A DNA stretch of 64,000 nt from Halopelagius longus. Its GTDB lineage: Archaea; Halobacteriota; Halobacteria; Halobacteriales; Haloferacaceae. Shown here one piece after another: positions 1 through 64,000 of this stretch. The DNA is taken from positions 868,001-932,000 of the forward strand of contig NZ_FNKQ01000001.1 in NCBI RefSeq assembly GCF_900100875.1. Reading direction: 5' to 3'. Made by a program: the position numbers and the translations under genes. Position 1 is the stretch's first letter, and each line of letters opens with the position of its first letter. The notes under the pieces are model-generated. The model was not told where the DNA came from and did no database searches. It saw only the letters and a program-made list of their open reading frames with translations.

Positions 1-241
1 GCTTTTCGTCGTCGCCGCCGGCGTCTTCTGGGAGGTACTGGAGTTCCTCATCGGACTCACGGCGGAACTGATGGGCGCTGACGCCGTCCTCACGCAGTAC
101 GGCCTGCGGGACTCGATGCTCGATTTGGTGTTCGACATGGTGGGCGGCGTCGCCGTCGCCCTCTGGGGGAGCAGTCAACTGAGCGCCGTCGTCGCACACC
201 TCGTCACGAAGCTGGAATCGTCGCGTCCGCGGAAGGGGTGA
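1..241 (+). CDS. C-terminal part of a small membrane protein (YjdF/VanZ-like), cut by the window edge
   Basis: Only the last 79 codons are present; the reading frame enters at base 2 and stops at TGA 239-241. The fragment begins inside a hydrophobic helix (LFVVAAGVFWEVLEF), continues through an acidic loop and ends with a second hydrophobic helix followed by a basic tail (SSRPRKG). The pattern of W-E in one helix and D-x-x-x-D before the next resembles DUF2238/YjdF and VanZ-like integral membrane proteins of unknown function. The start and any N-terminal helices lie outside the window, so the family assignment is tentative. Confidence 0.5.
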   Translation, partial: LFVVAAGVFWEVLEFLIGLTAELMGADAVLTQYGLRDSMLDLVFDMVGGVAVALWGSSQLSAVVAHLVTKLESSRPRKG

Positions 242-327
242 CCCGCGACGTCTCCGCTCCCGGCGGCCGCGGTCAGGCGAGTCGGCCCCGTTCTTTATCA
301 TAACAGACCGATAACAATACCGCTGAC

Positions 328-537
328 ATGGTGTTCAAGAAGATAACGCTCATCGGGCGGAGCGAGGAGAGTTTCGACCGCGCGGTGGACGACGCGATAG
401 ACCGGGCCGACGAGACGCTGAACAACGTGAAGTGGTTGGAGGTGGACGAACTCGGCGTCGAAATCGCCGCCGTCGAGAACCGAGAGTACCAAGCGGAGGT
501 CACCGTCGCCTTCGAACTCGAATCCCCGCAGGAGTAA
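328..537 (+). CDS. Dodecin, flavin-storage protein
   Basis: This 69-residue protein has the size and sequence of archaeal dodecins, small beta-sheet/helix proteins that assemble into a hollow dodecamer and bind riboflavin or other flavins in stacked pairs. Trp36 and Gln55 fall at the positions known in Halobacterium dodecin to sandwich and hydrogen-bond the isoalloxazine ring. The N-terminus VFKKITLIG and the segment [13 protein letters not shown] match the first strand and the long helix. A TATA-like CTTTATCATA at about 292-301 lies near 30 bases before the ATG, suggesting a nearly leaderless mRNA. It is monocistronic. Confidence 0.93.
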
Positions 538-674
538 CCACCCCTGCGACCGGACGGGCCTCGAACCGACGCCGACCGAACGGTCCCGTCCGGAGACGTG
601 TCCGCTCGGACGATAGAACGTCGTTCTGACAGTAACCGACGAATTCATTTTCGTTGCAGGGCCACCACACGTGG

Positions 675-2054
675 ATGCCGCGTCTCCTCCACTACTCCGA
701 CATCGAAAACGTCTACGACGACCCCGCCCGCGTCGCCCGCCTCGCCGGGCGCATCCGCGAACTCGACGGCGAGGACGCCCTCGTCTGCGGGAGCGGAGAC
801 AACACGTCGCCCGGCGTCCTGCCCCTCGTAGACCGGGGGCGGCAGGCGCTCGATTTCTTCGACGCCGTCGGCACCGACGTCTCCACGTTCGGCAACCACG
901 ACTTCGACTACGGCCCGGCGGCGGCGCGGTCCCTCGTCGCCGACGCCCCGCAGACGTGGGTGTCCGCGAACGTCCGCGATGAAGACGGGGGTCGGTTCGC
1001 CGCCGACCACGTGACCCCCTACGCCGTCCTCGAAGCGGACGGCGACAGCGTCGGCTTCTTCGGCGTCACCGACCCCGCGACGCCCTCGCTGAACCCGATG
1101 GCGGCGGACCTCGCCTTCGCCGACCCCTACGAGGCGGCCGAACGCGCCGTCGCGGCGATTCGAGACGAGGGGGCCGACTACGTCGTCGCCCTCTCGCATC
1201 TCGGCGGCGGCGACGACGAACTGGCCCGCCGGGTGGACGTGGACGTCGTCCTCGGCGGACACGTCCACTCTGAGCGGCGCGAGCGCGTCGCAGGGACGCT
1301 TCTGCTCCGCCCGGGGGTCAACGGTCACGCCGTCTACGAAGTCGAACTCGGCGACGACGGCGCCGAGGCGACGCGACGCGAGACGGCGGGCGCCGCACCC
1401 GTCGCCGCCGTCGAGTCCCGGCTACGGGGGCGAATCGAAGCCGCCGGGCTGAACGAGGTTGTCGCAACCGTCGAGACGCCCATCGAACGATCGGACCAAG
1501 CCGTCCACCGCGGGGAGTGCCGCGTCGGCAACTTCGTCGCGGACGCCTACCGGTGGGCCTCCGGGGCGGACGTGGGGCTTCAAAACAGCGGAGGCATCCG
1601 CGACGGCCCCGCCATCTCGGGGGAGGTGACGCTGAAAGACTGCATCAGCCTCATCCCGTTCGAGGAACCCCTCGTCACCGTCGAACTCACCGGGCGGGAA
1701 CTGACGCGCGTGTTCAGCGAGTGCTCGTCGGCGACGGTGGATTTCGGCGAACCCGACTGGTGGCACGGCCACGTTAGCGGCGCGTCGTTCGTCTTAGACG
1801 AGGAGACGGCGGCGGTGCTCGAAGCCCGCGTCGGCGGCGAACCCGTAGACCCCGACGCGACGTACACCGTCGCCACCTCCGACTACGTCCTCCACTCCGA
1901 CCACGAGTTCCCGACCATCGAGGAGTCCCACCGCGTCGGCGAGGGCGACATCCTCCACGACGTACTCGCGGAGTACGCCCGCGAGTGCGGCGTCAGCCCC
2001 GAAGTCGAGGGGCGGATGCGCCGGGTCCGGGGCGCGCCGGCCGACGACGACTGA
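675..2054 (+). CDS. 5'-nucleotidase/2',3'-cyclic phosphodiesterase-type metallophosphoesterase
   Basis: The 459-residue protein has a calcineurin-like N-terminal domain with GSGDNTSPG (about residues 39-47), GNHDFDYG (73-80) and a late GGHVH, followed by a 5'-nucleotidase C-terminal domain with NSGGIRDG and the FEEPL/V...TGREL segment. Enzymes of this family remove phosphate from nucleotides using two metal ions. No signal peptide is visible, so it is probably cytoplasmic. The ATG at 675 is preferred over in-frame GTG/TTG codons upstream because the conserved domain begins there (LLHYSDIEN). The first metal motif reads D-I-E rather than the usual D-x-H, so a changed metal site is possible. 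Confidence 0.85.
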   Translation: MPRLLHYSDIENVYDDPARVARLAGRIRELDGEDALVCGSGDNTSPGVLPLVDRGRQALDFFDAVGTDVSTFGNHDFDYGPAAARSLVADAPQTWVSANVRDEDGGRFAADHVTPYAVLEADGDSVGFFGVTDPATPSLNPMAADLAFADPYEAAERAVAAIRDEGADYVVALSHLGGGDDELARRVDVDVVLGGHVHSERRERVAGTLLLRPGVNGHAVYEVELGDDGAEATRRETAGAAPVAAVESRLRGRIEAAGLNEVVATVETPIERSDQAVHRGECRVGNFVADAYRWASGADVGLQNSGGIRDGPAISGEVTLKDCISLIPFEEPLVTVELTGRELTRVFSECSSATVDFGEPDWWHGHVSGASFVLDEETAAVLEARVGGEPVDPDATYTVATSDYVLHSDHEFPTIEESHRVGEGDILHDVLAEYARECGVSPEVEGRMRRVRGAPADDD

Positions 2055-2113
2055 GCCGCGAAGACGCTCTCCGGAGGGAAAGGTTGAGAACAGACGGGTG
2101 CTTTCATCAATCG

Positions 2114-2533
2114 ATGACCCGTGTGGTGGTCCCCGTCCGGTACCCGTTGACGAAACACTCCGAAGCGACGCTGACCGAAGCTATCCGAATCGCCGAGGAG
2201 CGAACGGCGGAACTGACCGTCCTCCACGTCGACCTGTATCAGGAGAACCGGGGGGTGACTCGCGCCGAACTCAAGCGCGCGGTCGAACGGGAGTTCGGAT
2301 CGCTCGAACGGACGCGCTACGTCGTCCGCCGCGGCTTCCTCGTCGAAGAGACTATCTTGGAGGAGGTGGCCGCCGAACACGCCGACATCGTCGTCATCGG
2401 CTCGAAACAGGCGAGTCGGTGGCGTCGGATGCTCCGGCGCTTCCTCGACGACCCGGACATCGAGACGTACCTCAGACAGAAACTCGACTGCACCGTCATC
2501 ACGGTGCGACCCGGGCAGGTGGCCGGCGAGTAG
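2114..2533 (+). CDS. Universal stress protein (UspA family)
   Basis: Starting at the ATG that gives MTRVVVPVRYPL, this is a 139-residue Usp-fold protein: an initial hydrophobic strand, a strand ending in VLHVDLY, a central helix rich in charged residues, then ADIVVIGSK and the closing strand CTVITVRP. The nucleotide-binding signature G-x2-G-x9-G-(S/T) is not clear, because SKQASRWRRMLRRF takes its place. It may therefore belong to the non-ATP-binding subgroup. It follows the phosphoesterase by 59 bases and could be cotranscribed. The function is inferred from the fold only. Confidence 0.75.
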   Translation: MTRVVVPVRYPLTKHSEATLTEAIRIAEERTAELTVLHVDLYQENRGVTRAELKRAVEREFGSLERTRYVVRRGFLVEETILEEVAAEHADIVVIGSKQASRWRRMLRRFLDDPDIETYLRQKLDCTVITVRPGQVAGE

Positions 2534-2645
2534 CGCCCCCGACGGTCGAAAGAACTGCGTTTCGAGTATACGGCCCCTCCTTCTTGCCGTGCGTTCGTCC
2601 CAATCTGTCGTGCGTTCGACCGACAGGTCGTCCGGCGCGCCGCGG

Positions 2646-3749
2646 TCAGACGCCGTCCGACGGGCCGCCGGGTCGGCCGTCGGCGTCGCCGGAGTTCGTC
2701 TGCGGGGGCGAGGAGACGCCCTCGTCGCCGTTCCCGGCGGCGTCCGCGCCCGAGTCTATCGGCGTCTCCGCCTCGCCGTTCGGCGCCATCTCGGCGCGGA
2801 GCGTTCCGCTGGTGTCGTCGAAGACGACGTGCTGGTGGGGGTAGGCCATCTCCACGTCGGGGTCGGCGTCGAATCGCTCCCAGAGCTTCGTCTGGATGCG
2901 GGAGCGAACCGTGAGCAGTTTGTACGGCTTCTTCGCCCAGTACCGGAGGGCGATGAGGACGCCGTTGTCGGCGAACTCGTCGATGTACGCCGTCGGCTGC
3001 GCGGGGTAGCGCGCGCTTCCGACGCGGATGTCCGGACCGCCCTCGATGACCTCCCCGACGTCGCTCGCGGCGTTCTCAAGGAGCGTTCGCGCCCGCGAGA
3101 CGTCGGACTCGTACGTCACGAGAATCTTCAGCGTCAGGCGGATGCGCTCGTCCTCGGCGGAGTAGTTCGTCACGAATCGGTCGCGCATGTTCGCGTTCGG
3201 GACGACGAGCGAGGTGTTGTCGAGCGTGTAAACCTTCGTGTAACGGATGGTTATCTCGTCTACGAACCCCTTGCGCCCGTCCTCCAGTTCTATCATGTCG
3301 CCGATTTCGTACGGTTCGTCGGCGAGGATGAACAGACCGCTGATGATGCTGCCGACGAGGGGCGCGAGGACGACACCGAGGACGGCCGAGAACACCGTCA
3401 CCGACAGCACGATGTCGCCGAACTCGAAGCCGAGGACGCTCACGGCGACGGCGACGGCGACGGCCATCACCGAGAACCGAATCAGTCTGAGAACCGTCTG
3501 GGCGACGCTCTGTCGGCGGAACCGCCGGGCGACGCGCCGCCCGAGCACCCGACTCGCGTACTGCGAGAGGGCGTACCCGACCACGAGGACGACGGCGGCG
3601 ACGACGTACTGCCACCCCGGAACGAACAGCCACTCGGGGAGGAACGCCCCCAACGCCTCTTGTGCGTCGCCGGGCGGCGTCTGCACGGGGCCGCCGGGCG
3701 TGCCCGTGGGGGGTGCTCCCGCCGTTCCCGTAGTCGTGCCCGACTGCAT
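2646..3749 (-). CDS. mscS: MscS-family mechanosensitive ion channel
   Basis: The 367-residue protein starts with a Gly/Thr/Pro-rich N-terminus, has about three membrane segments (WQYVVAAVVLVVGYAL, SVMAVAVAVAVSVLGF and the pore helix SVTVFSAVLGVVLAPLVG) and then the beta domain with FILADEPYEIGDMIEL and VPNANM, typical of MscS. Such channels open on membrane tension and release solutes during hypo-osmotic shock, an obvious need in a halophile. A longer in-frame extension to 3857 exists, but the ATG at 3749 is preferred because the upstream residues are unlike the family. A second MscS protein lies at 62638-63846. Confidence 0.88.
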   Translation of the reverse strand: MQSGTTTGTAGAPPTGTPGGPVQTPPGDAQEALGAFLPEWLFVPGWQYVVAAVVLVVGYALSQYASRVLGRRVARRFRRQSVAQTVLRLIRFSVMAVAVAVAVSVLGFEFGDIVLSVTVFSAVLGVVLAPLVGSIISGLFILADEPYEIGDMIELEDGRKGFVDEITIRYTKVYTLDNTSLVVPNANMRDRFVTNYSAEDERIRLTLKILVTYESDVSRARTLLENAASDVGEVIEGGPDIRVGSARYPAQPTAYIDEFADNGVLIALRYWAKKPYKLLTVRSRIQTKLWERFDADPDVEMAYPHQHVVFDDTSGTLRAEMAPNGEAETPIDSGADAAGNGDEGVSSPPQTNSGDADGRPGGPSDGV

Positions 3750-4003
3750 ACCGACACCCTCGGCGCTACCGGGAGAAAAAAGGCCACCACTCGCGGCGGC
3801 GTCCGGGCGGGTCGATACGTTGCGGTTCACGGCGAGGCGAACGGACGAACCGCTCACGACTCGGTCGCTTCGCGCCTTCGGTCGGTCCGTTCGCTGGCGC
3901 TCACGTCACTCCTCGTTTCACATCCGGTCGAGAGCAGACGAACCGCCGCTCCCGGACGCGAACCGAGGGAAGAATAAGTGGAGACGCCGTCTACGGAGTA
4001 CCG

Positions 4004-4744
4004 ATGTTCGGCCGCTTCCAGAAGTCGCCCGACTTTCGCATCGCCCACGACAGCGAGCCGAGCGAGACGCTTCTCCTCGGCCTCTCCTCGTTCGGATTCG
4101 CGGGGCGAAGCGCCGCGGACTACCTCGTGAACCACCTGGACCTCGAGGAGAGCGGACACCTCGAAGTCGAGGGCCTGCCGTCGATAACGCCGTTCGAGAA
4201 CGGACGCCCCCGCCACCACACTCGGCTGTTCTCGCGGGACGACACGGACGTGACCGTCCTCGTCGGCGACCTGTTCGTCCCCGCTCCCGTCGGGCAGACG
4301 TTCGCCGACGCCGTCGCGGGGTGGGCGAGGGAGAACGGCGTCGAGGACGTGGCCGTCCTCGCGGGCGTGCCCATGCCGCACGGCCCCGACGAGCACCGGA
4401 CGTACTTCGTCGCCACCGACGGTTACCGCGAACGGCGACTCGGCGAGACGGACATCCCGCCGATGGGCAACGGCTTCCTCGACGGCGTGAACGGAGCGCT
4501 CGTCGAACGCGGCCTCACCTCCCCGCTGGAAGTCGGCGTCTACGTCACGCCCGTCCACGCGCAAGCGCCGGACGTGGATGCGGCGATTCGACTCGTCGAA
4601 GCCGTCGAGTCCGTCTACGAACTCGGCGTGGACGCCGAACCGCTCGAACAGTTCGCCGCGGAGGTACGCCAACACTACAGCGAACTCGAAGAACGGATGC
4701 AGGAGCAGGAGGCGGACCTCCCGGAAGACCGGATGTACATGTAG
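4004..4744 (+). CDS. PAC2-family (proteasome assembly chaperone-like) protein
   Basis: The 246-residue protein matches the archaeal PAC2/DUF75 family: an N-terminal LLGLSSFGFAGRSAADYLV strand-helix, the VTVLVGDLFVP strand, VEDVAVLAGVPMPHG, and an acidic helical C-terminus (residues about 215-246). Eukaryotic PAC2 helps assemble proteasome alpha rings. The role of the archaeal relatives is not established, though binding to 20S proteasomes has been described for some. It is followed by trmB after 95 bases and appears to be its own transcription unit. Confidence 0.8.
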   Translation: MFGRFQKSPDFRIAHDSEPSETLLLGLSSFGFAGRSAADYLVNHLDLEESGHLEVEGLPSITPFENGRPRHHTRLFSRDDTDVTVLVGDLFVPAPVGQTFADAVAGWARENGVEDVAVLAGVPMPHGPDEHRTYFVATDGYRERRLGETDIPPMGNGFLDGVNGALVERGLTSPLEVGVYVTPVHAQAPDVDAAIRLVEAVESVYELGVDAEPLEQFAAEVRQHYSELEERMQEQEADLPEDRMYM

Positions 4745-4791
4745 CGGCCGTTCGGAACCGTTAACTACCACGGTGTTCCGAAAACTGGTGC

Positions 4792-4807
4792 TACTCGAAC
4801 CATAGTA
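4792..4807 (+). promoter_or_regulatory. Candidate TrmB operator in the trmB promoter
   Basis: The sequence TACTCGAACCATAGTA begins 48 bases before the trmB start codon and has the imperfect dyad TACT-N8-AGTA. The consensus I recall for Halobacterium TrmB is TACT-N7/8-GAGTA, one base different here. A sequence identical at 12 of 16 positions is found on the minus strand in front of the sugar transporter operon (13180-13195). The site adjoins the likely core promoter, which fits autoregulation. Binding is inferred. Confidence 0.5.
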
Positions 4808-4839
4808 AACATCAAGGTCCATGAAGAATACTACGTGAT

Positions 4840-5901
4840 ATGGCAGACGACCTTCGGCTGACGATGGAACGCGTCGGGGACCGGTTCAACCTCGGCGAGT
4901 ACGAGATAGACGCCTACCTCGCAGTTCTGGAGCACGGGGAGCTCACCGCCTCCGAAATCGCAGACCGAACGGACATTCCGCAACCGAGGGTGTACGACAC
5001 GGTCCGGAGCCTCTCGGACCGGGGACTGGTCGAACTCCGCGAGTCCCGTCCGATGAAGATAGTCGCCGTCAACCCGGAGGACGCCTTCGGGAACATCCAA
5101 ACGTCGCTCGGCGAACTCATAGACGAACTCGAAGCGCGGTACACCGCGCCCGCCCGCGACACCGAAGCCGTCTCCTTGGTGAAGTCGCGTTCGACCATCC
5201 TCCGGTACATCGAGGAGATTATCGACAACGCGGAGTACGAACTCGTCCTCTCTCTGACGCCGGACCTGCTCCGTCGCTTCCGCGACGACCTCGCGGAGGC
5301 CATCGACGGCGGCGTCAGCATCGACCTGCTGGTGACGCCCGCCGCGCGCGCGCCCTCCCCCGAGGAGTTCGACTACCTCGAAGTCGCGACCCGCGCCCGC
5401 GCCCGTCGCGGCATCACGACGCCCGTCCTCGCCGTCGCCGACGGCGAGTACTCCATCTACGCGACGCAGGACGCCCTCCGCGACGACCGGGACCGCTACG
5501 GCGTCATCTTCAACCGGTCGGCGCTCGGGTTCCTCATCTCGGGGTTCTTCGGCACCGTCCTCTGGACGACGGCCGAGACGCTGGCCGCAAACGGGAAGCG
5601 CCGGCCGTTCCCGCGCCGATACGCCTCCATCCGCCGCGCCGTCAAGGACGTCCGCGAACTGGGCGGGCCGTTCTACGTCTCGGTCGCGGGCAGGGAGATA
5701 GAGACGGGCGACCCCGTCGTCGTCGAGGGACGCATCCACCAGACGCAGTTCGAGGAGAGCGAGGAAGTCGCCTCGCTCGAAGTAGAGACCGAAGACGGCG
5801 TCGTCTCCGTGGGCGGCCTCGTCGCCGCACTCGAAGAGGTCGAAGCGCAGGAGATTCTGCTCGGCCGCGACTCGGTGCCGGACCGAGAACACACCATCTG
5901 A
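4840..5901 (+). CDS. trmB: TrmB-family sugar-sensing transcriptional regulator
   Basis: The 353-residue protein has an N-terminal winged helix (residues about 20-75, with [25 protein letters not shown] and [19 protein letters not shown]), then a regulator domain with ...[17 protein letters not shown]... and a C-terminal sugar-sensing domain ending near residue 353, the usual TrmB length. Haloarchaeal TrmB acts as a global switch between glycolysis and gluconeogenesis and releases DNA on binding glucose. Thermococcal TrmB controls the neighbouring maltose/trehalose transporter. The minus-strand sugar ABC operon at 6910-13127 is therefore a likely target. A candidate autoregulatory site lies at 4792-4807. 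Confidence 0.88.
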
Positions 5902-5909
5902 GACCGCCA

Positions 5910-6755
5910 TCACACCGATTGCGGGCCGCCCTCCTCCTCGCTCGCGGACTCGTCGTCCACCGTCTCGTCGAACCGGTAGACGACCGCACCGCAGTCCTCG
6001 CAGGCCAACACCTCGTCGATCGGGGAGTCGTAGACGCTCCCGGAACCGCCGCAGCAGTCGCTTCTCGTCGTCTCCACCACGTCGCCGCCGCAGTCGGGGC
6101 ACGTCTCGACGAACATCCGAAGCGGCGTCGTCGCGTAGGCGCGGTATCGCTCCGGGACGCCCGCCGCCGCGAGAGCGCGAATCGCGGCGGCGTCGGCGAT
6201 GCCGTGGACCCGCGAGAGCCAGACGGCGCGCGTCGGCCCCTCGATGCTCAGTCCGCCGTAGGCGTGTTCGCCGGACGCCTCGAACGGCGCGGCGTCGGCG
6301 ACGATTTCGGCGAGTTCCTCGTCGGACCACTCGCGCAGCGCCGCCATCTCTCGCTCCCACGACTCGGCGAACTCCGCGGAGAGTTCGAGCGCGCCGTCCG
6401 GAGCCTCCGCTAAGACGCCCGTCTCCAACAGGACGACGATGAGTTCCTCGCCGTCCACCTCCTCGTCGGTCAGGTCGTCGGAGCGCCGCGCCTCCCCGTC
6501 GGCGTGGGGAAACAGCGACTGGAGGCCCAGCGACGCGACGAGGCGCGGCGCGAACGCGGGCGTGCCGGGGACGACGTACCCCCGAAGGTAGACGAGGGCG
6601 GTACCGACGCCGAGGGCGAGGACGCCGACGGGAACGGAGAGGACGGAGAGGACGCCCGCCGCGACGACGACGACGAACGCGTTCACGGCGGTACACGGCC
6701 AACAGCGCCCTTCGCCCGTGTACTCCGGCCGACGGACCGAGTCGAGTAGTGACAT
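5910..6755 (-). CDS. Membrane protein with C-terminal zinc ribbon, function unknown
   Basis: The 281-residue protein has two hydrophobic segments near the N-terminus (about residues 24-45 and 46-62), an acidic middle region and a C-terminal cysteine cluster: CPDCGG, then DCCGG, then CEDCG, enough for one or two treble-clef or ribbon-type zinc sites. It converges with trmB, with only 8 bases between the two stop codons. I do not recognise a characterised family. Homologues, if any, are likely confined to haloarchaea. The position beside the sugar operon does not by itself show a shared role. Confidence 0.6.
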   Translation of the reverse strand: MSLLDSVRRPEYTGEGRCWPCTAVNAFVVVVAAGVLSVLSVPVGVLALGVGTALVYLRGYVVPGTPAFAPRLVASLGLQSLFPHADGEARRSDDLTDEEVDGEELIVVLLETGVLAEAPDGALELSAEFAESWEREMAALREWSDEELAEIVADAAPFEASGEHAYGGLSIEGPTRAVWLSRVHGIADAAAIRALAAAGVPERYRAYATTPLRMFVETCPDCGGDVVETTRSDCCGGSGSVYDSPIDEVLACEDCGAVVYRFDETVDDESASEEEGGPQSV

Positions 6756-6818
6756 ACCACACCGTGGAGCGGCCGAACGCTTCAGCCTTTCCCGCCGGCG
6801 GCGGCCGGTTCGGGCGGC

Positions 6819-6900
6819 GAGAAGAACGGGGAGGAGAGCGGAAGAGAGCCGAGGAGAACGGAGCGGAGTGAGAGGAGAGAAGAGGAAAACGGAGAGCGAA
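6819..6900 (-). terminator. Pyrimidine-rich 3' trailer after the sugar operon
   Basis: On the transcribed (minus) strand this 80-base stretch is almost wholly C and T and begins 10 bases after the stop codon of the oxidoreductase gene. Similar tracts follow cdc48 (16330-16414), the GNAT gene (around 26100-26132) and L37e (about 39530-39590). It is a plausible site of transcription termination or 3'-end formation; no strong hairpin was seen. Confidence 0.4.
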
Positions 6901-6909
6901 CCGGAGTCG

Positions 6910-8013
6910 TCAGTCGTCGCTCGGCGTGGGTTCGGCCGTCGCGTTCGTCCCGTCGAGCTGAACGGCCTGTCCCATCTCGGAGGAGCGGTAGATGGCGTCG
7001 ATGACGCGTTGGACTTCGAGACCCTGTTCGGGCGTGTTGACGCCCGGCGCTTCGCCCTCCCGAACGGCGTCGAGGAAGATCTGCTGTTCGGACTTGTGGG
7101 TGTCGTTCGACTGCGTCTCGACTTTGCTCTCGGTGAGGTGGTTCCGACCGCCGACGCCGGACTCGTAGATGGTCAGTTCGTGGTTGCCCCGGTCGAACAG
7201 CGCACCGGCGTCGGTTCCGCGGAGGAAGAACTCGTCGTTCGTCGGTCGGTTCGTCGCCCACGCGACTTCGAGCGAGATGGTCTTACCGTCCGCACACCGG
7301 ATGAACGCCGAGGCGGAGTCGTCGACGTTGAACCCCTCGGGGCCGACGTCTTCGCCCCACATCTCGACGAACGCGTAGTCGTCGCGGTTGCCGAACTGCG
7401 ACCGGGTGACCGCCGAGACTTCCTCCACCTCGGGGAAGTCGAGGAAGAAGAGGGCGAGGTCGATGGCGTGGACGCCGATGTCGATGACGGACCCGCCGCC
7501 GGCGATGTTCTTCGACGTGAACCACGACCCCCGTCCGGGGATGCCGCGGCGGCGCATGTAGTTCGCTTCGATGTGCTGCATCTCGCCGAACCGGCCCTGC
7601 GACTGGTGGTGCTTTATGACCTCCACCGGGCTTCCGAAGCGGTTGTTGAACCCGACCATGCAGAAGCCGTCTGCTGCCTCCGCGGCGTCGACGATGTTCT
7701 CGGCGGATTCGAGCGAGTGCGCGAGCGGTTTCTCCAGAAGCACGTCCAGACCGGCGTCCAACGCCGCGACGGCGTACTCCTCGTGGAACCGGTTCGGCGT
7801 GGTGATGATGACGGCGTCCACGTCCGCGAACAGCTGTCCCTTCTCTTCGTAGGTGTTCACGTCGTACTTCTCGGCGAAGCGACGGCGAGCATCGGCTTGG
7901 ATGTCCAACCCGCCTACCAGGTTGGCACCAAGTTCCAGCAGTCTGTCAGCGTGGTAGTGGCCGATGTTGCCGAGGCCGATAATACCGACGCGTACGGGGG
8001 TCTCGGAGTTCAT
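6910..8013 (-). CDS. Gfo/Idh/MocA-family NAD(P)-dependent sugar oxidoreductase
   Basis: The 367-residue protein has an N-terminal Rossmann fold (VRVGIIGLGNIGHYHADRL), the family catalytic motif E-K-P (LLEKPLAHSLESA) and GSVIDIGVHAIDLALFF, where the histidine is the usual proton relay. The C-terminal alpha/beta domain is complete and ends in the usual region. Members oxidise sugars, inositols or amino-sugars with NAD(P). As the last gene of the sugar ABC operon it probably acts on the imported sugar or its derivative. The substrate cannot be told from the sequence. It starts at the ATG giving MNSETPVRVG. Confidence 0.88.
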   Translation of the reverse strand: MNSETPVRVGIIGLGNIGHYHADRLLELGANLVGGLDIQADARRRFAEKYDVNTYEEKGQLFADVDAVIITTPNRFHEEYAVAALDAGLDVLLEKPLAHSLESAENIVDAAEAADGFCMVGFNNRFGSPVEVIKHHQSQGRFGEMQHIEANYMRRRGIPGRGSWFTSKNIAGGGSVIDIGVHAIDLALFFLDFPEVEEVSAVTRSQFGNRDDYAFVEMWGEDVGPEGFNVDDSASAFIRCADGKTISLEVAWATNRPTNDEFFLRGTDAGALFDRGNHELTIYESGVGGRNHLTESKVETQSNDTHKSEQQIFLDAVREGEAPGVNTPEQGLEVQRVIDAIYRSSEMGQAVQLDGTNATAEPTPSDD

Positions 8014-8087
8014 GGTGAATTCATTTACTACTCGTATTGTTAAGTGGCTCGTTCCGTCCTGCTTCGGGCGCTCTCCCCGAAGTGGTG

Positions 8088-8291
8088 TCAGTACAGTTGT
8101 TTCTCACGCTCCTCCCGGTCCTTCTCTCTTTCCTCTTCTTCCTTGAGGCGGCGGCGGCCGCGGATATACTGTCTCGTCTTCGGGACGATGGTGTTCTTCA
8201 GGTCGAGGACGAACGACACGATGCCGTACGCCCAAAAGAAGAACAGCACGGTCATCCCGCCGAGATAGAGCCACCCGAGTTCGTTGACCAT
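8088..8291 (-). CDS. Small single-pass membrane protein in the sugar ABC operon
   Basis: This 67-residue protein has one transmembrane helix (residues about 8-31, LYLGGMTVLFFFWAYGIVSFVL) followed by a strongly charged helix of Arg, Lys and Glu (residues about 43-67) that should project into the cytoplasm. It lies between the ATPase (60-base gap) and the oxidoreductase (74-base gap) in the same direction, so it is probably cotranscribed. I know no named family. It could be an accessory subunit of the transporter, but that is inference from position. Confidence 0.65.
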   Translation of the reverse strand: MVNELGWLYLGGMTVLFFFWAYGIVSFVLDLKNTIVPKTRQYIRGRRRLKEEEEREKDREEREKQLY

Positions 8292-8351
8292 GTTCTGAAG
8301 GAGGGATTGGTGGCACTTATCGTGCCGGGTCGATTCGCGCGTCGTTCCGTT

Positions 8352-9539
8352 TCAGTCGTCGCCCTCGGCGGGCGTCTCGTCCGCGCCCGCCGTCGGCATA
8401 TCCGAGGTGATGCCGTGCAGGATCGCTTCGCCGGAGTTCGTGTCGAAGAGGTGGACGCGCGAGCGGTCGAGAACGACGTTGACGTCCTCCTCTTCTTGGA
8501 CTTCCGAGTCGGGCGGGAGGCTCATCAGTAGTTGGCCTGCGAATGCGTCGCCTGCCATGTCGTCGAGGTCCGTCCCCGCCTCCTCGTCCAAGAGGAGGTA
8601 GGCGAATATCTCGTCGCCCATCGGTTCCAGCACGTCCGTTTTCGCGTCTATCGACTTCGACGGCATCGCGATGTCGGCGTTTCGCGACAGGTAGATGTCT
8701 TCGGGACGGATCCCGAGCGTGATTTCGTCACCCACCGAGAGTCCGTGCTTGTCCGGGTCGAACTCCACTTCCATGTTGTCACTGCTGAATCCGTACTCGG
8801 TTACTCTCCCCTCTTCGAAGTTCATCGCCGGCGACCCGATGAAGCCGGCGACGAACAGGTTCGCGGGTTCGTTGTAGCAGGTCAACGGCGGGTCTATCTG
8901 CTGGAGTTGCCCCGAGTCGATGACCGCGATGCGGTCGGACATCGTCATCGCCTCCGCCTGGTCGTGGGTGACGTAGATGATGGTCGTGTCCAGTTCCTTG
9001 TGGAGTCGCTGGAGTTCCGTCCGCATGTGGACGCGGAGTTTCGCGTCGAGGTTCGCCAGCGGTTCGTCCATCAGGAACACTTCCGGGTTCCGGACGATGG
9101 CGCGGGCGATGGCGACGCGTTGTCGCTGGCCGCCGGACATCTCGTCGGGCATGCGGTCGAGCATGCCTTCGAGTTGGACGATGTCGGAGGCGCGTTCGAC
9201 TCGCCGGTCTATCTCCTCCTTGTCGAAGTCGCGGAGGCGCAGACCGAACGAGATGTTGTCGTAGACGTCCATGTGCGGGAACAGCGCGATGTTCTGGAAC
9301 ACCATCGCTATCCCGCGGTCCTTCGGCGGCAGGTTCGTCACGTCGTGGCCGGCAATGTACACCTTGCCCTCGGTGGGTTTGGTGAGTCCGGCGATCATCT
9401 CCATGGTCGTGGACTTTCCGCAGCCCGAGGGACCGACGAGGCAAACGAACTCGTTGTCCCTGATCTCGACGTTCATGTCGTCTACGGCCGTTACGTCCGC
9501 GTATCGTTTCGTTACGTTTTCGAGTTTGACTTCTCCCAT
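8352..9539 (-). CDS. Sugar ABC transporter ATP-binding protein (MalK/UgpC type)
   Basis: The 395-residue ATPase has Walker A GPSGCGKST (residues 36-44), the signature MSGGQRQRVAIARA, Walker B VFLMDEPLANLD and the switch histidine in YVTHDQAEAM. The C-terminal third is the TOBE/OB-type domain (GIRPEDIYL) seen in MalK, UgpC and other carbohydrate importers. It energises the two permeases encoded directly upstream, 4 bases away. The acidic tail after residue 375 is typical of halophiles. In MalK-like proteins the C-terminal domain can also bind regulators. Confidence 0.93.
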   Translation of the reverse strand: MGEVKLENVTKRYADVTAVDDMNVEIRDNEFVCLVGPSGCGKSTTMEMIAGLTKPTEGKVYIAGHDVTNLPPKDRGIAMVFQNIALFPHMDVYDNISFGLRLRDFDKEEIDRRVERASDIVQLEGMLDRMPDEMSGGQRQRVAIARAIVRNPEVFLMDEPLANLDAKLRVHMRTELQRLHKELDTTIIYVTHDQAEAMTMSDRIAVIDSGQLQQIDPPLTCYNEPANLFVAGFIGSPAMNFEEGRVTEYGFSSDNMEVEFDPDKHGLSVGDEITLGIRPEDIYLSRNADIAMPSKSIDAKTDVLEPMGDEIFAYLLLDEEAGTDLDDMAGDAFAGQLLMSLPPDSEVQEEEDVNVVLDRSRVHLFDTNSGEAILHGITSDMPTAGADETPAEGDD

Positions 9540-9543
9540 TGGT

Positions 9544-10512
9544 TTACTCCTTGAGTGCTCCGGCGGTTAGTCCGCTGACGATCTTCTCCTGTGCGATGAT
9601 GACGAGGATGGCGACCGGGAGGACGCCGACGATGCTCGCCGCCGCCATCAGGTTATACGGCGTGTCGAACTGGCCCTGGTACTTCAGGATACCAGCGACG
9701 ATGGGCGCCCACGACGACGCCTCGCCGTTGTTCATCAGGAACGAGAAGAAGAACTCGTTGTAGACGCTGATGAACGTGAGGACGCCCGCAGTCGCGACGC
9801 CCGGCGCGGACAGGGGGATGATGACCCGGAACAGGGCTCCGAGTCGCGTCGTCCCCTCCACCCGCGCCGCATCCTCCAACCCGTCGGGAATCTGCCCGTA
9901 GAAGGTCGTGAGGATGAAGATAGACAGCGGCATGAACAGCGCGCTGAACGGCAGCACCATCGGTGCCGGCGTGTTGAACAGGTCCGGGCTGGAGACGGTA
10001 ACCGGGCCGAGCGAGACGGCCAGGTTGCCGGTGAACAGCTCGAACAGCGGCAGGAAGAACGCCGCCGGCGGGAAGTACGAGATGGCGAGGATGGCGAGCA
10101 TCAGCACCGACTTCCCGGGGAACCGGAGGCGTCCGAAGACGTACCCGGCCAGACTGGCCAGCAACAGCACGATGACCGTCGTGACGACGCCGAGTACGAA
10201 GCTGTTGAACATGAACCAGTGGAACGGCACCCGCTGGAACATGGTGATGAACACCTCGGGGTTGAACCCCTTCGGCACCAGCCCCATGTCGGAGATGAGG
10301 TTGTTAGGCGTCAGCGCGAGCACTAACAGCCAGTAGAACGGGAACAGCGTGGTCAACAGGAAGAAGAACGTGGCGACGTAGAACATCGCCCGGTACACTC
10401 GCTTCGGGTTCTTGATGGCCTTGTTAGCCCAGCGCTCGAGCGGACCTCTCGAGATGTCCGCGTCCTCCACTCGGCCAACGTTCGTTCCGCCGTCGGTTTG
10501 CTTTCTGGACAT
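9544..10512 (-). CDS. Sugar ABC transporter permease (MalG-like)
   Basis: The 322-residue integral membrane protein has six predicted helices; the first is YRAMFYVATFFFLLTTLFPFYWLLV. The EAA loop that contacts the ATPase is present late in the protein as EDAARVEGTTRLGALFRVIIPL. This pattern and the C-terminal ...GLTAGALKE end are typical of the MalG subfamily of carbohydrate importers. It is encoded 2 bases after the other permease and 4 bases before the ATPase. Confidence 0.92.
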   Translation of the reverse strand: MSRKQTDGGTNVGRVEDADISRGPLERWANKAIKNPKRVYRAMFYVATFFFLLTTLFPFYWLLVLALTPNNLISDMGLVPKGFNPEVFITMFQRVPFHWFMFNSFVLGVVTTVIVLLLASLAGYVFGRLRFPGKSVLMLAILAISYFPPAAFFLPLFELFTGNLAVSLGPVTVSSPDLFNTPAPMVLPFSALFMPLSIFILTTFYGQIPDGLEDAARVEGTTRLGALFRVIIPLSAPGVATAGVLTFISVYNEFFFSFLMNNGEASSWAPIVAGILKYQGQFDTPYNLMAAASIVGVLPVAILVIIAQEKIVSGLTAGALKE

Positions 10513-10514
10513 GT

Positions 10515-11552
10515 TCAGAACCCTCCTTCAGCGTCCGCGAACTTGACGATGTACACGGAGACGACGATTCCGATGAGCGCCGCCGTGAGGAACGCTATCG
10601 TCGCGGACGTGGCGTACAGCGAGTTGTTGAACGTCGACACCACCAGACACGACAGCGACGGGACGGTCGTACATCCCGCCATCGTCTCGATGATACCGTA
10701 CACGCGCATCGCCGCGATGGTGCGGAACAGCATCGCCACCAGCACCGTCGGCAGGATGAGCGGGAACGTTATCATCTTGAACTGCTGCCAATTCGTCGCG
10801 CCCGCCACCTTCGCGACGTCGTACAGAGAGCGGTCGATGCTCTGCAGACCCGCGAGGATGAGAAGCGCCATGAACGCCGTCGTCTTCCACACGTCGGCGA
10901 TGATGATGAGGAACAACGAGTCGGCGGTGTTCCGAAGCGGCGTGTAACTGATGCTCAGCGGACCGATCTGGTTCAGGAACGCCGGGTCCTGCGGCGTCCC
11001 GACGAGGAACCCGATGTTCGGCTGGAACATCAGGAAGAAGATCATCCCCTGGATGACGATGGGGACGGCCCACGGGATGATGATGGCCACGCGCACCCAC
11101 CGCCGACCCCGGAAGTCCTGGTCGAGGATGAGCGCCTGACCGAACCCGATGATTGTCTCTAACAGCACGCTGAAGATGGTGAATATAAGCGTCACCATCA
11201 GCGCGCTGTTGAATATGCCGGTCACGAACGGGAACTGTGACGTGAACGTCGGGAGGAAACTGGACGGGAGCGATGCGTCGCGGGTCCCCGTGAAGAGGGC
11301 AACGTAGTTTTGGAGTCCGACGAACTCTCCGAGCCGTTCGGCACCTACCAACTGATCGGCGAACAGCGAGTAGCTGAACGTCTGAATCAGCGGGTAGATG
11401 GCGATGACCGTCATGAGGAGTAACGCCGGCGCCAGAAGGAAGTACGCGAACGCGGTTTCCGACAGAGACTCCATCCATCGGACAAACGCCACGTACGGCC
11501 CACCCCGGGTGCTCTCCCGCAGTGCCTCACCTGACTCCTGTTCGGTCGCCAT
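10515..11552 (-). CDS. Sugar ABC transporter permease (MalF-like)
   Basis: The 345-residue protein has about six membrane helices, starting with AYFLLAPALLLMTVIAIYPLIQTFSYS, which is the usual opening of MalF-type permeases. The EAA loop reads YDVAKVAGATNWQQFKMITFPLILP. It pairs with the MalG-like permease directly downstream to form the translocation pore. The gene begins 45 bases after the binding-protein gene in the same direction. The substrate is not determined but is probably a mono- or oligosaccharide. Confidence 0.92.
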   Translation of the reverse strand: MATEQESGEALRESTRGGPYVAFVRWMESLSETAFAYFLLAPALLLMTVIAIYPLIQTFSYSLFADQLVGAERLGEFVGLQNYVALFTGTRDASLPSSFLPTFTSQFPFVTGIFNSALMVTLIFTIFSVLLETIIGFGQALILDQDFRGRRWVRVAIIIPWAVPIVIQGMIFFLMFQPNIGFLVGTPQDPAFLNQIGPLSISYTPLRNTADSLFLIIIADVWKTTAFMALLILAGLQSIDRSLYDVAKVAGATNWQQFKMITFPLILPTVLVAMLFRTIAAMRVYGIIETMAGCTTVPSLSCLVVSTFNNSLYATSATIAFLTAALIGIVVSVYIVKFADAEGGF

Positions 11553-11597
11553 GATAAATGGTAACGTGGTTGTGGTGCTTATGTCTATGCGCTTCGT

Positions 11598-13127
11598 TTA
11601 AGCGCTCTGTTCGATCTGTTCGAGCGAGGACTTGAGGTCGGACATCGCCTGCTCCGGGGATTTCTCCCCGGCGTAGGAGGCGTTGACCTCGCTCGCTATC
11701 TGACTGGACTGCTGCGGCCAGACGACTGTAACCGGGCGCGGAATCGCGTTCTCGCCGGCGACCTTGAGCTGCTCGAGGTAGCGGCCGATGACCTCCACCT
11801 GTTGGGCCTTGTCGGAGTCGAGCAGTTGCGGACGCGGCGGAATCCACCCCATGATGCCGAAGATGTCGAGCTGGAACTGCTCGGTCATCATCGCCTTCAT
11901 CACTTCCACGGCCGCCCGCTTGTGCTGTTGCGAGGAGTTCGGGTTCAGCGCCATGTGCCAACCGCCGAGGGCGGCGACCGGGCCGCCCGTCATCGGGTAC
12001 TTCGCCTCGTCTTGGGTCACGCCGTACGGGATGGGCATGACGCCCAGGTCCTCGCCGAAGGCGTCCTCCGCACCGGCCGCGATGATGGAGTAGGGCCAGT
12101 TGCGGTGCATGATGGCGTCGCCGCCTTGGAACGGCTTGCGAGAGGGCTCTTCGGTCCACTGGAGGACCGCCTCGGGCGCGATGTTACCCGTGATACCGTC
12201 GAGGGAGTGTTTGTCGTCCTCGCCGTTGATGAACGTCCGGACCATCTTGATGGAGTCGATGACCGGCTGTTCGTCGACGGTGATGGGTCGGTCGCCGATG
12301 GGACCGAACAGGTTCTTCTCGGGGTTGCCGAAGTACGCCCCGCCGTAGGAGGTCATGAACTCGTTGAAGTCACAGCACGAGAGCCCCTCGTAGGTGTTCG
12401 CCTGGAAGGTGTACCCGTACTGGATGTCCGAGTTCGCCTCCATCGCCTTCTTCGTGACCTCGGAGAACTTCTGCCACGACATGGACTCGGTGGCCCACTT
12501 CTGGAAGTCGGAGTCGCCGTACCCGGCGTTCCGGAGCAGGTCCTTGCGGTACTGCATCGTCGGAAAGTCCGGGAACAGCGGAATCCCGTACAGGTCGCCC
12601 GTGTCCGGGCTCTGGGCCGTCCGGACGGAGGCCTCGAAGTAATCGTTCTCGACGGTCGAGACCATGTCGTCCGGCAGCGACTGCGAGAGGTTCTGCAGTT
12701 GGTCGCGGGCGATGAAGGGAATCATCCACCCGCTGTCCATCATCATCAGCGTCGGCTGCTCGCGCCCGCCGGAGAGCCACTGCTGGTACTGGTTCTGGCG
12801 GTTGTTCGTCACCTGCGAACCGGCGATGATTTCGACCGTGATGTTGTCCGGCAGGCCGGCGTCGTGAAGCGCTTTCTTCGTCGCTTGCGCGTTGTCCGCG
12901 GCGCGGGAGTCCGCCGCCCACTGGACGGTGATGTCCTCGGACGGTGCGCCGGTCTTGATCGGCGTGTCCGTCTCTTGATTACCGCCGCCACCGCCGCCAC
13001 CGCCTCCGCCACCGGTGCTCACACACCCGGCGAGACCGACCGCAACTCCGGATGCGCCTGTCGCCTTCACGAAGCGTCGCCGCGAAACGCGGCTCCGCTT
13101 TTCCTTCCGTGAGTCAGTATCAACCAT
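11598..13127 (-). CDS. Sugar-binding lipoprotein of the ABC transporter (Tat-exported)
   Basis: The 509-residue protein begins with a twin-arginine signal (SRRRFVKATG at about residues 15-24) and a lipobox LAGC, followed by a run of eleven glycines that likely acts as a flexible tether between the lipid anchor and the binding domain. The mature part resembles family-1 extracellular solute-binding proteins (ITVQWAADSR..., GDAIMHRNWPYSI near the middle-end). It captures sugar outside the membrane and delivers it to the permeases. It is the first gene of the operon. A TATA box at 13155-13162 and a TrmB-like site at 13180-13195 precede it. Confidence 0.9.
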   Translation of the reverse strand: MVDTDSRKEKRSRVSRRRFVKATGASGVAVGLAGCVSTGGGGGGGGGGGNQETDTPIKTGAPSEDITVQWAADSRAADNAQATKKALHDAGLPDNITVEIIAGSQVTNNRQNQYQQWLSGGREQPTLMMMDSGWMIPFIARDQLQNLSQSLPDDMVSTVENDYFEASVRTAQSPDTGDLYGIPLFPDFPTMQYRKDLLRNAGYGDSDFQKWATESMSWQKFSEVTKKAMEANSDIQYGYTFQANTYEGLSCCDFNEFMTSYGGAYFGNPEKNLFGPIGDRPITVDEQPVIDSIKMVRTFINGEDDKHSLDGITGNIAPEAVLQWTEEPSRKPFQGGDAIMHRNWPYSIIAAGAEDAFGEDLGVMPIPYGVTQDEAKYPMTGGPVAALGGWHMALNPNSSQQHKRAAVEVMKAMMTEQFQLDIFGIMGWIPPRPQLLDSDKAQQVEVIGRYLEQLKVAGENAIPRPVTVVWPQQSSQIASEVNASYAGEKSPEQAMSDLKSSLEQIEQSA

Positions 13128-13154
13128 TACAGTTTGTGTCCTTCGAATCAGGAT

Positions 13155-13162
13155 TATTTATA
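13155..13162 (-). promoter_or_regulatory. TATA box of the sugar ABC operon
   Basis: On the minus strand the sequence TATAAATA is centred 31 bases before the ATG of the binding-protein gene, placing the transcription start within a few bases of the start codon. It is one of the best TATA matches in the window. Confidence 0.6.
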
Positions 13163-13179
13163 GTTTGGGTGCCGATTAC

Positions 13180-13195
13180 TACTATCGTTGTGGTA
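13180..13195 (-). promoter_or_regulatory. Candidate TrmB operator upstream of the sugar ABC operon
   Basis: On the minus strand the sequence reads TACCACAACGATAGTA and shares 12 of 16 positions with the site in front of trmB (4792-4807). It lies 17 bases upstream of the TATA box, a position from which haloarchaeal TrmB is thought to activate, whereas sites overlapping the TATA box repress. Confidence 0.45.
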
Positions 13196-13470
13196 AACTG
13201 GATACTACCGGTGTTGTGGATGATTTCTCGCCCGTCTTTCCCTCCGTTGTGCATGCTTTAGAGCCGTCGTACCGCTATCTTACGACGTTCGTCGGTTCGC
13301 CCCCGTACGCCGCTAAGCGTTCGACGGGGATAATCCTTCCGCGTTATAGAACTCGTAAGAATGTTTATTCTAATCGTTAGTTACGTTTCCGGCGGCGAAC
13401 GACGGACGCCGCGAGGCGGACGACTGAGATAAAAACGGCTTTAGCCCCTCCTTCGAAATCACCGCAGGAC

Positions 13471-14628
13471 ATGGAGGCGCGCACACGCGAGTATCTGGAG
13501 GGGCGTTTCGGGGACTACTACCGGAGCGTCGGCGCTTCGCTGCCTCCCGCGCCCGAACGCCGCGAGTGGGGGTACATCCCGTGGAGCGCCGGGGGGACGA
13601 CGATGGTGCGACACCAGTCGCTCCTCGACGTGGGTGACCTCGGCGACTTCCTCCGCCGGACGGCCCCCCGGCACGTCTACTTTTCCTCGGCGCGGTTCGA
13701 CGACCCCGGCGCGGGGACGATGGAGGAGAAAGGCTGGCTCGGAGCGGACCTCGTCTTCGACTTGGACGCCGACCACCTGCCGGGCGTAGACCCCGAGGAG
13801 ACGTCGTACGCGGAGATGCTCGCGGCGTGCAAGGAGTCGCTCCTTCGACTGCTGGAGTTTATCGAGGACGACTTCGCCTTCGAGGAGACGCAGGTCGTCT
13901 TCTCCGGCGGACGCGGATATCACGTCCACGTCAGAGACGAGAGCGTCCGGAACCTCGACAGCGAGGCCCGCCGCGAAATCGTGGACTACGTCCGCGCGAT
14001 AGACTTAGACGTGGACGGACTCGTCGAGACGGAGTCGGTTCGCGGGACGACGCGGCGCGTCCTCCGACGCCGCGGCGGATGGGGCGGGCGCGTCCACGAC
14101 CGACTGCTGGAACTGGCGTCCACGCTCAGAGAGATGGAGGAGGAGGCGGCGCTCGAACGGTTGCAGGAACTGCAGGGAATCGGCGAGGGCCGGGCGAAGA
14201 CCATCTACGGGCAACTCAGACACAACTTCGAGGCCATCCGCGAGGGGAACGTCGAGGCGGGCGGTCCCGGAACCCGCATCCTCGTAGAGGCCCTCGCGGC
14301 GGAGGCGATGGAGGAGGAAACCGCGCCAATCGACGAACCGGTGACGACGGACACGAAGCGCCTCATCCGCCTCCCGGGGAGCCTCCACGGCGGGTCGGGC
14401 CTCCGCGTCCGGTCGCTGGACCGGGACGAAGTGGCGTCGTTCGACCCCCTCTCGGACGCGATTCCCGACCGGTTCCGCGGGCGGGAGATACAGGTGGACG
14501 TGACCGACCCCGGACCCGTTGAGTTCGACGGCGATACCTTTACACTCAGCGGCGGAAGACAGTCCGTCGAAGAGTGCCTCGGGGTCTTTCTGATGGCCCG
14601 CGGCAGAGCCGAGAAGGTGAGAGAATGA
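13471..14628 (+). CDS. priS: DNA primase small (catalytic) subunit PriS
   Basis: The 385-residue protein carries the archaeo-eukaryotic primase signature: the metal-binding acidic triad in [10 protein letters not shown] (Asp97, Asp99, Asp101), the [12 protein letters not shown] motif about 60 residues later and the late [12 protein letters not shown] nucleotide-binding segment. It synthesises RNA/DNA primers together with PriL. It overlaps the following GINS gene by 4 bases (ATGA), a linkage known in archaea that ties primase to the replicative helicase complex. The start codon is ATG at 13471, preceded by a TATA-like box at about 13428-13436. Confidence 0.95.
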
Positions 14629-15587
14629 ACTTAGACGAGCTACGGAGCGTCCGACGGACGGAGCGACAGAAGGATAGCCTCCAGCATCTCCGCGACTCGT
14701 TCTACGAGGACGTCGCAGACTACATCGCAGAGCGGAAGGCCGAGCGAACGCGCGCCGCCGAGGCCGCCGAGGACCCCTTCTCCGACCCCGAGGTGGGACA
14801 ACTCACGGACGAGATAGAGACGGCCGAGGACGTCGTCGAAGCCATCTACGAGCGTCGAGTGGGGAAGGTCGTCAAACTCGCTTCCTTCGCCGCCGCGGAC
14901 ATGAGCGCCGACACCAACGGCCTCACGGCCGAGGAACGAGCGCTGTTCGACGATATGGTGCGCCGCATCAAGGAGAACCGGCGGACCGTCCTCGAAGTGC
15001 TCGGCGGCAAGCGGACGGTGGAACCCCACGAGACGACCGAACCGATGCCGACGCACGACCAGACGAGCGAAAGCGACGGCGCGTCGGTCGTCCGCGACGC
15101 GGCCCCCGCCCCCGAGTCCGACGAACTGACCGACGGGGCTTCCGGGGACGCCGACGAACCCTCGGCGGAGGGGTCCTCGCCCGACGACGTTCTCGCCGAG
15201 GCGATGGGCGGGGACGCCCCGTCGGCCGACTCGGTCGAATCCGACCCCGACTCGCCGACGCCGGCCGCAGAGACGCCGGACCGACCCGCGGCGGACGAGG
15301 CCGCCGCGGTGACCGACGACTCCGACGGGCGAACCGGCGAGGCGGGCGCGGCGGCCGCCGGTGACGCCGACGCCGAACCCGCGACGGGCGGCGACTCGGC
15401 GGAACCCGCCGCGCCCGCCCCGACGGACGGCACCGACCGGGTGACGCTCCGCATCACCAGCGACGTGGGACAGATATTCGGCGTGGACGAACGCGAGTAC
15501 GACTTAGAGAGCGAGGACGTGGTGACCCTGCCGACGACGAACGCCGAACCCCTCGTCGAACGCGGGGCGGCCGAGCGACTCGACTGA
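14625..15587 (+). CDS. GINS complex subunit (archaeal Gins51-type) with long acidic linker
   Basis: The 320-residue protein begins [20 protein letters not shown], a typical GINS A-domain helix. The helical domain extends to about residue 130, then comes an Ala/Asp/Glu/Ser/Pro-rich linker (about 140-265), and finally a small beta domain (about 268-320; [22 protein letters not shown]). GINS joins MCM and the GAN/Cdc45-like nuclease in the archaeal replicative helicase. The start overlaps the priS stop by 4 bases, implying translational coupling. The linker is much longer than in thermophile homologues and is expected to be disordered. Confidence 0.85.
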
Positions 15588-15636
15588 GCGGTCGGGAACC
15601 GGCGAGATTTTGGGGCGCGAAACCGACTGACGGAAC

Positions 15637-16104
15637 ATGCTCAGCGTCGGCGACGAGGCACCCGACTTCGAACTGCAGGACCAGGACGGCGAGACGGTTT
15701 CGCTGTCGGACTACCGCGGCGACTACGTGGTCGTCTACTTCTACCCGCGCGCGAACACGCCCGGGTGCACGACCGAAGCCTGCGGGTTCCGCGACGAGTG
15801 GGACGAGTTCGAGAAACGGGACGTGGCCGTCCTCGGCGTCAGCGACGACCCCGTCTCGGACCTCAAGGAGTTCGAGGACGACCACGACCTACCGTTCCCC
15901 CTCCTCTCGGACGAGGACGGCGAGGTGGCGTCGGCGTACGACTCCTACGGCGAGAAGAACATGTTCGGGAACACCTTCGACGGCGTCTTCCGCAACACGT
16001 ACGTCGTCGGCCCGGATGGCGATATCGTCCTCGCCTACGAGGGCGTCTCCCCCGAGGGCCACGCCGAGGAGATTCTCTCCGACGTCGAAGAACTGGACGC
16101 GTAA
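15637..16104 (+). CDS. bcp: Peroxiredoxin of the Bcp/PrxQ type
   Basis: The 155-residue thiol peroxidase has the peroxidatic cysteine in YPRANTPGCTTEACGFRDEW. The second Cys, five residues later, is the usual resolving partner of the PrxQ class. It opens with LSVGDEAPDFELQDQDGETVSL, the standard N-terminus. It reduces hydrogen peroxide and organic hydroperoxides using thioredoxin-like donors in the cytoplasm. It is monocistronic; a TTTTT stretch 20 bases after the stop may end the transcript. Confidence 0.93.
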   Translation: MLSVGDEAPDFELQDQDGETVSLSDYRGDYVVVYFYPRANTPGCTTEACGFRDEWDEFEKRDVAVLGVSDDPVSDLKEFEDDHDLPFPLLSDEDGEVASAYDSYGEKNMFGNTFDGVFRNTYVVGPDGDIVLAYEGVSPEGHAEEILSDVEELDA

Positions 16105-16437
16105 CGCCGGACGTGACTCCGTAGTTTTTCGGCCGGACCCGGAGTTTCGACGCCGATTTCGGAGTCCTGGCGGACGGTACCGAGACGGCCGCCGCGCCGA
16201 GAGACGTGACTCTCGCACACCACGTTTCCGGTGAAATAAACTCTCAACTGGTTGTTCGTGCCCGCTCGCGAGAAGACGTACCTCTACGTAGTCGACGTGA
16301 GTGATAAAAACCCATCGTGTTGGCTCCCCAGGAGGGGGGAGGCGAGGGAGAGACGAGTGGGAAACGGAAGCGAGAGAACGGAGAGAGAAGAGCCCAAAGG
16401 GGTGAAAACGGGGATTTACGTGACCGCAATCGGCCGA
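16105..16437. other. Intergenic region between the convergent peroxiredoxin and cdc48 genes
   Basis: The 333 bases separate two genes transcribed towards each other. The left end has GTAGTTTTTCGG, a possible terminator for the peroxiredoxin gene. The right end (16330-16414) is strongly purine-rich on the plus strand, giving cdc48 mRNA a pyrimidine-rich trailer. A TATA-like GTGATAAAAACC at about 16303-16314 could drive a plus-strand transcript, but no open frame of note follows. No gene is called here. Confidence 0.5.
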
Positions 16438-18702
16438 TTACTGGAACGTGCGGCTGACTTCCGTCTCGGAGGTCGGTTCGACGTCGCTCGTCTGGAACCG
16501 TTCCTCTATCTCCTCGTAGCGTTCGCGCACCTCTTGGGTGACGCTCGGGCCGACTTCGCCGAGAGCGTCCTCGAAGTGCTCCATCGTCACGCGGACGTTG
16601 CCGACGGACTCGGCGACTTCCTCGGGCGAGACGCTGTGGATGAACTCCCGACTCGCGGCCATCGACGCCTCGCGGCAGACCGCTTCGATGTCGGCGCCGA
16701 CGTAGCCCTCGGTGCGTTCCGCGAGTTCGTCTAAGTCCACGTCGTCGGCCAACGGTTTCTGCTGGGTGTGCACGTCGAAGATGGCGCGGCGCGCGTCCTC
16801 GTCCGGGACGGGCACGTGGACGTGCCTGTCGAGGCGGCCCGGCCGCAGGAGGGCCGAGTCGATGAGGTCCGGACGGTTCGACGTGGCGATGACGACCACG
16901 TCCTCGAGGGCTTCGAGGCCGTCGAGTTCGGTCAAGAGTTGCGAGACGACGCGTTCGGAGACGCCCGAGTCGCCGGTGTTCTGCCCGCGTTCGGTCGCGA
17001 TGGAGTCTATCTCGTCGAAGAACACCACCGTGGGGGCGTTCTCGCGGGCCTTCGAGAACACCTCGCGGACGCCCTTCTCGGACTCCCCGACGAACTTGTT
17101 GAGGAGTTCGGGGCCCTTCACGGAGATGAAGTTCGAGTCGGCCTCGTTCGCGACGGCCTTCGCGAGCAGGGTCTTCCCGGTGCCCGGCGGGCCGTAGAGC
17201 ATGACGCCCTTCGCGGACTGCATGTCCATGGCCTCGAACACCTCGGGGTACTCGAGGGGCCACTGGATGGTCTCGCGGAGGCGCTCTTTCGTGTCCTCGA
17301 GGCCGCCGACGTCCTCCCACGTCACGTCGGGGACTTCGACGAACACCTCGCGGAGGGCGGAGGGCTCGATGCCCTTCATCGCCTCCTTGAAGTCGTCGGG
17401 GCGGACTTCGAGCGACTCCAGCACTTCGGCGTCTATCTCCTCGGCTTCGAGGTCGAGTTGCGGGCGGATGCGGCGCAGCGCCGTCATCGCCGCCTCCTTG
17501 GCGAGACTCTCCAAGTCGGCACCGACGAAGCCGTGCGTGTTGTCGGCGTACGCGTCGATGTCGACGTCCTCGGTGAGCGGCATGTTCCGCGTGTGGACCT
17601 GCAGGATCTCCTTGCGGCCGTCGCGGTCGGGGACGCCGATCTCGATCTCGCGGTCGAAGCGGCCGCCGCGGCGCAGGGCGGGGTCGATGGCGTCGACGCG
17701 GTTGGTCGCCCCGATGACGACCACTTCGCCGCGTTCGTCGAGGCCGTCCATCAGCGAGAGCAGTTGCGCGACGACGCGACGTTCCACGTCGCCGCCCGCT
17801 TCACCGCGCTTGGGCGCGATGGAGTCTATCTCGTCGATGAAGACGATGGCCGGGGCGTTCTCCTCGGCCTCCTCGAATATCTCGCGGAGTTGCTCTTCGG
17901 ACTCCCCGTAGTACTTCGACATTATCTCGGGGCCCGAGATGGTGTGGAACGAGGCGTCTATCTCGTTGGCCACCGCCTTGGCGATGAGCGTCTTCCCGGT
18001 GCCCGGCGGACCGTGGAGGAGGACGCCCTGCGGCGGTTGGATGCCGAGGCGCTTGAACAGTTCCGGGTGCCGCATCGGGAGTTCGATCATCTCCCGGACC
18101 TGTTCGAGTTCCCTGTCGAGGCCGCCGATGTCCTCGTACGCGACGGAGGGACCCTCGCCGGTGCCGCCGCCGCCGGTTTCGCGGATCTCCTCGGCGGGTT
18201 TCTGGCTTATCTGGACCTCGGTCGAGTCGGTGATGACGACCGTCCCCTGCGGTTGCGTGGAGGCGACGCGGACGGGGACCGTCTGGTTCGAGGAGGTCAT
18301 GAAGCCGAAGCCCAGCGGAAGCTGGAGGCTCTGACCCTTCGTGACGGGCTGTCCGGAGAGCTTGTCCCGGATGTACGTCCCGACGTTGCCGCCGATGCGG
18401 AGGTTCTGCGGGAGGGCGATAGAGACCCGCTTTGCGGGCTTGACGTCGGCTTTCTCCACCTCCACGCGGTCGTCGATGCCGACGCCCGCCTGCTGGCGGA
18501 GTCGGCCGTCGATGCGGATGACGCCGGTTCCCCGGTCCTCGGGGTAGCCGGGCCAGACGCGAGCGATGGCCGTGCCGTCGTCGTTCTCGATGCGGATGTA
18601 GTCTCCGCCCTCGAGACCGAGCGACTCGGCCGCCTCGCGGTCGATGGCCGCGAGTCCTCGACCGGCGTCCTTCTGCTTCAGCGGTTTAACGATGAGTTTC
18701 AT
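16438..18702 (-). CDS. cdc48: CDC48/VCP-family AAA+ ATPase
   Basis: The 754-residue protein has the full p97 architecture: N-domain (residues 1 to about 185, double-psi barrel then beta-clam), D1 AAA domain with Walker A GPPGTGKT (231-238) and Walker B IVFIDEID (286-293), and D2 with Walker A at 504-511 and Walker B VVFFDEID (559-566). It forms a hexameric unfoldase that feeds substrates to the proteasome and remodels complexes. The start is the ATG giving [10 protein letters not shown], overlapping the stop of the upstream Hsp20-like gene by 4 bases. The pair shares a promoter with a heat-shock-type operator at 18956-18970. Confidence 0.95.
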
Positions 18703-18947
18703 TTTTGAACGGTTATCGTGAGTACGCCGTTGTTCGTCTCGACCGATGCATCCTCTCCGGGGAGTTCGAGTTCCGTTTCGGTAACTCTGTCGCCCGATTC
18801 GACGACTACGATGGCCGTCGCGCCCACGATATCGACGCTCAGGTCTTCCTCGGGGAGACCCGTGTCGGCGGCGATAACCCAACTGTCGTCGTACTCGTAG
18901 CGGCGGATGAAACGCTCGTTTCCGCCGGCGAACTGTTGCGTGTCCAT
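18699..18947 (-). CDS. Hsp20/alpha-crystallin-like small protein upstream of cdc48
   Basis: The 82-residue protein begins [21 protein letters not shown] and consists largely of beta-strand sequence that follows the alpha-crystallin core: a strand-rich [18 protein letters not shown], then [10 protein letters not shown], then NNGVLTITV near the C-terminus, the position of the classic GVL motif of small heat-shock proteins. It is shorter than a canonical Hsp20 and matches a haloarchaeal domain of unknown function. The ATG at 18947 is preferred to an upstream TTG at 18965. Its stop overlaps the cdc48 start (ATGA), so the two are translationally coupled. Confidence 0.72.
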
Positions 18948-18955
18948 GTTGGTTC

Positions 18956-18970
18956 CTAACTCCAAGTTAG
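18956..18970 (-). promoter_or_regulatory. CTAAC-N5-GTTAG palindrome, heat-shock-type operator
   Basis: The 15-base sequence CTAACTCCAAGTTAG, extended by one C/G pair and one T/A pair to a 7+7 inverted repeat, lies 9 bases before the Hsp20-like start codon and about 10 bases downstream of the TATA box. It therefore covers the predicted transcription start, where a repressor would block initiation. CTAAC-N5-GTTAG is the motif I recall for HSR1 of Archaeoglobus fulgidus, which controls an operon of an HSR1 gene, hsp20 and cdc48. Confidence 0.7.
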
Positions 18971-18979
18971 GTCCGCGAG

Positions 18980-18987
18980 TATTTAAA
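18980..18987 (-). promoter_or_regulatory. TATA box of the Hsp20-like/cdc48 operon
   Basis: On the minus strand TTTAAATA is centred about 36 bases before the Hsp20-like ATG. The predicted start, about 26 bases downstream, falls near 18958, inside the palindrome. Confidence 0.55.
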
Positions 18988-19110
18988 CCTGTCGCCCACT
19001 AATCGCGGTACGGCGTCGGGGTTCGGGTGAGTGAGTTGAATTGCGGTTCACACTGGTTCAGTGGGTGGGACCGGAGGTGGGTTTATACGCCGACGGAGCG
19101 AACTTCGGGT

Positions 19111-19887
19111 ATGGAGTCGGTCACACACCACGGGCGAGAGACGGTCTACCGGACGGCGGACCGCGGTGGGGACGGGCCGACGGTTCTGTTCGTCCACGGA
19201 AGCGGCGGGACGAAGGACGTCTGGAAGTCGCAACTGCGAATCGCAGACGAGTATCCGGTCGTGACGCTGGATCTGAGCGGGCACGGCGAGAGCGACGACG
19301 CGAACGCCGAACCGGGGTACGAAACGCTCTCGGCGTACGTCGACGACGTGCTGGCGGTCTCGGAGGAGACGGGCGCGAGCGTCTTCGTCGGGAACTCGCT
19401 GGGCGGCGCAGTCGCACTCACCGCCGTCCTCCAACGCGAGGCGTCGCCCGACGCCCTCGTCCTCGCGGGCGCGGGCGCGAAACTATCGGTGTTGGACGAC
19501 CTACTCGCGTGGCTCGGCGACGACTTCGAGCGTGCGGTCGAGTTCCTCCACGAACCCGACCGGCTGTTCCACGACGCCTCCGAGAAGTACGTCGAACAGT
19601 CCCGCGAGGCGATGTTCGGGGTGGGACAGGCGGTCACCGAACGGGACTTCCTGACGTGCCACGGGTTCGACGTGCGCGGGAAACTGGACGACGTCGAGGT
19701 TCCGACGCTGGCCCTCGTCGGCGAACACGACAAACTCACCCCCCGGTCGTACCACGAGTACTTCGTCCGCGAACTGCCGGACTGCGAACTCGCCGTCGTC
19801 GAGGACGCCGCCCATCTGGCGATGCTCGAAGAACCCACCGCGTTCAACGCCGCCCTGACGGAGTTTTTGGACCGGCGGGTGGACTGA
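19111..19887 (+). CDS. Alpha/beta-hydrolase fold protein
   Basis: The 258-residue protein has the oxyanion motif HGSGG (about residues 31-35), the nucleophile elbow GNSLGG, and the late PTLALVGEHDKLTP and DAAHLAMLE segments that supply the catalytic acid and histidine. It is probably an esterase, lipase or C-C hydrolase; the substrate is unknown. The ATG at 19111 is chosen over an in-frame upstream codon because a TATA box (TTTATACG, about 19081-19088) lies 26 bases before it, giving a leaderless mRNA. Confidence 0.85.
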   Translation: MESVTHHGRETVYRTADRGGDGPTVLFVHGSGGTKDVWKSQLRIADEYPVVTLDLSGHGESDDANAEPGYETLSAYVDDVLAVSEETGASVFVGNSLGGAVALTAVLQREASPDALVLAGAGAKLSVLDDLLAWLGDDFERAVEFLHEPDRLFHDASEKYVEQSREAMFGVGQAVTERDFLTCHGFDVRGKLDDVEVPTLALVGEHDKLTPRSYHEYFVRELPDCELAVVEDAAHLAMLEEPTAFNAALTEFLDRRVD

Positions 19888-19991
19888 CGGAGCGGAATCG
19901 GTCGAGAGAAACGGTGTCTCGCCCGAGCGGCGGTACGCGAATCTGCACTCCTCAAAAGAACTACAAGTACCTGTTCGAGTCTCTCATCGTG

Positions 19992-20441
19992 GTGAGACGC
20001 CGCGTCCCCGAGTGGCTGTACGAGGTCAACGAGAAGTACGTCCACCGACTCGTGGGAATCACGATTGTCGTCGCTGTCCTCTTCCGACTCGCTCAGCGAC
20101 CGATAACCGAACTCGTCCTCGAAATTGGAACGGCGTCTCCGTTCGGACTCCTCCCTCGGTACTTGTGGGTGGTACTCTTCGTCGCGATATCGGCCGTCGC
20201 ACTGATGAGATACTACGGGTTCGGGTTGTTGAACTGCGTCGGCGTGAGTTTCGTCGTCGTGGTAGTGTACCTCGTTCCGCTCTCCCGTCCGATGGGATTC
20301 GCCGGCCCGATGGCGGAGTTGGTCGTCTTGAGCATCGCGTTCGCCGCCGTCGCCGCCTGCATCGTCGGGACGGGCGGGTTCGTCGTGGGAACGGTAGTGA
20401 GGCGATTACGGAGCGGTGCAGCTGGTAGCGAAGCGGGCTAA
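19992..20441 (+). CDS. Small integral membrane protein, unknown function
   Basis: From a GTG start this gives about 149 residues with four hydrophobic segments (VGITIVVAVLFRLA, YLWVVLFVAISAVALM, VGVSFVVVVVYLVPL, ELVVLSIAFAAVAACIV) and a basic cytoplasmic tail. An adjacent GTG at 19989 is equally possible as the start. The frame stays open upstream, but that part has the Arg-rich composition of non-coding frames in GC-rich DNA. No family was recognised and no operon partner is evident. Confidence 0.55.
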   Translation: MRRRVPEWLYEVNEKYVHRLVGITIVVAVLFRLAQRPITELVLEIGTASPFGLLPRYLWVVLFVAISAVALMRYYGFGLLNCVGVSFVVVVVYLVPLSRPMGFAGPMAELVVLSIAFAAVAACIVGTGGFVVGTVVRRLRSGAAGSEAG

Positions 20442-20509
20442 CCGAGTGTGGCGGGAGCGCGAGAGAGAGTAGCAGAAAGGGTTTACCGCGCGACGAGACA
20501 CTCCGAGCC

Positions 20510-20992
20510 GTGTCCCCCACTCGCTCTCGAAGAGACGTTCTCCGCCTCGCCGGTATCGCCGTCGCCTTCGGAACGGGCGGTTGTCTCGGTACGTCGTCCA
20601 CCGACGACAGCGCAGGAGATTCCGACGCCCTAAACACCACTACGAGTACGACGCACTCACCATCCGCTACCTCGGAGCTGACGACGGTATCGCCGTCCGT
20701 TCTCTCGAACGAGGAAGCGAGGGAACGCGCTCTCACCGCCGAAGAGACCCACATCACCGAAGCGTTCGAGAACGCGTCCTGCGTCGAAGGGTGGGGACTC
20801 ACCTCGTACGTCGGCCAAGAGAAAGACGCGACGGTCACCGACCGAACCGCCGAGGGCGTCGTCGTCGAGGTTACGCATCCGTTCTGGTACTCGACGGAGC
20901 AGGTCGAAGCGGACGCGAGGTCGAACGCCCGCTACCTCGTCACCGCTGAAGGGACTCGGCGTCTCGACGGAGACGACGTATCTCCGTGCTGA
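20510..20992 (+). CDS. Tat-exported lipoprotein, unknown function
   Basis: From a GTG start the 160-residue protein begins with SRRDVLRLAG, a twin-arginine signal, followed by a lipobox ending in GGC at about residue 25 and a Ser/Thr/Asp-rich linker. The mature domain contains two cysteines (ENASC and the C-terminal SPC) that could form a disulphide outside the cell. It is a typical haloarchaeal surface lipoprotein without a known domain. The neighbouring genes give no hint of function. Confidence 0.65.
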   Translation: MSPTRSRRDVLRLAGIAVAFGTGGCLGTSSTDDSAGDSDALNTTTSTTHSPSATSELTTVSPSVLSNEEARERALTAEETHITEAFENASCVEGWGLTSYVGQEKDATVTDRTAEGVVVEVTHPFWYSTEQVEADARSNARYLVTAEGTRRLDGDDVSPC

Positions 20993-21056
20993 GACGGTAG
21001 CGAGCGCACTCACCGCGAACGAGCGAAGCGAAGACCCTCTCGAAAAAGGTGAGGGC

Positions 21057-21866
21057 CTAGTACAGGTCCTCCAACTCCTCCTGCACGTGGCCGTGTTCCT
21101 CCGCGGGGAATTCGCCGGCTTCGACCGCCTCGCGGTACGACGAGACGGCGTCAGCCATCTCCTCGCGCACGTTTCCGAACTGCTTTGCGAACGGCGGCGA
21201 TCGGTCGCTGAGGCCGAGTACGTCGTCCACGACCAGCACCTGCCCGTCGCACTCCGCGCCCGCGCCGATGCCGACGGTCGAAATCGAGAGCGCTTGGGTC
21301 ACCTGTTCGGCGAGGTTCGACGGGACGTGTTCCAGGACGAGGGAGAACGCGCCGGCCTGTTCGTGTTGCCGCGCCAAGTCGAGAATCTCGTGCGCCTCGT
21401 CGCGGTTCGTCCCCTGCCGGCCGTACCCCGTCTCCTTCATCCGTTGGGGCGTCAGGCCGAGGTGGGCCATCACCGGGATGCCGAGTTCGACGAGTCGTTC
21501 GGTCAACTCGACGGTGTGGGGGCCGGACTCCAGTTTCACCGCGTCGGCGCGCGCCTCCTTGAGCATCCGTCCGCAGTGCTCGATGCTCTCTGCTTCGTCG
21601 ACGCCGACGGAGAGAAACGGCATGTCGGCGACGACGAGGGCGTCCGTCGTCGCCCGCGCGACGGCCGCCGTCCGCGATGCGACTTCTTCGACGGTCACGG
21701 GGAGCGTCGTGTCGTACCCCAGTGCGGTGTTCCCCATGCTGTCTCCCACGAGGACGACGTCGATGCCCGCCTCGTCCACGATCTCCGCCGTCGTCGCGTC
21801 GTACGCGGTCAGCATCGTTATCGGCTCTGTCCCCGCCTTCTCGCGGACGTCACGTACCGTCGTCAT
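21057..21866 (-). CDS. panB: 3-methyl-2-oxobutanoate hydroxymethyltransferase PanB
   Basis: The 269-residue protein has the ketopantoate hydroxymethyltransferase signature: ITMLTAYDATTAEIVDEAGID, VLVGDSMGNTALGYDTTLPV (metal-binding Asp), DMPFLSV, VKLESG, and MAHLGLTPQ. It makes ketopantoate from 2-oxoisovalerate with a one-carbon donor, the first step towards pantothenate and coenzyme A. The ATG at 21866 is preceded by GATTTAAC (21891-21897) 27 bases away, supporting a leaderless mRNA and rejecting the in-frame extension to 21947. Confidence 0.94.
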   Translation of the reverse strand: MTTVRDVREKAGTEPITMLTAYDATTAEIVDEAGIDVVLVGDSMGNTALGYDTTLPVTVEEVASRTAAVARATTDALVVADMPFLSVGVDEAESIEHCGRMLKEARADAVKLESGPHTVELTERLVELGIPVMAHLGLTPQRMKETGYGRQGTNRDEAHEILDLARQHEQAGAFSLVLEHVPSNLAEQVTQALSISTVGIGAGAECDGQVLVVDDVLGLSDRSPPFAKQFGNVREEMADAVSSYREAVEAGEFPAEEHGHVQEELEDLY

Positions 21867-22007
21867 ACCCGCTTCGTGTGTCGGCACCGCGTTAAATCGC
21901 TCGTTGTCGGCCGTTCGGGCGGCCGCGGCCGTCGACCCAAAGTTCAAATAACCATACAGTCTCGAATACAGTAGTTTTACTTTCGCTGACAGAGTACGGA
22001 GGACACG

Positions 22008-22517
22008 ATGCCTTCGATTGGTCCCTCCACTCCTCCCTTCCGTCGGAACCGCGGCGTCTCGCCCGTCGTCGGCGCGGCGTTGCTGTTCGTCGTCGCCGCC
22101 CTCCTCGCGGTCACCTTCGCGATGATGGCGTACGAGTTAGCCGACGCCCTCCGAGAACCGACGCCGCAAGTCGCCTTCGAGACGGAGTACGTCGCCGACG
22201 GCGCGGGAAACGGCGGTAACGGCGCGTACGTCAACATCTCCCACGTCGCCGGCGACGTGGCGGACGGGTCCATCGTCTACGTCCGCGACGAGTCGGGGAA
22301 CGAAATCGCCTGGGAGAGCATCTGGACGGGCGAATCGACCGTCTCGCCCGGCGGCCACGTCCACATCGACGGGCGCGGGAGCGACGGCGTCCTCGACGCC
22401 ATCTGCGAGGCCGGCCAGACGTACTACGTCGTCGTCGAACACCCGGACGACACGTCGGCGATTCTCCGCGAGGTGACGATTCCGCACGCCCCCACGTCCA
22501 GGAGTCCCGAGTGTTGA
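22008..22517 (+). CDS. Archaeal type IV pilin-like protein
   Basis: The 169-residue protein has a class III signal: basic RRNRG followed by VSPVVGAALLFVVAALLAVTFA. This is the typical haloarchaeal pilin N-terminus cleaved by PibD before the hydrophobic H-domain (around residue 16-17). The remaining beta-rich domain (about residues 50-160) is acidic and contains one mid-domain and one C-terminal cysteine. It is probably a minor pilin or pilin-like surface protein. A TATA-like TTTTACTTT and a GGAGG element lie just upstream of the ATG. Confidence 0.82.
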   Translation: MPSIGPSTPPFRRNRGVSPVVGAALLFVVAALLAVTFAMMAYELADALREPTPQVAFETEYVADGAGNGGNGAYVNISHVAGDVADGSIVYVRDESGNEIAWESIWTGESTVSPGGHVHIDGRGSDGVLDAICEAGQTYYVVVEHPDDTSAILREVTIPHAPTSRSPEC

Positions 22518-22584
22518 CCGCCCCGCGGTTCGACTCTTCGCGACGAACCGGCACGCATTAGCCTCCGCCGTCTAACCATCGACC

Positions 22585-22866
22585 GTGCAACCGGTCGAAC
22601 GGTCGAACCCCGAGGGGGTCGACTACGGGTGGGTGATGCAGACGACGTTCGTCGTCACCATCCTCGTCGGCGCGCCCATCGTCGCGGTTCTCTCGACTGG
22701 CGTGACGCTTCCGACGTGGGAGGCGCGCGTCAGTTTCGCCGTCAGAGTGGGGGCTATCGTCTGGTTCCTCACCGCCGTCGGCGTCTTCGCGTACGCGAAG
22801 CGAACGGACGCGGGCGACGGCGGCGCCGACCCCGACGAGGTCGAGTTAGGCGCGGACGGCGACTGA
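22585..22866 (+). CDS. Small two-helix membrane protein (DUF5822-like)
   Basis: From a GTG start the 93-residue protein has two transmembrane segments (about residues 19-39 and 51-70) and an acidic tail. The opening ...NPEGVDYGWVMQ resembles the haloarchaeal family DUF5822 as I remember it; no function is known. It lies 68 bases after the pilin gene in the same direction, and the next gene follows after 105 bases, so cotranscription with the pilin is possible. Confidence 0.6.
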   Translation: MQPVERSNPEGVDYGWVMQTTFVVTILVGAPIVAVLSTGVTLPTWEARVSFAVRVGAIVWFLTAVGVFAYAKRTDAGDGGADPDEVELGADGD

Positions 22867-22971
22867 GCGAGGGCGGTACCGACCGCGAGTTCCGGCGGCG
22901 CGACGGCGTCCGCCGAGCGACGACTCCTCCTTCCCGGAAGGACTTTGACGCGTCTCGGTGAGGTCTACGTA

Positions 22972-23820
22972 ATGATAGACGAGACGATAGAGGAAATCAA
23001 GGAGATGCAGACGCACAGTTCCTCGGTCGTCGCCATCAAGGCCGCCCGGTCGTTGCGGGAACTTCTCGACCGCGACCACGCGACGGTCGAAGACTTCGAA
23101 CGCGACTTGGAGCGAAACGCCAGCGCACTCCGGCGGGCGAACCCCTCCCACGCCTCGCTGTACAACGCGATACAGGGCATCCTCCGGAACGTCGTCGGTC
23201 GCGCCGACTCCGTCGAGGAGTCGAAGTCGCTCACGGAGGAGATAATCGAACGCGTCGTCGAGGACGTCGACCACGGGAAGTCCCGCGCCGCCGAGAACGC
23301 CGTCGAGATGTTCGAGGACGGCGACGTGTTCCTCACGCACGACTACTCCTCGACGGTGCTGGAGGCCATCGAACTCGCGGCCGCCGACGGCAAGCATCTG
23401 ACCGCGTACGTGAGCGAGGCGCGCCCGCGGTTCCTCGGCCGGAAGACCGCCCGAACGCTCGCCGCCATCGATCGGGTCGAAACGCACCTGCTCGTCGACA
23501 GCGCCGTCGGGATGGTCTTAGAGGAGTGCGACCGCGTCGTCATCGGGATGGACTGCATCGTCGACGAGACGCTGTACAACCGCGTCGGCACGTTCCCCAT
23601 CGCCGCGACGGCGAACCGACTCGGCATCCCCGTCGTCGTCGTCGGGTCCGGCGCGAAGATAGTCGACGACGGGTTCGCCTTCGAGAACGAACACCGCTCG
23701 CCGTCCGAGGTGTCGCTGGAACCCCTCGAAGACGTCGTCATCGAGAACCCCGCCTACGACGCCACGCCGATGGAACTCGTCGACGAAGTCGTCACCGACT
23801 CCGCCGTCGAACCGAACTGA
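22972..23820 (+). CDS. Ribose-1,5-bisphosphate isomerase / eIF2B-like protein
   Basis: The 282-residue protein belongs to the eIF2B-alpha/R15P isomerase superfamily: an N-terminal helical bundle (residues 1 to about 110), then a Rossmann-like domain with DYSSTVLEA, YVSEARPRFLG, VVIGMDCIVDETLYNRVGTFPIA and VVVVGSGAKI. The Asp in GMDCI and the surrounding Cys are the isomerase active-site positions in archaeal R15P isomerases. In archaea this enzyme converts ribose 1,5-bisphosphate to ribulose 1,5-bisphosphate during nucleoside breakdown. A translation-factor-like role cannot be excluded. The ATG at 22972 is preferred over the GTG/TTG-type codons upstream. Confidence 0.8.
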   Translation: MIDETIEEIKEMQTHSSSVVAIKAARSLRELLDRDHATVEDFERDLERNASALRRANPSHASLYNAIQGILRNVVGRADSVEESKSLTEEIIERVVEDVDHGKSRAAENAVEMFEDGDVFLTHDYSSTVLEAIELAAADGKHLTAYVSEARPRFLGRKTARTLAAIDRVETHLLVDSAVGMVLEECDRVVIGMDCIVDETLYNRVGTFPIAATANRLGIPVVVVGSGAKIVDDGFAFENEHRSPSEVSLEPLEDVVIENPAYDATPMELVDEVVTDSAVEPN

Positions 23821-23877
23821 CGCCGCTCTCCGACTCCTCGTCGCAGAAAAAACGGCTTTACGGACTGTTACTCGGCC

Positions 23878-23909
23878 TCAGCCGAGCGTGACCCACTCGC
23901 CAGTTTCTG
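23878..23909 (-). pseudogene. Relic of a duplicated oxidoreductase C-terminus
   Basis: The 30 bases from 23878 match the 30 bases from 23940, the 3' end of the oxidoreductase gene, at 25 positions. In the minus-strand frame both end with an ETGEW motif and a stop codon (ETGEWVTLG here, ETGEWIALD in the gene). The similarity stops after about 10 codons, so this looks like the remnant of a tandem gene duplication or of an ancestral longer end. Confidence 0.5.
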
Positions 23910-23939
23910 GAAACTGTCTCGTGAACGTCGCTCTCGAAC

Positions 23940-25052
23940 TCAGTCGAGAGCGATCCACTCGCCGGTTTCGTCCGACCGCTCTATGGCGTCGAGGACTTCT
24001 TGGACCTCGTAGGCGTCCTCGAACGACGGGTGGAACTCGCCGCCCTCCGCGACCGCAGAGAGGAACTCGTAGTTCTCGTGGACGAACGTGTGCTCCCACC
24101 CGATGACGTGACCCGGCGGCCACCAGTGCTCGACGTAGGGGTCGGACTCGTCGGTGACCAGAATCGTCTCGTACCCGCGGGAGTCGGCGCTCTTGTACTC
24201 CAGTTCGTTCAGGCGTTCCAAGGAGAACTTCAGGCTCCCCTCGGAGCCCTGAATCTCTATCGTGTGGTCGTTCTTGTGCCCGTTTGCGAACCGCGAAGCC
24301 TCCAAGGTGCCTATCGCGCCGTTCTCGAACTCCGCTTGGGCGGTGTAGGCGTCGTCGACGGTGACGGGTTTCGTCTCGTCGGAGTCGGGAACGGGGCGTT
24401 CCTCGACGAACGTCTGGAGGTGGCCGCTGACGCGTTCGATGTCGCCCGCGGCGTCGCCGACGAGGAAGCGCACGAGGTCCACCGTGTGCGCGCCCAAGTC
24501 GCCCAGCGCGCCGCTTCCGGCCAGATCCTTGTCCATCCGCCACGCCCACGGGGCCTCGGGGTCGACGAGCCAGTCCTGCAGGTAGCGCCCGCGGACGTGG
24601 TGAATATCGCCGAGTTCGCCGTCCTCGACGAGACCCTTCGCGTACTGGATGGCGGGGACGAACCGATAGTTGAACGCGCATCCGGCGGGCACGTCCGCGT
24701 CCGCCGCGGCGTCGCGCATCGGTTCCGCCTCGTCGAGCGTCGGCGCGAGCGGTTTCTCGCAGAGCACCGGCACGTCCGCTTCGAGGGCGGCTATCGAGGG
24801 TTCGGCGTGGAGGTGGTTCGGGCCGAGGTTGTAGAACACGTCCACATCGTCGATTACGTCCTCCCAGTCCGTCGCGGTGTGTTCGAAGCCGAACCGGTCG
24901 GCGGCGTCGGCGAGTGCCTCCTCGTCGCGCCCGACGAGGGTGTGTCGGTTCACCTCCGGCGCGTCCGGGAAGAACATCGGCAGTCGCGCCAGCGCGTTCG
25001 AGTGCGCCTGTCCCATGAAGCGGTACCCCAGCATTCCGATGTCGAGTGTCAT
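23940..25052 (-). CDS. Gfo/Idh/MocA-family oxidoreductase (second copy type)
   Basis: The 370-residue protein begins with a Rossmann nucleotide-binding segment (IGMLGYRFMGQAHSNAL), contains the catalytic EKP motif (LCEKPLAPTLDEAE) and GALGDLGAHTVDLVRFLVG with the conserved histidine. It is distantly related to the oxidoreductase at 6910-8013. The gene starts 13 bases after a sugar isomerase/epimerase-like gene, and such pairs often serve inositol or rare-sugar breakdown. The substrate is unknown. A degenerate copy of its 3' end lies 60 bases downstream. Confidence 0.88.
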   Translation of the reverse strand: MTLDIGMLGYRFMGQAHSNALARLPMFFPDAPEVNRHTLVGRDEEALADAADRFGFEHTATDWEDVIDDVDVFYNLGPNHLHAEPSIAALEADVPVLCEKPLAPTLDEAEPMRDAAADADVPAGCAFNYRFVPAIQYAKGLVEDGELGDIHHVRGRYLQDWLVDPEAPWAWRMDKDLAGSGALGDLGAHTVDLVRFLVGDAAGDIERVSGHLQTFVEERPVPDSDETKPVTVDDAYTAQAEFENGAIGTLEASRFANGHKNDHTIEIQGSEGSLKFSLERLNELEYKSADSRGYETILVTDESDPYVEHWWPPGHVIGWEHTFVHENYEFLSAVAEGGEFHPSFEDAYEVQEVLDAIERSDETGEWIALD

Positions 25053-25065
25053 CTTTGGAACCTCC

Positions 25066-26034
25066 TCACTCCGCCCAGTAGGCGTCGCCCGGTTGCGTCT
25101 CGAAGACGGCGCGGTCGAGCACGTCCACGGCCTTCTCTAAGCCCTCCGTCGAGGAGGTAAGCGAGTCCTCGTGTTCGATAGAGAGGGCGCCTTCGTAGCC
25201 GACCATCCGGAGGGTGGACACCACGTCCTTCCAGTGACCCTCGTCGTGGCCGTAGCCGATGGAGCGGAACAGCCACGAGCGCTCGGGTTCGTCCGTGTAT
25301 TCGGTGGTGTCGAGGACGCCCTTGATGCGGGACTTCGGCTCGTACACCTTCGTGTCCTTCGCGTGGAAGTGGTGGATGGCGTCGCGTTCGCCGAGGAACC
25401 GGATGGCGTCCGTGACGCTGATTCCCTGCCAGTAGAGGTGCGAGGGGTCGAAGTTCGCGCCGATTCGCTCGTTGGTCGCCTCCCGCAGTTCGAGCATCCC
25501 CGTCGGTTCGTAGACGAGCATGTTCGGGTGCATCTCGATGGCGATATCGACGCCCCGTTCGTCGGCGAACTCCGCGAGTTCGGACCAGTACTCGACGGCC
25601 ACCTCCCACTGGTACTCGTGGGCGTCGGCGTGTTCGGTCGGCCACGGGGCCGTAATCCAGTTCGGCACCTCGTCGTTCGGGCCGCCCGCCGGGAGGCCGG
25701 AGAAGCAGGTGACGGTGTTTACGTCCAACTGCGCGGCGAGTTCGACCGCCTCGCGCAGTTCCGTGTCCGCCTCCTCCGCGGTGTCGTCGTCGGGGTGAAG
25801 CGGGTTGTTGTGCGTCGCGAGGGCGCTGACCTGCATGTCGTGTTCCGAGAGCGTCTCGTGCAGTTCGTCCTGCGCGTCCTCGTCGTCCAGCATCTCCTGC
25901 CGGTCGACGTGGGCCTGTCCTGGGTGTCCTCCGACGCCGAGTTCGACGCCGTCGACGCCGATGTCGTCCAGATACGACAGGGCGTCGGAGAGCGATTCGC
26001 CACCGAGCGGAACGGTGAGTACGCCGACGTACAT
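25066..26034 (-). CDS. Sugar phosphate isomerase/epimerase-like TIM-barrel protein
   Basis: The 322-residue protein is of the xylose isomerase-like TIM-barrel (AP endonuclease 2) family, which includes IolE and IolI: MYVGVLTVPLGGESLSDAL at the start, GVDGVELGVGG, then metal ligands in IAIEMHP, NFDPSHLYWQ, HFHAKDTKV and the final SIEHED. It probably isomerises or epimerises a sugar or inositol derivative for the oxidoreductase encoded 13 bases downstream. The ATG at 26034 lies 28 bases after TTTTATTC (about 26059-26067), so the mRNA should be leaderless. Confidence 0.85.
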   Translation of the reverse strand: MYVGVLTVPLGGESLSDALSYLDDIGVDGVELGVGGHPGQAHVDRQEMLDDEDAQDELHETLSEHDMQVSALATHNNPLHPDDDTAEEADTELREAVELAAQLDVNTVTCFSGLPAGGPNDEVPNWITAPWPTEHADAHEYQWEVAVEYWSELAEFADERGVDIAIEMHPNMLVYEPTGMLELREATNERIGANFDPSHLYWQGISVTDAIRFLGERDAIHHFHAKDTKVYEPKSRIKGVLDTTEYTDEPERSWLFRSIGYGHDEGHWKDVVSTLRMVGYEGALSIEHEDSLTSSTEGLEKAVDVLDRAVFETQPGDAYWAE

Positions 26035-26186
26035 ACTCCGACGTACAGGGAGCGTTTGAATAAAAGTGCAGGAGACTAGTAGCAAGTATTAGATGTTCGG
26101 AGAGGGCGGCCGAAGAGAGAGGGTGAGTGGGTAGACGGGCGTTCGAGCGGTTGAATCGGGGGTCGGGGTCGAGCGTGGGAGGTCGT

Positions 26187-26663
26187 TCAGCGCCGGAACA
26201 AGTCCGAAAACTTCTCTCGGAGCCCCGATTTCTCCCCGAGGCGGAGGTAGTAGGCGTCGCCGCCGTCCTCGTAGTAGTTCTCTATCCGGCGTTCGATTTC
26301 GAATCCGATGTGTTCGTAGAACGCCAGCGCTTCCTCGTTCGTCGCTCGGGCGTGACAGGAGACGGACCCGTGGTCGTTGGCCACCTCGGCGACGAGGCGC
26401 TTTCCGAGTCCCTCGCCGCGCGCCTCGGGTGCGACGGCGAGAAAGAGGATGTAGCCGTCTCGCCGCGCGGAGGCGAACGCGATGAGGTCTTCGTCGAGAA
26501 AGAGGAGGTGCGTCTTCGAGCGACGGTAGGCGTCCACGAAGAACCGCCGTCGCTGCTTGAGGACGCCCTCGTCGCTGCGAATCCGCTCTTTCAACTCCCA
26601 CGCCTGCTCGGCGTACTCGTCGGACCCCGGCCCGTCTACCCGCTTTTCGACGTTGACACTCAC
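26187..26663 (-). CDS. GNAT-family N-acetyltransferase
   Basis: From a GTG start the 158-residue protein shows the acetyl-CoA-binding GNAT motif A (FLAVAPEARGEGLGKRLVAEV) and motif B (ALAFYEHIGFEIERRI). The substrate is unknown. The GTG at 26663 is favoured because a TATA element (TTATATTT on the minus strand, 26685-26692) lies 26 bases upstream. Another GTG two codons earlier is the alternative. The long in-frame extension further upstream would run through the promoter and is rejected. Confidence 0.82.
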   Translation of the reverse strand: MSVNVEKRVDGPGSDEYAEQAWELKERIRSDEGVLKQRRRFFVDAYRRSKTHLLFLDEDLIAFASARRDGYILFLAVAPEARGEGLGKRLVAEVANDHGSVSCHARATNEEALAFYEHIGFEIERRIENYYEDGGDAYYLRLGEKSGLREKFSDLFRR

Positions 26664-26684
26664 GCCCACGGGTAGTGGGGTCAC

Positions 26685-26692
26685 AAATATAA
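26685..26692 (-). promoter_or_regulatory. TATA box of the GNAT gene
   Basis: The minus-strand sequence TTATATTT, centred 26 bases before the GTG at 26663, decides the start codon and implies a leaderless transcript. Confidence 0.55.
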
Positions 26693-26871
26693 CTCCACCG
26701 TCGTTCCGGACGGTTCGCGGCCGCGAGCGTTTTGTACCGCTTCGTCGAACCCGCGGCGACACCGGTGCCGACGGGTCCGACGGCGGGTTCAGGGTGACGA
26801 CGCGGGGCCACGACGCCGGGAGTCGAGGCGGACCGGAAGACACAGGGCGGCGGCGGCGGAGAGTCCTCCGC

Positions 26872-27294
26872 ATGAGCTTCGAACTCCGGGAACACACGGC
26901 CGACGTGGCCGTCGAGGCGACGGCGTCGGACCTCTCCGGGGCGTTCGCCGCCGTCGCCGACGGACTCGCCGCCGCCGGGTGCGACGCCGTCCCCCCGACC
27001 GGCGGCGAGCGGTTCGGAATCGAGGTGCGCGCGGAGGGTGCGGAGGCGCTTCTCTTCGACTACCTCGACCAACTCATCTACGAACGTGACGTGCGCGGCG
27101 TCCTCCCCGTGGACAACGACGCCGAGGTTCGCGCCCCCGAGGAGGGCGACGGCGAGTGGGTTCTCGACGGGTCGGCGCGGGGCGTCCCGCTCTCGGCGGT
27201 GGACGCCAGAGAGATAAAAGCCGTCACCTACTCCGAGATGTCCCTCGAAGAGACGGCCGACGGATGGCGCGCGTACGTCGTCTTCGACGTGTGA
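26872..27294 (+). CDS. Archease, tRNA ligase activator
   Basis: The 140-residue protein has the archease hallmarks: FELREHTADVAVEATASDL at the N-terminus with the metal-binding Asp of HTAD, LLFDYLDQLIYERDV, and VDAREIKAVTYSEMSLEE with the second metal site, ending in VVFDV. Archease activates RtcB ligation by promoting guanylylation and turnover. RtcB is encoded 1.3 kb downstream on the same strand (28622-30094), with a DoxX-like gene between. The ATG at 26872 gives the conserved start. Confidence 0.93.
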   Translation: MSFELREHTADVAVEATASDLSGAFAAVADGLAAAGCDAVPPTGGERFGIEVRAEGAEALLFDYLDQLIYERDVRGVLPVDNDAEVRAPEEGDGEWVLDGSARGVPLSAVDAREIKAVTYSEMSLEETADGWRAYVVFDV

Positions 27295-27440
27295 CCGCGC
27301 CGGTTCCGGGGAGACTCGCCGCTTCGAGCGTGACGACCGGCGGGACGACGACCCGACGAGATGGACGCGTCGTCCGACCGAACGACGAAGCGGCGTCTCA
27401 TTCGAGAGCCTTTACGACAGCCGGGCCGTAACTATCTCGT

Positions 27441-28550
27441 ATGAGACTCCGACCGGCCGTTGGTCGCGCGGGGGCCGTCGCCCTCGTCTGTTCGCTCGCT
27501 CTCGTCGCGTTCGCCGGGCGCGCGAGTGCGCACGTCAAGTACGTTACGCCCGGCAGCGACCCCGTGGCCGTCGTCGAATTCCTCGCCGAGGCGCTCTCGG
27601 ACCCGTTCAACGTCGCCGTCCTCCTCGGCGGCGCGGCGTTCGTCGTCGCCCTCATCGGCGGCTACCTCGCCGTCCGCCCGGCGCGACGGGACGTGGCGGT
27701 GTTCCGCGAGACGATAGAGAGCTACCGGGACCTGTTGCCGTGGCTCCTCCGCCTGAGCGTCGGGATTCCGCTCGTCGGCGCGGGCTTTTCGGGGTACTTC
27801 TTCTCGCCCGTCGTCCACCCCGCGGACCCGACGTTCGTGCGCCTGTTCGGCATCACCGTCGGATTCCTGCTTCTGTTCGGGTTCGGCACGCGCATCGTCG
27901 CCACCGTCGGCCTCGGGTTCTACCTCGTCGGGTTCGCATTCGAACCGGCGCTGATGCTCGCGTTCGAGTACGTGCCGGGGTTCATCGCCATCGCCCTGTT
28001 GGGCGGCGGGCGTCCGAGCGCCGACCACGTCGTCTCGCGGATGGCAGCGGACGACCGGACGCTGTACTCGAAGGTTGACCCGTTCTACCGCGCAATCGCG
28101 GTGCCGTTCGTCGAGCGCGTGCAACCGTTCGCGTCGCTCGTCCCCCTCGCCCTCCGCGTCGGCGTCGGAATCTCGTTCGTCTACCTCGGCGTCGCACAGA
28201 AACTGATGAACCCCGGCGAGGCGCTCTCGGTCGTCGCGAAGTACAACCTCACCGCCGTCGTCCCCGTCTCGGCCGAACTGTGGGTCGTCGGCGCGGGACT
28301 GACCGAAGCGCTCGTCGGCGTGCTCCTCATCGTCGGCGCGTTCACCCGCGCGGCGTCTCTGACCGCCTTCCTCCTCTTTACGACGACGCTGTTCGGCCTC
28401 CCGGACGACCCCGTGTTGGCGCACGTCTCGCTCTTCGGCCTCGTCTCGGCGCTCCTCGTGACGGGGGCCGGACCGTTCTCGGTGGACGAGTGGTTGCAGT
28501 ACTGGGCCGCGCGGCGCGACCGGTCCGTCGACGCGAGGGCGGCGAACTGA
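27441..28550 (+). CDS. DoxX/DoxD-like integral membrane protein
   Basis: The 369-residue protein opens with a secretory-type signal (VALVCSLALVAFAGRASA) and has about eight membrane helices. The C-terminal half (LALRVGVGISFVYLGVAQKLMNPGEAL and ELWVVGAGLTEALVGVLLIVGAFTR) is the DoxX fold of four helices, related to thiosulphate:quinone oxidoreductase subunit DoxD and to many uncharacterised redox or stress proteins. Whether it has quinone-linked activity is not known. It lies between archease and RtcB in the same direction, but gaps of 146 and 71 bases do not prove cotranscription. Confidence 0.75.
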   Translation: MRLRPAVGRAGAVALVCSLALVAFAGRASAHVKYVTPGSDPVAVVEFLAEALSDPFNVAVLLGGAAFVVALIGGYLAVRPARRDVAVFRETIESYRDLLPWLLRLSVGIPLVGAGFSGYFFSPVVHPADPTFVRLFGITVGFLLLFGFGTRIVATVGLGFYLVGFAFEPALMLAFEYVPGFIAIALLGGGRPSADHVVSRMAADDRTLYSKVDPFYRAIAVPFVERVQPFASLVPLALRVGVGISFVYLGVAQKLMNPGEALSVVAKYNLTAVVPVSAELWVVGAGLTEALVGVLLIVGAFTRAASLTAFLLFTTTLFGLPDDPVLAHVSLFGLVSALLVTGAGPFSVDEWLQYWAARRDRSVDARAAN

Positions 28551-28621
28551 CGCGTGACAGACTGTCTCGGGGCGAACCACGTGACGGAATCCTTTCGTGG
28601 CGCCCGGCCGACTAGCCGAGT

Positions 28622-30094
28622 ATGACAGACGACGCCGACGTGCGAGAGTTCGACGGCATCCGCCTCGAACGCGTTCGCGACTACGTGTGGGAGATTCCCC
28701 GCGAGGGCGACATGCGCGTTCCGGCGCGGGTGCTCGCGAGCGAGAAACTCCTCGAACAGATAGGAGGCGACAAGACGCTCCAGCAACTGCGGAACGCGAC
28801 GCACCTCCCGGGCATCGCGAAACACGCCATCTGCATGCCCGACGGCCACCAAGGGTACGGCTTCCCCGTCGGCGGCGTCGGCGCGACGGACGTCGAGAAC
28901 GGCTGTATCTCGCCCGGAAGCGTCGGCTACGACATCAACTGCGGCGTGCGGATGATGACGACGAACCTCACGTACGACGACGTGCAGGGCCGCGAGGAGG
29001 AACTCGTCGAGGCCCTCTTTGCGAACGTCCCCTCCGGACTGGGCGGCGGCGGCGTCGTCCAAGGGGATAGAGACGCCGTCGAGGGCGTCCTCGCCCGCGG
29101 GATGGACTGGGCCCTCGAAGAAGGGTGGGCCGTCGAGGAGGACTTAGCCCACTGCGAGGACGAAGGGATGCGCCCCGACGCCGACCCGAGTGCGGTGTCC
29201 CAGAAGGCGAAAGACAGGGGCAAAAACCAACTCGGCAGTCTCGGTTCCGGAAACCACTTCCTCGAAGTTCAGCGGGTGACAGACGTGTTCCGCGAGGAGG
29301 TGGCCGACTCCTTCGGTCTGTTCGACGACCAGATAGTGGTCCTCGTACACTGCGGGTCGCGCGGACTCGGTCATCAGGTCTGCTCGGACTACCTGCGGCG
29401 GATAGAGAAGGAACACGGCGACTTGCTCGCGGACCTGCCGGACAAGGAACTCGCCGCCGCGCCCGCCGGGTCCGAACTGGCCGAGGAGTACTACGGTGCG
29501 ATGTGTGCCGCAATCAACTTCGCGTGGGTGAACCGCCAACTCATCATGCACCGCACGCGGCAGGTGTTCGAACGCGTCTTCGAACGCGACTGGGAGGAGA
29601 TGGAGATGCACCTGCTGTACGACGTGGCGCACAACATCGCCAAGAAGGAGGTTCACGACGTCGACGGTGAAGAGAGGGAACTGTACGTCCACCGGAAGGG
29701 CGCGACGCGGGCGTTCCCCGCCGGGCGTCCGGAACTCCCCTCGGCGTACCGCGACGTGGGCCAACCCATCATCATCCCCGGTAGCATGGGCGCGGGGTCG
29801 TACGTCCTCCGCGGCGGCGAGAACTCCTTGAACCTCACGTTCGGCTCTACCGCCCACGGCGCGGGCCGGACGATGAGTCGGACGCAGGCGAAACAGGAGT
29901 ACTGGGGCGAGACGGTGCAGAACGAACTGCGCGACCAAGAGAAGATATACGTGAAGGCCCAGTCGGGCGCGACGGTGGCCGAGGAAGCGCCGGGCGTCTA
30001 CAAGGACGTCGACGAAGTCGTGCGCGTCTCCGACGAACTCGGCATCGGCGACAAGGTGGTTCGGACGTTCCCCGTCTGCAACATCAAGGGCTGA
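28622..30094 (+). CDS. rtcB: RNA-splicing ligase RtcB
   Basis: The 490-residue protein carries the RtcB motifs in order: CMPDGHQGYGFPVGG, YDINCGVRM with the metal-binding Cys107, GSGNHFLEVQ, VHCGSRGLGHQ, IIPGSMGAGSYVL and STAHGAGRTMSR, whose histidine receives GMP. It joins 2',3'-cyclic phosphate and 5'-OH ends using GTP and Mn2+, chiefly spliced tRNA halves. The length is normal and no intein interrupts it. Archease, its activator, is encoded upstream at 26872-27294. Confidence 0.96.
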   Translation: MTDDADVREFDGIRLERVRDYVWEIPREGDMRVPARVLASEKLLEQIGGDKTLQQLRNATHLPGIAKHAICMPDGHQGYGFPVGGVGATDVENGCISPGSVGYDINCGVRMMTTNLTYDDVQGREEELVEALFANVPSGLGGGGVVQGDRDAVEGVLARGMDWALEEGWAVEEDLAHCEDEGMRPDADPSAVSQKAKDRGKNQLGSLGSGNHFLEVQRVTDVFREEVADSFGLFDDQIVVLVHCGSRGLGHQVCSDYLRRIEKEHGDLLADLPDKELAAAPAGSELAEEYYGAMCAAINFAWVNRQLIMHRTRQVFERVFERDWEEMEMHLLYDVAHNIAKKEVHDVDGEERELYVHRKGATRAFPAGRPELPSAYRDVGQPIIIPGSMGAGSYVLRGGENSLNLTFGSTAHGAGRTMSRTQAKQEYWGETVQNELRDQEKIYVKAQSGATVAEEAPGVYKDVDEVVRVSDELGIGDKVVRTFPVCNIKG

Positions 30095-30124
30095 GCGCGG
30101 GCGAGCGACACGGGGACGGACGAC

Positions 30125-30490
30125 TCAGGACCGAGTCGCCGCGTCGGGCGCGTGTCGTTCGCTCGCGCGGCGCTTGTAGAAGTAGTACGCGAGCGCCGCG
30201 AGGCCGAGGAACGTCGCCGCGATACCCTCCTGCGGAACGCCGCCGGCCATCAGCGTCGTCGTCACGTCCGCGAGGCCGAGAGCGAGGGCGACGAGGCCGC
30301 CGCCGAGAACCCACGCCCGCGGGTCGGCCGCCTCGGGGTCGTACATGCCCGCCTCGATGAGGGCCATCTCCTTTCTGTGTTCGAGGTAGGTCATCCCGCC
30401 GGCCAGTACCACCACCGCGAACACGAGGGTGAAGAACGGGAGGAGGAACATTGCGTCGTCCATTGCGAGACCGATCTGTAAGAGGCTCAT
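30125..30490 (-). CDS. Three-helix membrane protein (DUF6249-like)
   Basis: The 121-residue protein has an N-terminal hydrophobic helix (AMFLLPFFTLVFAVVVLAGG), the segment EHRKEMALIEAGMYDPE, and two further helices (ALALGLADVTTTLMAG and ATFLGLAALAYYFY). The motif of a charged helix with ...ALIEAGM is shared with DUF6249-type membrane proteins of unknown function. The ATG at 30490 is chosen over a GTG two codons earlier. The C-terminus is short and basic/acidic mixed. Confidence 0.65.
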   Translation of the reverse strand: MSLLQIGLAMDDAMFLLPFFTLVFAVVVLAGGMTYLEHRKEMALIEAGMYDPEAADPRAWVLGGGLVALALGLADVTTTLMAGGVPQEGIAATFLGLAALAYYFYKRRASERHAPDAATRS

Positions 30491-30558
30491 ACCCACCTAT
30501 ACGCGCTCTGAGGAGATATCTCTGCCGTGACAGGTAGTGGCCGATGGCGCGAGAGGAA

Positions 30559-30906
30559 TCAGAGGCCGATATCGACGTACTCGCTCTCGGGCACCGATTC
30601 CACCGCCTCGCCGTCCTCGTACCGGACGAACGAGAGGTAGAAGTCGCGGCCGCACGGCGACTCCCCGTGGGGATTCTCCACGTCGTCCGCTTCGCTCCGC
30701 TCTCCGGTCCACGTTAAGTCGGGGGCGTCGCTCTCGCCGCAGACGAAGTGGACGCCGTCCGCCTCCTCGAACTCCTCGTCGGGCGCGGCGTACTCCCACC
30801 CGACGAGGGGGTACGGCGTGACGGACTTATCGGCGAGGTACCCCTCGCGTTCGATTTCGACGAGTGCGCCGCAGTGCGGACAGTAGTAACTGACCGGATA
30901 GCTCAT
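30559..30906 (-). CDS. Small zinc-ribbon-type protein, unknown function
   Basis: The 115-residue protein begins MSYPVSYYCPHCGALVEIERE, half of a zinc ribbon. Two more cysteines follow at FVCGES and SPCGRDFYLSF and may complete a metal site. The rest is acidic without a recognised fold. A TTAAGT element on the minus strand about 25 bases before the ATG supports the start and a leaderless mRNA. No partner gene is evident. Confidence 0.6.
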   Translation of the reverse strand: MSYPVSYYCPHCGALVEIEREGYLADKSVTPYPLVGWEYAAPDEEFEEADGVHFVCGESDAPDLTWTGERSEADDVENPHGESPCGRDFYLSFVRYEDGEAVESVPESEYVDIGL

Positions 30907-31096
30907 CGGTCGAGGATTGGAGACAGAGAGACTTAACGCCCGCGTCCGCGCGCGTCTCCGATCCGCCCGCCGCGCCGAACGTTTATCAGCGATTGCGAGG
31001 CCAGACGCCGCGTGCGCTGAGTTCGACCCGGCGGCGAGACGCGGTTGCTCGGCACGACGCCGCCGGCGCGGGGACGACGTGCCGACTGTAAGCCAA

Positions 31097-31660
31097 CTAC
31101 CCGAGCGACGACGGACGGCCGCCGACGTAGCGGAACTCCACGCCCGCGCGGTCGGCGGCCTTCTCGTCGGTGAGCGAGTCGCCCACGAAGACGGTCGACT
31201 CCTTGTCCGCGCCGATTCGGTCTATCGTCTCCAACAGGGGCTTTGGGTCCGGTTTTCTGGTCGCCACCGAGTCGCGGCCGACGACGGCGTCGACGTGTTC
31301 GGACAGGTCGTGCGCGTCGAGTGCGACGTTGCAGGCGTCCTCGCAGTTGAGCGAGCAGACGCCCTCGGCCGCGCCGTTCGCGCCGAGTGCGTCGGCGTGC
31401 GGGAGTCGTTCGGACTCGCGCGCGCCCTCGTGTTCGTGGTCGGCGATTATCGCCTCGACTTCGTCGCGGATGCCCTCCTCGTCGGCGAGATCGAGCATCG
31501 CCCAGAGGTCCATCCCGTCGGCGTCCACGCCGTGACCGTCGAACGTCTCGATCACCTCGTCCGCCACTTCGTCCCAATCGACCGCGAGGTGGACGAGCGT
31601 TCCGTCTAAGTCCCAGACGACGGCGTCGAACGCGTCGAGGTCCGTCTTCGTCGGATTCAC
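31097..31660 (-). CDS. HAD-superfamily hydrolase
   Basis: The protein (187 residues from the GTG at 31660, or 194 from a GTG at 31681) has the HAD nucleophile motif DLDGTLVHL, a cap domain inserted afterwards, and motif IV VFVGDSLTDEKAA. RKPDPKPLLETIDRI holds the motif III lysine region. It is probably a phosphatase of the phosphoglycolate phosphatase-like group. The substrate is not known. Both starts are GTG and I could not separate them with a promoter. The cap contains two cysteines (SLNCEDACNV), which is unusual. Confidence 0.8.
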   Translation of the reverse strand: MNPTKTDLDAFDAVVWDLDGTLVHLAVDWDEVADEVIETFDGHGVDADGMDLWAMLDLADEEGIRDEVEAIIADHEHEGARESERLPHADALGANGAAEGVCSLNCEDACNVALDAHDLSEHVDAVVGRDSVATRKPDPKPLLETIDRIGADKESTVFVGDSLTDEKAADRAGVEFRYVGGRPSSLG

Positions 31661-31762
31661 GCACGGGAGTCGGGCCCCCACCGGAAAGACGGCTTCGGTC
31701 GCAGGGGCATCATCGAGGGACGATGCCGCGTCCTCCGGTCGGCGGTCGTCGGAGGCGACGCC

Positions 31763-32908
31763 TCACTCGAAGACGCCGCGGGCGATGATCTCCTTCTGTA
31801 TCTCGGAGGTGCCCTCGTAGATGGTCGTTATCTTCGCGTCGCGGTAGAACCGCTCTACGTCGAACTCCGTCGTGTAGCCGTACCCGCCGTGAATCTGGAC
31901 CGCCTCGTTCGTCACGTCCACGGCGGTTTCGCTGGCGGCGTACTTCGCCATCGCGGCGGCGGTGCGCGGGTCCTCGCCTTCGTCTTCGAGTCTGGCCGCC
32001 TCACGGACCATCAGGCGCGCGGCGTGGACGTCCGTCGCCATGTCGGCTATCTTGTGCCGAATCGTCTGTATCTCCGCGATGGGGTCGCCGAACTGCTCTC
32101 GGTCCGTCGCGTACGACTTCGCCTCGTCGAGGGCCGCCTGCGCGAGTCCGACCGCCTGCGCCGCGATGCCGATTCGGCCGCCCGTGAGGATGCGGAACGC
32201 CGCGGAGAGGCCCGCACCCTCCTCGGTGAGTCGGTTCTCAGCGGGGACGCGCACGTCGTCGAACAGCAGTCCGGTCGTGTCCGACGCACGGAGGCCGAGT
32301 TTGTGCTCCTTCTTCCCCACCTCGATACCGGCGTCCTTCGGGACGAGAAACTGCGTGACCGAGTCGGGGTCGTCGGGATCCGTCTTCGCGAAGACGATGC
32401 ACACCTCGCCGCGTTCGCCGTTCGTTATCCACTGTTTCTCGCCGTTCAGGACGTACTCGTCGCCCTCCCGTCGAGCGACGGTGGACATCTCCGCGGGGTT
32501 CGACCCCGCGTGCGGTTCCGATAAGGCGAACATCCCGACCGGTCGGCCGGCCGCCATCTCGGGAAGCCACCGCTCCTTCTGGTCGTGGGATCCGAACTCG
32601 GCGATGCAGGAGGTGGCGAGGCAGTGAACCGAAAGGGCGGTAGCGACGGCGAGTTGCCCGTGCGCCACCTCCTCGTTGACCACGGCGTACGTCGTCCGGT
32701 CCGCGCCGACCCCGCCGTACGCCTCCGGGACCGTCAGCCCGGTCAGGTCGAGGTCCGAGAGCCCGTCCCACACCTCCTCGGGGAACCGTTCTTCGGCGTC
32801 GGCCTCCGCGGCGGCGGGTCGAACCTCCCGTTCTGCGAACTCCCGAACCACGTCGCGAACCGCGCGTTGTTCCTCGGTGAGCGCCGAACCGGCGTCTGCG
32901 AGTGCCAT
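31763..32908 (-). CDS. Acyl-CoA dehydrogenase
   Basis: The 381-residue flavoprotein has the family signatures CIVFAKT...GLRASDTTGLLFDDVRVP in the middle and QIHGGYGYTTEFDVERFYRDAKITTIYEGTSEIQ at the end. The glutamate of YEGTSEIQ is the catalytic base. It introduces a trans double bond in acyl-CoA and passes electrons to electron-transfer flavoprotein, which the fix/etf genes at 48332-52603 encode. The ATG at 32908 gives MALADAGSALTEEQ, the usual start. A longer extension is rejected. Confidence 0.94.
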   Translation of the reverse strand: MALADAGSALTEEQRAVRDVVREFAEREVRPAAAEADAEERFPEEVWDGLSDLDLTGLTVPEAYGGVGADRTTYAVVNEEVAHGQLAVATALSVHCLATSCIAEFGSHDQKERWLPEMAAGRPVGMFALSEPHAGSNPAEMSTVARREGDEYVLNGEKQWITNGERGEVCIVFAKTDPDDPDSVTQFLVPKDAGIEVGKKEHKLGLRASDTTGLLFDDVRVPAENRLTEEGAGLSAAFRILTGGRIGIAAQAVGLAQAALDEAKSYATDREQFGDPIAEIQTIRHKIADMATDVHAARLMVREAARLEDEGEDPRTAAAMAKYAASETAVDVTNEAVQIHGGYGYTTEFDVERFYRDAKITTIYEGTSEIQKEIIARGVFE

Positions 32909-32947
32909 GCCTCGGAGGTCGTTTCTCACATGGAAAAAGATGATTGA

Positions 32948-34153
32948 CTATGCGCCGTCGCGGACGCGGGCGACGACGTCCTCCGGGTCGGCGTCGAGTC
33001 CGCCGCCCTGCGCGAAGGCGGCCCCGCCGCCCCCGCCGCCGCCGAACTCGTCCGTGAGGTCCGAGACGACGGCCCCGGCGTTCGCGTCGGCGTCGTCCGC
33101 CGCCGCGACGACGACGAAGGGCGCGTCTCCGTCTCCGACGGCCACCACCACGTCCTCGCCGTCCGCCACGGCGTCTTTCGCGGCCTCGCCCACGTCGTTC
33201 GGTCCGAACCCGCCGATAGTGCCGACGCGCCACGTCGCGCCGTCGCGTTCGACGGCGTCCAACTCGGCGAGTCGGCCGGCCAGTAGGTCCGATTCGAGTT
33301 CCCTGAGGTCGCTCTCCACCGACTCTTTCTCGGCGCGGAGTTCGGCCGCGGCCTCACCGACGTCCTCGACGGCCGTCCCCAGTTCCCGCGCCGCGTCGAG
33401 GGCGGCGCGGTGGACGTTCGCGCGCCGTCGGATGCCCGAGGGGCCGACGGCGAACTCGACGCGGGTGAGTCCCTCGCCGGGGTTCGACCGGCCGACGACG
33501 GTGACGGGCCCGATTTCGCGCGTGTTCGAGACGTGGGTCCCGCCGCAGGCGGCCACGTCCCACCCGTCTACGTCGACGAGTCGAACCGTTTCCGCGTCGG
33601 CCATCACGCCCTCCTCCGTCTTCGTGTTGAACGCCACGTCGTCGCGGGCCGTCGCCTCCTCGGCCGGCACCTCCTCCCACGTCACGTCGCGGGAGTCCCA
33701 GACGGCGCGGTTCGTCAGTCGTTCGAGTTCGACCAACACCTCGTCGTCGATGTCGGTGGCGGTGGCGAAGTCCACCCGCACCTTCTCCTCGCCGATGTCG
33801 AACCCGCCGTACCCCAACTCGTCGAGGAGTCTCCGGCCCGCGCCGTAGAGGACGTGACTGGCGGTGTGGGCGCGCATGCAGTACGTTCGGAAGTCGTCGT
33901 CCACGACGCCCGCCACCTCCTCGCCCGCGTCGAAGTCGGGTTCCGCTTCGAGGGTGTGGACGACCGCTTCTTCGGTTTCGTCCTTCTGTACGTCCGTCAC
34001 GGGGACGCCGCCGAGCGTTCCCCTGTCGGCCGGTTGGCCGCCGCTCTCGGCGTAGAAGTACGTCTCCGAGAGCGTGACGTTCCGTCCATCGACGCTCGTG
34101 ACTTCGGCTTCGAACCGACGGACGCCGGGTTCCGCCGGGGCACGCGTTAGCAT
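32948..34153 (-). CDS. alaX: Alanyl-tRNA editing protein AlaX (long form)
   Basis: The 401-residue protein has the AlaX editing domain: ETYFYAESGGQPADRG, the zinc ligands HTASH (around residues 96-100) and CGGTH later. A coiled-coil follows (about residues 240-290) and then a DHHA1-type C-terminal domain ending with a glycine-rich GGGGGGGAAFAQGGG, the C-Ala signature. It hydrolyses Ser- or Gly-tRNA(Ala) to correct mischarging, and the C-Ala domain helps bind tRNA(Ala). It shares the minus strand with the acyl-CoA dehydrogenase, 39 bases away. Confidence 0.92.
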   Translation of the reverse strand: MLTRAPAEPGVRRFEAEVTSVDGRNVTLSETYFYAESGGQPADRGTLGGVPVTDVQKDETEEAVVHTLEAEPDFDAGEEVAGVVDDDFRTYCMRAHTASHVLYGAGRRLLDELGYGGFDIGEEKVRVDFATATDIDDEVLVELERLTNRAVWDSRDVTWEEVPAEEATARDDVAFNTKTEEGVMADAETVRLVDVDGWDVAACGGTHVSNTREIGPVTVVGRSNPGEGLTRVEFAVGPSGIRRRANVHRAALDAARELGTAVEDVGEAAAELRAEKESVESDLRELESDLLAGRLAELDAVERDGATWRVGTIGGFGPNDVGEAAKDAVADGEDVVVAVGDGDAPFVVVAAADDADANAGAVVSDLTDEFGGGGGGGAAFAQGGGLDADPEDVVARVRDGA

Positions 34154-34215
34154 GGGTGTCGGTGAGACGGTCGGCGGAGAAAAACGACCCGGTTACGGCC
34201 GCGGTCGGCGGCGGG

Positions 34216-34737
34216 TCACTCGTCTACGATGTCCACGTCGAGTCGCTCTTCGAGTGCGCGGATGACCGACCCGCCCACGTCCGTTCGCGTCGCGCGACCC
34301 TGTTCGATGGCGACGACGTCGGACTCCTCGACGCCGAGTTCCTCGGCCAGTTCCTCGGGGGTCAGACCGGCGTCCTGCCGCGCCGACTCCACGACGCCGC
34401 CGTACCCCGAGACGAGGTACGGGAGGCGGTCCTTCTCGTAGTTCGTCCCCCCCTCTTCCCAGTGGGAGGAGTCGCCTTTCGATTGGTCGTACAGTTTCGC
34501 CGTTCGTTGGGCCGCCCGCTTGCGCCGGTTCCGCGGACTATCGTCGCTTTGGGACGTCGAACTCGACTTCTTCTGGTCCTTGTGACGGTTGTCGTCGTGC
34601 GGCGCGCAGTTAGAGCAGACGAGTAAGTTCGCACCCTCGACGTTCGCGCGCCGGAGTTTCCCGGACGTGCGACCGCAGAGTTCGCAACTGTCGCCGTCTC
34701 CTCCGCCGCCACCCCCTCCGGTGGAGTACTTGGGCAT
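34216..34737 (-). CDS. Archaeal MBF1-like protein (multiprotein bridging factor 1)
   Basis: The 173-residue protein has a glycine-rich N-terminus, a zinc ribbon (CELCGRTSG and CSNCAPH), a charged linker and a C-terminal helix-turn-helix of Cro/C1 type (SARQDAGLTPEELAEELGVEESDVVAIEQGR). This is the archaeal MBF1 architecture, which associates with ribosomes or acts in transcription/translation control. A palindromic TTTTAAAA (34761-34768) 27 bases before the ATG implies a leaderless mRNA. Confidence 0.92.
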   Translation of the reverse strand: MPKYSTGGGGGGGDGDSCELCGRTSGKLRRANVEGANLLVCSNCAPHDDNRHKDQKKSSSTSQSDDSPRNRRKRAAQRTAKLYDQSKGDSSHWEEGGTNYEKDRLPYLVSGYGGVVESARQDAGLTPEELAEELGVEESDVVAIEQGRATRTDVGGSVIRALEERLDVDIVDE

Positions 34738-34760
34738 GCCACCTCATATCGTCTCTACGC

Positions 34761-34768
34761 TTTTAAAA
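34761..34768 (-). promoter_or_regulatory. TATA box of the MBF1 gene, palindromic
   Basis: TTTTAAAA is identical on both strands, lies 27 bases before the MBF1 start on the minus strand, and could also direct a plus-strand transcript starting near 34791 into the hairpin region at 34821-34919. Confidence 0.5.
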
Positions 34769-34820
34769 CCGCGGCTGAGCGCCGTCACTCTCGGGCGTTA
34801 GTCGCACGAAATACGGAGAG

Positions 34821-34919
34821 CCGACGCTACGAAGTGTAGCGTCGGAAGGATTGTGCGTGGGTGATGTCCCGGAAGGGAATCACCTGCATCGGTGTGGCGG
34901 GTGTGCCGCCGTGCGATGC
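34821..34919. other. Three consecutive hairpins beside tRNA-Leu, candidate structured RNA
   Basis: Hairpin I pairs CCGACGCTAC (34821-34830) with GTAGCGTCGG (34836-34845) perfectly. Hairpin II pairs GGTGAT/ATCACC and TCCC/GGGA (34860-34884); on the plus strand its loop GGAA is GNRA-type, closed by C-G. Hairpin III pairs GCATCG/CGATGC and GGCGG/CCGCC (34886-34919) and overlaps the last three bases of the tRNA. The strand transcribed is unknown: it is either a tRNA trailer on the minus strand or a separate plus-strand RNA. Confidence 0.4.
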
Positions 34920-35001
34920 GTGGGACCGGATTTGAACCGGCGGACTCCTACGAGACAGCGCCCTCAACGCTGCGCCGTTGGCCTGGCTTGGCTACCCACG
35001 C
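34917..35001 (-). tRNA. tRNA-Leu (anticodon GAG)
   Basis: The 85-base gene folds as a class II tRNA: acceptor stem GCGTGGG/CCCACGC, D arm, anticodon stem CAGCG/CGCTG with loop TTGAGGG (anticodon GAG), a long variable arm and a T arm with GGTTCAAATCC. The discriminator base is A, as expected for leucine tRNAs, and CCA is not encoded. No intron is present. A TATA-like ATATAAATT at 35038-35046 lies about 40 bases upstream on the minus strand. Confidence 0.95.
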
Positions 35002-35037
35002 TCGCTGTGTCGTGTGCAACTGCACGTTGTCCGGGGT

Positions 35038-35046
35038 AATTTATAT
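35038..35046 (-). promoter_or_regulatory. TATA box of tRNA-Leu
   Basis: Minus-strand ATATAAATT is centred about 41 bases before the mature 5' end, implying a short 5' leader removed by RNase P. Confidence 0.5.
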
Positions 35047-35153
35047 GAGTTTCCTTTCCACGACGGGGTGTCGGGCGTTCGCAGTGGGCATTTCCCGGTT
35101 TCGTGTCACCGCGAGAGGGGAACCGTTTTGTCCGCGCGGGCGACCGATAACGT

Positions 35154-35714
35154 ATGGAACGGAGCGTTCGAGACCACGTCCCGAGCCTGACGGCGCTTCT
35201 GACCGTCGCCTCTCTGGCCCTCGTCTTCGGGGCGGTGCTCGGTGCGATTCCGGAGACGGTCCTCCCGCGGGCGTCCGACGGCGTCTTAGACGCCATCCCG
35301 CACGTCAACGCCGCCGTCAGCACCGTCGCCATCGCGACGATTCTCCTCGGCGTGCGCGCGATTCGACGGGGAAACGTCCGCAGACACCGGGCGCTGATGG
35401 TCGCGTCCGTCGGCCTGTTCGGCGCCTTCCTCGTCCTCTACCTCTACAGAATCGTCGTGCGAGGAACCGCGGAGTTCCCCGGTCCGGAAGCGGTCTATCA
35501 GTACGTCTACCTGCCGACGCTGGCCGTCCACATCCTGCTTGCCATCGTCTGCATCCCCCTCGTCTACTACGTCCTTCTCTTGGCCGTCACGCGCCCCGTG
35601 AGCGAGATTTACGAGACGCGACACCGCACGGTGGGCCGAGTCGCGGCGTCGCTGTGGCTGATATCGTTCTTCCTCGGAAACGTCGTGTACGCGTTGCTGT
35701 ATGCGGTGTACTGA
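35154..35714 (+). CDS. DUF420 family membrane protein
   Basis: The 186-residue protein has five hydrophobic segments and the DUF420 pattern: PHVNAAVSTVAIATILLGVRAIRRGN, RHRALMVASVGLFGAFLVLYLYR, VHILLAIVCIPLVYYVLLLAVT, RHRTVGRVAASLWL and a final VVYALLYAVY. Conserved histidines lie in the membrane helices. Bacterial relatives such as CtaM assist cytochrome oxidase assembly. A similar role in haem-copper oxidase maturation is plausible but not shown. It is monocistronic. Confidence 0.82.
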   Translation: MERSVRDHVPSLTALLTVASLALVFGAVLGAIPETVLPRASDGVLDAIPHVNAAVSTVAIATILLGVRAIRRGNVRRHRALMVASVGLFGAFLVLYLYRIVVRGTAEFPGPEAVYQYVYLPTLAVHILLAIVCIPLVYYVLLLAVTRPVSEIYETRHRTVGRVAASLWLISFFLGNVVYALLYAVY

Positions 35715-35830
35715 CCCAGTGCCGGAGTCGTAGCGGCGAGGGGCCGAGGAGGCGGACCGACTCCCAGCGTGTGAAGTCGAGTGATGAATGCCAATCGTTA
35801 TTCGTCCGGGCCCGTCACCTCGACGCGTCA

Positions 35831-36340
35831 ATGGACGACTCGACTCTGCAGAACCGCAGGCGGTTTCTCGAAGGCGTGAGTGTCGGCGGCGGAATACTCT
35901 TGGCCGGATGTTCGGGCCAGTTCGGAGGCGACGCCCAAGAAAACGTTCAGGGAGACGCCGGCCAGAGTGGTAGTAACGGCGTCGCGGCCGTCGCTTCCGT
36001 GGACCAACAGGCGATGCGGAAGGAGCAAGCCGCCATCCGGCAGAAGGTCCAAAGCGGCGAGATGAACCAGACGGAGGCCCAACAGGAGATGGCCAGCCTC
36101 CAAACGAAGTACGTGAGCGATGCCGTCGATTCTCTCACCGGGACCCTCGAAGAGACGGACGGCGTGACCGTCGGCAAGACGTACGACTCGTTCGGCGTGG
36201 TGACAGTCGAGGGCGAGGCCGGAGCGATACTGGGGCTACTGGAGTCCGACGACGTCCGGGCGTTCGTGTCGATATCGGACGTCGAAGAACAGGTCGCGAA
36301 GCGAAATCAGCAGGCGAACTCGACCAGTTCCGGTCAGTAG
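35831..36340 (+). CDS. Small secreted lipoprotein, unknown function
   Basis: The 169-residue protein starts MDDSTLQNRRRFLEG, followed by SVGGGILLAGC, a lipobox, so it should be Tat-exported and lipid-anchored. The mature part is rich in Gln, Ala and Glu, with a helical QQAMRKEQAAIRQKVQSGEM region and a beta-like EDTDGVTVGKTYDSFG-type half (about residues 105-150). No family was recognised. The ATG at 35831 is the only start that leaves a proper signal. Confidence 0.65.
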   Translation: MDDSTLQNRRRFLEGVSVGGGILLAGCSGQFGGDAQENVQGDAGQSGSNGVAAVASVDQQAMRKEQAAIRQKVQSGEMNQTEAQQEMASLQTKYVSDAVDSLTGTLEETDGVTVGKTYDSFGVVTVEGEAGAILGLLESDDVRAFVSISDVEEQVAKRNQQANSTSSGQ

Positions 36341-36398
36341 GCGGACGGACTCGGCGCGGCGCGAAAAGAACGCGTCCGACGAGGCGATACCGGACCGC

Positions 36399-36902
36399 TT
36401 ACAGCAGATTCTGAATCGCTTTCTTGATGTTCGAGCCCTTCTGCATCGTCGTCAGCGTCTGGAGCGTGTCCTCCTCTTCGTCTAAGTTCTCCTTGAGGGG
36501 TCCCTTCACGTCGCCGTCGAAGTCTATCTCGTTTGCGAGCATGATGAGGCCTTGATAGCCGGTTATCTCCATCCGCTCGGTCTTGATGCCCGCCGCGAGG
36601 TGGTACGGCGTCTTGAGGTCGTTCGACGTAACCTCGCGCTTGAACTCCTCGTGGTCCCGCTTCAGACCGTCGAGCACGCCGCTCTCTATCGTCTCCGGCG
36701 TCTCGTGAATCTCCCGGAACACCGTTTCGAGACGCTCGACCTGCCGTCGCGTCTCGTCGCGGTGGTCGGCGAACCCCTTCGCCAGTTTCTCGTCCGGTGT
36801 GTCGGACGCCAGTTCGTCCAACATCTCGACGAGCTGGTTCTCGATGTAGTACATCTCCTTCAGGTTGTAGACGAACAGGTCGCGGGATGTTTCGAGAGTC
36901 AT
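36399..36902 (-). CDS. DUF892 (YciE/YciF-like) ferritin-like protein
   Basis: The 167-residue protein is an all-helical four-helix bundle of the DUF892 family: SRDLFVYNLKEMYYIENQLVEML, then ADHRDETRRQVERLE with the conserved E-x2-H-like ligands, ITGYQGLIMLANEI and a final LKENLDEEEDTLQTL. Stress-induced bacterial YciE/YciF are di-iron ferritin-like proteins; the haloarchaeal role is unknown. The ATG at 36902 gives MTLETSRD. The upstream extension is rejected. Confidence 0.85.
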   Translation of the reverse strand: MTLETSRDLFVYNLKEMYYIENQLVEMLDELASDTPDEKLAKGFADHRDETRRQVERLETVFREIHETPETIESGVLDGLKRDHEEFKREVTSNDLKTPYHLAAGIKTERMEITGYQGLIMLANEIDFDGDVKGPLKENLDEEEDTLQTLTTMQKGSNIKKAIQNLL

Positions 36903-37164
36903 TGACGTCACCGTCCGAACGTGGTCGCGCGAAGCCGATAAACGGCCTCGGCCGCGATACTGACTGTCAGCCCGACTCTGGTATAGAGGCGGCACCGTCG
37001 CCGAAGAGGACCTGTCGCCGGAGCCGTCAGTTCCGCGACGGCGAACGTCGGGGCGCGGAACCGGCCGTCCGATACGTCAACGCCGGCCCGAACGCGTCCG
37101 GGTCGCGTGTCACCGCGCGGGAATCGCCGCGACGACGATTCGTCCCGCCGCCGTACCGACGGCT

Positions 37165-37566
37165 ATGTCTCAGACTCGACCGAACGCGGCGGACGCCCGA
37201 GCGACGACCACGGTGGAGGTGCGCGCCACCGGCCGCGTCCGCGACGCACTCGGGACGCCACGGATGGAGTTCGCCTTCGCGGGCGACACCCTGCGGGACT
37301 TCCTCGACGCGTTCCTCGCGGAGTACGACGTCCGCGACCTCCTCATCGCGGAGACGACGGCGGAGGCGACCGCACCCGGATGGGCACCCGCCGACGGCGA
37401 CGACGTCCGCGGGTCGTTGCGGACGAACCCCGAGGGCGAACAGACGCGGGCGTACGCTCGCATCCTCGTCAACGGGCGGTTCAACGAGAACCGCCGGGGC
37501 TTCGACACCGAACTCGAAGACGGCGACCGCGTCGCTCTCGTCAATCCGTTCATCTTCTGCTGTTAG
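37165..37566 (+). CDS. MoaD/ThiS-like beta-grasp protein ending in Cys-Cys
   Basis: The 133-residue protein begins with a disordered 15-residue tail and then follows the MoaD fold: TTVEVRATGRVRDALG, LRDFLDAFLAEYD, YARILVNGRFNENRRGFDTELEDGDRVALVNPF. Ubiquitin-like sulphur carriers and SAMPs end in Gly-Gly, which is adenylated by an E1 enzyme. This protein ends FIFCC. The next bases do not supply GG in any frame, so it is not a simple frameshift. It may bind a metal or pterin-linked partner, or be a carrier working through cysteine. Confidence 0.7.
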   Translation: MSQTRPNAADARATTTVEVRATGRVRDALGTPRMEFAFAGDTLRDFLDAFLAEYDVRDLLIAETTAEATAPGWAPADGDDVRGSLRTNPEGEQTRAYARILVNGRFNENRRGFDTELEDGDRVALVNPFIFCC

Positions 37567-37624
37567 GACACCGGGAGTCGAGAGAAGCGGCGACGAACAG
37601 GGGCGAGGGTCGACGGGAGCGGTC

Positions 37625-39190
37625 TCAGTCGTCGGCGGGCGTGATTTCGGCGTCCGCGCCGTCGATGTCGGGGCGGGTGACGTCGCGGTCGGACTCCTCG
37701 CCGTCGATGTCGTAGGGGTACTCGCCGGTGACGCACCCGAGACAGAGGTCCGCGCGCGACCGTTCGAGGACGTCGGCGATGGCGTCGATAGAGAGGTACG
37801 CGAGACTGTCGGCGCCGATTTCCTCGCGTATCTCCTCGGTGGACTTGTCCGAGGCGATGAGTTCCTCGCGGGTGGCCATGTCGATGCCCATGTAACAGGG
37901 GGCGACGATGGGCGGCGCGCCGATGCGGACGTGCACCTCCTCCGCGCCCGCGTCGCGGACGAGTTGGACGAGTTGGCGCGAGGTGGTGCCGCGGACGATG
38001 CTGTCGTCGATGATGGTGACCGACCGCCCCTCGATGGTGTTCTTTATCGGGTTGAGTTTCAGGCGGACCGCGCGTTCGCGTTCGTCCTGCGTCGGCATGA
38101 TGAACGTCCGGCCGACGTAGCGGTTCTTCATCAGGCCCTCGGCGAACTCCACGGCGGCCGCGCCCTCCGGGCGTTCCTCGCCGTCGGCCGTCGTCTCGTT
38201 AGCCGCCTCGGCGTACCCCGAGGCGAAGGCGCGGCCGGAGTCTGGGACGGGCATCACCACGTCCGTCTCGATGCCGGACTCCTCCCACAGTTTCCGGCCG
38301 AGGTTGCGGCGCGCCTCGTAGACGAGAGTACCGTCGATGATGGAGTCGGGTCGGGCGAAGTAGACGTGTTCGAAGAAGCAGTGGGCGGTGTTCTCCTCCT
38401 CGACGAGTTGGTAGGAGTCGAACCCGGAGCCGTCGGGTTCGAGGACGACGAGTTCGCCCGGTCGGACGTCGCGGACGAGTTCGCCGTCGAGGGTGTCGAT
38501 GGCGGCGGATTCGGAGGCGAGGACGTACCCGCCGTCGACCGTTCCGATGCAGAGTGGTCGGTTCCCCTGCGGGTCGCGCACGCCGAGGACCGTCTCGTCG
38601 TGCATGATGGTCAGCGAGTACGACCCGTGGATGCGTTGCATCGTGCGCTTGACCGCCCGCACGAGGTCCTCGTTCAGGAGGTTGCGCGCCAAGTCGTGGG
38701 CGATGACCTCCGTGTCGCCCGTCGAGGTGAACGCGTGGCCGAGAGCCTCCAGTTCGTCGCGTATCTCGTCGGCGTTGACGAGGTTGCCGTTGTGCGCGAG
38801 TCCGAGCGACCCCGACTTGAAGGAGACGGAGAACGGTTGGGCGCAACAGGAGTTGACGCCGCCGGAGGTGGGGTAGCGGACGTGACCGATGCCGCCCGTC
38901 CCCGCCAGAGAGTCGAGGTCCGACTCCTCGAACACGTCGCCGACGAGTCCCATCTCGACGTGACTGTGCTGTTGGAACCCGTCGTGGGTGACGATACCCG
39001 CCGACTCCTGCCCGCGGTGTTGGAGTGCGTACAGGGAGTAGTACAACGGCCGCGACGCCGCGCGGTCCGAGAGGGAGACGCCGACGACGCCGCACTTCTC
39101 GGTCGGCCCCGAGAGGTCCGCCGCAGTCGGTCGGTCCGCGCCGTCGCCGCGTCCGGATGTGGGATTCGGAGAGTCCCGCCCGTCAGGCAT
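37625..39190 (-). CDS. purF: Amidophosphoribosyltransferase PurF
   Basis: The 521-residue enzyme has an N-terminal propeptide of 32 residues, after which Cys33 (KCGVVGV) becomes the N-terminal nucleophile of the glutaminase domain. QHRGQESAGI and the SSRLNPI-like ...LNPIKNTIEGRSVTIIDDSIVRGTTSRQLVQ form the phosphoribosyltransferase domain with the PRPP motif. Cysteines in VAPCYMGIDM and LCLGCVTGEYP suggest the iron-sulphur type. It commits PRPP to purine synthesis. It lies downstream of lsm and L37e on the same strand, a common archaeal order. Confidence 0.95.
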   Translation of the reverse strand: MPDGRDSPNPTSGRGDGADRPTAADLSGPTEKCGVVGVSLSDRAASRPLYYSLYALQHRGQESAGIVTHDGFQQHSHVEMGLVGDVFEESDLDSLAGTGGIGHVRYPTSGGVNSCCAQPFSVSFKSGSLGLAHNGNLVNADEIRDELEALGHAFTSTGDTEVIAHDLARNLLNEDLVRAVKRTMQRIHGSYSLTIMHDETVLGVRDPQGNRPLCIGTVDGGYVLASESAAIDTLDGELVRDVRPGELVVLEPDGSGFDSYQLVEEENTAHCFFEHVYFARPDSIIDGTLVYEARRNLGRKLWEESGIETDVVMPVPDSGRAFASGYAEAANETTADGEERPEGAAAVEFAEGLMKNRYVGRTFIMPTQDERERAVRLKLNPIKNTIEGRSVTIIDDSIVRGTTSRQLVQLVRDAGAEEVHVRIGAPPIVAPCYMGIDMATREELIASDKSTEEIREEIGADSLAYLSIDAIADVLERSRADLCLGCVTGEYPYDIDGEESDRDVTRPDIDGADAEITPADD

Positions 39191-39597
39191 AGTCGATGGT
39201 AGGGGGTTCAGGGGGTAAAAAACCCGTCCTTGTGCACTCTCCGTCGCATTCTCGGGGGACAAATATACATAATCGTGGATATCAAAGCGAGCCGGACGGG
39301 CGTCGTCGTGCGGTCTCCGGGCCGGAAGAGAAAGCCGAAACCGGGCCGGCGGAAACGGTCACCGAGCGACGGAGAGCGGGTTCACCGCGACGGCGAGACG
39401 AGGCTTGCGAAACGTGGAGACGTGATTCGCCGAACGCGGAGATTGAACTCACCGAACGCGGAGACGGGACTCGGCGGTGGAGAGTCGACGGACTGTGACG
39501 GAGAGAAACGGGCGGAGATGACGAGACGACGGACGGAGCGGCGGCTACGACGGCGGAGAATCGAGAGTAAAGGAGAGTGAGAGTCCGGACCGACGGT
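39191..39597. other. Intergenic region between L37e and purF with tandem 22-23-base repeats
   Basis: This 407-base stretch separates two minus-strand genes. It contains the six-unit repeat at 39363-39497, a purine-rich block next to L37e (about 39498-39597) and an AT-rich patch (ATATACATAATCG at about 39262-39275) 75 bases before purF that may hold the purF promoter. A plus-strand open frame crosses the repeats but has no start signal and an Arg-rich composition, so I call no gene. Confidence 0.55.
39363..39497. repeat. Degenerate tandem repeat, six units of 22-23 bases
   Basis: Units begin at 39363, 39386, 39408, 39431, 39453 and 39475. The clearest are units 4 and 5, both opening CGAACGCGGAGA, and unit 3 with CGAAACGTGGAGA. 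The consensus is roughly CGAACGCGGAGA followed by a variable middle and GACTCAC. Units 1, 2 and 6 are weaker. Confidence 0.6.
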
Positions 39598-39774
39598 TCA
39601 GTTGTCGCCCGCTTTGGACTGCCACTCGTAGTCGCGGCGCTTCGCCGACTTGCCGAAGCCGCAAGACGAGCAGACCTTCTTCTTGACGTGGTACGATTTC
39701 TCGCCGCACCGGCGGCATTTCACGTGCGTCGTCTTGTTCTTCTTTCCTTGACTGGGGGTTCCTGCGCCCGTCAT
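39598..39774 (-). CDS. rpl37e: Ribosomal protein L37e
   Basis: The 58-residue protein ([20 protein letters not shown]... ending KAGDN) has the four-cysteine zinc finger CRRC...CSSC and the basic middle of L37e of the large subunit. It is too short for many gene finders. Its start overlaps the lsm stop by 4 bases (ATGA), giving the lsm-rpl37e operon found across archaea. Confidence 0.95.
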
Positions 39775-40010
39775 GCTTTGATCGTGACGACGTTATCGCC
39801 GCGTATAATGGTTGTGTCTTCAACCGGCGTGACCTCAATTTCGCCGAGAACGTCCTCCTCCTCCTCGTCCGCCGCGGGTGGTTCGAGAACGACGTTCATG
39901 TGTTGGTCGTACCCGGCGAGTGTGCCGTAGTATGCGCTCCCGTCCTTCAGGTTGACCGTGACGGGCTCCTGCAGGGAAGCCTCAAGCACGTCGAGGGGTC
40001 GTCCGCTCAT
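39771..40010 (-). CDS. lsm: Lsm/Sm-like RNA-binding protein
   Basis: The 79-residue protein has both Sm motifs: Sm1 with [27 protein letters not shown] (about residues 17-43) and Sm2 [10 protein letters not shown] (68-77). An acidic insertion (ADEEEEDVL) lies between them. It forms a heptameric ring that binds U-rich RNA and tRNA-derived and other small RNAs. It is cotranscribed with L37e. Confidence 0.95.
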
Positions 40011-40071
40011 GACAGAACCGCATCCCGTTTCGGTATTAAATGTGCCGAACCATCCGATGGACGACGCTCGG

Positions 40072-41127
40072 TCACTCTGTCCCCGTTAGCGCGCCTCGGA
40101 CCGGCACTCGAAGCGTGACGACGCTTCCGCCCCCCGCTCTGTCGTCGACGGTGACGCAGCCGCCGGCGCGCCGAGCGACGGTTCTGACGAGCCAAAAACC
40201 GAGTCCGCTCCCGTGCACGAGGGGAGTCTCCTCGCCCTCGCGGAGGATGGCCCGTTCGTGTTCGGGGACGCCCGGCCCTCGGTCGGCGACGGAGAGTTCG
40301 AGGAACTCCCCGGAGTCGGAGCGACGCGCCCGGAGGAGAACCCTCGGTTCGTCGTCGTCGTCGTGTTTGACGCCGTTCTCGCAGAGTTCTTCGACGGCGG
40401 CGTGCAGTCGGTCCGAGACGGGCAGGTCGGGGTCGACGTCTATCTCCGTCTCCACCGTGGCCGAGAGGTACGCCAACTCGACGTTCGTCTGCGTCTCGTG
40501 GATTATCTCGCCGACCGGACGGGTTCCGGCGGGCGCCTCCTCGAACAGGTGCTCTATCTCCTTTGCCTTCTCCGTGAGGTCTAACCAGCGTTCGACCGTC
40601 CGGCCGATGACCCGCGCAGACTCCCGAACGTCTGCGTCGTCCGAGCGGAGTAACATCTCCGTGTGCCCGTACAGCACGTTCAGGTCGTTTCTGATGTTGT
40701 GCCGCATCACCCGGTTGAGGATCTGTACGTGTTCCTCCCGCCGCTTTCGCTCCGTCACGTCCACGTAGAGGGCGGCCACGCCCTCGGTGTCGTCGCGGCG
40801 GGGAACCGCGTGAACCACCGTGTGGACGACGGTGCCGTCGCGGGCGAGGAGTTCGCGTTCCGCGCGGTCGAACTCCCCGCGAAGCGCGCGTTCGTACCCG
40901 CCGTAGAGACTCTCGGCGGAGTCGGGCGCGTAGAACTCCCCGAGGGGTCGTCCGAGGACGTCCTCCCTCTCGTGGCCGAGTCTGGAGGCGAACCGTTCGT
41001 TGCAGTCCTCGATAACCGGCTCTCGTCCGTTCGAGGGGCCGGGGCGAGTGACGACGAACATCACCGGGAGGTGGTCGAACAGGTCCTCGGCCCGGCGTGA
41101 GTGGGGATTCTCGTCCACGGGTACCAC
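40072..41127 (-). CDS. PAS-domain sensor histidine kinase
   Basis: The 351-residue protein has a PAS domain (about residues 20-135; VIEDCNERFASRLGHEREDVLG), a phospho-acceptor region with NRVMRHNIRNDLNVLYGH, in which RHNIRND is the haloarchaeal H-box, and an ATPase domain with CENGVKHDDDDEP, DRGPGVPEHE and GSGLGFWLV. No membrane helix is present, so it senses a cytoplasmic signal. No response regulator is adjacent. The GTG at 41127 is the likely start; a GTG three codons later is possible. Confidence 0.85.
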   Translation of the reverse strand: MVPVDENPHSRRAEDLFDHLPVMFVVTRPGPSNGREPVIEDCNERFASRLGHEREDVLGRPLGEFYAPDSAESLYGGYERALRGEFDRAERELLARDGTVVHTVVHAVPRRDDTEGVAALYVDVTERKRREEHVQILNRVMRHNIRNDLNVLYGHTEMLLRSDDADVRESARVIGRTVERWLDLTEKAKEIEHLFEEAPAGTRPVGEIIHETQTNVELAYLSATVETEIDVDPDLPVSDRLHAAVEELCENGVKHDDDDEPRVLLRARRSDSGEFLELSVADRGPGVPEHERAILREGEETPLVHGSGLGFWLVRTVARRAGGCVTVDDRAGGGSVVTLRVPVRGALTGTE

Positions 41128-41242
41128 CGTACTGTTCCGGAATCTGCCTGTCACACGATTAATCTTTCCGACGAGTATCAAAGTCGAGTTTCGGAGCGCG
41201 CGGCGGAACTCGGGGGCGGCGCCCACGGGACAACCCACGTAG

Positions 41243-41251
41243 TTTTTAATA
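41243..41251 (+). promoter_or_regulatory. TATA box upstream of the RNase J leader
   Basis: TTTTTAATA is one of the clearest TATA elements in the window. A start about 26 bases downstream falls near 41273, just before the first hairpin of the leader. Confidence 0.6.
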
Positions 41252-41272
41252 CCCCAGTGTGTAGCCCCACAT

Positions 41273-41466
41273 ACCGAGATTCCCGCGGGTAAGTGCGGCG
41301 GTTGCGACCGCCGCACGCGGGACCGACGACCGACGCGCTGTAAGACGCCGGGGCCGTTCGGTCCCGACGGGTCCGCGCCGCCGATTTGCGGCGGCGCGGC
41401 GTCCGCCGGCGGGACTTTACGTGAGCAACCGCGCCACGCCTGTGGCTTTCAATGCTCGGACCAACC
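41273..41466 (+). ncRNA. Structured 5' leader or small RNA upstream of RNase J
   Basis: Hairpin 1: CCCGC/GCGGG (41282-41286, 41317-41321) around GTGCGGCGGT/ACCGCCGCAC with a TGCG loop (41293-41316). Hairpin 2: GGGGCC/GGTCCC with a GTTC loop (41350-41365). Hairpin 3: perfect CCGCGCCGCCG/CGGCGGCGCGG with loop ATTTG (41373-41399). The TATA position predicts that transcription starts immediately before hairpin 1. The RNA may be processed by, or regulate, the RNase J encoded next. Confidence 0.45.
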
Positions 41467-42819
41467 ATGGAAATCGAAATTGCGACAATCGGCGGATACG
41501 AAGAAGTCGGTCGACAGATGACGGCCGTTCGCGCGGGCGACGACGTCGTCGTCTTCGACATGGGCCTGAACCTGTCTCAGGTCCTGATCCACGACAACGT
41601 GGAGACCGAAAAGATGCACAGCCTCGACCTCATCGACATGGGTGCGATTCCGGACGACCGCATCATGTCGGACTTAGAGGGCGACGTGAAGGCCATCGTG
41701 CCGACGCACGGCCACCTCGACCACATCGGCGCCATCTCGAAACTGGCGCACCGCTACGACGCGCCCGTCGTGGCCACGCCGTTCACCATCGAACTGGTGA
41801 AACAGCAGGTCGAAGGCGAGAGCAAGTTCAACGTCGGCAACGACCTCGTGAAGATGAGCGCCGGCGAGACGATGTCCATCGGAGACTCGGGACAGGTCGA
41901 GTTGGAGTTCGTCCACGTCACTCACTCCATCATCGACGCCATCAACCCCGTCCTCCACACGCCGGAGGGAGCGGTCGTCTACGGTCTCGACAAGCGGATG
42001 GACCACTCGCCGGTCCTCGAAGACCCCATCGACATGAAGCGCTTCCGCGAGATCGGTCGCGAGGGTGAGGGTGTCCTCTGTTACATCGAGGACTGCACCA
42101 ACGCGGGCCGGAAGGGCCGGACGCCCTCCGAGTCCGTCGCGCGCCGTCACCTCAAGGACGTGATGACGAGCATCGAGGATTACGACGGCGGCATCGTGGC
42201 GACGACGTTCTCGTCGCACATCTCCCGCGTCTCCTCGCTCATCGAGTTCGCCAAGGACATCGGGCGGCAACCCGTCCTGCTCGGCCGGTCGATGGAGAAG
42301 TACTCCGGCACCGCAGAGCGCCTCGGATTCGTGGACATCCCGGACGACGTGGGCATGTACGGCCACCGCAAGTCCGTCGACCGGACGTTCAAGCGCATCA
42401 TGAAGGAGGGCAAGGAGAACTACCTGCCCATCGTCACGGGCCATCAGGGCGAACCGCGCGCGATGCTCACCCGGATGGGCCGCGGCGAGACGCCGTACGA
42501 ACTGGACGAGGGCGACAAGGTCATCTTCTCGGCGCGGGTCATCCCGGAGCCGACCAACGAGGGGCAGCGCTACCAGTCCGAACGCCTCCTGAAGATGCAG
42601 GGCGCCCGCATCTACGACGAGATACACGTCTCGGGGCACCTTCGCGAGGAGGGCCACTACCAGATGCTCGACGCGCTCCAACCCCAGCACGTCATCCCCG
42701 CCCACCAGAACCTCAAGGGCTTCGCGCCGTACGTCGACCTCGCGGAGTCGCAGGGGTACGCGCTGGGCCGTGACCTTCACGTCACGCGCAACGGGAACAT
42801 GATTCAGCTGGTGGAGTAA
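41467..42819 (+). CDS. Ribonuclease J (archaeal RNase J)
   Basis: The 450-residue protein opens with [21 protein letters not shown] and has the metallo-beta-lactamase motif HGHLDH (about residues 81-86), the beta-CASP motifs including [11 protein letters not shown] and [11 protein letters not shown], and the late [15 protein letters not shown]. Archaeal RNase J is a 5'-to-3' exonuclease that degrades RNA with 5' monophosphates. An ATG five codons earlier (41452) is the alternative start, but the MEIEI start fits the family. It is followed by the polyprenyl synthase gene after one base. Confidence 0.92.
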
Positions 42820-42820
42820 G

Positions 42821-43867
42821 ATGAACTCGGAAGCGACGGAGGAACGGGTGCTCGAAGCGGTCCGACAGCGACGCGAACTCGTCAACGAGGCGCTGGACGA
42901 GGACATCCCGCTGGAGGAGCCCGAACGGCTCTACGAGGCGACCCGCTACCTGCTTCAGGCGGGCGGCAAGCGCCTCCGGCCGACCGTGACGCTCCTCACT
43001 GCCGAAGCGCTCGCGGACGTCGAGCCGCTCTCGACGGACTACCGCGCGTTTCCGACGCTCGACTCCCGCGAGATCGACGTGATGACGGCCGCCGCGAGCA
43101 TCGAGGTCATCCAGTCGTTCACGCTCATCCACGACGACATCATGGACGACGACGACCTCCGTCGCGGCGTCCCCGCAGTTCACAAAGAGTACGACACCGA
43201 GACGGCAATCCTCGCGGGCGACACGCTCTACGCGAAGGCGTTCGAGCTGATGACCCACACGGGGGCCGACCCCGAGAACGGGCTCGAAGCCGTCCGGATG
43301 CTCGCGACGACCTGCACCCAAATCTGCGAGGGACAGGCGCTCGACGTCGAGTTCGAGCGACGCAGCGAGGTGTTGCCCGACGAGTATCTGGAGATGATAG
43401 AGCTGAAGACCGCCGTCCTCTACGGCGCGGCGGCGGCGACGGCTGGCGTCCTCATGGGCGCGAGCGACGACGTGGTCGAAGCGCTCTACCGGTACGGCAT
43501 CGACTCCGGCTGCGCGTTCCAGATACAGGACGACGTGCTCGATCTGACGGTGCCCTCGGAGAAACTCGGCAAACAGCGCGGGTCGGACCTCGTCGAGAAC
43601 AAGGAGACGATCATCACGCTCCACGCCCGCCAGCAGGGCGTCGACGTGGACTCGCTTCTCGACGTCTCGGGCGTCGAGGACGTGACCGAGGAGGCGGTCG
43701 AGGAGGCCGTCGCCGAACTCGACGACGCCGGCTCCATCGACTTCGCCCGCGAGAAGGCCCACGAACTGACCGACCGGGCGAAGAACCACCTCGAAGTCCT
43801 CCCGGACAACGAGGCGCGGTCGCTCCTGCGCGACATCGCGGACTACCTCATCACGCGCGGCTACTGA
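42821..43867 (+). CDS. idsA: Polyprenyl diphosphate synthase (geranylgeranyl-PP type)
   Basis: The 348-residue enzyme has the aspartate-rich first motif IHDDIMDDDDLRRG (around residues 106-119), the second motif IQDDVLD, and LLQAGGKRLRP, the substrate-binding segment. It condenses isopentenyl diphosphate units to C20 geranylgeranyl diphosphate for archaeal membrane lipids. It starts one base after the RNase J stop, an arrangement seen in archaeal isoprenoid operons. The leader hairpins upstream of RNase J could therefore affect both. Confidence 0.93.
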   Translation: MNSEATEERVLEAVRQRRELVNEALDEDIPLEEPERLYEATRYLLQAGGKRLRPTVTLLTAEALADVEPLSTDYRAFPTLDSREIDVMTAAASIEVIQSFTLIHDDIMDDDDLRRGVPAVHKEYDTETAILAGDTLYAKAFELMTHTGADPENGLEAVRMLATTCTQICEGQALDVEFERRSEVLPDEYLEMIELKTAVLYGAAAATAGVLMGASDDVVEALYRYGIDSGCAFQIQDDVLDLTVPSEKLGKQRGSDLVENKETIITLHARQQGVDVDSLLDVSGVEDVTEEAVEEAVAELDDAGSIDFAREKAHELTDRAKNHLEVLPDNEARSLLRDIADYLITRGY

Positions 43868-43925
43868 CCCGGCGGCACGGGTCGGTTTTTCGCCGCTGGA
43901 TGCGGCGCCGGCGGCACATCGAAGC

Positions 43926-43931
43926 TATATA
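43926..43931 (+). promoter_or_regulatory. TATA box of the HTH regulator gene
   Basis: TATATA is centred 26 bases before the ATG at 43955, implying a leaderless mRNA. Confidence 0.55.
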
Positions 43932-43954
43932 CCGAAGCCACGTGACTACCGCGT

Positions 43955-44728
43955 ATGGCCGACGCACTGACCGTCGTCCGGCGGCGACGGCGCATCCTCG
44001 AGTACCTCTGCGAAGGTGCGGCACCGAAACGCGACATCGTGGCGACGACGGACTCCTCGCGTTCGACGGTGAACCGCGCCATCTCGGAACTCTCCTCGCT
44101 CGGTCTGGTCGAACGGGTCGACGGCGGCTTTCGGACGACGACGCCCGGCCGACTCTCCTTGGACGTGGTGACGGAGACGTCGGAGACGATGCGGACGATA
44201 CGCGAGTCCAGCGACGTGCTCTCGAACATCCCGCTGGAATCGTGCGTCTCCCACCGGTTTCTCGTCGGCGCGGACGTCGTCACCGGCGATTCGGCCGCGC
44301 CGTACTCCGGCATCGACGACGCGTTCGACAGACTGCGGCGCGCTGACCGCGCCCGCGGGTTCGGCGTCGCCGACAACGACCCGCGGTGGACGCAGACGCT
44401 CCACGAACGGGCCACCGAGGGGTCGTTGTCCGTGGACGTCGCCATCACCCGCCCGATGGCGAAGTACGCCCTCGACCGGTACGACGACAGGGCCGCGGAG
44501 TACTTCGCCGCCGACGACTACCGGGTCCGCGTCTGCGAGTCGCTCCCGTTCGGGATGTTCCTCTTCGACGTCGAGGACCGAACGGTGGCGCACCTCCTCG
44601 TCCACGACGAGGCGGGGTCGTTCATCGCGCAGGTCGAAAACGACCGCCCCGACGCCGTCGAGTGGGCCGAGGCGCGGTTCGCCGAACGGTTCGAGGCGGG
44701 CGTGCCGCTTTCGGAGTTCACCGAGTGA
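43955..44728 (+). CDS. Winged-helix transcriptional regulator with DUF1724-type domain
   Basis: The 257-residue protein has an N-terminal winged helix (about residues 10-65; RILEYLCEGAAPKRDIV, RSTVNRAISELSSLGLVE) and a C-terminal domain of DUF1724 type (about residues 115-250; VFGVADN, DVAITRPM, RVRVCESLPFGMFLFDVED). Such proteins are numerous in haloarchaea and generally lack a known ligand. It is monocistronic. Its neighbours (the isoprenoid and gltX genes) do not suggest a target. Confidence 0.8.
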   Translation: MADALTVVRRRRRILEYLCEGAAPKRDIVATTDSSRSTVNRAISELSSLGLVERVDGGFRTTTPGRLSLDVVTETSETMRTIRESSDVLSNIPLESCVSHRFLVGADVVTGDSAAPYSGIDDAFDRLRRADRARGFGVADNDPRWTQTLHERATEGSLSVDVAITRPMAKYALDRYDDRAAEYFAADDYRVRVCESLPFGMFLFDVEDRTVAHLLVHDEAGSFIAQVENDRPDAVEWAEARFAERFEAGVPLSEFTE

Positions 44729-44806
44729 GCGAGCGCGAAACCCATAAGCGTCTCAGCGTGCTATTGCGTACCGTACCCCTGCCCGTGTGTCCCCAATCCG
44801 GGCCTG

Positions 44807-44813
44807 TTTTTAC
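44807..44813 (+). promoter_or_regulatory. TATA-like element of gltX
   Basis: TTTTTAC is centred about 27 bases before the gltX ATG, consistent with a leaderless transcript. Confidence 0.4.
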
Positions 44814-44836
44814 CCGCGGCGAAGAATCGAACGCCA

Positions 44837-46630
44837 ATGGACGACGAGTTACGCGAACGCGTCGAGCGAGCGGCCGAGAAGCACGCCCTGCTCAACGCGG
44901 TCAAGTACGAGAGCGACGCCGACGTGGGCGCGGTGATGGGTCCGCTCATGGGCGAGAACCCGGAGTTCCGCCCCCACGGTGACGAGATTCCGGGAATCAT
45001 CGGCGGCGTCGTCGGGCGAGTCAACGACCTCTCGACGGCGGAGAAGCGCGACCGACTGGCGGAACTCGCGCCCGAGGAACTCGCGGAACTCGAAGCCGAA
45101 GAGGAGGAAGACGAGACGGTGCTTCCGGACCTGCCGAACGCCGACGAGTACGACGAAGTGCGGATGCGCGCGGCCCCGAACCCGAACGGCCCGTGGCACA
45201 TCGGCCACGCGCGGATGCCCGCGGTCATCGGGACGTACAAAGACCGCTACGACGGGTCCTTTATCGTCCGCTTCGACGACACCGACCCCGAGACGAAGCG
45301 CCCCGACTTGGACGCCTACTACGCCATCCTCGACGACGTCGAGTACCTCGGCTTCGAACCGGACGACGTAATCCTCGCCTCCGACCGGGTGGAAACCTAC
45401 TACGACTACGCCCGCGAACTCATCGAGTCGGGCGGCGCGTACACCTGTTCGTGCTCGGGCGAGACGTTCTCGGAACTGAAGAACGACGGCGAGGCCTGCC
45501 CTCACCGGGACAAAGACCCCGAGACGACGATGGCGGAGTTCGAGGAGATGGTCGCGGGCGAGTACGACTCCGGGGAGATGGTCCTCCGGGTGAAGACGGA
45601 CATCGAGCACAAGAACCCCGCCCTCCGCGACTGGGTGGCGTTCCGCATTGTCGATACGCCGCACCCGCGCGAGGAGGCCGCAGAGTACCGCGCGTGGCCG
45701 ATGCTCGACTTCCAGTCCGGCGTGGACGACCACCTCACGGGCGTCACCCACATCATCCGCGGCATCGACCTGCAGGATTCGGCGAAGCGCCAGCAGTTCG
45801 TCTACGACTACTTCGACTGGGAGTACCCCGAGGTCATCCACTGGGGGCACGTCCAAGTCGACGAGTACGACGTGAAACTCTCCACCTCGACCATCAAGGA
45901 ACTCGTCGAGGAGGGGAAACTCGACGGGTGGGACGACCCGCGCGCGCCGACCCTGAAGAGTCTCCGCCGCCGCGGCATCCGCGGGGAGGCCATCGTCGAG
46001 GCGATGGTCGGCCTCGGCACGTCCACCTCCAACGTCGACCTCTCGATGTCGGCCGTCTACGCGAACAACCGCGACATCGTGGACGACGAGGCGGACCGCT
46101 ACTTCTTCGTCCGCGAGGGCGAGGTGTTCGCACTCGACGGCGGTCCGGACGCGGGCCACCCCGCACTCCACCCCGACCACGAGGAACGCGGCGACCGGAC
46201 CGTTCCGGCCGAGGGCGGCGTCGCCGTCGAGTCGGAGGACGCGCCCGCGGAGGGCGAACGCGTCTGGCTGAAAGGCTACGGGTGCGTCCGCCGCGAGGGC
46301 GACACCTTCGTCCACACCGACGACAGCATCGAGGCGGTTCGCTCCGGCGAGGTGGACGTGATTCACTGGGCCCCCGCCACGGAGAACGTCCCCGTCCGCA
46401 TGCGGACGCCCGACGGCGACGTGGTGGGCGTCGCCGAACCCGACTTCGCCGAGACGGCGGAAGACGAAGTCATCCAGTTCGAGCGTCTCGGATTCGTCCG
46501 CGTGGACGGCCACGACGGCGACTCCCGCGACGTTGACGAGACGCAGGGCGTCTCGTCAGCCAACCGGAACGCGGAGCGTTCCGGTAACGCGGAGGGCGAC
46601 GAATCGGTCGTCTACTGGGCGCACAAGTAG
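44837..46630 (+). CDS. gltX: Glutamyl-tRNA synthetase
   Basis: The 597-residue class I synthetase is of the archaeal GluRS type: a helical N-terminal segment (residues 1 to about 95), PNGPWHIGHAR (the HIGH motif, about residue 118), VKLSTSTIK (the KMSKS equivalent) and a beta-barrel anticodon-binding region after about residue 400. It charges both tRNA(Glu) and tRNA(Gln), the latter for later transamidation. A C-terminal insertion (DETQGVSSANRNAERSGN) coincides with two perfect palindromes in the DNA (46534-46585), which looks like an in-frame element. Confidence 0.95.
   Translation: MDDELRERVERAAEKHALLNAVKYESDADVGAVMGPLMGENPEFRPHGDEIPGIIGGVVGRVNDLSTAEKRDRLAELAPEELAELEAEEEEDETVLPDLPNADEYDEVRMRAAPNPNGPWHIGHARMPAVIGTYKDRYDGSFIVRFDDTDPETKRPDLDAYYAILDDVEYLGFEPDDVILASDRVETYYDYARELIESGGAYTCSCSGETFSELKNDGEACPHRDKDPETTMAEFEEMVAGEYDSGEMVLRVKTDIEHKNPALRDWVAFRIVDTPHPREEAAEYRAWPMLDFQSGVDDHLTGVTHIIRGIDLQDSAKRQQFVYDYFDWEYPEVIHWGHVQVDEYDVKLSTSTIKELVEEGKLDGWDDPRAPTLKSLRRRGIRGEAIVEAMVGLGTSTSNVDLSMSAVYANNRDIVDDEADRYFFVREGEVFALDGGPDAGHPALHPDHEERGDRTVPAEGGVAVESEDAPAEGERVWLKGYGCVRREGDTFVHTDDSIEAVRSGEVDVIHWAPATENVPVRMRTPDGDVVGVAEPDFAETAEDEVIQFERLGFVRVDGHDGDSRDVDETQGVSSANRNAERSGNAEGDESVVYWAHK
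46534..46585. repeat. Two adjacent perfect palindromes inside gltX
   Basis: TGACGAGACGC (46534-46544) is the exact reverse complement of GCGTCTCGTCA (46548-46558), with a 3-base gap. ACCGGAACG (46563-46571) is the exact reverse complement of CGTTCCGGT (46577-46585), with a 5-base gap. They lie 4 bases apart, in frame, in the poorly conserved C-terminus of GltX. Confidence 0.6.
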
Positions 46631-46672
46631 GCGACAGCCCTTTTCTTTTCTCCGCGGCGCGTACCGTCGCAC

Positions 46673-47287
46673 GTGACCCTCGTAGACCTCACCCGTCGAG
46701 TCGAATCCGGGATGCCCGTCTACCCCGGCGACCCCGCCGTGACCGTCGAACCGCACGCCGACTTCGAGACGGACGGCTACCGCGTCTCCCGACTCGAACT
46801 CGGGACGCACGCCGGAACGCACGTGGACGCCCCCTCGCACACCGAACCCGACGGCGACTCTCTGGACGCGTTCGACGCCGAGGATTTTCGGTTCGACGCG
46901 CGACTCGTCGACTGCCGCGACGCGGGCGAAAACGGGACGATAGGCCCCGACGCGGTGCCGGACGACCCGGACGCGGAGATGGTCGTCTTCCGTACCGGGT
47001 GGGAGGCGGAGTGGGGGACCGACCGGATGACCGACCACCCGGCCCTCGCGCCCGAGACGGCGCGCCTCTGCGCCGAACGGGGGTACGCGGTGGCGACGGA
47101 CGCGTTGAGCCCGGACCCGACGGGCGGCGAGGGCGTGCCCGCCCACCGCGCGATACTCGGGGCGGGACTCCTCGTCGTAGAGAACCTCCGCAACCTCGAC
47201 GCCGCGCCGGAGGCGTTCGAGTTGCTGGCGTTGCCGGTGCGCGTCGACGCGGACGGCGCGCCGGTTCGCGCCGTCGCGCGGGTTTAG
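46673..47287 (+). CDS. Cyclase-family (kynurenine formamidase-like) metal hydrolase
   Basis: The 204-residue protein starts with GTG and has the cyclase-family motif GTHAGTHVDAPSHTEP, in which the H-x-G-T-H-x-D residues bind metal, and DLTRRVESGMPVYPGDPAV at the N-terminus. Members include kynurenine formamidases and other amide or lactone hydrolases. The substrate here is unknown. The gene starts 42 bases after gltX and ends 4 bases into the convergent DUF456-like gene. Confidence 0.85.
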   Translation: MTLVDLTRRVESGMPVYPGDPAVTVEPHADFETDGYRVSRLELGTHAGTHVDAPSHTEPDGDSLDAFDAEDFRFDARLVDCRDAGENGTIGPDAVPDDPDAEMVVFRTGWEAEWGTDRMTDHPALAPETARLCAERGYAVATDALSPDPTGGEGVPAHRAILGAGLLVVENLRNLDAAPEAFELLALPVRVDADGAPVRAVARV

Positions 47288-47769
47288 AAGAAGAGGACGA
47301 AGAGGAACGCGACGAGCATCGACGCCGTGAGGAGAATCTGCACCGCGGTGGAGGCGAGGACGCCCACCGTCGCGTAGAGGGCGGCCTTCCCGCTCTGTTC
47401 GGCGTTCTGGTTCCGGACGAACTCGGCGACGAACACGGTGACGGCGATGCCGACGAGGAACCCGACCGGTCCGGTCACGAACAGGAGGACGAACCCGACG
47501 ACGACGGCGATACCCGTCGTCAGCGTCGACGCGCCCGCCGCCTTGGCGGCGACTGCGCCGCCCGCGTAGTCGACGATGACGGTGACGATACCCACCAGAA
47601 CCAACGCGACGAAGACGGGGAGGCTCGGGTCCGTGAACCCAGTGGACCACCAGTAGAGCAGTACCCCGGACAGCGAGAGCAGTGCGCCCGGAACGAGGGG
47701 GGCGACGGTTCCGACGACGCCGAGGACGAGGAGAGCCAACGCGAGCAACGCGATGGGTGTGACTGCCAT
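47284..47769 (-). CDS. DUF456-like membrane protein
   Basis: The 161-residue protein has four or five membrane helices, with the DUF456 pattern LLALALLVLGVVGTVAPLVPGALLSLSGVLLYWW, VIVDYAGGAVAAKAAGAS, and GPVGFLVGIAVTVFVAEF. Glycine and Ala-rich helices dominate and the function is unknown. The ATG at 47769 gives the usual start MAVTPIALL. It converges with the cyclase-family gene with a 4-base overlap of the stop codons. Confidence 0.82.
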   Translation of the reverse strand: MAVTPIALLALALLVLGVVGTVAPLVPGALLSLSGVLLYWWSTGFTDPSLPVFVALVLVGIVTVIVDYAGGAVAAKAAGASTLTTGIAVVVGFVLLFVTGPVGFLVGIAVTVFVAEFVRNQNAEQSGKAALYATVGVLASTAVQILLTASMLVAFLFVLFF

Positions 47770-47844
47770 AGTCGGAGGTGGGCCGCCTGCGGCATAACGC
47801 CGGTGCCCGTCCGCGCGGACGAAGCGATTCGGAGCATGATTTAA

Positions 47845-48204
<360 letters not shown>

Positions 48205-48331
48205 CGCCGCATCTCGCCCGTTTTCCGTCCGCCGACGCGTTCCCCTCGTCCTCCCGACGGTGACTGTTTCGAATACCTCACAAAAGACTATTAGAAATAC
48301 GTGGTGGCAATTATCGTGTGAGGAATTAACA

Positions 48332-49204
48332 ATGCACGTAGTCACCCTGACCAAAGGCGTCCCCGACTTCCGAGAGGGGCAGGTGTCGTTCGACGAAGAC
48401 GGCCACCTCGAACGCGGGAAGACACCGACGGTGATGAACCCGAACGACGCGCACGCCCTCGACGCCGCCCTGCAGACGCACGTCCGCCACGGGGGGCGGA
48501 TGAGCGTCGTGAGCATGGGACCGCCGGGGTACAAGGAGGTGCTTCGGGAGGCGATGGAGACGGCGTACGCCGACGACTTGCTTTTGGTCTCCGACCGGGA
48601 GATGGCCGCGGCGGACACGTGGGCGACGGCAATCACGCTCAGCACCGGCATCGAGAGGCTCGGCGACCCCGACGTCGTGTTCGCGGGGTTCAAAACCGCC
48701 GACGGGGAGACGGGCCACACCGGCCCGCAGACGTCGTGGTGCCTCGACATGCCCCTCGTGACGCACGTCGTTTCGATGGACGTCGACGAGGAGGCGGGCA
48801 CCCTCCGGGCGGAACGCCTCGTCGAGGGCGACATCGCGGAGGTGGAGACGGTCGAACTGTCGCTTCCGGCGTTCGTCGTCGCCGACCCCGAGTTCGAACC
48901 GACCTACCGCACGGCGGCGCACAGACTCACGCTGAAGGACAAACGCGCCGAGGCGAAGTCCCGCATCGAGGAGTACGAGGAGTACCTGACGGTGTGGGAC
49001 CACGCCGACCTGAATCTCGACCCCGACTACATCGGACTCGACGGGTCCCCGACCATCGTCTCCTCGGTTGATCCCATCCCCAAACCGCCCGCCGAACGCG
49101 AGGCGACGATGGTGGACCCCGAGGACGCCGAGGCGATGACGGAGGTTCTCGAAACGATGCAACCGTTGGCCGACACCGACGCGGCGGCCGCGGGGGGTGA
49201 CTGA
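48332..49204 (+). CDS. fixA: Electron transfer flavoprotein beta subunit (FixA)
   Basis: The 290-residue protein starts MHVVTLTKGVPDF and carries the ETF-beta nucleotide-binding fold: MNPNDAHALDAALQ, MGPPGYKEVLREAM, ADDLLLVSDRE and the AMP/FAD-binding GFKTADGETGHTGPQ. It forms a heterodimer with the next gene product and carries electrons from dehydrogenases such as the acyl-CoA dehydrogenase at 31763-32908. A possible Shine-Dalgarno (GAGG, 48320-48323) lies 8 bases before the ATG. It is the first gene of a fixAB-fixC operon. Confidence 0.93.
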   Translation: MHVVTLTKGVPDFREGQVSFDEDGHLERGKTPTVMNPNDAHALDAALQTHVRHGGRMSVVSMGPPGYKEVLREAMETAYADDLLLVSDREMAAADTWATAITLSTGIERLGDPDVVFAGFKTADGETGHTGPQTSWCLDMPLVTHVVSMDVDEEAGTLRAERLVEGDIAEVETVELSLPAFVVADPEFEPTYRTAAHRLTLKDKRAEAKSRIEEYEEYLTVWDHADLNLDPDYIGLDGSPTIVSSVDPIPKPPAEREATMVDPEDAEAMTEVLETMQPLADTDAAAAGGD

Positions 49205-49206
49205 CC

Positions 49207-50940
49207 GTGCCCGCAATCGACCCCGGCGAGTACGAGATATCCGCGCTCGGCCCCGAACTCCGGGAGATAGAGGACGCCGAGGAACTGCGGGAGATACTCG
49301 CGGCCGAACGCGACGGGAAGGACCGCGACGCCGTGATTTCGCTGATAGAGAGCCGAATCGAGAAGTTCCAGGGCGACGACGAGGAGACGGACGCCGACGC
49401 CCTCGATCTGACGGAGATGAGCACCGCGGAAGTCGGCAACGCCATCACCGACATCGACGACCCGGCGGAACTGGAGTCCATCCTCGAACGCGAGGAGGCC
49501 GGCGAGGACAGAGACGGCGTCAAGCGCCTCGTGGAGAACCGTCTCGACTCCGTGCAGGGAAGCGAGGAGGGCGAACGTGAGGCGCGGAAACCGCCCGAGG
49601 AGCGACACCCCGAACTCGACCACCCGACGAACGACAAACGGCACGTCCGGGCGTTGGAGGGCGGCGTCTACCGCGACATGTGGGTGTACTGCGAGACGCA
49701 GGCGGGCGAACTCGTGGACGTCTCGAAGGAGATGCTCGGGAAGGCCCGCGAACTGATGGACGACTACAACGAGGCGTACGGGGAGAGCGAACGCGTCGTG
49801 GCCGTCCTCGTCGGCGACCACGTGGAGACGCACACCGAGGACGTGATAGCCTACGGCGCGGACGTCGTCGTCTACCACGAGGACCCGCGACTGTCGCGCT
49901 TCCAGCACAAGCCGTACACGGAGATATTCTGCGATATGGCCCGCGCGGGCGCGACGCACGAGGACGGCGAGGCCCGCGGCGGGAGAGACGAGGCGTGGCG
50001 CGACTACGACAAACCGCGGTACGTCCTCTTCCCGGCGACGAACAACGGCCGGGACCTCTCGGCGTTGGTGCAGGCCGAGTTGGATTCGGGTCTCGCCAGC
50101 GACTGTTCGGGCCTCTACATCGAAGACGAGGTGATATCGAACCCCGTCAAGACCGGCGCGGCGGGCGACAAGAAGCAGTTCGAACGCGTCCTGCACATGA
50201 AGCGGCCGGACTTCTCGGGGTTCGAGTACTCGACTATCCTCTGTCTGGACAACCCCGAGAGGGAGTTCCACCCGCAGGGGGCGTCCGTCATCCCCGGCAG
50301 TTTCGACGTACCCGAACCCGACGCCGAACGCGAGGGCGAGGTCATCGAGCACGACATCTCACTCGACGACGAGTGGTTCCGCGTCTCCGTCACCGACTAC
50401 GACCGGTTAGACGAGGGCGTGGACCTGACCGGAAACGACGTCGTCGTCGCCGTCGGGCGGGGCATCGGCGAGGCGCCGACCCGCGGGATGGAACTCGCCG
50501 TCGAACTCGCAGACCAGTTCGAGAACGCCGACGTGGGCGTCTCCCGCGGCATCGTCACCGGATCCTACCAGTTCGAGGGCCACGTCGAGCAGTACACGAC
50601 CGAGGACCGCCAAATCGGCGAGACGGGACAGGTCGTCGCCCCGGACCTCTACATCGCGGCGGGCATCTCGGGGGCCGTCCAGCACAAAGTCGGCATGGAC
50701 GAGTCCGAGACCATCGTCGCCGTCAACACCGACCCGGAGGCGCGCATCCGCGACTTCTCCGATTACTTCGTCGGGGGCGACCTGTTCGAGGTGCTCCCCC
50801 GACTGACGGCGGCGTTGAAGGAGGGGCGCGCGGACTTCGCGTCCGTCGCCGCCGCGGGCGACGCCGCCGCCACCGACGGCGGCCGACGGCCCGATTCACA
50901 CGCGGACGCGCGGCCGACGGGAGGTGAGGCCGATGAGTGA
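49207..50940 (+). CDS. fixB: Electron transfer flavoprotein alpha subunit (FixB) with N-terminal repeat extension
   Basis: From a GTG start the 577-residue protein has an N-terminal extension of about 140 residues with two matching 31-residue helical repeats (residues 21-51 and 83-113; each has EL.xIL.xE...KDRDxV..L(I/V)E.R). The conserved ETF-alpha body follows. The FAD domain has AVGRGIGEAPTRG, GSYQFEGHVEQYTTEDRQIGETGQVVAPDLYIAAGISGAVQHKVGM. The extension is unlike bacterial ETF-alpha and could hold a partner or regulate dimer assembly. The gene starts 2 bases after fixA and overlaps fixC by 8. Confidence 0.92.
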   Translation: MPAIDPGEYEISALGPELREIEDAEELREILAAERDGKDRDAVISLIESRIEKFQGDDEETDADALDLTEMSTAEVGNAITDIDDPAELESILEREEAGEDRDGVKRLVENRLDSVQGSEEGEREARKPPEERHPELDHPTNDKRHVRALEGGVYRDMWVYCETQAGELVDVSKEMLGKARELMDDYNEAYGESERVVAVLVGDHVETHTEDVIAYGADVVVYHEDPRLSRFQHKPYTEIFCDMARAGATHEDGEARGGRDEAWRDYDKPRYVLFPATNNGRDLSALVQAELDSGLASDCSGLYIEDEVISNPVKTGAAGDKKQFERVLHMKRPDFSGFEYSTILCLDNPEREFHPQGASVIPGSFDVPEPDAEREGEVIEHDISLDDEWFRVSVTDYDRLDEGVDLTGNDVVVAVGRGIGEAPTRGMELAVELADQFENADVGVSRGIVTGSYQFEGHVEQYTTEDRQIGETGQVVAPDLYIAAGISGAVQHKVGMDESETIVAVNTDPEARIRDFSDYFVGGDLFEVLPRLTAALKEGRADFASVAAAGDAAATDGGRRPDSHADARPTGGEADE

Positions 50941-52603
50941 GACGCCGAGCGAACACTACGAAGCCGTCGTCGTCGGCGCGGGGCCGGGCGGGGCCGCCGC
51001 CGCCGCGGCACTCGCGAACTACGGCGTCGAGACGTTGGTGCTCGAACGCGGCGTCGAGGCGGGGTCGAAGAACGTCTCCGGCGGCCTCATCTACGCCGAG
51101 GAGTCCGCGCCGTACACGATAGACGACCTGTTCGAGGGGTTCCGCGAGGAGGCGACCGAACGCCCCGTCACGCGCTACTACATCCACAACGTCGCCGGCG
51201 AGACGGTGGAGACGTTCGACATCACCTCGCTTCACGACCACGACACCGAGTGGTGCGACTCCGTCCTCCGGCGGAAGATGGACTCGTGGCTCGAAGACCG
51301 GGTCCACGAGATGACCCGGGAGACGGGCGGCGGCCTGTTGACCGACGTGCGCGTGAACGGACTGCTCCGGGAGGACGGCGAGATAGTCGGCGTCACCTGC
51401 GACGAACTCGACCCGATACGCGCCGACGTGGTCATCGCCGCCGACGGGGTGAACTCCGAACTCGCCCGCGACGCCGGGTTGATGGACTGGGAGGAGCCCG
51501 AAGAGTGGTACCAAGGCGTCAAGGCCGTCGTCGATATGCCCGAAGACGCCGTCGAGGACCGCTTCGCCGTCAAGCGGGACACCGGCGTGGCGCACCTGTT
51601 CTCGGGTGACCTGTTCGACGGCGTCCGCGGCGGCGGGTTCCTCTATACGAACCGCGATAGCCTCTCCGTCGGGACGGTGTTTCACCTCGACAGCCTCGTC
51701 GCCCGCGAGGCGGAACCGCACGAACTCCTCGATTCCCTGCTGACGCACCCCTTGCTGGCGAAGTGGTTGGGCGGTGACTACCGCGAACGCGAGTACAGCG
51801 CGAAACTCGTCCCCGACTCGAAGAAGGTGGCCCTGCGGGAACCCCACCGGGGGAGACTCCTCCTCGTCGGCGACGCGGCGGGGCAGATGCAGGCGCAGGG
51901 GCCCATCATCAAAGGGATGAACCACGCCGTCACCGCCGGCGCACTCGCGGGCGAGGCGTTCGGGAAGGCGAAGGCCGGCGGGAAGCCCGAACTCGCCGGG
52001 AAGCTGTACGCGAAGAAACTCCGCGACGAGGGCGTGATGGCGAAACTCCGCCCCCGAGGGTACGACGCCGTCCGACGCATCGGCGAACGCGAACGCGCGA
52101 CCGAACTGCTGGACGGCGTGCTCACCTCGTCCGTCGGTCGGTTGGGCGTGCGGGCGTTGTCCGGGCGACTCGAAGGACTGTACGCGTCGCCGACGCTCTC
52201 GACGCTCATTCCGGACACCCGGACGCCGTACGTCACCCTCCCGACGGTCATCGCCGAGGAGTTGGGGACGCGCGTCACGGACAGGAACCGAATCGCCCCG
52301 CCGAGCCTCGAAGAGCGAATCGGGGAACTGACGTACGACACCGACGTGGGGAACCCTCACATCGAACTCCGCGATAACTCCTACGAGGCCAGCGGAGACG
52401 CCGTGACGGCCTGTCCGGTCAGCGCCGAGGACTTCGGCGGCGGCTGTTACCGCGAGGAGGTGATTCGGACGAACGGCGACGAGGAACGCGTCGTCAGCCT
52501 CGACACCCAACCCTGCGTCGAGTGCGGCACCTGCGCCGTCGTCGCCGACACGGAGTGGACGCACCCCGCCGGCGGCAAGGGCGTCCTGTTCGAGGAGGGC
52601 TGA
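50933..52603 (+). CDS. fixC: ETF-quinone oxidoreductase-type FAD protein with fused FixX domain
   Basis: The 556-residue protein starts MSETPSEHYEAVVVGAGPGGAAAAAAL, an FAD-binding Rossmann fold, and carries DGVNSELARDAG, GDAAGQMQAQGPIIKGMNHAV of FixC. After about residue 475 comes a ferredoxin-like FixX domain (TACPVSAEDFGGGC...DTQPCVECGTCAVV), with cysteines for one Fe-S cluster. It passes electrons from ETF to quinone at the membrane. The 8-base overlap with fixB indicates coupling. Fusion of FixC and FixX in one chain is known in some archaea. Confidence 0.92.
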   Translation: MSETPSEHYEAVVVGAGPGGAAAAAALANYGVETLVLERGVEAGSKNVSGGLIYAEESAPYTIDDLFEGFREEATERPVTRYYIHNVAGETVETFDITSLHDHDTEWCDSVLRRKMDSWLEDRVHEMTRETGGGLLTDVRVNGLLREDGEIVGVTCDELDPIRADVVIAADGVNSELARDAGLMDWEEPEEWYQGVKAVVDMPEDAVEDRFAVKRDTGVAHLFSGDLFDGVRGGGFLYTNRDSLSVGTVFHLDSLVAREAEPHELLDSLLTHPLLAKWLGGDYREREYSAKLVPDSKKVALREPHRGRLLLVGDAAGQMQAQGPIIKGMNHAVTAGALAGEAFGKAKAGGKPELAGKLYAKKLRDEGVMAKLRPRGYDAVRRIGERERATELLDGVLTSSVGRLGVRALSGRLEGLYASPTLSTLIPDTRTPYVTLPTVIAEELGTRVTDRNRIAPPSLEERIGELTYDTDVGNPHIELRDNSYEASGDAVTACPVSAEDFGGGCYREEVIRTNGDEERVVSLDTQPCVECGTCAVVADTEWTHPAGGKGVLFEEG

Positions 52604-52607
52604 GCCG

Positions 52608-53021
52608 ATGCCGACGGACGACGGACCCGACGCGTCGGGGGCGGCGGAGTCGCCCGAGGCGTCGCCGTTCGCCGGGCGAATCCGCGAACTCGCCGCGGAA
52701 GCCCGACGCGCACGGGAGGCGTTCGACCCGCCCGGAGACGGTCAGCGGTCCGAACGGGCGCTCGAGTGCGCCAGAGACGGCGTCGGACCGGTCGTCGCCG
52801 TCTACGTCGAGGCGCGGACGGCGGCGCGGCCCGTCGCGTTCTCCGCCGAGGAGCACCGACTGCTCCGCCGAGCGCTGAACGACTGGCTCGGCCTCTACGC
52901 GCGGTGTCACGGCGTCGAACTCGACGCCGACTTCTCCGTGCGGGCGGCGGCGGAACTGCTCGTCGAGACGCGCGACGCGCGGGACACCGCCCGACTACTC
53001 ACGCGCGTCCCGGAGCGGTAG
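52608..53021 (+). CDS. Conserved-looking small protein downstream of fixC, unknown
   Basis: The 137-residue protein starts 4 bases after the fixC stop codon and should be translated from the same mRNA. It is acidic at the N-terminus and then mostly helical (FAGRIRELAAEARRAREAF, AEEHRLLRRALNDWLGLYARCHG, RAAAELLVETRDARDTARLL). No domain was recognised. Its place in the ETF operon suggests an accessory role, such as assembly or regulation, but nothing in the sequence proves that. Confidence 0.6.
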   Translation: MPTDDGPDASGAAESPEASPFAGRIRELAAEARRAREAFDPPGDGQRSERALECARDGVGPVVAVYVEARTAARPVAFSAEEHRLLRRALNDWLGLYARCHGVELDADFSVRAAAELLVETRDARDTARLLTRVPER

Positions 53022-53095
53022 CGAGCCGTCCGCTCCGGGCGAAATTCACACCTTAACGAATAAATGTTATGGTTCGCTGTGTGGTATTTGATGGC

Positions 53096-53833
53096 ATGGA
53101 AGTAACGGAGGCGCTGAACTTCGACCACGGGGACCGCAAAGACATCTACGAGTACATCGAAAGCCACGGAATCGTCCGCGAGGAGGACCTGCGGCGGAGC
53201 CTCAACTTCGAACCGGGTGCGTTGGGCGCGCACCTGACCGTCCTCCGGCGCGACGGCTACGTCCGGAAGGTAGACGACAAACTCGAAGTCGCCTACCAGC
53301 GAGACGACGCCGAAACCCACGAGGCCGACGACGGCACGGAGTACACCATCCGGATGGCCCAAGAGGTGGACTTAGACAGTCTCGTGGACGCGATCCGCGA
53401 GGTGGCCGAGGAGGGGACGTACATCGAAGCGGAGACGGTGGCCGACGTGGTGGACCACGAGGAGGTCATCATCCGCCACAACGACGTGCGCTCGCGGATG
53501 TTCTTCGTCGCCACCGTGGGCGACGAACTCGTCGGGTGGGTCCACCTGGACTTACCGGAGACGACCAAACTCAGCCACACCGCCGTCCTCACCGTCGGCG
53601 TGCGCTCGGAGCACCGCGGGTCCGGTATCGGCTCGGCCCTCCTCGAACGCGGCATCCGCTGGGCGCGAGAACACGAGTTCGAGAAACTGTACAACAGCGT
53701 TCCCGCGACGAACGAGGAGGCCATCGACTTCCTCGCGTCCCACGACTGGGAGACGGAGGCTGTGCGGGAGGGCCACTACAAGATAGACGGCGAGTACGTC
53801 GACGAGGTGATGATGGCGGTCGAACTGCGCTGA
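53096..53833 (+). CDS. Fusion of winged-helix domain and GNAT acetyltransferase
   Basis: The 245-residue protein has an N-terminal helix-turn-helix domain (about residues 10-65; DHGDRKDIYEYIESHG, EEDLRRSLNFEPGALGAHLTVLRRDGYV) joined to a GNAT domain (about residues 85-240) with motif A LTVGVRSEHRGSGIGSALLERGI and motif B NEEAIDFLASHDW. The combination suggests a regulator that acetylates itself or a neighbour, or senses acetyl-CoA. The ATG at 53096 is preferred over 53069, which is too close to the TATA-like AATAAATG at about 53058-53065. Confidence 0.85.
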   Translation: MEVTEALNFDHGDRKDIYEYIESHGIVREEDLRRSLNFEPGALGAHLTVLRRDGYVRKVDDKLEVAYQRDDAETHEADDGTEYTIRMAQEVDLDSLVDAIREVAEEGTYIEAETVADVVDHEEVIIRHNDVRSRMFFVATVGDELVGWVHLDLPETTKLSHTAVLTVGVRSEHRGSGIGSALLERGIRWAREHEFEKLYNSVPATNEEAIDFLASHDWETEAVREGHYKIDGEYVDEVMMAVELR

Positions 53834-53837
53834 GACC

Positions 53838-54002
53838 CTACCGCCACGTCTCCTCCGCGCCGTCCAACGGTTCGGCGACCACGCCGTCGCGTTGGACTAA
53901 CGCCCGCCCGTGGGCCGCACAAACGTCCCTGTCCTCGTCCCACGGGACGTACAACCTGACGGACGCCTCGTTCTCGCAGCCGGGTTCGCTGCACGTCGCC
54001 AT
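53838..54002 (-). CDS. 54-residue cysteine/histidine protein, probable zinc binder
   Basis: The frame starts ATG at 54002 and encodes MATCSEPGCENEASVRLYVP..., with two Cys-x4-Cys-type residues (TCSEPGC) and a later VCAAHG, i.e. CxxxxC and CxxH that can bind one zinc. It is easily missed because of its size. The gene follows tmcA by 57 bases in the same direction, so it may be in that transcript. Haloarchaea carry many such mini zinc proteins of unknown function. Confidence 0.7.
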   Translation of the reverse strand: MATCSEPGCENEASVRLYVPWDEDRDVCAAHGRALVQRDGVVAEPLDGAEETWR

Positions 54003-54059
54003 GGAGGCGACTACGACGCCGAGACGCTTCGGTGTACCGTCCGACCCGACGAAATCGGC

Positions 54060-56366
54060 TCAGTCGGTGAACCGCGCGCGCTCCTCGCGGGCGCTCTCGG
54101 GGCCGTACTCGTCCACGAGCGGTTTGTACGCGTCGCCGAGCGCTCGCATGCACTGCCCCTGCGAGACGTAGCCGAGTTCCTCGGAGACGGGCGTCCACGG
54201 GCGGCCCTGCAGGACCTTCCGGACGAGCAGTCGCTCCTCGCGGGCGTCGAGTTCGACCCGGTCCGGAGAGAGGAGGTGCGCGAGTGCGAGTCGCCGGAAC
54301 GCCTCGGGCGCGGCGCTGTAGATGCCGGGACCGTACGACGCCCCGACGACGACGCGCCACTCGCGGTCCGACAGCGACGGGGAGACGTCCGCCTCGCAGG
54401 CGCGAAGCGCCGCCCGCGCCACGTCGGGCTCTACGTCCCGCAGGGGGTCCGAGAGGACGGCGACGATTCGGTCGATGAAGTACGAGGCGTGCCTGTCGCG
54501 GAGGGCTTCACCCGCCTCCGAGAGGGGAAGGAGCATGAGCGCGGAGTACTCGCCGCTGGTGTCGTTTCTCGTCGTCGAGAGGTGGACCGTCGAGTAGCCG
54601 TTCGCCGCCCAAAAGGAGAGCAGTTCCGGCGTCGCGCCGTAGCCGACGCCGAGGTAGTCCGCCCGCCCCGCGAACTCCCGCCGCACCGCCGTCAGCAGTC
54701 GCGAGCCGAGTCCGCGGGAGCGAACGGCGTGGTGGGTGGCGATGCGCATCACGCGGTAGCCGACGGGCACGCCCGCCTCCTCGTCGCGGAGTTGGCTGGT
54801 GAACACGTCCGGGAGCATGTTCCCGCGGACGCGAGCGCCCTCGTACATCGCTCGGCGCGTCTCCGCGTCCAACCCGCCCTCGCGGGCGAGGAGGGCGACG
54901 CTGACGACGTGGCCCTCGTGGCAGAGTGCGCGGAGTTCGAGGTTCGGCGCGTCCAACAGGCGCGCCAAGTCGTTCGGCTCCGTCCGGTAGTGCGCGAACA
55001 CGAGGAGGCCGAACGCCTCCGACAGCAGGTGGTCGTCCGCGAGGAGTTCTTCGGGGGAGACGGCGCGGTACTCGACTGTTTCTGGCGTCGCGTCCTCGAC
55101 GAGTGGGTCCACCGGCGGGCGCGCGTCGAGGAGGAGCGCGCGGAACGCCCACGTCTCCACCGGGTCGCCCCGGGCGTAGCGAATCGGCTCGTCCAAGGCG
55201 GCGTCGGTGACGGTGAAGTCGCTCTCGGCCAGTCTGTCGCGGAAGCGAACCGAGAAGCCCCGCCCCGCGCCCTCGTAGCCGTGCACGGTGGTGAAAAAGC
55301 CCGCCGCGGGCGCGTCGAGGAACGACGAGAGGAGGCGCACGGGGAGCGCCGCCGCCTCGTCCACGAGGACGGCGTCCGGGTCGTCCGGGAGCGTCGCCGC
55401 CGTCGGGGGGTCCGAAAAGCGGACGCGCCCGCCCTCCGCGCCCGCCTCCGCGTTCGCCCGCAGGACGTGACGCTCCTCGTCGTGATCGCCGGACTGCGTC
55501 TGGCGGCCCGCCGAGGTTCTCTCGGCGGAGTCGGCGAGTGCGCCGAGGTCCGACAGGAGCGTCTCCGCGCGGACGAACACCTCCTCGGCGCTCCGGTACG
55601 ACGGCGCGGTCACCAGCACGTCGCGCCCCTCGGCGGCGAGGGAGGCGGCGGCTAACCCGGCGGCGGCGGACTTCCCCCGCCCGCGGTCCGCCTCGACGAC
55701 CACCGCCTCGCCCGGGTCGGCGAGGCGTTCCAAGGAGCGGAGCGTCCGCGATTGGTCCCCGGTCAGGCAGGACTCGTAGGCGAGGCGGGGGAAGCGACGC
55801 TCGCGTTCGCGCGGAACCGACGGCGACCGGTCGCCAACGTCGGGCGGCGACGGGGCCGACCCGTCGCGTTCGACGACGCCCTCGTCTACGTTCGCTATCG
55901 CCACGCCGGGGTGGTCTCGGAGCGTCGAGACGAGGCGTTCGCGGAACCGGCCGGTCACGTCCGAGACGGAGAACGGCGGGACGGCGAGCGATTCGTCGAA
56001 CGACCCCGTTCGGGCGGGCCACTCGTCGAGGGGCGGCGTCAGGAGGACGAACAGGCCGCCGCCGTCCACCGCGCCGACGAGTCGGCCGACGACGTTCGGC
56101 GAGAACTCCTCGTGGGCGTCGCAGACGACGGCGGTTCGCGTCGAACCGAGGAGTTCGCCCGCGCGCTTGGGGTGTAGACGCTCGAAGCGAAACCCCTCTC
56201 GGGCGGTGACGATAGTCGTCTCGTCGTCCGGAACGTCGGCCCCGTCGAGAACGTCGAAGGCGGCGTCGATGCAGGCGTCCCTGTCGCCCGCGAGGACGAC
56301 CAGTCGTCGGTGGTTCGCCCGCGTCGCCGCCGCCCGTACCTCGGCGGCGAGGGCGGCGATATCCAT
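54060..56366 (-). CDS. tmcA: tRNA(Met) cytidine acetyltransferase TmcA
   Basis: The 768-residue protein has a helicase-like ATPase module with Walker A EADRGRGKSAAAG and Walker B DAVLVDEAAALP, followed by a GNAT domain with YRVMRIATHHAVRSRGLGSRLL. A C-terminal tRNA-binding region ends with VSEELGYVSQGQCMRALGDAYKPL. Bacterial TmcA makes ac4C at the wobble position of elongator tRNA(Met), and archaeal homologues also acetylate other RNAs. The N-terminal 130 residues form the usual DUF1726-like domain (GSTRTAVVCDAHEEF). The start is the ATG at 56366. Confidence 0.93.
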   Translation of the reverse strand: MDIAALAAEVRAAATRANHRRLVVLAGDRDACIDAAFDVLDGADVPDDETTIVTAREGFRFERLHPKRAGELLGSTRTAVVCDAHEEFSPNVVGRLVGAVDGGGLFVLLTPPLDEWPARTGSFDESLAVPPFSVSDVTGRFRERLVSTLRDHPGVAIANVDEGVVERDGSAPSPPDVGDRSPSVPRERERRFPRLAYESCLTGDQSRTLRSLERLADPGEAVVVEADRGRGKSAAAGLAAASLAAEGRDVLVTAPSYRSAEEVFVRAETLLSDLGALADSAERTSAGRQTQSGDHDEERHVLRANAEAGAEGGRVRFSDPPTAATLPDDPDAVLVDEAAALPVRLLSSFLDAPAAGFFTTVHGYEGAGRGFSVRFRDRLAESDFTVTDAALDEPIRYARGDPVETWAFRALLLDARPPVDPLVEDATPETVEYRAVSPEELLADDHLLSEAFGLLVFAHYRTEPNDLARLLDAPNLELRALCHEGHVVSVALLAREGGLDAETRRAMYEGARVRGNMLPDVFTSQLRDEEAGVPVGYRVMRIATHHAVRSRGLGSRLLTAVRREFAGRADYLGVGYGATPELLSFWAANGYSTVHLSTTRNDTSGEYSALMLLPLSEAGEALRDRHASYFIDRIVAVLSDPLRDVEPDVARAALRACEADVSPSLSDREWRVVVGASYGPGIYSAAPEAFRRLALAHLLSPDRVELDAREERLLVRKVLQGRPWTPVSEELGYVSQGQCMRALGDAYKPLVDEYGPESAREERARFTD

Positions 56367-56716
56367 GCCCCGCGGTTGTCTGTGACCACGTAAGGCCGTT
56401 CCGTTCTCTCCCGTCGGGCGTCTCGACGTCCGCGTCCGGCGGTCGGGTCGCCAACCGCCCCCTCTTTACGGGAGCCTCGGACACGTCATCGCTCGTGTGA
56501 AATCGCGGCGACGCGACGGACGGTATCGACCGAAATAGCGCATGCGGCCGAATAACACGGCAGGCGAGCATTGAAAGCGCTTTTATGGGGTCCGACGCTA
56601 TCGAGGTGTACAGCCTGCCCGGGGTTGATGATTCTCCCCGCCGTCAGGGAAGACCGCGACCAATGTGGTCGGCCGGCGGGGCAGTCGAGCCCGCGAGCAG
56701 GATAGGTGAACAACCC
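56367..56716. other. Divergent intergenic region of tmcA and L7Ae, with the L7Ae leader
   Basis: The 350 bases lie between tmcA (minus) and the L7Ae gene (plus). The plus-strand TATA-like GCTTTTATGG at about 56579-56588 predicts a start near 56608, so L7Ae has a leader of about 108 bases. The first 200 bases show no gene and no clear tmcA promoter. Confidence 0.5.
56608..56716 (+). promoter_or_regulatory. L7Ae leader with box-C-like motif and stem next to the start codon
   Basis: The leader has GGGTTG (56622-56627) complementary to CAACCC (56711-56716), which directly precedes the ATG. TGATGA, the box C core, is at 56626-56631. CCCCGCCG (56636-56643) can pair with CGGCGGGG (56674-56681), excluding another stem with the upstream CGGGG. 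The Shine-Dalgarno AGGTGA (56704-56709) ends 7 bases before the ATG, within reach of the stem. L7Ae binds such kinked RNA, so autoregulation is likely but unproven. Confidence 0.5.
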
Positions 56717-57079
56717 ATGCCAGTCTACGTAGAATTTGACGTCCCAGCCGACCTCGCAGAGAACGCCCTCGAGGCGCTCGAGGTCGCCCGAGACACCGGT
56801 ACAGTGAAGAAAGGAACCAACGAGACGACCAAGTCCATCGAGCGCGGCAACGCCGAGCTCGTCCTCATCGCGGAAGACGTCTCCCCCGAGGAGATCGTCA
56901 TGCACCTGCCCGAACTCGCCGACGAGAAGGGTATCCCGTACATCTTCATCGAGACGCAGGACGAAGTCGGTCAGGCCGCCGGCCTCGAAGTCGGCTCCGC
57001 CGCCGCCGCCATCGTCAACGCCGGCGAGGCCCAAGAGCAGGTCGAGGACATCGGCGCGAAGGTCGAGGAACTCCGGTAA
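56717..57079 (+). CDS. rpl7ae: Ribosomal protein L7Ae (kink-turn binder)
   Basis: The 120-residue protein has the L7Ae/L30e fold: [39 protein letters not shown], and the VGSAAAAIV loop. It binds kink-turns in 23S rRNA, box C/D and H/ACA guide RNAs and RNase P. The ATG at 56717 has a strong AGGTGA Shine-Dalgarno upstream, unlike most genes here, which are leaderless. It is the first gene of an operon with S28e, L24e and Ndk. Confidence 0.95.
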
Positions 57080-57085
57080 TCCACC

Positions 57086-57310
57086 ATGAGCGCAGAAGAG
57101 ACTGCCAGCGACTCGACGTCCGCCGAGGTCATCGAGATCGTTGGCAAGACCGGGATGCACGGCGAGGCCATGCAGGTCAAGTGCCGCATCCGCGAAGGCT
57201 CGAATCAGGGCCGGATCATCACGCGCAACGTGCTGGGACCCGTCCGCGAGGGCGACATCCTCCAGCTTCGTGAGACCCAGCGCGACGCCGACTCCATCGG
57301 AGGTCAGTAA
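57086..57310 (+). CDS. rps28e: Ribosomal protein S28e
   Basis: The 74-residue protein has the S28e core [41 protein letters not shown] at the C-terminal half, and an acidic Ser/Thr N-terminus. It binds the small subunit near the mRNA exit. The gene starts 6 bases after the L7Ae stop and ends 2 bases before L24e. Confidence 0.95.
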
Positions 57311-57312
57311 CA

Positions 57313-57522
57313 ATGGTCGAAAAGCGCACGTGCGACTTCAGCGGCGAAGAGATCGAGCCCGGTACGGGCACGATGTACGTGAAGAACGACGGTACCATCC
57401 TCCACTTCAAGGACTCGAAGGCCGAGAAGAACTACTTCCTCGGCCGCGAGGCCCGCGACGTGGAGTGGACCGCCGAAGGACAGGCCGCCGGCGGCCCCTC
57501 GCAGGAGAACGCTGAAGAATGA
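57313..57522 (+). CDS. rpl24e: Ribosomal protein L24e
   Basis: The 69-residue protein has the L24e opening [37 protein letters not shown]. Only one Cys of the usual zinc-binding C-x2-C is present here, so the zinc site looks lost. It belongs to the large subunit. Its last codons overlap the ndk start by 4 bases. Confidence 0.93.
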
Positions 57523-58001
57523 GCCACCACGACGAACGCACCTTCGTGATGGTCAAGCCCGACGGCGTCCAGCGCGGACTCGTGGGCGACATCGTCTCCC
57601 GATTCGAGGACCGCGGTCTGAAGCTCGTCGCCGGGAAGTTCATGCAGATAGACGACGAGTTGGCGCAGGAACACTACGGCGAGCACGAGGACAAGCCGTT
57701 CTTCGATGACCTCGTCGGATTCATCACGTCCGGTCCCGTCTTCGCGATGGTCTGGGAAGGCGCGGACGCGACCCGACAGGTCCGTTCGATGGTCGGCGAG
57801 ACCGACCCCGCCGAGTCCGCCCCGGGCACCATCCGCGGCGACTACGGGCTGGACCTCGGCCGCAACGTCATCCACGCCTCGGACCACGAGGACGAGGGCG
57901 CGAACGAGCGGGAAATCTCGCTGTTCTTCGACGACGACGAACTCGTCGACTACGACCGCGTCGACGAGACGTGGCTCTACGAAGACGCCGGCGACCACTA
58001 A
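57519..58001 (+). CDS. ndk: Nucleoside diphosphate kinase
   Basis: The 160-residue enzyme begins [23 protein letters not shown] and carries the active-site motif NVIHASD with the phosphorylated histidine. It equalises nucleoside triphosphate pools. It is slightly longer than the bacterial enzyme, with an acidic tail. It is the last gene of the L7Ae operon, overlapping L24e (ATGA). A TTTTCTCTTT run after the stop codon may serve as terminator. Confidence 0.96.
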
Positions 58002-58155
58002 CCCGCCCCGACGCAGTTTTCTCTTTCGTCCGGTCCGACCGTCGCATCGCTCGGAGCCGCCGGTAACCCTCTCGTCGAAGCGACCGTTCCGCCGCGCTGA
58101 CGGTCTCTCTCGGGGCAGAAAAACCGTATTCGTTTCGGGCGCAAAACGGGGTTCG

Positions 58156-58701
58156 ATGACGGAACTCGAACTGCTCTTGTGGTTCTTCGCGAGCGCTCTC
58201 CTCGCCGGCGGCGTCGCCGTCCTCCTCGTCGCGTCCGTCTTCGCCGTCGCCGCGGCGCGCCTGACGAAGGCGGTGAGTGCGATGCTCGCGCCGACGTCGA
58301 CGGCGGACCCCGCCGCGATACGCGACGTCGAGACGCACCTCGCGGACCTCCGGAACGCGCCGCGAATCGACAGCGGCGTGGTTCGCCGAGTGGTCCCGGA
58401 GGAGCGACGCGGAGCGAGCGATTCGTGGTTCGGGCGCAGGCCGGGCGTCCGGTTCGACGTCGCCCTCCCCCTCGAATCGCCCGACGACCCGGTCGCTTCG
58501 GTGTGGGTGCCGACGCCGGACCGCCTCACCGGCGAGACGGAACTCGAACGCGTCGCCGCCGCCTGCGGCGTCGAACCGTCCCGCCTCTCCGACGCCGTCG
58601 GCCGGGAACTCCCGTTGACGTACGCCGGCGACGGACAGTGGGTGATTCGGTCGCCGTCGAACGCCGCCGCCGCCGGGACTCCCGAGGCCGAACTCGCCTG
58701 A
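58156..58701 (+). CDS. Membrane-anchored protein, unknown function
   Basis: The 181-residue protein has one N-terminal membrane helix (about residues 7-36, LLLWFFASALLAGGVAVLLVASVFAVAAARL) and a soluble domain of about 140 residues with RFDVALPLESPDDP and VASVWVPTPDRLTGETELERVAAACGVEP. No family was recognised. The ATG at 58156 is the likely start, since the sequence upstream has no coding character. The domain may be cytoplasmic or external; the sequence does not decide. Confidence 0.6.
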   Translation: MTELELLLWFFASALLAGGVAVLLVASVFAVAAARLTKAVSAMLAPTSTADPAAIRDVETHLADLRNAPRIDSGVVRRVVPEERRGASDSWFGRRPGVRFDVALPLESPDDPVASVWVPTPDRLTGETELERVAAACGVEPSRLSDAVGRELPLTYAGDGQWVIRSPSNAAAAGTPEAELA

Positions 58702-58728
58702 GTCGGGGTGTCGCCCCGCCTCTCGCCG

Positions 58729-59751
58729 TCAACCCGTCCGGTGTTCTTCGACCACGTCTTCCCACGAGACGGTGCCGCGTGAAGCGATTCGCTCCGGGTG
58801 AAGCGCGTCGCTTTCGAGGGCCGAAAGCGCACTCGGGACGTTCGGGTCCAAGCCCCCGAGGACGGACGCGAGGTTGTTCGTCTCCTCCGGCGGTCGGCCG
58901 GTGTCCTCGACGGTCTGTTCCGGCGCGTCGCCCTCCTCGTCTGTGACCACGACGCGGTGCACCATGCCGAACGGTTCGTGCGGCGGGCAGTAGAGGTCGT
59001 AGACGCCCTCCTCCTCGAAGCGGTAGAGCCAGTACCCGCCGACGGGCACGATGGGCGAAGAGAGGGGTTCGGCCCCGTCGGGGACGCGGTGTTGTCGGCC
59101 GTGGCGTTCGTGGTAGGCCGTCACGCCGTGGTCGGGCGATTCCGCGCTGTACAGCACCACGTCGCCCGGACTCACCCGCAGTCCGGCCGGTTCGAAGTGG
59201 AAGCCGACAGTCTCGGCCAGCAGTTCCGCGATTTCGCGGACGGTCACCGACTCCGAGGACCCGTCGGGCAGTTGCACCTCCACGTCAGAGTCCGGATTCG
59301 ACAGTTCGCCCTCGTCTACGGACCCGTCTGCCACTGCCTCGTTGACGTTTTGGAGCGTCGTCTCCGAGAGCGCTCCCTGTCCGCCGACGGCGAGCAACAA
59401 CTGCGGGAGGTCCGTGTACATCTCGACTTCGTGGGAGGGGCGGACCGACTTCGCGAACGCCTCGAAGCAGTCCTCCGACGCCTCGCCGAGGCAGGGACTC
59501 TCCGCCGCGGAGGGGTACCCGAAGACGGGGTCGATGTCCTTCGGGTTCTGCGGCGCGACGGGTCCGTCCGACCCCTTCGAATCGTCGCCGCCGTCGCCGT
59601 GTCCGTCGCCTCCCGCCGCCGTCCCCGCACCGAGCGAAAGCGCCGTCGATGCGCCGGCGACGCGAAGCACCGTCCGCCGCGGAAATTGTCTCTTTTCCGA
59701 GCATTCCCGTGCGTCGTCCGCCGTACCGCGTTCGTCTCTCTGAGGTGGCAT
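58729..59751 (-). CDS. Tat-exported cupredoxin (halocyanin/plastocyanin-like)
   Basis: The 340-residue protein begins with a twin-arginine signal (FPRRTVLRVAGASTALSLGAG, about residues 23-43) and a Gly/Asp-rich linker. The C-terminal part has a type-1 copper site: His in PDHGVTAYH, then YDLYCPPHEPFGMVH, where Cys, His and Met are in the usual C-x2-H-x4-M spacing. The acidic middle domain (about 70-190) has no known match. It is probably an extracellular electron carrier or sensor on the membrane. No lipobox is visible. Confidence 0.82.
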   Translation of the reverse strand: MPPQRDERGTADDARECSEKRQFPRRTVLRVAGASTALSLGAGTAAGGDGHGDGGDDSKGSDGPVAPQNPKDIDPVFGYPSAAESPCLGEASEDCFEAFAKSVRPSHEVEMYTDLPQLLLAVGGQGALSETTLQNVNEAVADGSVDEGELSNPDSDVEVQLPDGSSESVTVREIAELLAETVGFHFEPAGLRVSPGDVVLYSAESPDHGVTAYHERHGRQHRVPDGAEPLSSPIVPVGGYWLYRFEEEGVYDLYCPPHEPFGMVHRVVVTDEEGDAPEQTVEDTGRPPEETNNLASVLGGLDPNVPSALSALESDALHPERIASRGTVSWEDVVEEHRTG

Positions 59752-59889
59752 CCCACGCCGAACATGATTTTTGAATCACATAACCGTACGCATGCTACCA
59801 ACTGGATGACATTCTCGCCGAGTCGTACCGTCGGGGAGGCGGCGCGGAGACGAGAGCGCAGAAAGAAAGCGACGGGCGTGCGGTTCGGG

Positions 59890-60960
59890 TTAGTCGGCCT
59901 TCGGCGTCGCCGCGACGTCGATTTCGCCTTCGTCGAGTTCCGCTTCGACTTCGCGGGCGGCTTTCACCATGTTCTCCATCTTCCGGTAGGCGACTTCGCG
60001 GGGGAGGAGTTTCACGCCGCAGTCGGGCGAGACGGTGAGTTTCTCCGGCGGGACGACCTTCAGACCCTGCTTGATGTTCTCCTTTATCTCCTCGACGGAC
60101 TCCACCTCGGCGGTGTGGACGTCCACGACGCCGAGTGCGAGGTCCGGTTCGAACTCGGGGTCGGTGAACACGTCTATCTGCTCGTAGCCGCCGTTGCACA
60201 GTTCCACGTCGAACTCGTCGATGGGGAAGTCGTTGAGTTCGGGGTAGATGCGGGAGTAGTCGCCGTAACAGACGTGGAGGCCGATGCGAACCTCGTCGTC
60301 GATGCCGTCGACGATGCGTTCGAGACACTCGCCGACGATGGCGTGGTCGTCGGGCGTCGTCGCGAGGGCGGGTTCGTCTATCTGGATGTAGCGCGCGCCC
60401 GCCTCGACGAGTTTCTCGACTTCCGTGTTCACGAGGTCCGCGAGGTCGTAGGCGAGGTCCTCCTCGGTGTTGTACGCCTCGTTGAACGACCAGCGAGCGA
60501 GGGTGTACGGGCCGGTGATGGGCACCTTCACGGGCTTCTCGGCCACGTCGGAGGTGAACTCGAACTCGTCGACCAACCACGGTTCGTCGTACTCGACTTC
60601 GCTCGCGACGGAGGGTTTGTCGAAGTAGTTGTGCCCCCACACCTTCACCGGGCCGTTGAACTCGTAGCCGGGGATGCGGTGGGCGAAGTACTCGACCATC
60701 TCCTCGCGGCGCATCTCGCCGTCGACGACGGTGTCGAGGCCCGCGTTCTCGTGTTCGTGGGTGATGACGCGCGCGGCGTCGTCGTACGCCTCCGCCAAGT
60801 CGTCGTCGTCGAACTTCGACTCCTCGTCGTCGGCGAGTTCCTTCGAGCGGTTCAGCCACTTCGGCTTGGGGTAACTCCCGACCACCGTGGTCAGGAGGAA
60901 GTGGTCGTTCTCGTGGCCGTTCGGTCGGAACTGCTCGCGGTTGTCCGCGTTTCGTGCCAT
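59890..60960 (-). CDS. Core methionine synthase (MetE-type)
   Basis: The 356-residue protein is the catalytic half of cobalamin-independent methionine synthase: TTVVGSYPKP, DTVVDGEMRRE, RYIQIDEPAL, GLHVCYGDY (zinc His and Cys) and KLTVSPDCGVK (zinc Cys). It lacks the N-terminal substrate half of bacterial MetE. Archaeal core MetE enzymes use methylcobalamin or a corrinoid protein rather than folate. It follows a paralogous gene with a 1-base overlap (TAATG). Confidence 0.9.
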   Translation of the reverse strand: MARNADNREQFRPNGHENDHFLLTTVVGSYPKPKWLNRSKELADDEESKFDDDDLAEAYDDAARVITHEHENAGLDTVVDGEMRREEMVEYFAHRIPGYEFNGPVKVWGHNYFDKPSVASEVEYDEPWLVDEFEFTSDVAEKPVKVPITGPYTLARWSFNEAYNTEEDLAYDLADLVNTEVEKLVEAGARYIQIDEPALATTPDDHAIVGECLERIVDGIDDEVRIGLHVCYGDYSRIYPELNDFPIDEFDVELCNGGYEQIDVFTDPEFEPDLALGVVDVHTAEVESVEEIKENIKQGLKVVPPEKLTVSPDCGVKLLPREVAYRKMENMVKAAREVEAELDEGEIDVAATPKAD

Positions 60961-61967
60961 TACGCCTCCACCTCCGTCTGGAGGTCGGCCGCCTCAGCGA
61001 GGACGGCGAGTTTCTCTTGGTGCTTGTTCACGGGTAGGTAGAACGGTTCGGTGTTCGTCGTCAGGTACGTCGTCTCGAACGTCGCCATCTGCACTTGGTC
61101 GAGGACCCACTCGACGCGTTCGCGCACCGTCTCGGGGTCTTCGACCAGCGTGTTCTGTCCGTCCACGAGGCCGAGCGAAATCGAGTCTTTCGTCCCGTAC
61201 TCGTTGATGTTGTACAGCGTCTGCTCTCTGTCGGCCTCGACGAAGTCGAAGCCGATGGCCTCGACGTCGGCGTCCATCAGGTGGGCGTACGTCTTCTCGT
61301 CGAACGCCTCCCAGTAGGTGTGGACGACCACGTCGGCGTCCGTCGCGTCGGCGACGGCGTCGACGGCGTCGGGGACGCGTTCGGCGACGTCGTCGTCGGG
61401 CGCGTCGGTGACCAGGGAGGGTTCCAGAAGGTACAGCGTCTCGTGGTCGGGGAACGCCTCGACTTCGCCGCCGAGGAACTCGGCGACGGCGTCGAGGAAC
61501 TCCGCCTCGTCGCCGTAGTGTTCGTCGGAGGCTAGTTCCGCAAGCGAGTACGGGCCGGGGAGGACCGCCTGAAGCGGTTCGCCGTCGAGTCGGTCGGCGG
61601 CCGACTCCAGTTCCTCGGCCACGTCGCCGGAGAACGTCAGGTCGCCGACGACGCGGGGGTCACGATAGAAGTTGTTGTTGTCGTAGTAGCGCACGATGCC
61701 GCCCGTCTCGACGTTCTCGTGGACGGTGAGGGGGTGTGCGAGCATGTCGTCCCAGCGGAGTTGCCCCTCGACGATGCGGTCCAGACCGGCGTCGAGTTGG
61801 TCGTCTACGACCTCGGCGCGGGCGTCCTCGTAGACGGCGACGATGTCGTCGGATTCGTCGCCCGAGATGAGGTCGTGTTTCTGGTGGCCTTTCAGGTCCG
61901 AGAGGTCTGTCTTCGCCCAGTCGGGGAGGGGATACAACCCGGGCGTCGTGGCGACGAACTCTGTCAT
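60960..61967 (-). CDS. MetE-like paralogue lacking zinc ligands
   Basis: The 335-residue protein has the MetE barrel pattern (FVATTPGLYPLPDWAKTDL, LDRIVEGQLRWDDML, VLPGPYSLAELA) but reads VVHTYWEAF where the catalytic copy has HVCYG, and TTNTEPFYLP where that copy has the SPDCG zinc cysteine. A methyl-transfer role on its own is therefore doubtful. It could be a structural or substrate-binding partner of the downstream MetE, with which it is translationally coupled. Confidence 0.8.
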   Translation of the reverse strand: MTEFVATTPGLYPLPDWAKTDLSDLKGHQKHDLISGDESDDIVAVYEDARAEVVDDQLDAGLDRIVEGQLRWDDMLAHPLTVHENVETGGIVRYYDNNNFYRDPRVVGDLTFSGDVAEELESAADRLDGEPLQAVLPGPYSLAELASDEHYGDEAEFLDAVAEFLGGEVEAFPDHETLYLLEPSLVTDAPDDDVAERVPDAVDAVADATDADVVVHTYWEAFDEKTYAHLMDADVEAIGFDFVEADREQTLYNINEYGTKDSISLGLVDGQNTLVEDPETVRERVEWVLDQVQMATFETTYLTTNTEPFYLPVNKHQEKLAVLAEAADLQTEVEA

Positions 61968-62003
61968 CGTCTCCCCGTTGGAAATGCCGCTGCTTAATAT
62001 TTG

Positions 62004-62019
62004 CTAATGCGTCTAATGC
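62004..62019 (-). promoter_or_regulatory. CTAATGC direct repeats in the MetE-operon promoter
   Basis: CTAATGC occurs at 62004-62010 and 62013-62019 (9 bases apart), just upstream of a TATA-like AATATTA (minus strand, about 61995-62003) that lies about 30 bases before the MetE-like start. Tandem direct repeats in such a place suit a regulator binding to methionine-related genes. Confidence 0.35.
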
Positions 62020-62026
62020 TTCCCAG

Positions 62027-62641
62027 TTATTTTTCCGAGAGCGCGAGGACGCTCAGCGTCTCGAAGGGGTACGACTCGCGGACGACCACGTCGTGGTCGA
62101 AGCCCCGCCGTTCGGCCCGTTCGACCACCTCGTCGTAGCCGGTGAGCGAACTCACCAACAGTAGGACGACGCCGTCGGGCGCGAGCACCCGCCCGACGTC
62201 GTCGACGAACGGGTCGATGAGTTCCCGGCCCGTCTCGCCGCCCGAGAGGGCGCGTTCCATCCAGTCGGACCACTCGTTGTCGGGGTCCGTCGGGAGGTAC
62301 GGCGGGTTGAACGCCACGGTGTCGAACGCGCCGTCTGCGAACGGGTCGAGCAGGTTCGCGCGGACCACCTCGATTTCGCCGTGTCCCTCCGAGGCCGCCG
62401 CCCGGCCGCGTTCGCGGGCGCTTCGACACGCGTGGGGGTTCACGTCGGTGGCGACGACGCTCTCTACGTCCGCCGCCTCCCTCGCCGCCTGCTCTGCGAC
62501 CCACCCGGACCCGGTTCCGACCTCCAAGAACCGCCCGCAGCCCCGTTCGACGACGGCCTCCGCCAGCAGTCCGGAGTCCTCGGCGGGTTGATAGACGTCC
62601 GTCTCCATCCCTCGTTTCTCGGCCAAGTCCTCGCCCGTCAC
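62027..62641 (-). CDS. HemK2-like methyltransferase
   Basis: The 204-residue protein starts with a GTG that overlaps the upstream MscS stop (GTGA). It has the conserved YQPAEDSGLLAE segment, the SAM-binding FLEVGTGSGWVAEQA and the catalytic NPPY (FNPPYLP). HemK2/Mtq2-type enzymes methylate the glutamine of the GGQ motif in release factors. The N-terminal LAEKRGMETDVYQPAEDS resembles archaeal homologues, which supports the GTG over an inner ATG. Confidence 0.9.
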   Translation of the reverse strand: MTGEDLAEKRGMETDVYQPAEDSGLLAEAVVERGCGRFLEVGTGSGWVAEQAAREAADVESVVATDVNPHACRSARERGRAAASEGHGEIEVVRANLLDPFADGAFDTVAFNPPYLPTDPDNEWSDWMERALSGGETGRELIDPFVDDVGRVLAPDGVVLLLVSSLTGYDEVVERAERRGFDHDVVVRESYPFETLSVLALSEK

Positions 62642-63846
62642 GACTCCTCACCCCGTCCGTCGGCCGCGCGGGTGTGCGATTGGTCGCGTGGGGCGTCTTC
62701 GTCGGCGTCGGGGGCCGGACCCTCGCCGCCCGCGAGGACGAACCCCTCTTTCTCTTCGCGCGCCATGAGTTCCTGTTGCGGGTAGGGTATCTTGATTCCC
62801 TCGCGGTCGAACGCCTCCTTGACCGCGCCGACGATGGCCGTCTGCGTCCGCCACTTGCGGCGGGCGCTGGGTCGGTCTATCCACGCGCGGACGCCGAGAA
62901 GCACCGCCGAGTCGCCGAACTCCTTGAGGACCACCTGCGGCGACGGGACCGAGAGCACGTCTTCGAGTTCGTCGACGGCCGCTTGGGCCACCTCTGCGGC
63001 GTGGTTCGGGTCGACGTCGTAGTCCACGCCGACTTCGACTTCGATGCGGAGTCTCCCCTTCCGACTCCGGTTGACGAGCGTCTCGCCCGAGATAACGTCG
63101 TTGGGGACCATCACGTACTCGCCGTCGAACGACTGGATGCGCGTGTTCACGACGGTGATGTCGGTGACGATGCCCTCGTGTTCGCCGACCTCTATCCAGT
63201 CGCCTATCTCGAACGGTCGGGAGAACATGAGGACGAACCCGGCGATGAGTGCGCCGAGCGTCTGTCTCGCCGCCATCCCGACGACGATGCCGAGGAACCC
63301 GGCCCCGACGAGCAACCCGCCGAGGTCGGCGTTCCAGACGCCGAGGACGACCACCGCGGTGACGAAGTACACCGTCAACTGAGCGAGGCGGTAGATGACC
63401 TCCCGTTGGTGGTCGCTGACGTTCGGTTGGCTCTGGGCCACCTCGTCCGTGAGTTGGTGGACGAGGCCGGTTACCGCGTACGCACTCACGAGGAGCAGCC
63501 CCGAGAGGGCGAGTTGGACGACCACCCGCCTGCCGAACCGGTACTGTTCGTACACCTCGACGAGTTGGGCCGAGAAGCCCCAGACGCCGACGAGGAGTAG
63601 CGCGCCGCCGACGGTGACCGCCATCGTCGCCAGCGTGACGCCGACGTGCCAGACGGTGGCGGGGATCCACGGCGGCACCAAGTCGTGGAACCTGTTCGTC
63701 CGGCCCAGTACGAACGTGACGACGGCGACGACGGCGACGGTCACGGCGACCCGCCCCGTCAGCGAGGGGACGAACGTCCGCGGCAGGGCGAGGAGTCCGC
63801 TCTCCGCGGCCTCTGTCGCCGCCGTCGTGAGTGTGTGCGTCTGCAT
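62638..63846 (-). CDS. MscS-family mechanosensitive channel (second copy)
   Basis: The 402-residue protein has about four to five membrane helices, then the MscS pore and beta domain: GLLVGAGFLGIVVGMAARQTLGALIAGFVLMFSRPFEIGDWIEV, EYVMVPNDVISGETLVNRS. The C-terminus is acidic and disordered (GGEGPAPDADEDAPRD). It overlaps hemK2 by 4 bases. The gene lies between a probable ksgA and hemK2, an order seen in haloarchaea. It differs clearly from the MscS at 2646-3749. Confidence 0.9.
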   Translation of the reverse strand: MQTHTLTTAATEAAESGLLALPRTFVPSLTGRVAVTVAVVAVVTFVLGRTNRFHDLVPPWIPATVWHVGVTLATMAVTVGGALLLVGVWGFSAQLVEVYEQYRFGRRVVVQLALSGLLLVSAYAVTGLVHQLTDEVAQSQPNVSDHQREVIYRLAQLTVYFVTAVVVLGVWNADLGGLLVGAGFLGIVVGMAARQTLGALIAGFVLMFSRPFEIGDWIEVGEHEGIVTDITVVNTRIQSFDGEYVMVPNDVISGETLVNRSRKGRLRIEVEVGVDYDVDPNHAAEVAQAAVDELEDVLSVPSPQVVLKEFGDSAVLLGVRAWIDRPSARRKWRTQTAIVGAVKEAFDREGIKIPYPQQELMAREEKEGFVLAGGEGPAPDADEDAPRDQSHTRAADGRGEES

Positions 63847-63868
63847 CGAGAGCGGTGAGTGTAGTTCG

Positions 63869-64000
63869 CTACCGGCCGTGTTCGTCCGCGAGCGTCGCCA
63901 ACGCGGCGAACTCTTTCGGAGCCATGTTGCCGGCGCGCTTGCGGAGCACGTCCTCGTCGGCCGCCTCGACGACCGCCTCGGGGTCCGAGAGGCCGGAGAT
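63869..64000 (-). CDS. C-terminal end of probable rRNA dimethyladenosine transferase KsgA (partial)
   Basis: Only the last 43 residues are present (ISGLSDPEAVVEAADEDVL...), including RKRAGNMAPKEFAALATLADE. This resembles the C-terminal tail of archaeal RsmA/Dim1 proteins (pattern RKRxGxLxPxEFAxLA). The known archaeal order ksgA followed by mscS/hemK2 genes supports it. The rest lies outside the window, so the call is tentative. Confidence 0.5.
   Translation of the reverse strand: MSGLSDPEAVVEAADEDVLRKRAGNMAPKEFAALATLADEHGR

Follow-up and report, generated by a model that had tools for sequence, protein, structure and literature searches.

A perfect palindrome lies over the predicted transcription start of the DUF7127–cdc48 operon of Halopelagius longus. 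Which protein would read it, and does it belong to this operon or to a wider heat-shock regulon? HSR1 of Archaeoglobus fulgidus is reported to bind CTAAC-N5-GTTAG and to repress by blocking the transcription machinery (PMC9133787). The initial annotation had given this motif correctly and had pointed it out in the window, the whole 64-kb stretch of DNA that was analyzed.

A candidate operator between the TATA box and the first start codon

The features of the locus are listed in Table 1. As the initial annotation had described, the motif at 18956-18970 was perfect and lay in a 7+7 repeat. The repeat, CCTAACT-CCA-AGTTAGG, is a perfect dyad at 18955-18971 that encloses the operator. A scan of the window gave a single exact copy of CTAAC-N5-GTTAG, again as annotated. 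The site is located between the TATA box and the ATG of the DUF7127 gene. The TATA centre is 13-14 nt before the site, which ends 8 nt before the first ATG of the operon (18947-18945). The start position was predicted from the typical archaeal TATA-to-start distance. The main text of the H. volcanii start-site paper contained no entry for the DUF7127–cdc48 operon. With an HSR1 operator the site shares the exact dyad and a position at or next to the predicted transcription start, behind the TATA box and before a cdc48-containing operon.

Table 1. Promoter elements and genes of the DUF7127–cdc48 locus, in window positions.
Feature	Position	Strand	Remarks
HSR1-type candidate operator, CTAACTCCAAGTTAG	18956..18970	(-)	Coding strand CTAAC-TTGGA-GTTAG; register common to 130 haloarchaeal cdc48 promoters; published HSR1 motif (PMC9133787)
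TATA box, TTTAAATA	18980..18987 (read 18987-18980)	(-)	In 100 of 130 relatives, begins ~16 nt upstream of the operator
Predicted transcription start	18954..18960 (about 18957)	(-)	~26 nt from the TATA centre, within the GTTAG half-site; predicted from geometry
Second conserved upstream element, GAACCGCAATTCAAC	19035..19049	(-)	In most haloarchaeal families, 77-80 nt upstream of where the operator begins
DUF7127 protein, first gene of the operon	18699..18947	(-)	82 aa; PF23444, E 4e-39; predicted minimal alpha-crystallin-domain (Hsp20-like) protein by fold
CDC48-family AAA+ ATPase	16438..18702	(-)	754 aa; TIGR01243, 1059 bits

The second element, GAACCGCAATTCAAC, may be an activator site or may belong to the divergent alpha/beta hydrolase gene. 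It is degenerate in family f4, and its exact copy in the H. longus genome is the only one there.

The two genes of the operon are tightly joined, the cdc48 ATG overlapping the DUF7127 stop codon (ATGA). The first gene had been called Hsp20-like. By sequence the call failed, as the protein scored 13.9 bits against the Pfam HSP20 model, whose cut-off is 20.8. By fold it stood. The AlphaFold model (pLDDT 79) had small heat shock proteins as its best matches (Foldseek 1.8e-4; VIA-align Z up to 9.2 over 72 residues, rmsd 2.2). On this model, DUF7127 is a predicted alpha-crystallin fold protein and is Hsp20-like.

The site is conserved in haloarchaeal cdc48 promoters

We sampled 30 DUF7127–cdc48 loci of the window's family and 100 further cdc48 upstream regions, covering nine families in all. 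Each of these 130 haloarchaeal promoters carried an operator-type site. Absence of the motif from orthologous haloarchaeal promoters had been set as a test that could refute the annotation, and this refutation failed. The right half-site was exactly GTTAG in 129 promoters, and the left half was looser, reading CTAAC in 74, CTTAC in 32, ATTAC in 18, and other sequences in 6. It is the right half that overlaps the predicted start. The end of the site was 1-10 nt before an ATG in 129 of 130. Half-site columns carried 1.0-2.4 bits of information, whereas most spacer and leader columns were below 0.7.

The best-matching site of each promoter was used, and the constant TATA register played no part in its selection. 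Within 60 nt before the first ATG (129 promoters), there were no mismatches to CTAAC/GTTAG in 74, one in 34, and two in 21. For the reversed motif, the same 60-nt regions always gave at least three mismatches. Block-shuffled promoters reached two or fewer mismatches ~3% of the time, and three other palindromes tested as controls showed no comparable conservation. The position and conservation of the site are far beyond chance.

The 3.87-Mb H. longus genome contains two exact copies of CTAAC-N5-GTTAG, which is about the chance frequency. With at most one mismatch there were 19 sites, versus 22 for the reversed control. As these counts resemble the control, frequency alone is uninformative, and conservation and position are what count. 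The second exact copy (L002) is located between divergent genes, without a chaperone gene and without an evident TATA box, and was treated as a chance occurrence. The genome-wide motif count, showing no excess, was rejected as regulon evidence.

Of 292 Halobacteria genomes, 287 gave a DUF7127 match. Where genomes of families f5 and f11 had none, the site stood immediately before the cdc48 ATG (CTTACCCATAGTTAG; degenerate forms CTTACTCTTGGTTAA and CTTACTTCTCGTAAC). Family f5 is the deepest haloarchaeal branch of the HSR1 tree. In Natrinema, CTTAC-N5-GTTAG precedes a related gene pair, labeled in GenBank as 'Hsp20/alpha crystallin family protein' and 'AAA family ATPase'. The candidate operator follows cdc48 rather than the neighbour genes. 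Some genomes of one genus in the window's family (g2) carry a true Hsp20 gene ~2 kb from the DUF7127–cdc48 operon (G006 C1:1490041-1490328).

Haloarchaea carry one HSR1 orthologue, unlinked from cdc48

An HSR1 profile search found one full-length HSR1 orthologue per genome in 59 of 59 Halobacteria genomes. The initial annotation had looked to an HSR1/Phr-type winged-helix regulator elsewhere in the genome, and one is indeed present in H. longus (G000 C1:694427-695083), ~191 kb from the operator. It matched the profile of cdc48-linked HSR1 proteins with an E of 3e-56. Its best PDB match was Phr (2P4W, 2e-21), far above SurR (2QLZ, 4e-4), and by this score SurR was ruled out as a nearer relative of haloarchaeal HSR1. 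CsmR of H. volcanii (HVO_1209, 13 kDa) was rejected as an orthologue because it is not full length. In the model of haloarchaeal HSR1 (pLDDT 72), a long helix is flanked by winged-helix-like parts at the two termini. One cysteine in the DNA-binding domain (PCYVTEIS) is retained in most haloarchaeal HSR1 proteins, and those of two genomes (L086 and L087) have a serine instead.

In the HSR1 tree, which included Archaeoglobus relatives but not the A. fulgidus type strain, the haloarchaeal proteins formed one clade (support 100/99) beside the HSR1 proteins of Methanosarcinia/Methanocellales, in agreement with orthology. The H. longus protein grouped with those of Halogeometricum pallidum and H. 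limi. Since the clade follows the organisms, inheritance looks vertical. None of 42 named haloarchaeal HSR1 loci had a cdc48 gene within 3 kb.

CTAAC-N5-GTTAA overlaps the HSR1 start codon (GTTA/ATG) at 19 of these 42 loci, mostly in Halorubrum, suggesting autoregulation. Halogeometricum and H. longus have a weaker form, TTTAC-N5-GTTAT, at this position. The HSR1 promoters of Haloferax, where the site was lost, and of Natrialbaceae-like genomes contained no recognisable site, indicating that autoregulation is not general. Haloarchaeal HSR1 genes (L076-L105) also lack a standard TATA box, and in its place they share an unusual, AGACACSCTTTTCAG-like promoter core ~30-40 nt upstream of the ATG.

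In other Halobacteriota, HSR1 and cdc48 share an operon

In many non-haloarchaeal Halobacteriota, a Phr-related winged-helix gene (2P4W, 5.6e-20) precedes cdc48. Scanning public genomes with this winged-helix family gave 37 named non-haloarchaeal loci, from Archaeoglobaceae, Geoglobus, Ferroglobus, Methanocellales, Methanothrix, and others. All 37 had cdc48 directly downstream of HSR1, and 30 had hsp20 behind cdc48. The site upstream of HSR1 was exact in 29, had one mismatch in 5, and two mismatches in 3. Its spacing from the TATA box was the same as in haloarchaea. Several methanogen-like lineages (L053, L057, L059, L062, L299, and L302) have two tandem operator-like sites 14 bp apart upstream of HSR1 (CTAACCTAAGGTTAGTAACCTAAAGTTA), hinting at cooperative binding.

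A. fulgidus HSR1 was reportedly placed by Rohlin in 2005 in one operon with cdc48 and hsp20. Partial accounts of this operon are given in two papers (PMC9133787, PMC5852551). The likeness that the initial annotation had drawn between the H. longus and A. fulgidus operons held in part. The proposed haloarchaeal circuit has in common with that of A. fulgidus HSR1 (AF1298) the operator sequence, the cdc48 target, an orthologous regulator, and an alpha-crystallin-type gene in the operon. In contrast to A. fulgidus, HSR1 is in trans and missing from the haloarchaeal operon, in which DUF7127 or cdc48 stands first. DUF7127 precedes cdc48, whereas hsp20 is behind cdc48 in A. fulgidus, and the haloarchaeal left half-site is often CTTAC or ATTAC. 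In the simplest history, an HSR1–cdc48–hsp20 operon would have been left by HSR1 and then joined by DUF7127, the operator being kept throughout.

The predicted target set of HSR1 is narrow

A conserved heat-shock regulon linking Archaeoglobus and haloarchaea had been suggested, on condition that the regulator occurs elsewhere in the genome, and the wider regulon was not borne out. No credible site was found in 30 thermosome upstream regions or in 30 upstream regions of true Hsp20 genes. The H. longus genome contained no other good candidate site, and its list of sites with at most one mismatch included none before the other cdc48 paralogues. The predicted HSR1 target set is narrow. The thermosome is likewise no member of the published HSR1 and Phr regulons (PMC10653856). 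Seven thermosome/Cpn60 matches were found in the H. longus genome, an unusual expansion, and four of the seven lie on contig C4 (G000 C4 82605-85753, 102791-104266, 195040-196539).

The hsp5–cdc48d pair on pNRC200 of Halobacterium NRC-1 (L269) mirrors the DUF7127–cdc48 pair, in that hsp5 precedes a cdc48 paralogue, and both hsp5 and cdc48d are reported to be heat-inducible. No operator was found in its promoter. This is in line with the report that the hsp5 heat promoter of Halobacterium/Haloferax, another case of haloarchaeal heat regulation of an Hsp20 gene, works via general factors without such a regulator, BRE and TATA being sufficient (PMC9133787). Two control modes therefore seem to exist for Hsp20-like/cdc48 pairs.

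Proposed circuit and alternative explanations

The site, its register, the universal HSR1, and the sites at the HSR1–cdc48 operons of the rest of the phylum and at Halorubrum HSR1 genes together suggested that an HSR1–operator–cdc48 circuit has been conserved and that its regulator has moved to trans. The comparison strongly supported the predicted link between regulator and operator. The site is likely the operator of haloarchaeal HSR1, a trans-encoded, ArsR/Phr-type winged-helix repressor of DUF7127–cdc48. From sequence comparison we infer HSR1 binding, repression, and a stress signal, as follows. An HSR1 dimer would bind the palindrome and cover about -13 to +2 of the promoter. Bound HSR1 would exclude RNA polymerase, as described for Phr (PMC9133787), and the polymerase could then not join TBP/TFB at the TATA box. 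Heat or another protein-folding stress would release HSR1, and DUF7127 and Cdc48 would rise.

It is also probable, with somewhat less assurance, that all haloarchaea carry an HSR1 that left the ancestral operon yet governs essentially one target, the Cdc48 unfoldase operon, through an operator kept since the Halobacteriota ancestor. If true, this would be an ancient and narrow protein-quality control loop, parallel to the general-factor heat response. It would imply that an archaeal pairing of regulator, operator, and target has been kept since the common ancestor of the phylum despite lost gene linkage. Among the openly available papers, a 2022 review states that an HSR1-type mechanism has not been identified in halophiles, so the haloarchaeal circuit would be a new variant on the known HSR1 circuit. 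The comparative evidence predicts a dedicated repressor in the whole haloarchaeal class and specifies which regulator, which exact site, and which target would be involved. The circuit is testable in the genetically tractable Haloferax.

HSR1 might bind the site and respond not to heat as such but to protein damage, salt, or redox, the circuit setting the Cdc48 level. We consider this possible but doubtful. A conserved target that is a single unfoldase operon would fit it, as would the lack of the site at thermosome and Hsp20 promoters. So would the cysteine that most haloarchaeal HSR1 proteins keep, the redox regulator SurR being in the same arCOG (PMC9426492). However, this cysteine is replaced by serine in two genomes. 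Moreover, cdc48b of Halobacterium NRC-1, although not necessarily the site-bearing paralogue, was up 5.6-fold on heat shock (PMC1971269), and an HSR1-family regulator and CDC48 of Methanonatronarchaeum (adjacent locus numbers) were both up at high temperature (PMC5852551).

It is very unlikely that the conserved site is bound by a regulator other than HSR1. HSR1 is not linked to cdc48, and several genera show no obvious site at HSR1 itself, but HSR1 is universal, its inheritance looks vertical, and organisms with the site in common also have a conserved HSR1 DNA-binding domain. The site might instead be a core-promoter or leader element, either initiator-like or translational, that the basal machinery reads. 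This would account for the overlap with the predicted start and for the distance of 1-10 nt to the start codon that nearly all genomes show. This reading is even less credible, since the dyad is gene-specific and matches a published repressor motif exactly, thermosome and Hsp20 promoters lack it, it shows no genome-wide excess, and it recurs at the start of HSR1 itself. We give hardly any credence to a broad conserved heat-shock regulon marked by the site. Archaeoglobus and haloarchaea do share the motif, the regulator, and the cdc48 target, but the 60 thermosome and Hsp20 promoter regions and the heat-inducible hsp5–cdc48d pair have no site, and the H. longus genome has no excess. Chance or mere relatedness of the promoters agrees with the number of exact copies in one genome, but it was refuted by the reversed and shuffled controls and by a half-site that hardly varies across nine families next to flanking columns that are near-neutral, leaving it practically no probability.

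Comparison of haloarchaeal HSR1 with Phr and SurR

Phr of Pyrococcus/Thermococcus is the best solved relative of haloarchaeal HSR1 and resembles what is predicted for it, being a repressor with a site over the transcription start, where Phr blocks recruitment of the polymerase (PMC9133787). Unlike the haloarchaeal site, that of Phr consists of TTTA, TGGTAA, and AAAA blocks in a span of 29 bp (PMC9133787). Phr also differs in controlling ten or more genes (PMC10746257). SurR (PF0095) belongs to the same broad winged-helix group. Its similarity to haloarchaeal HSR1 is much weaker than that of Phr, and the haloarchaeal proteins have at most one cysteine at the corresponding place.
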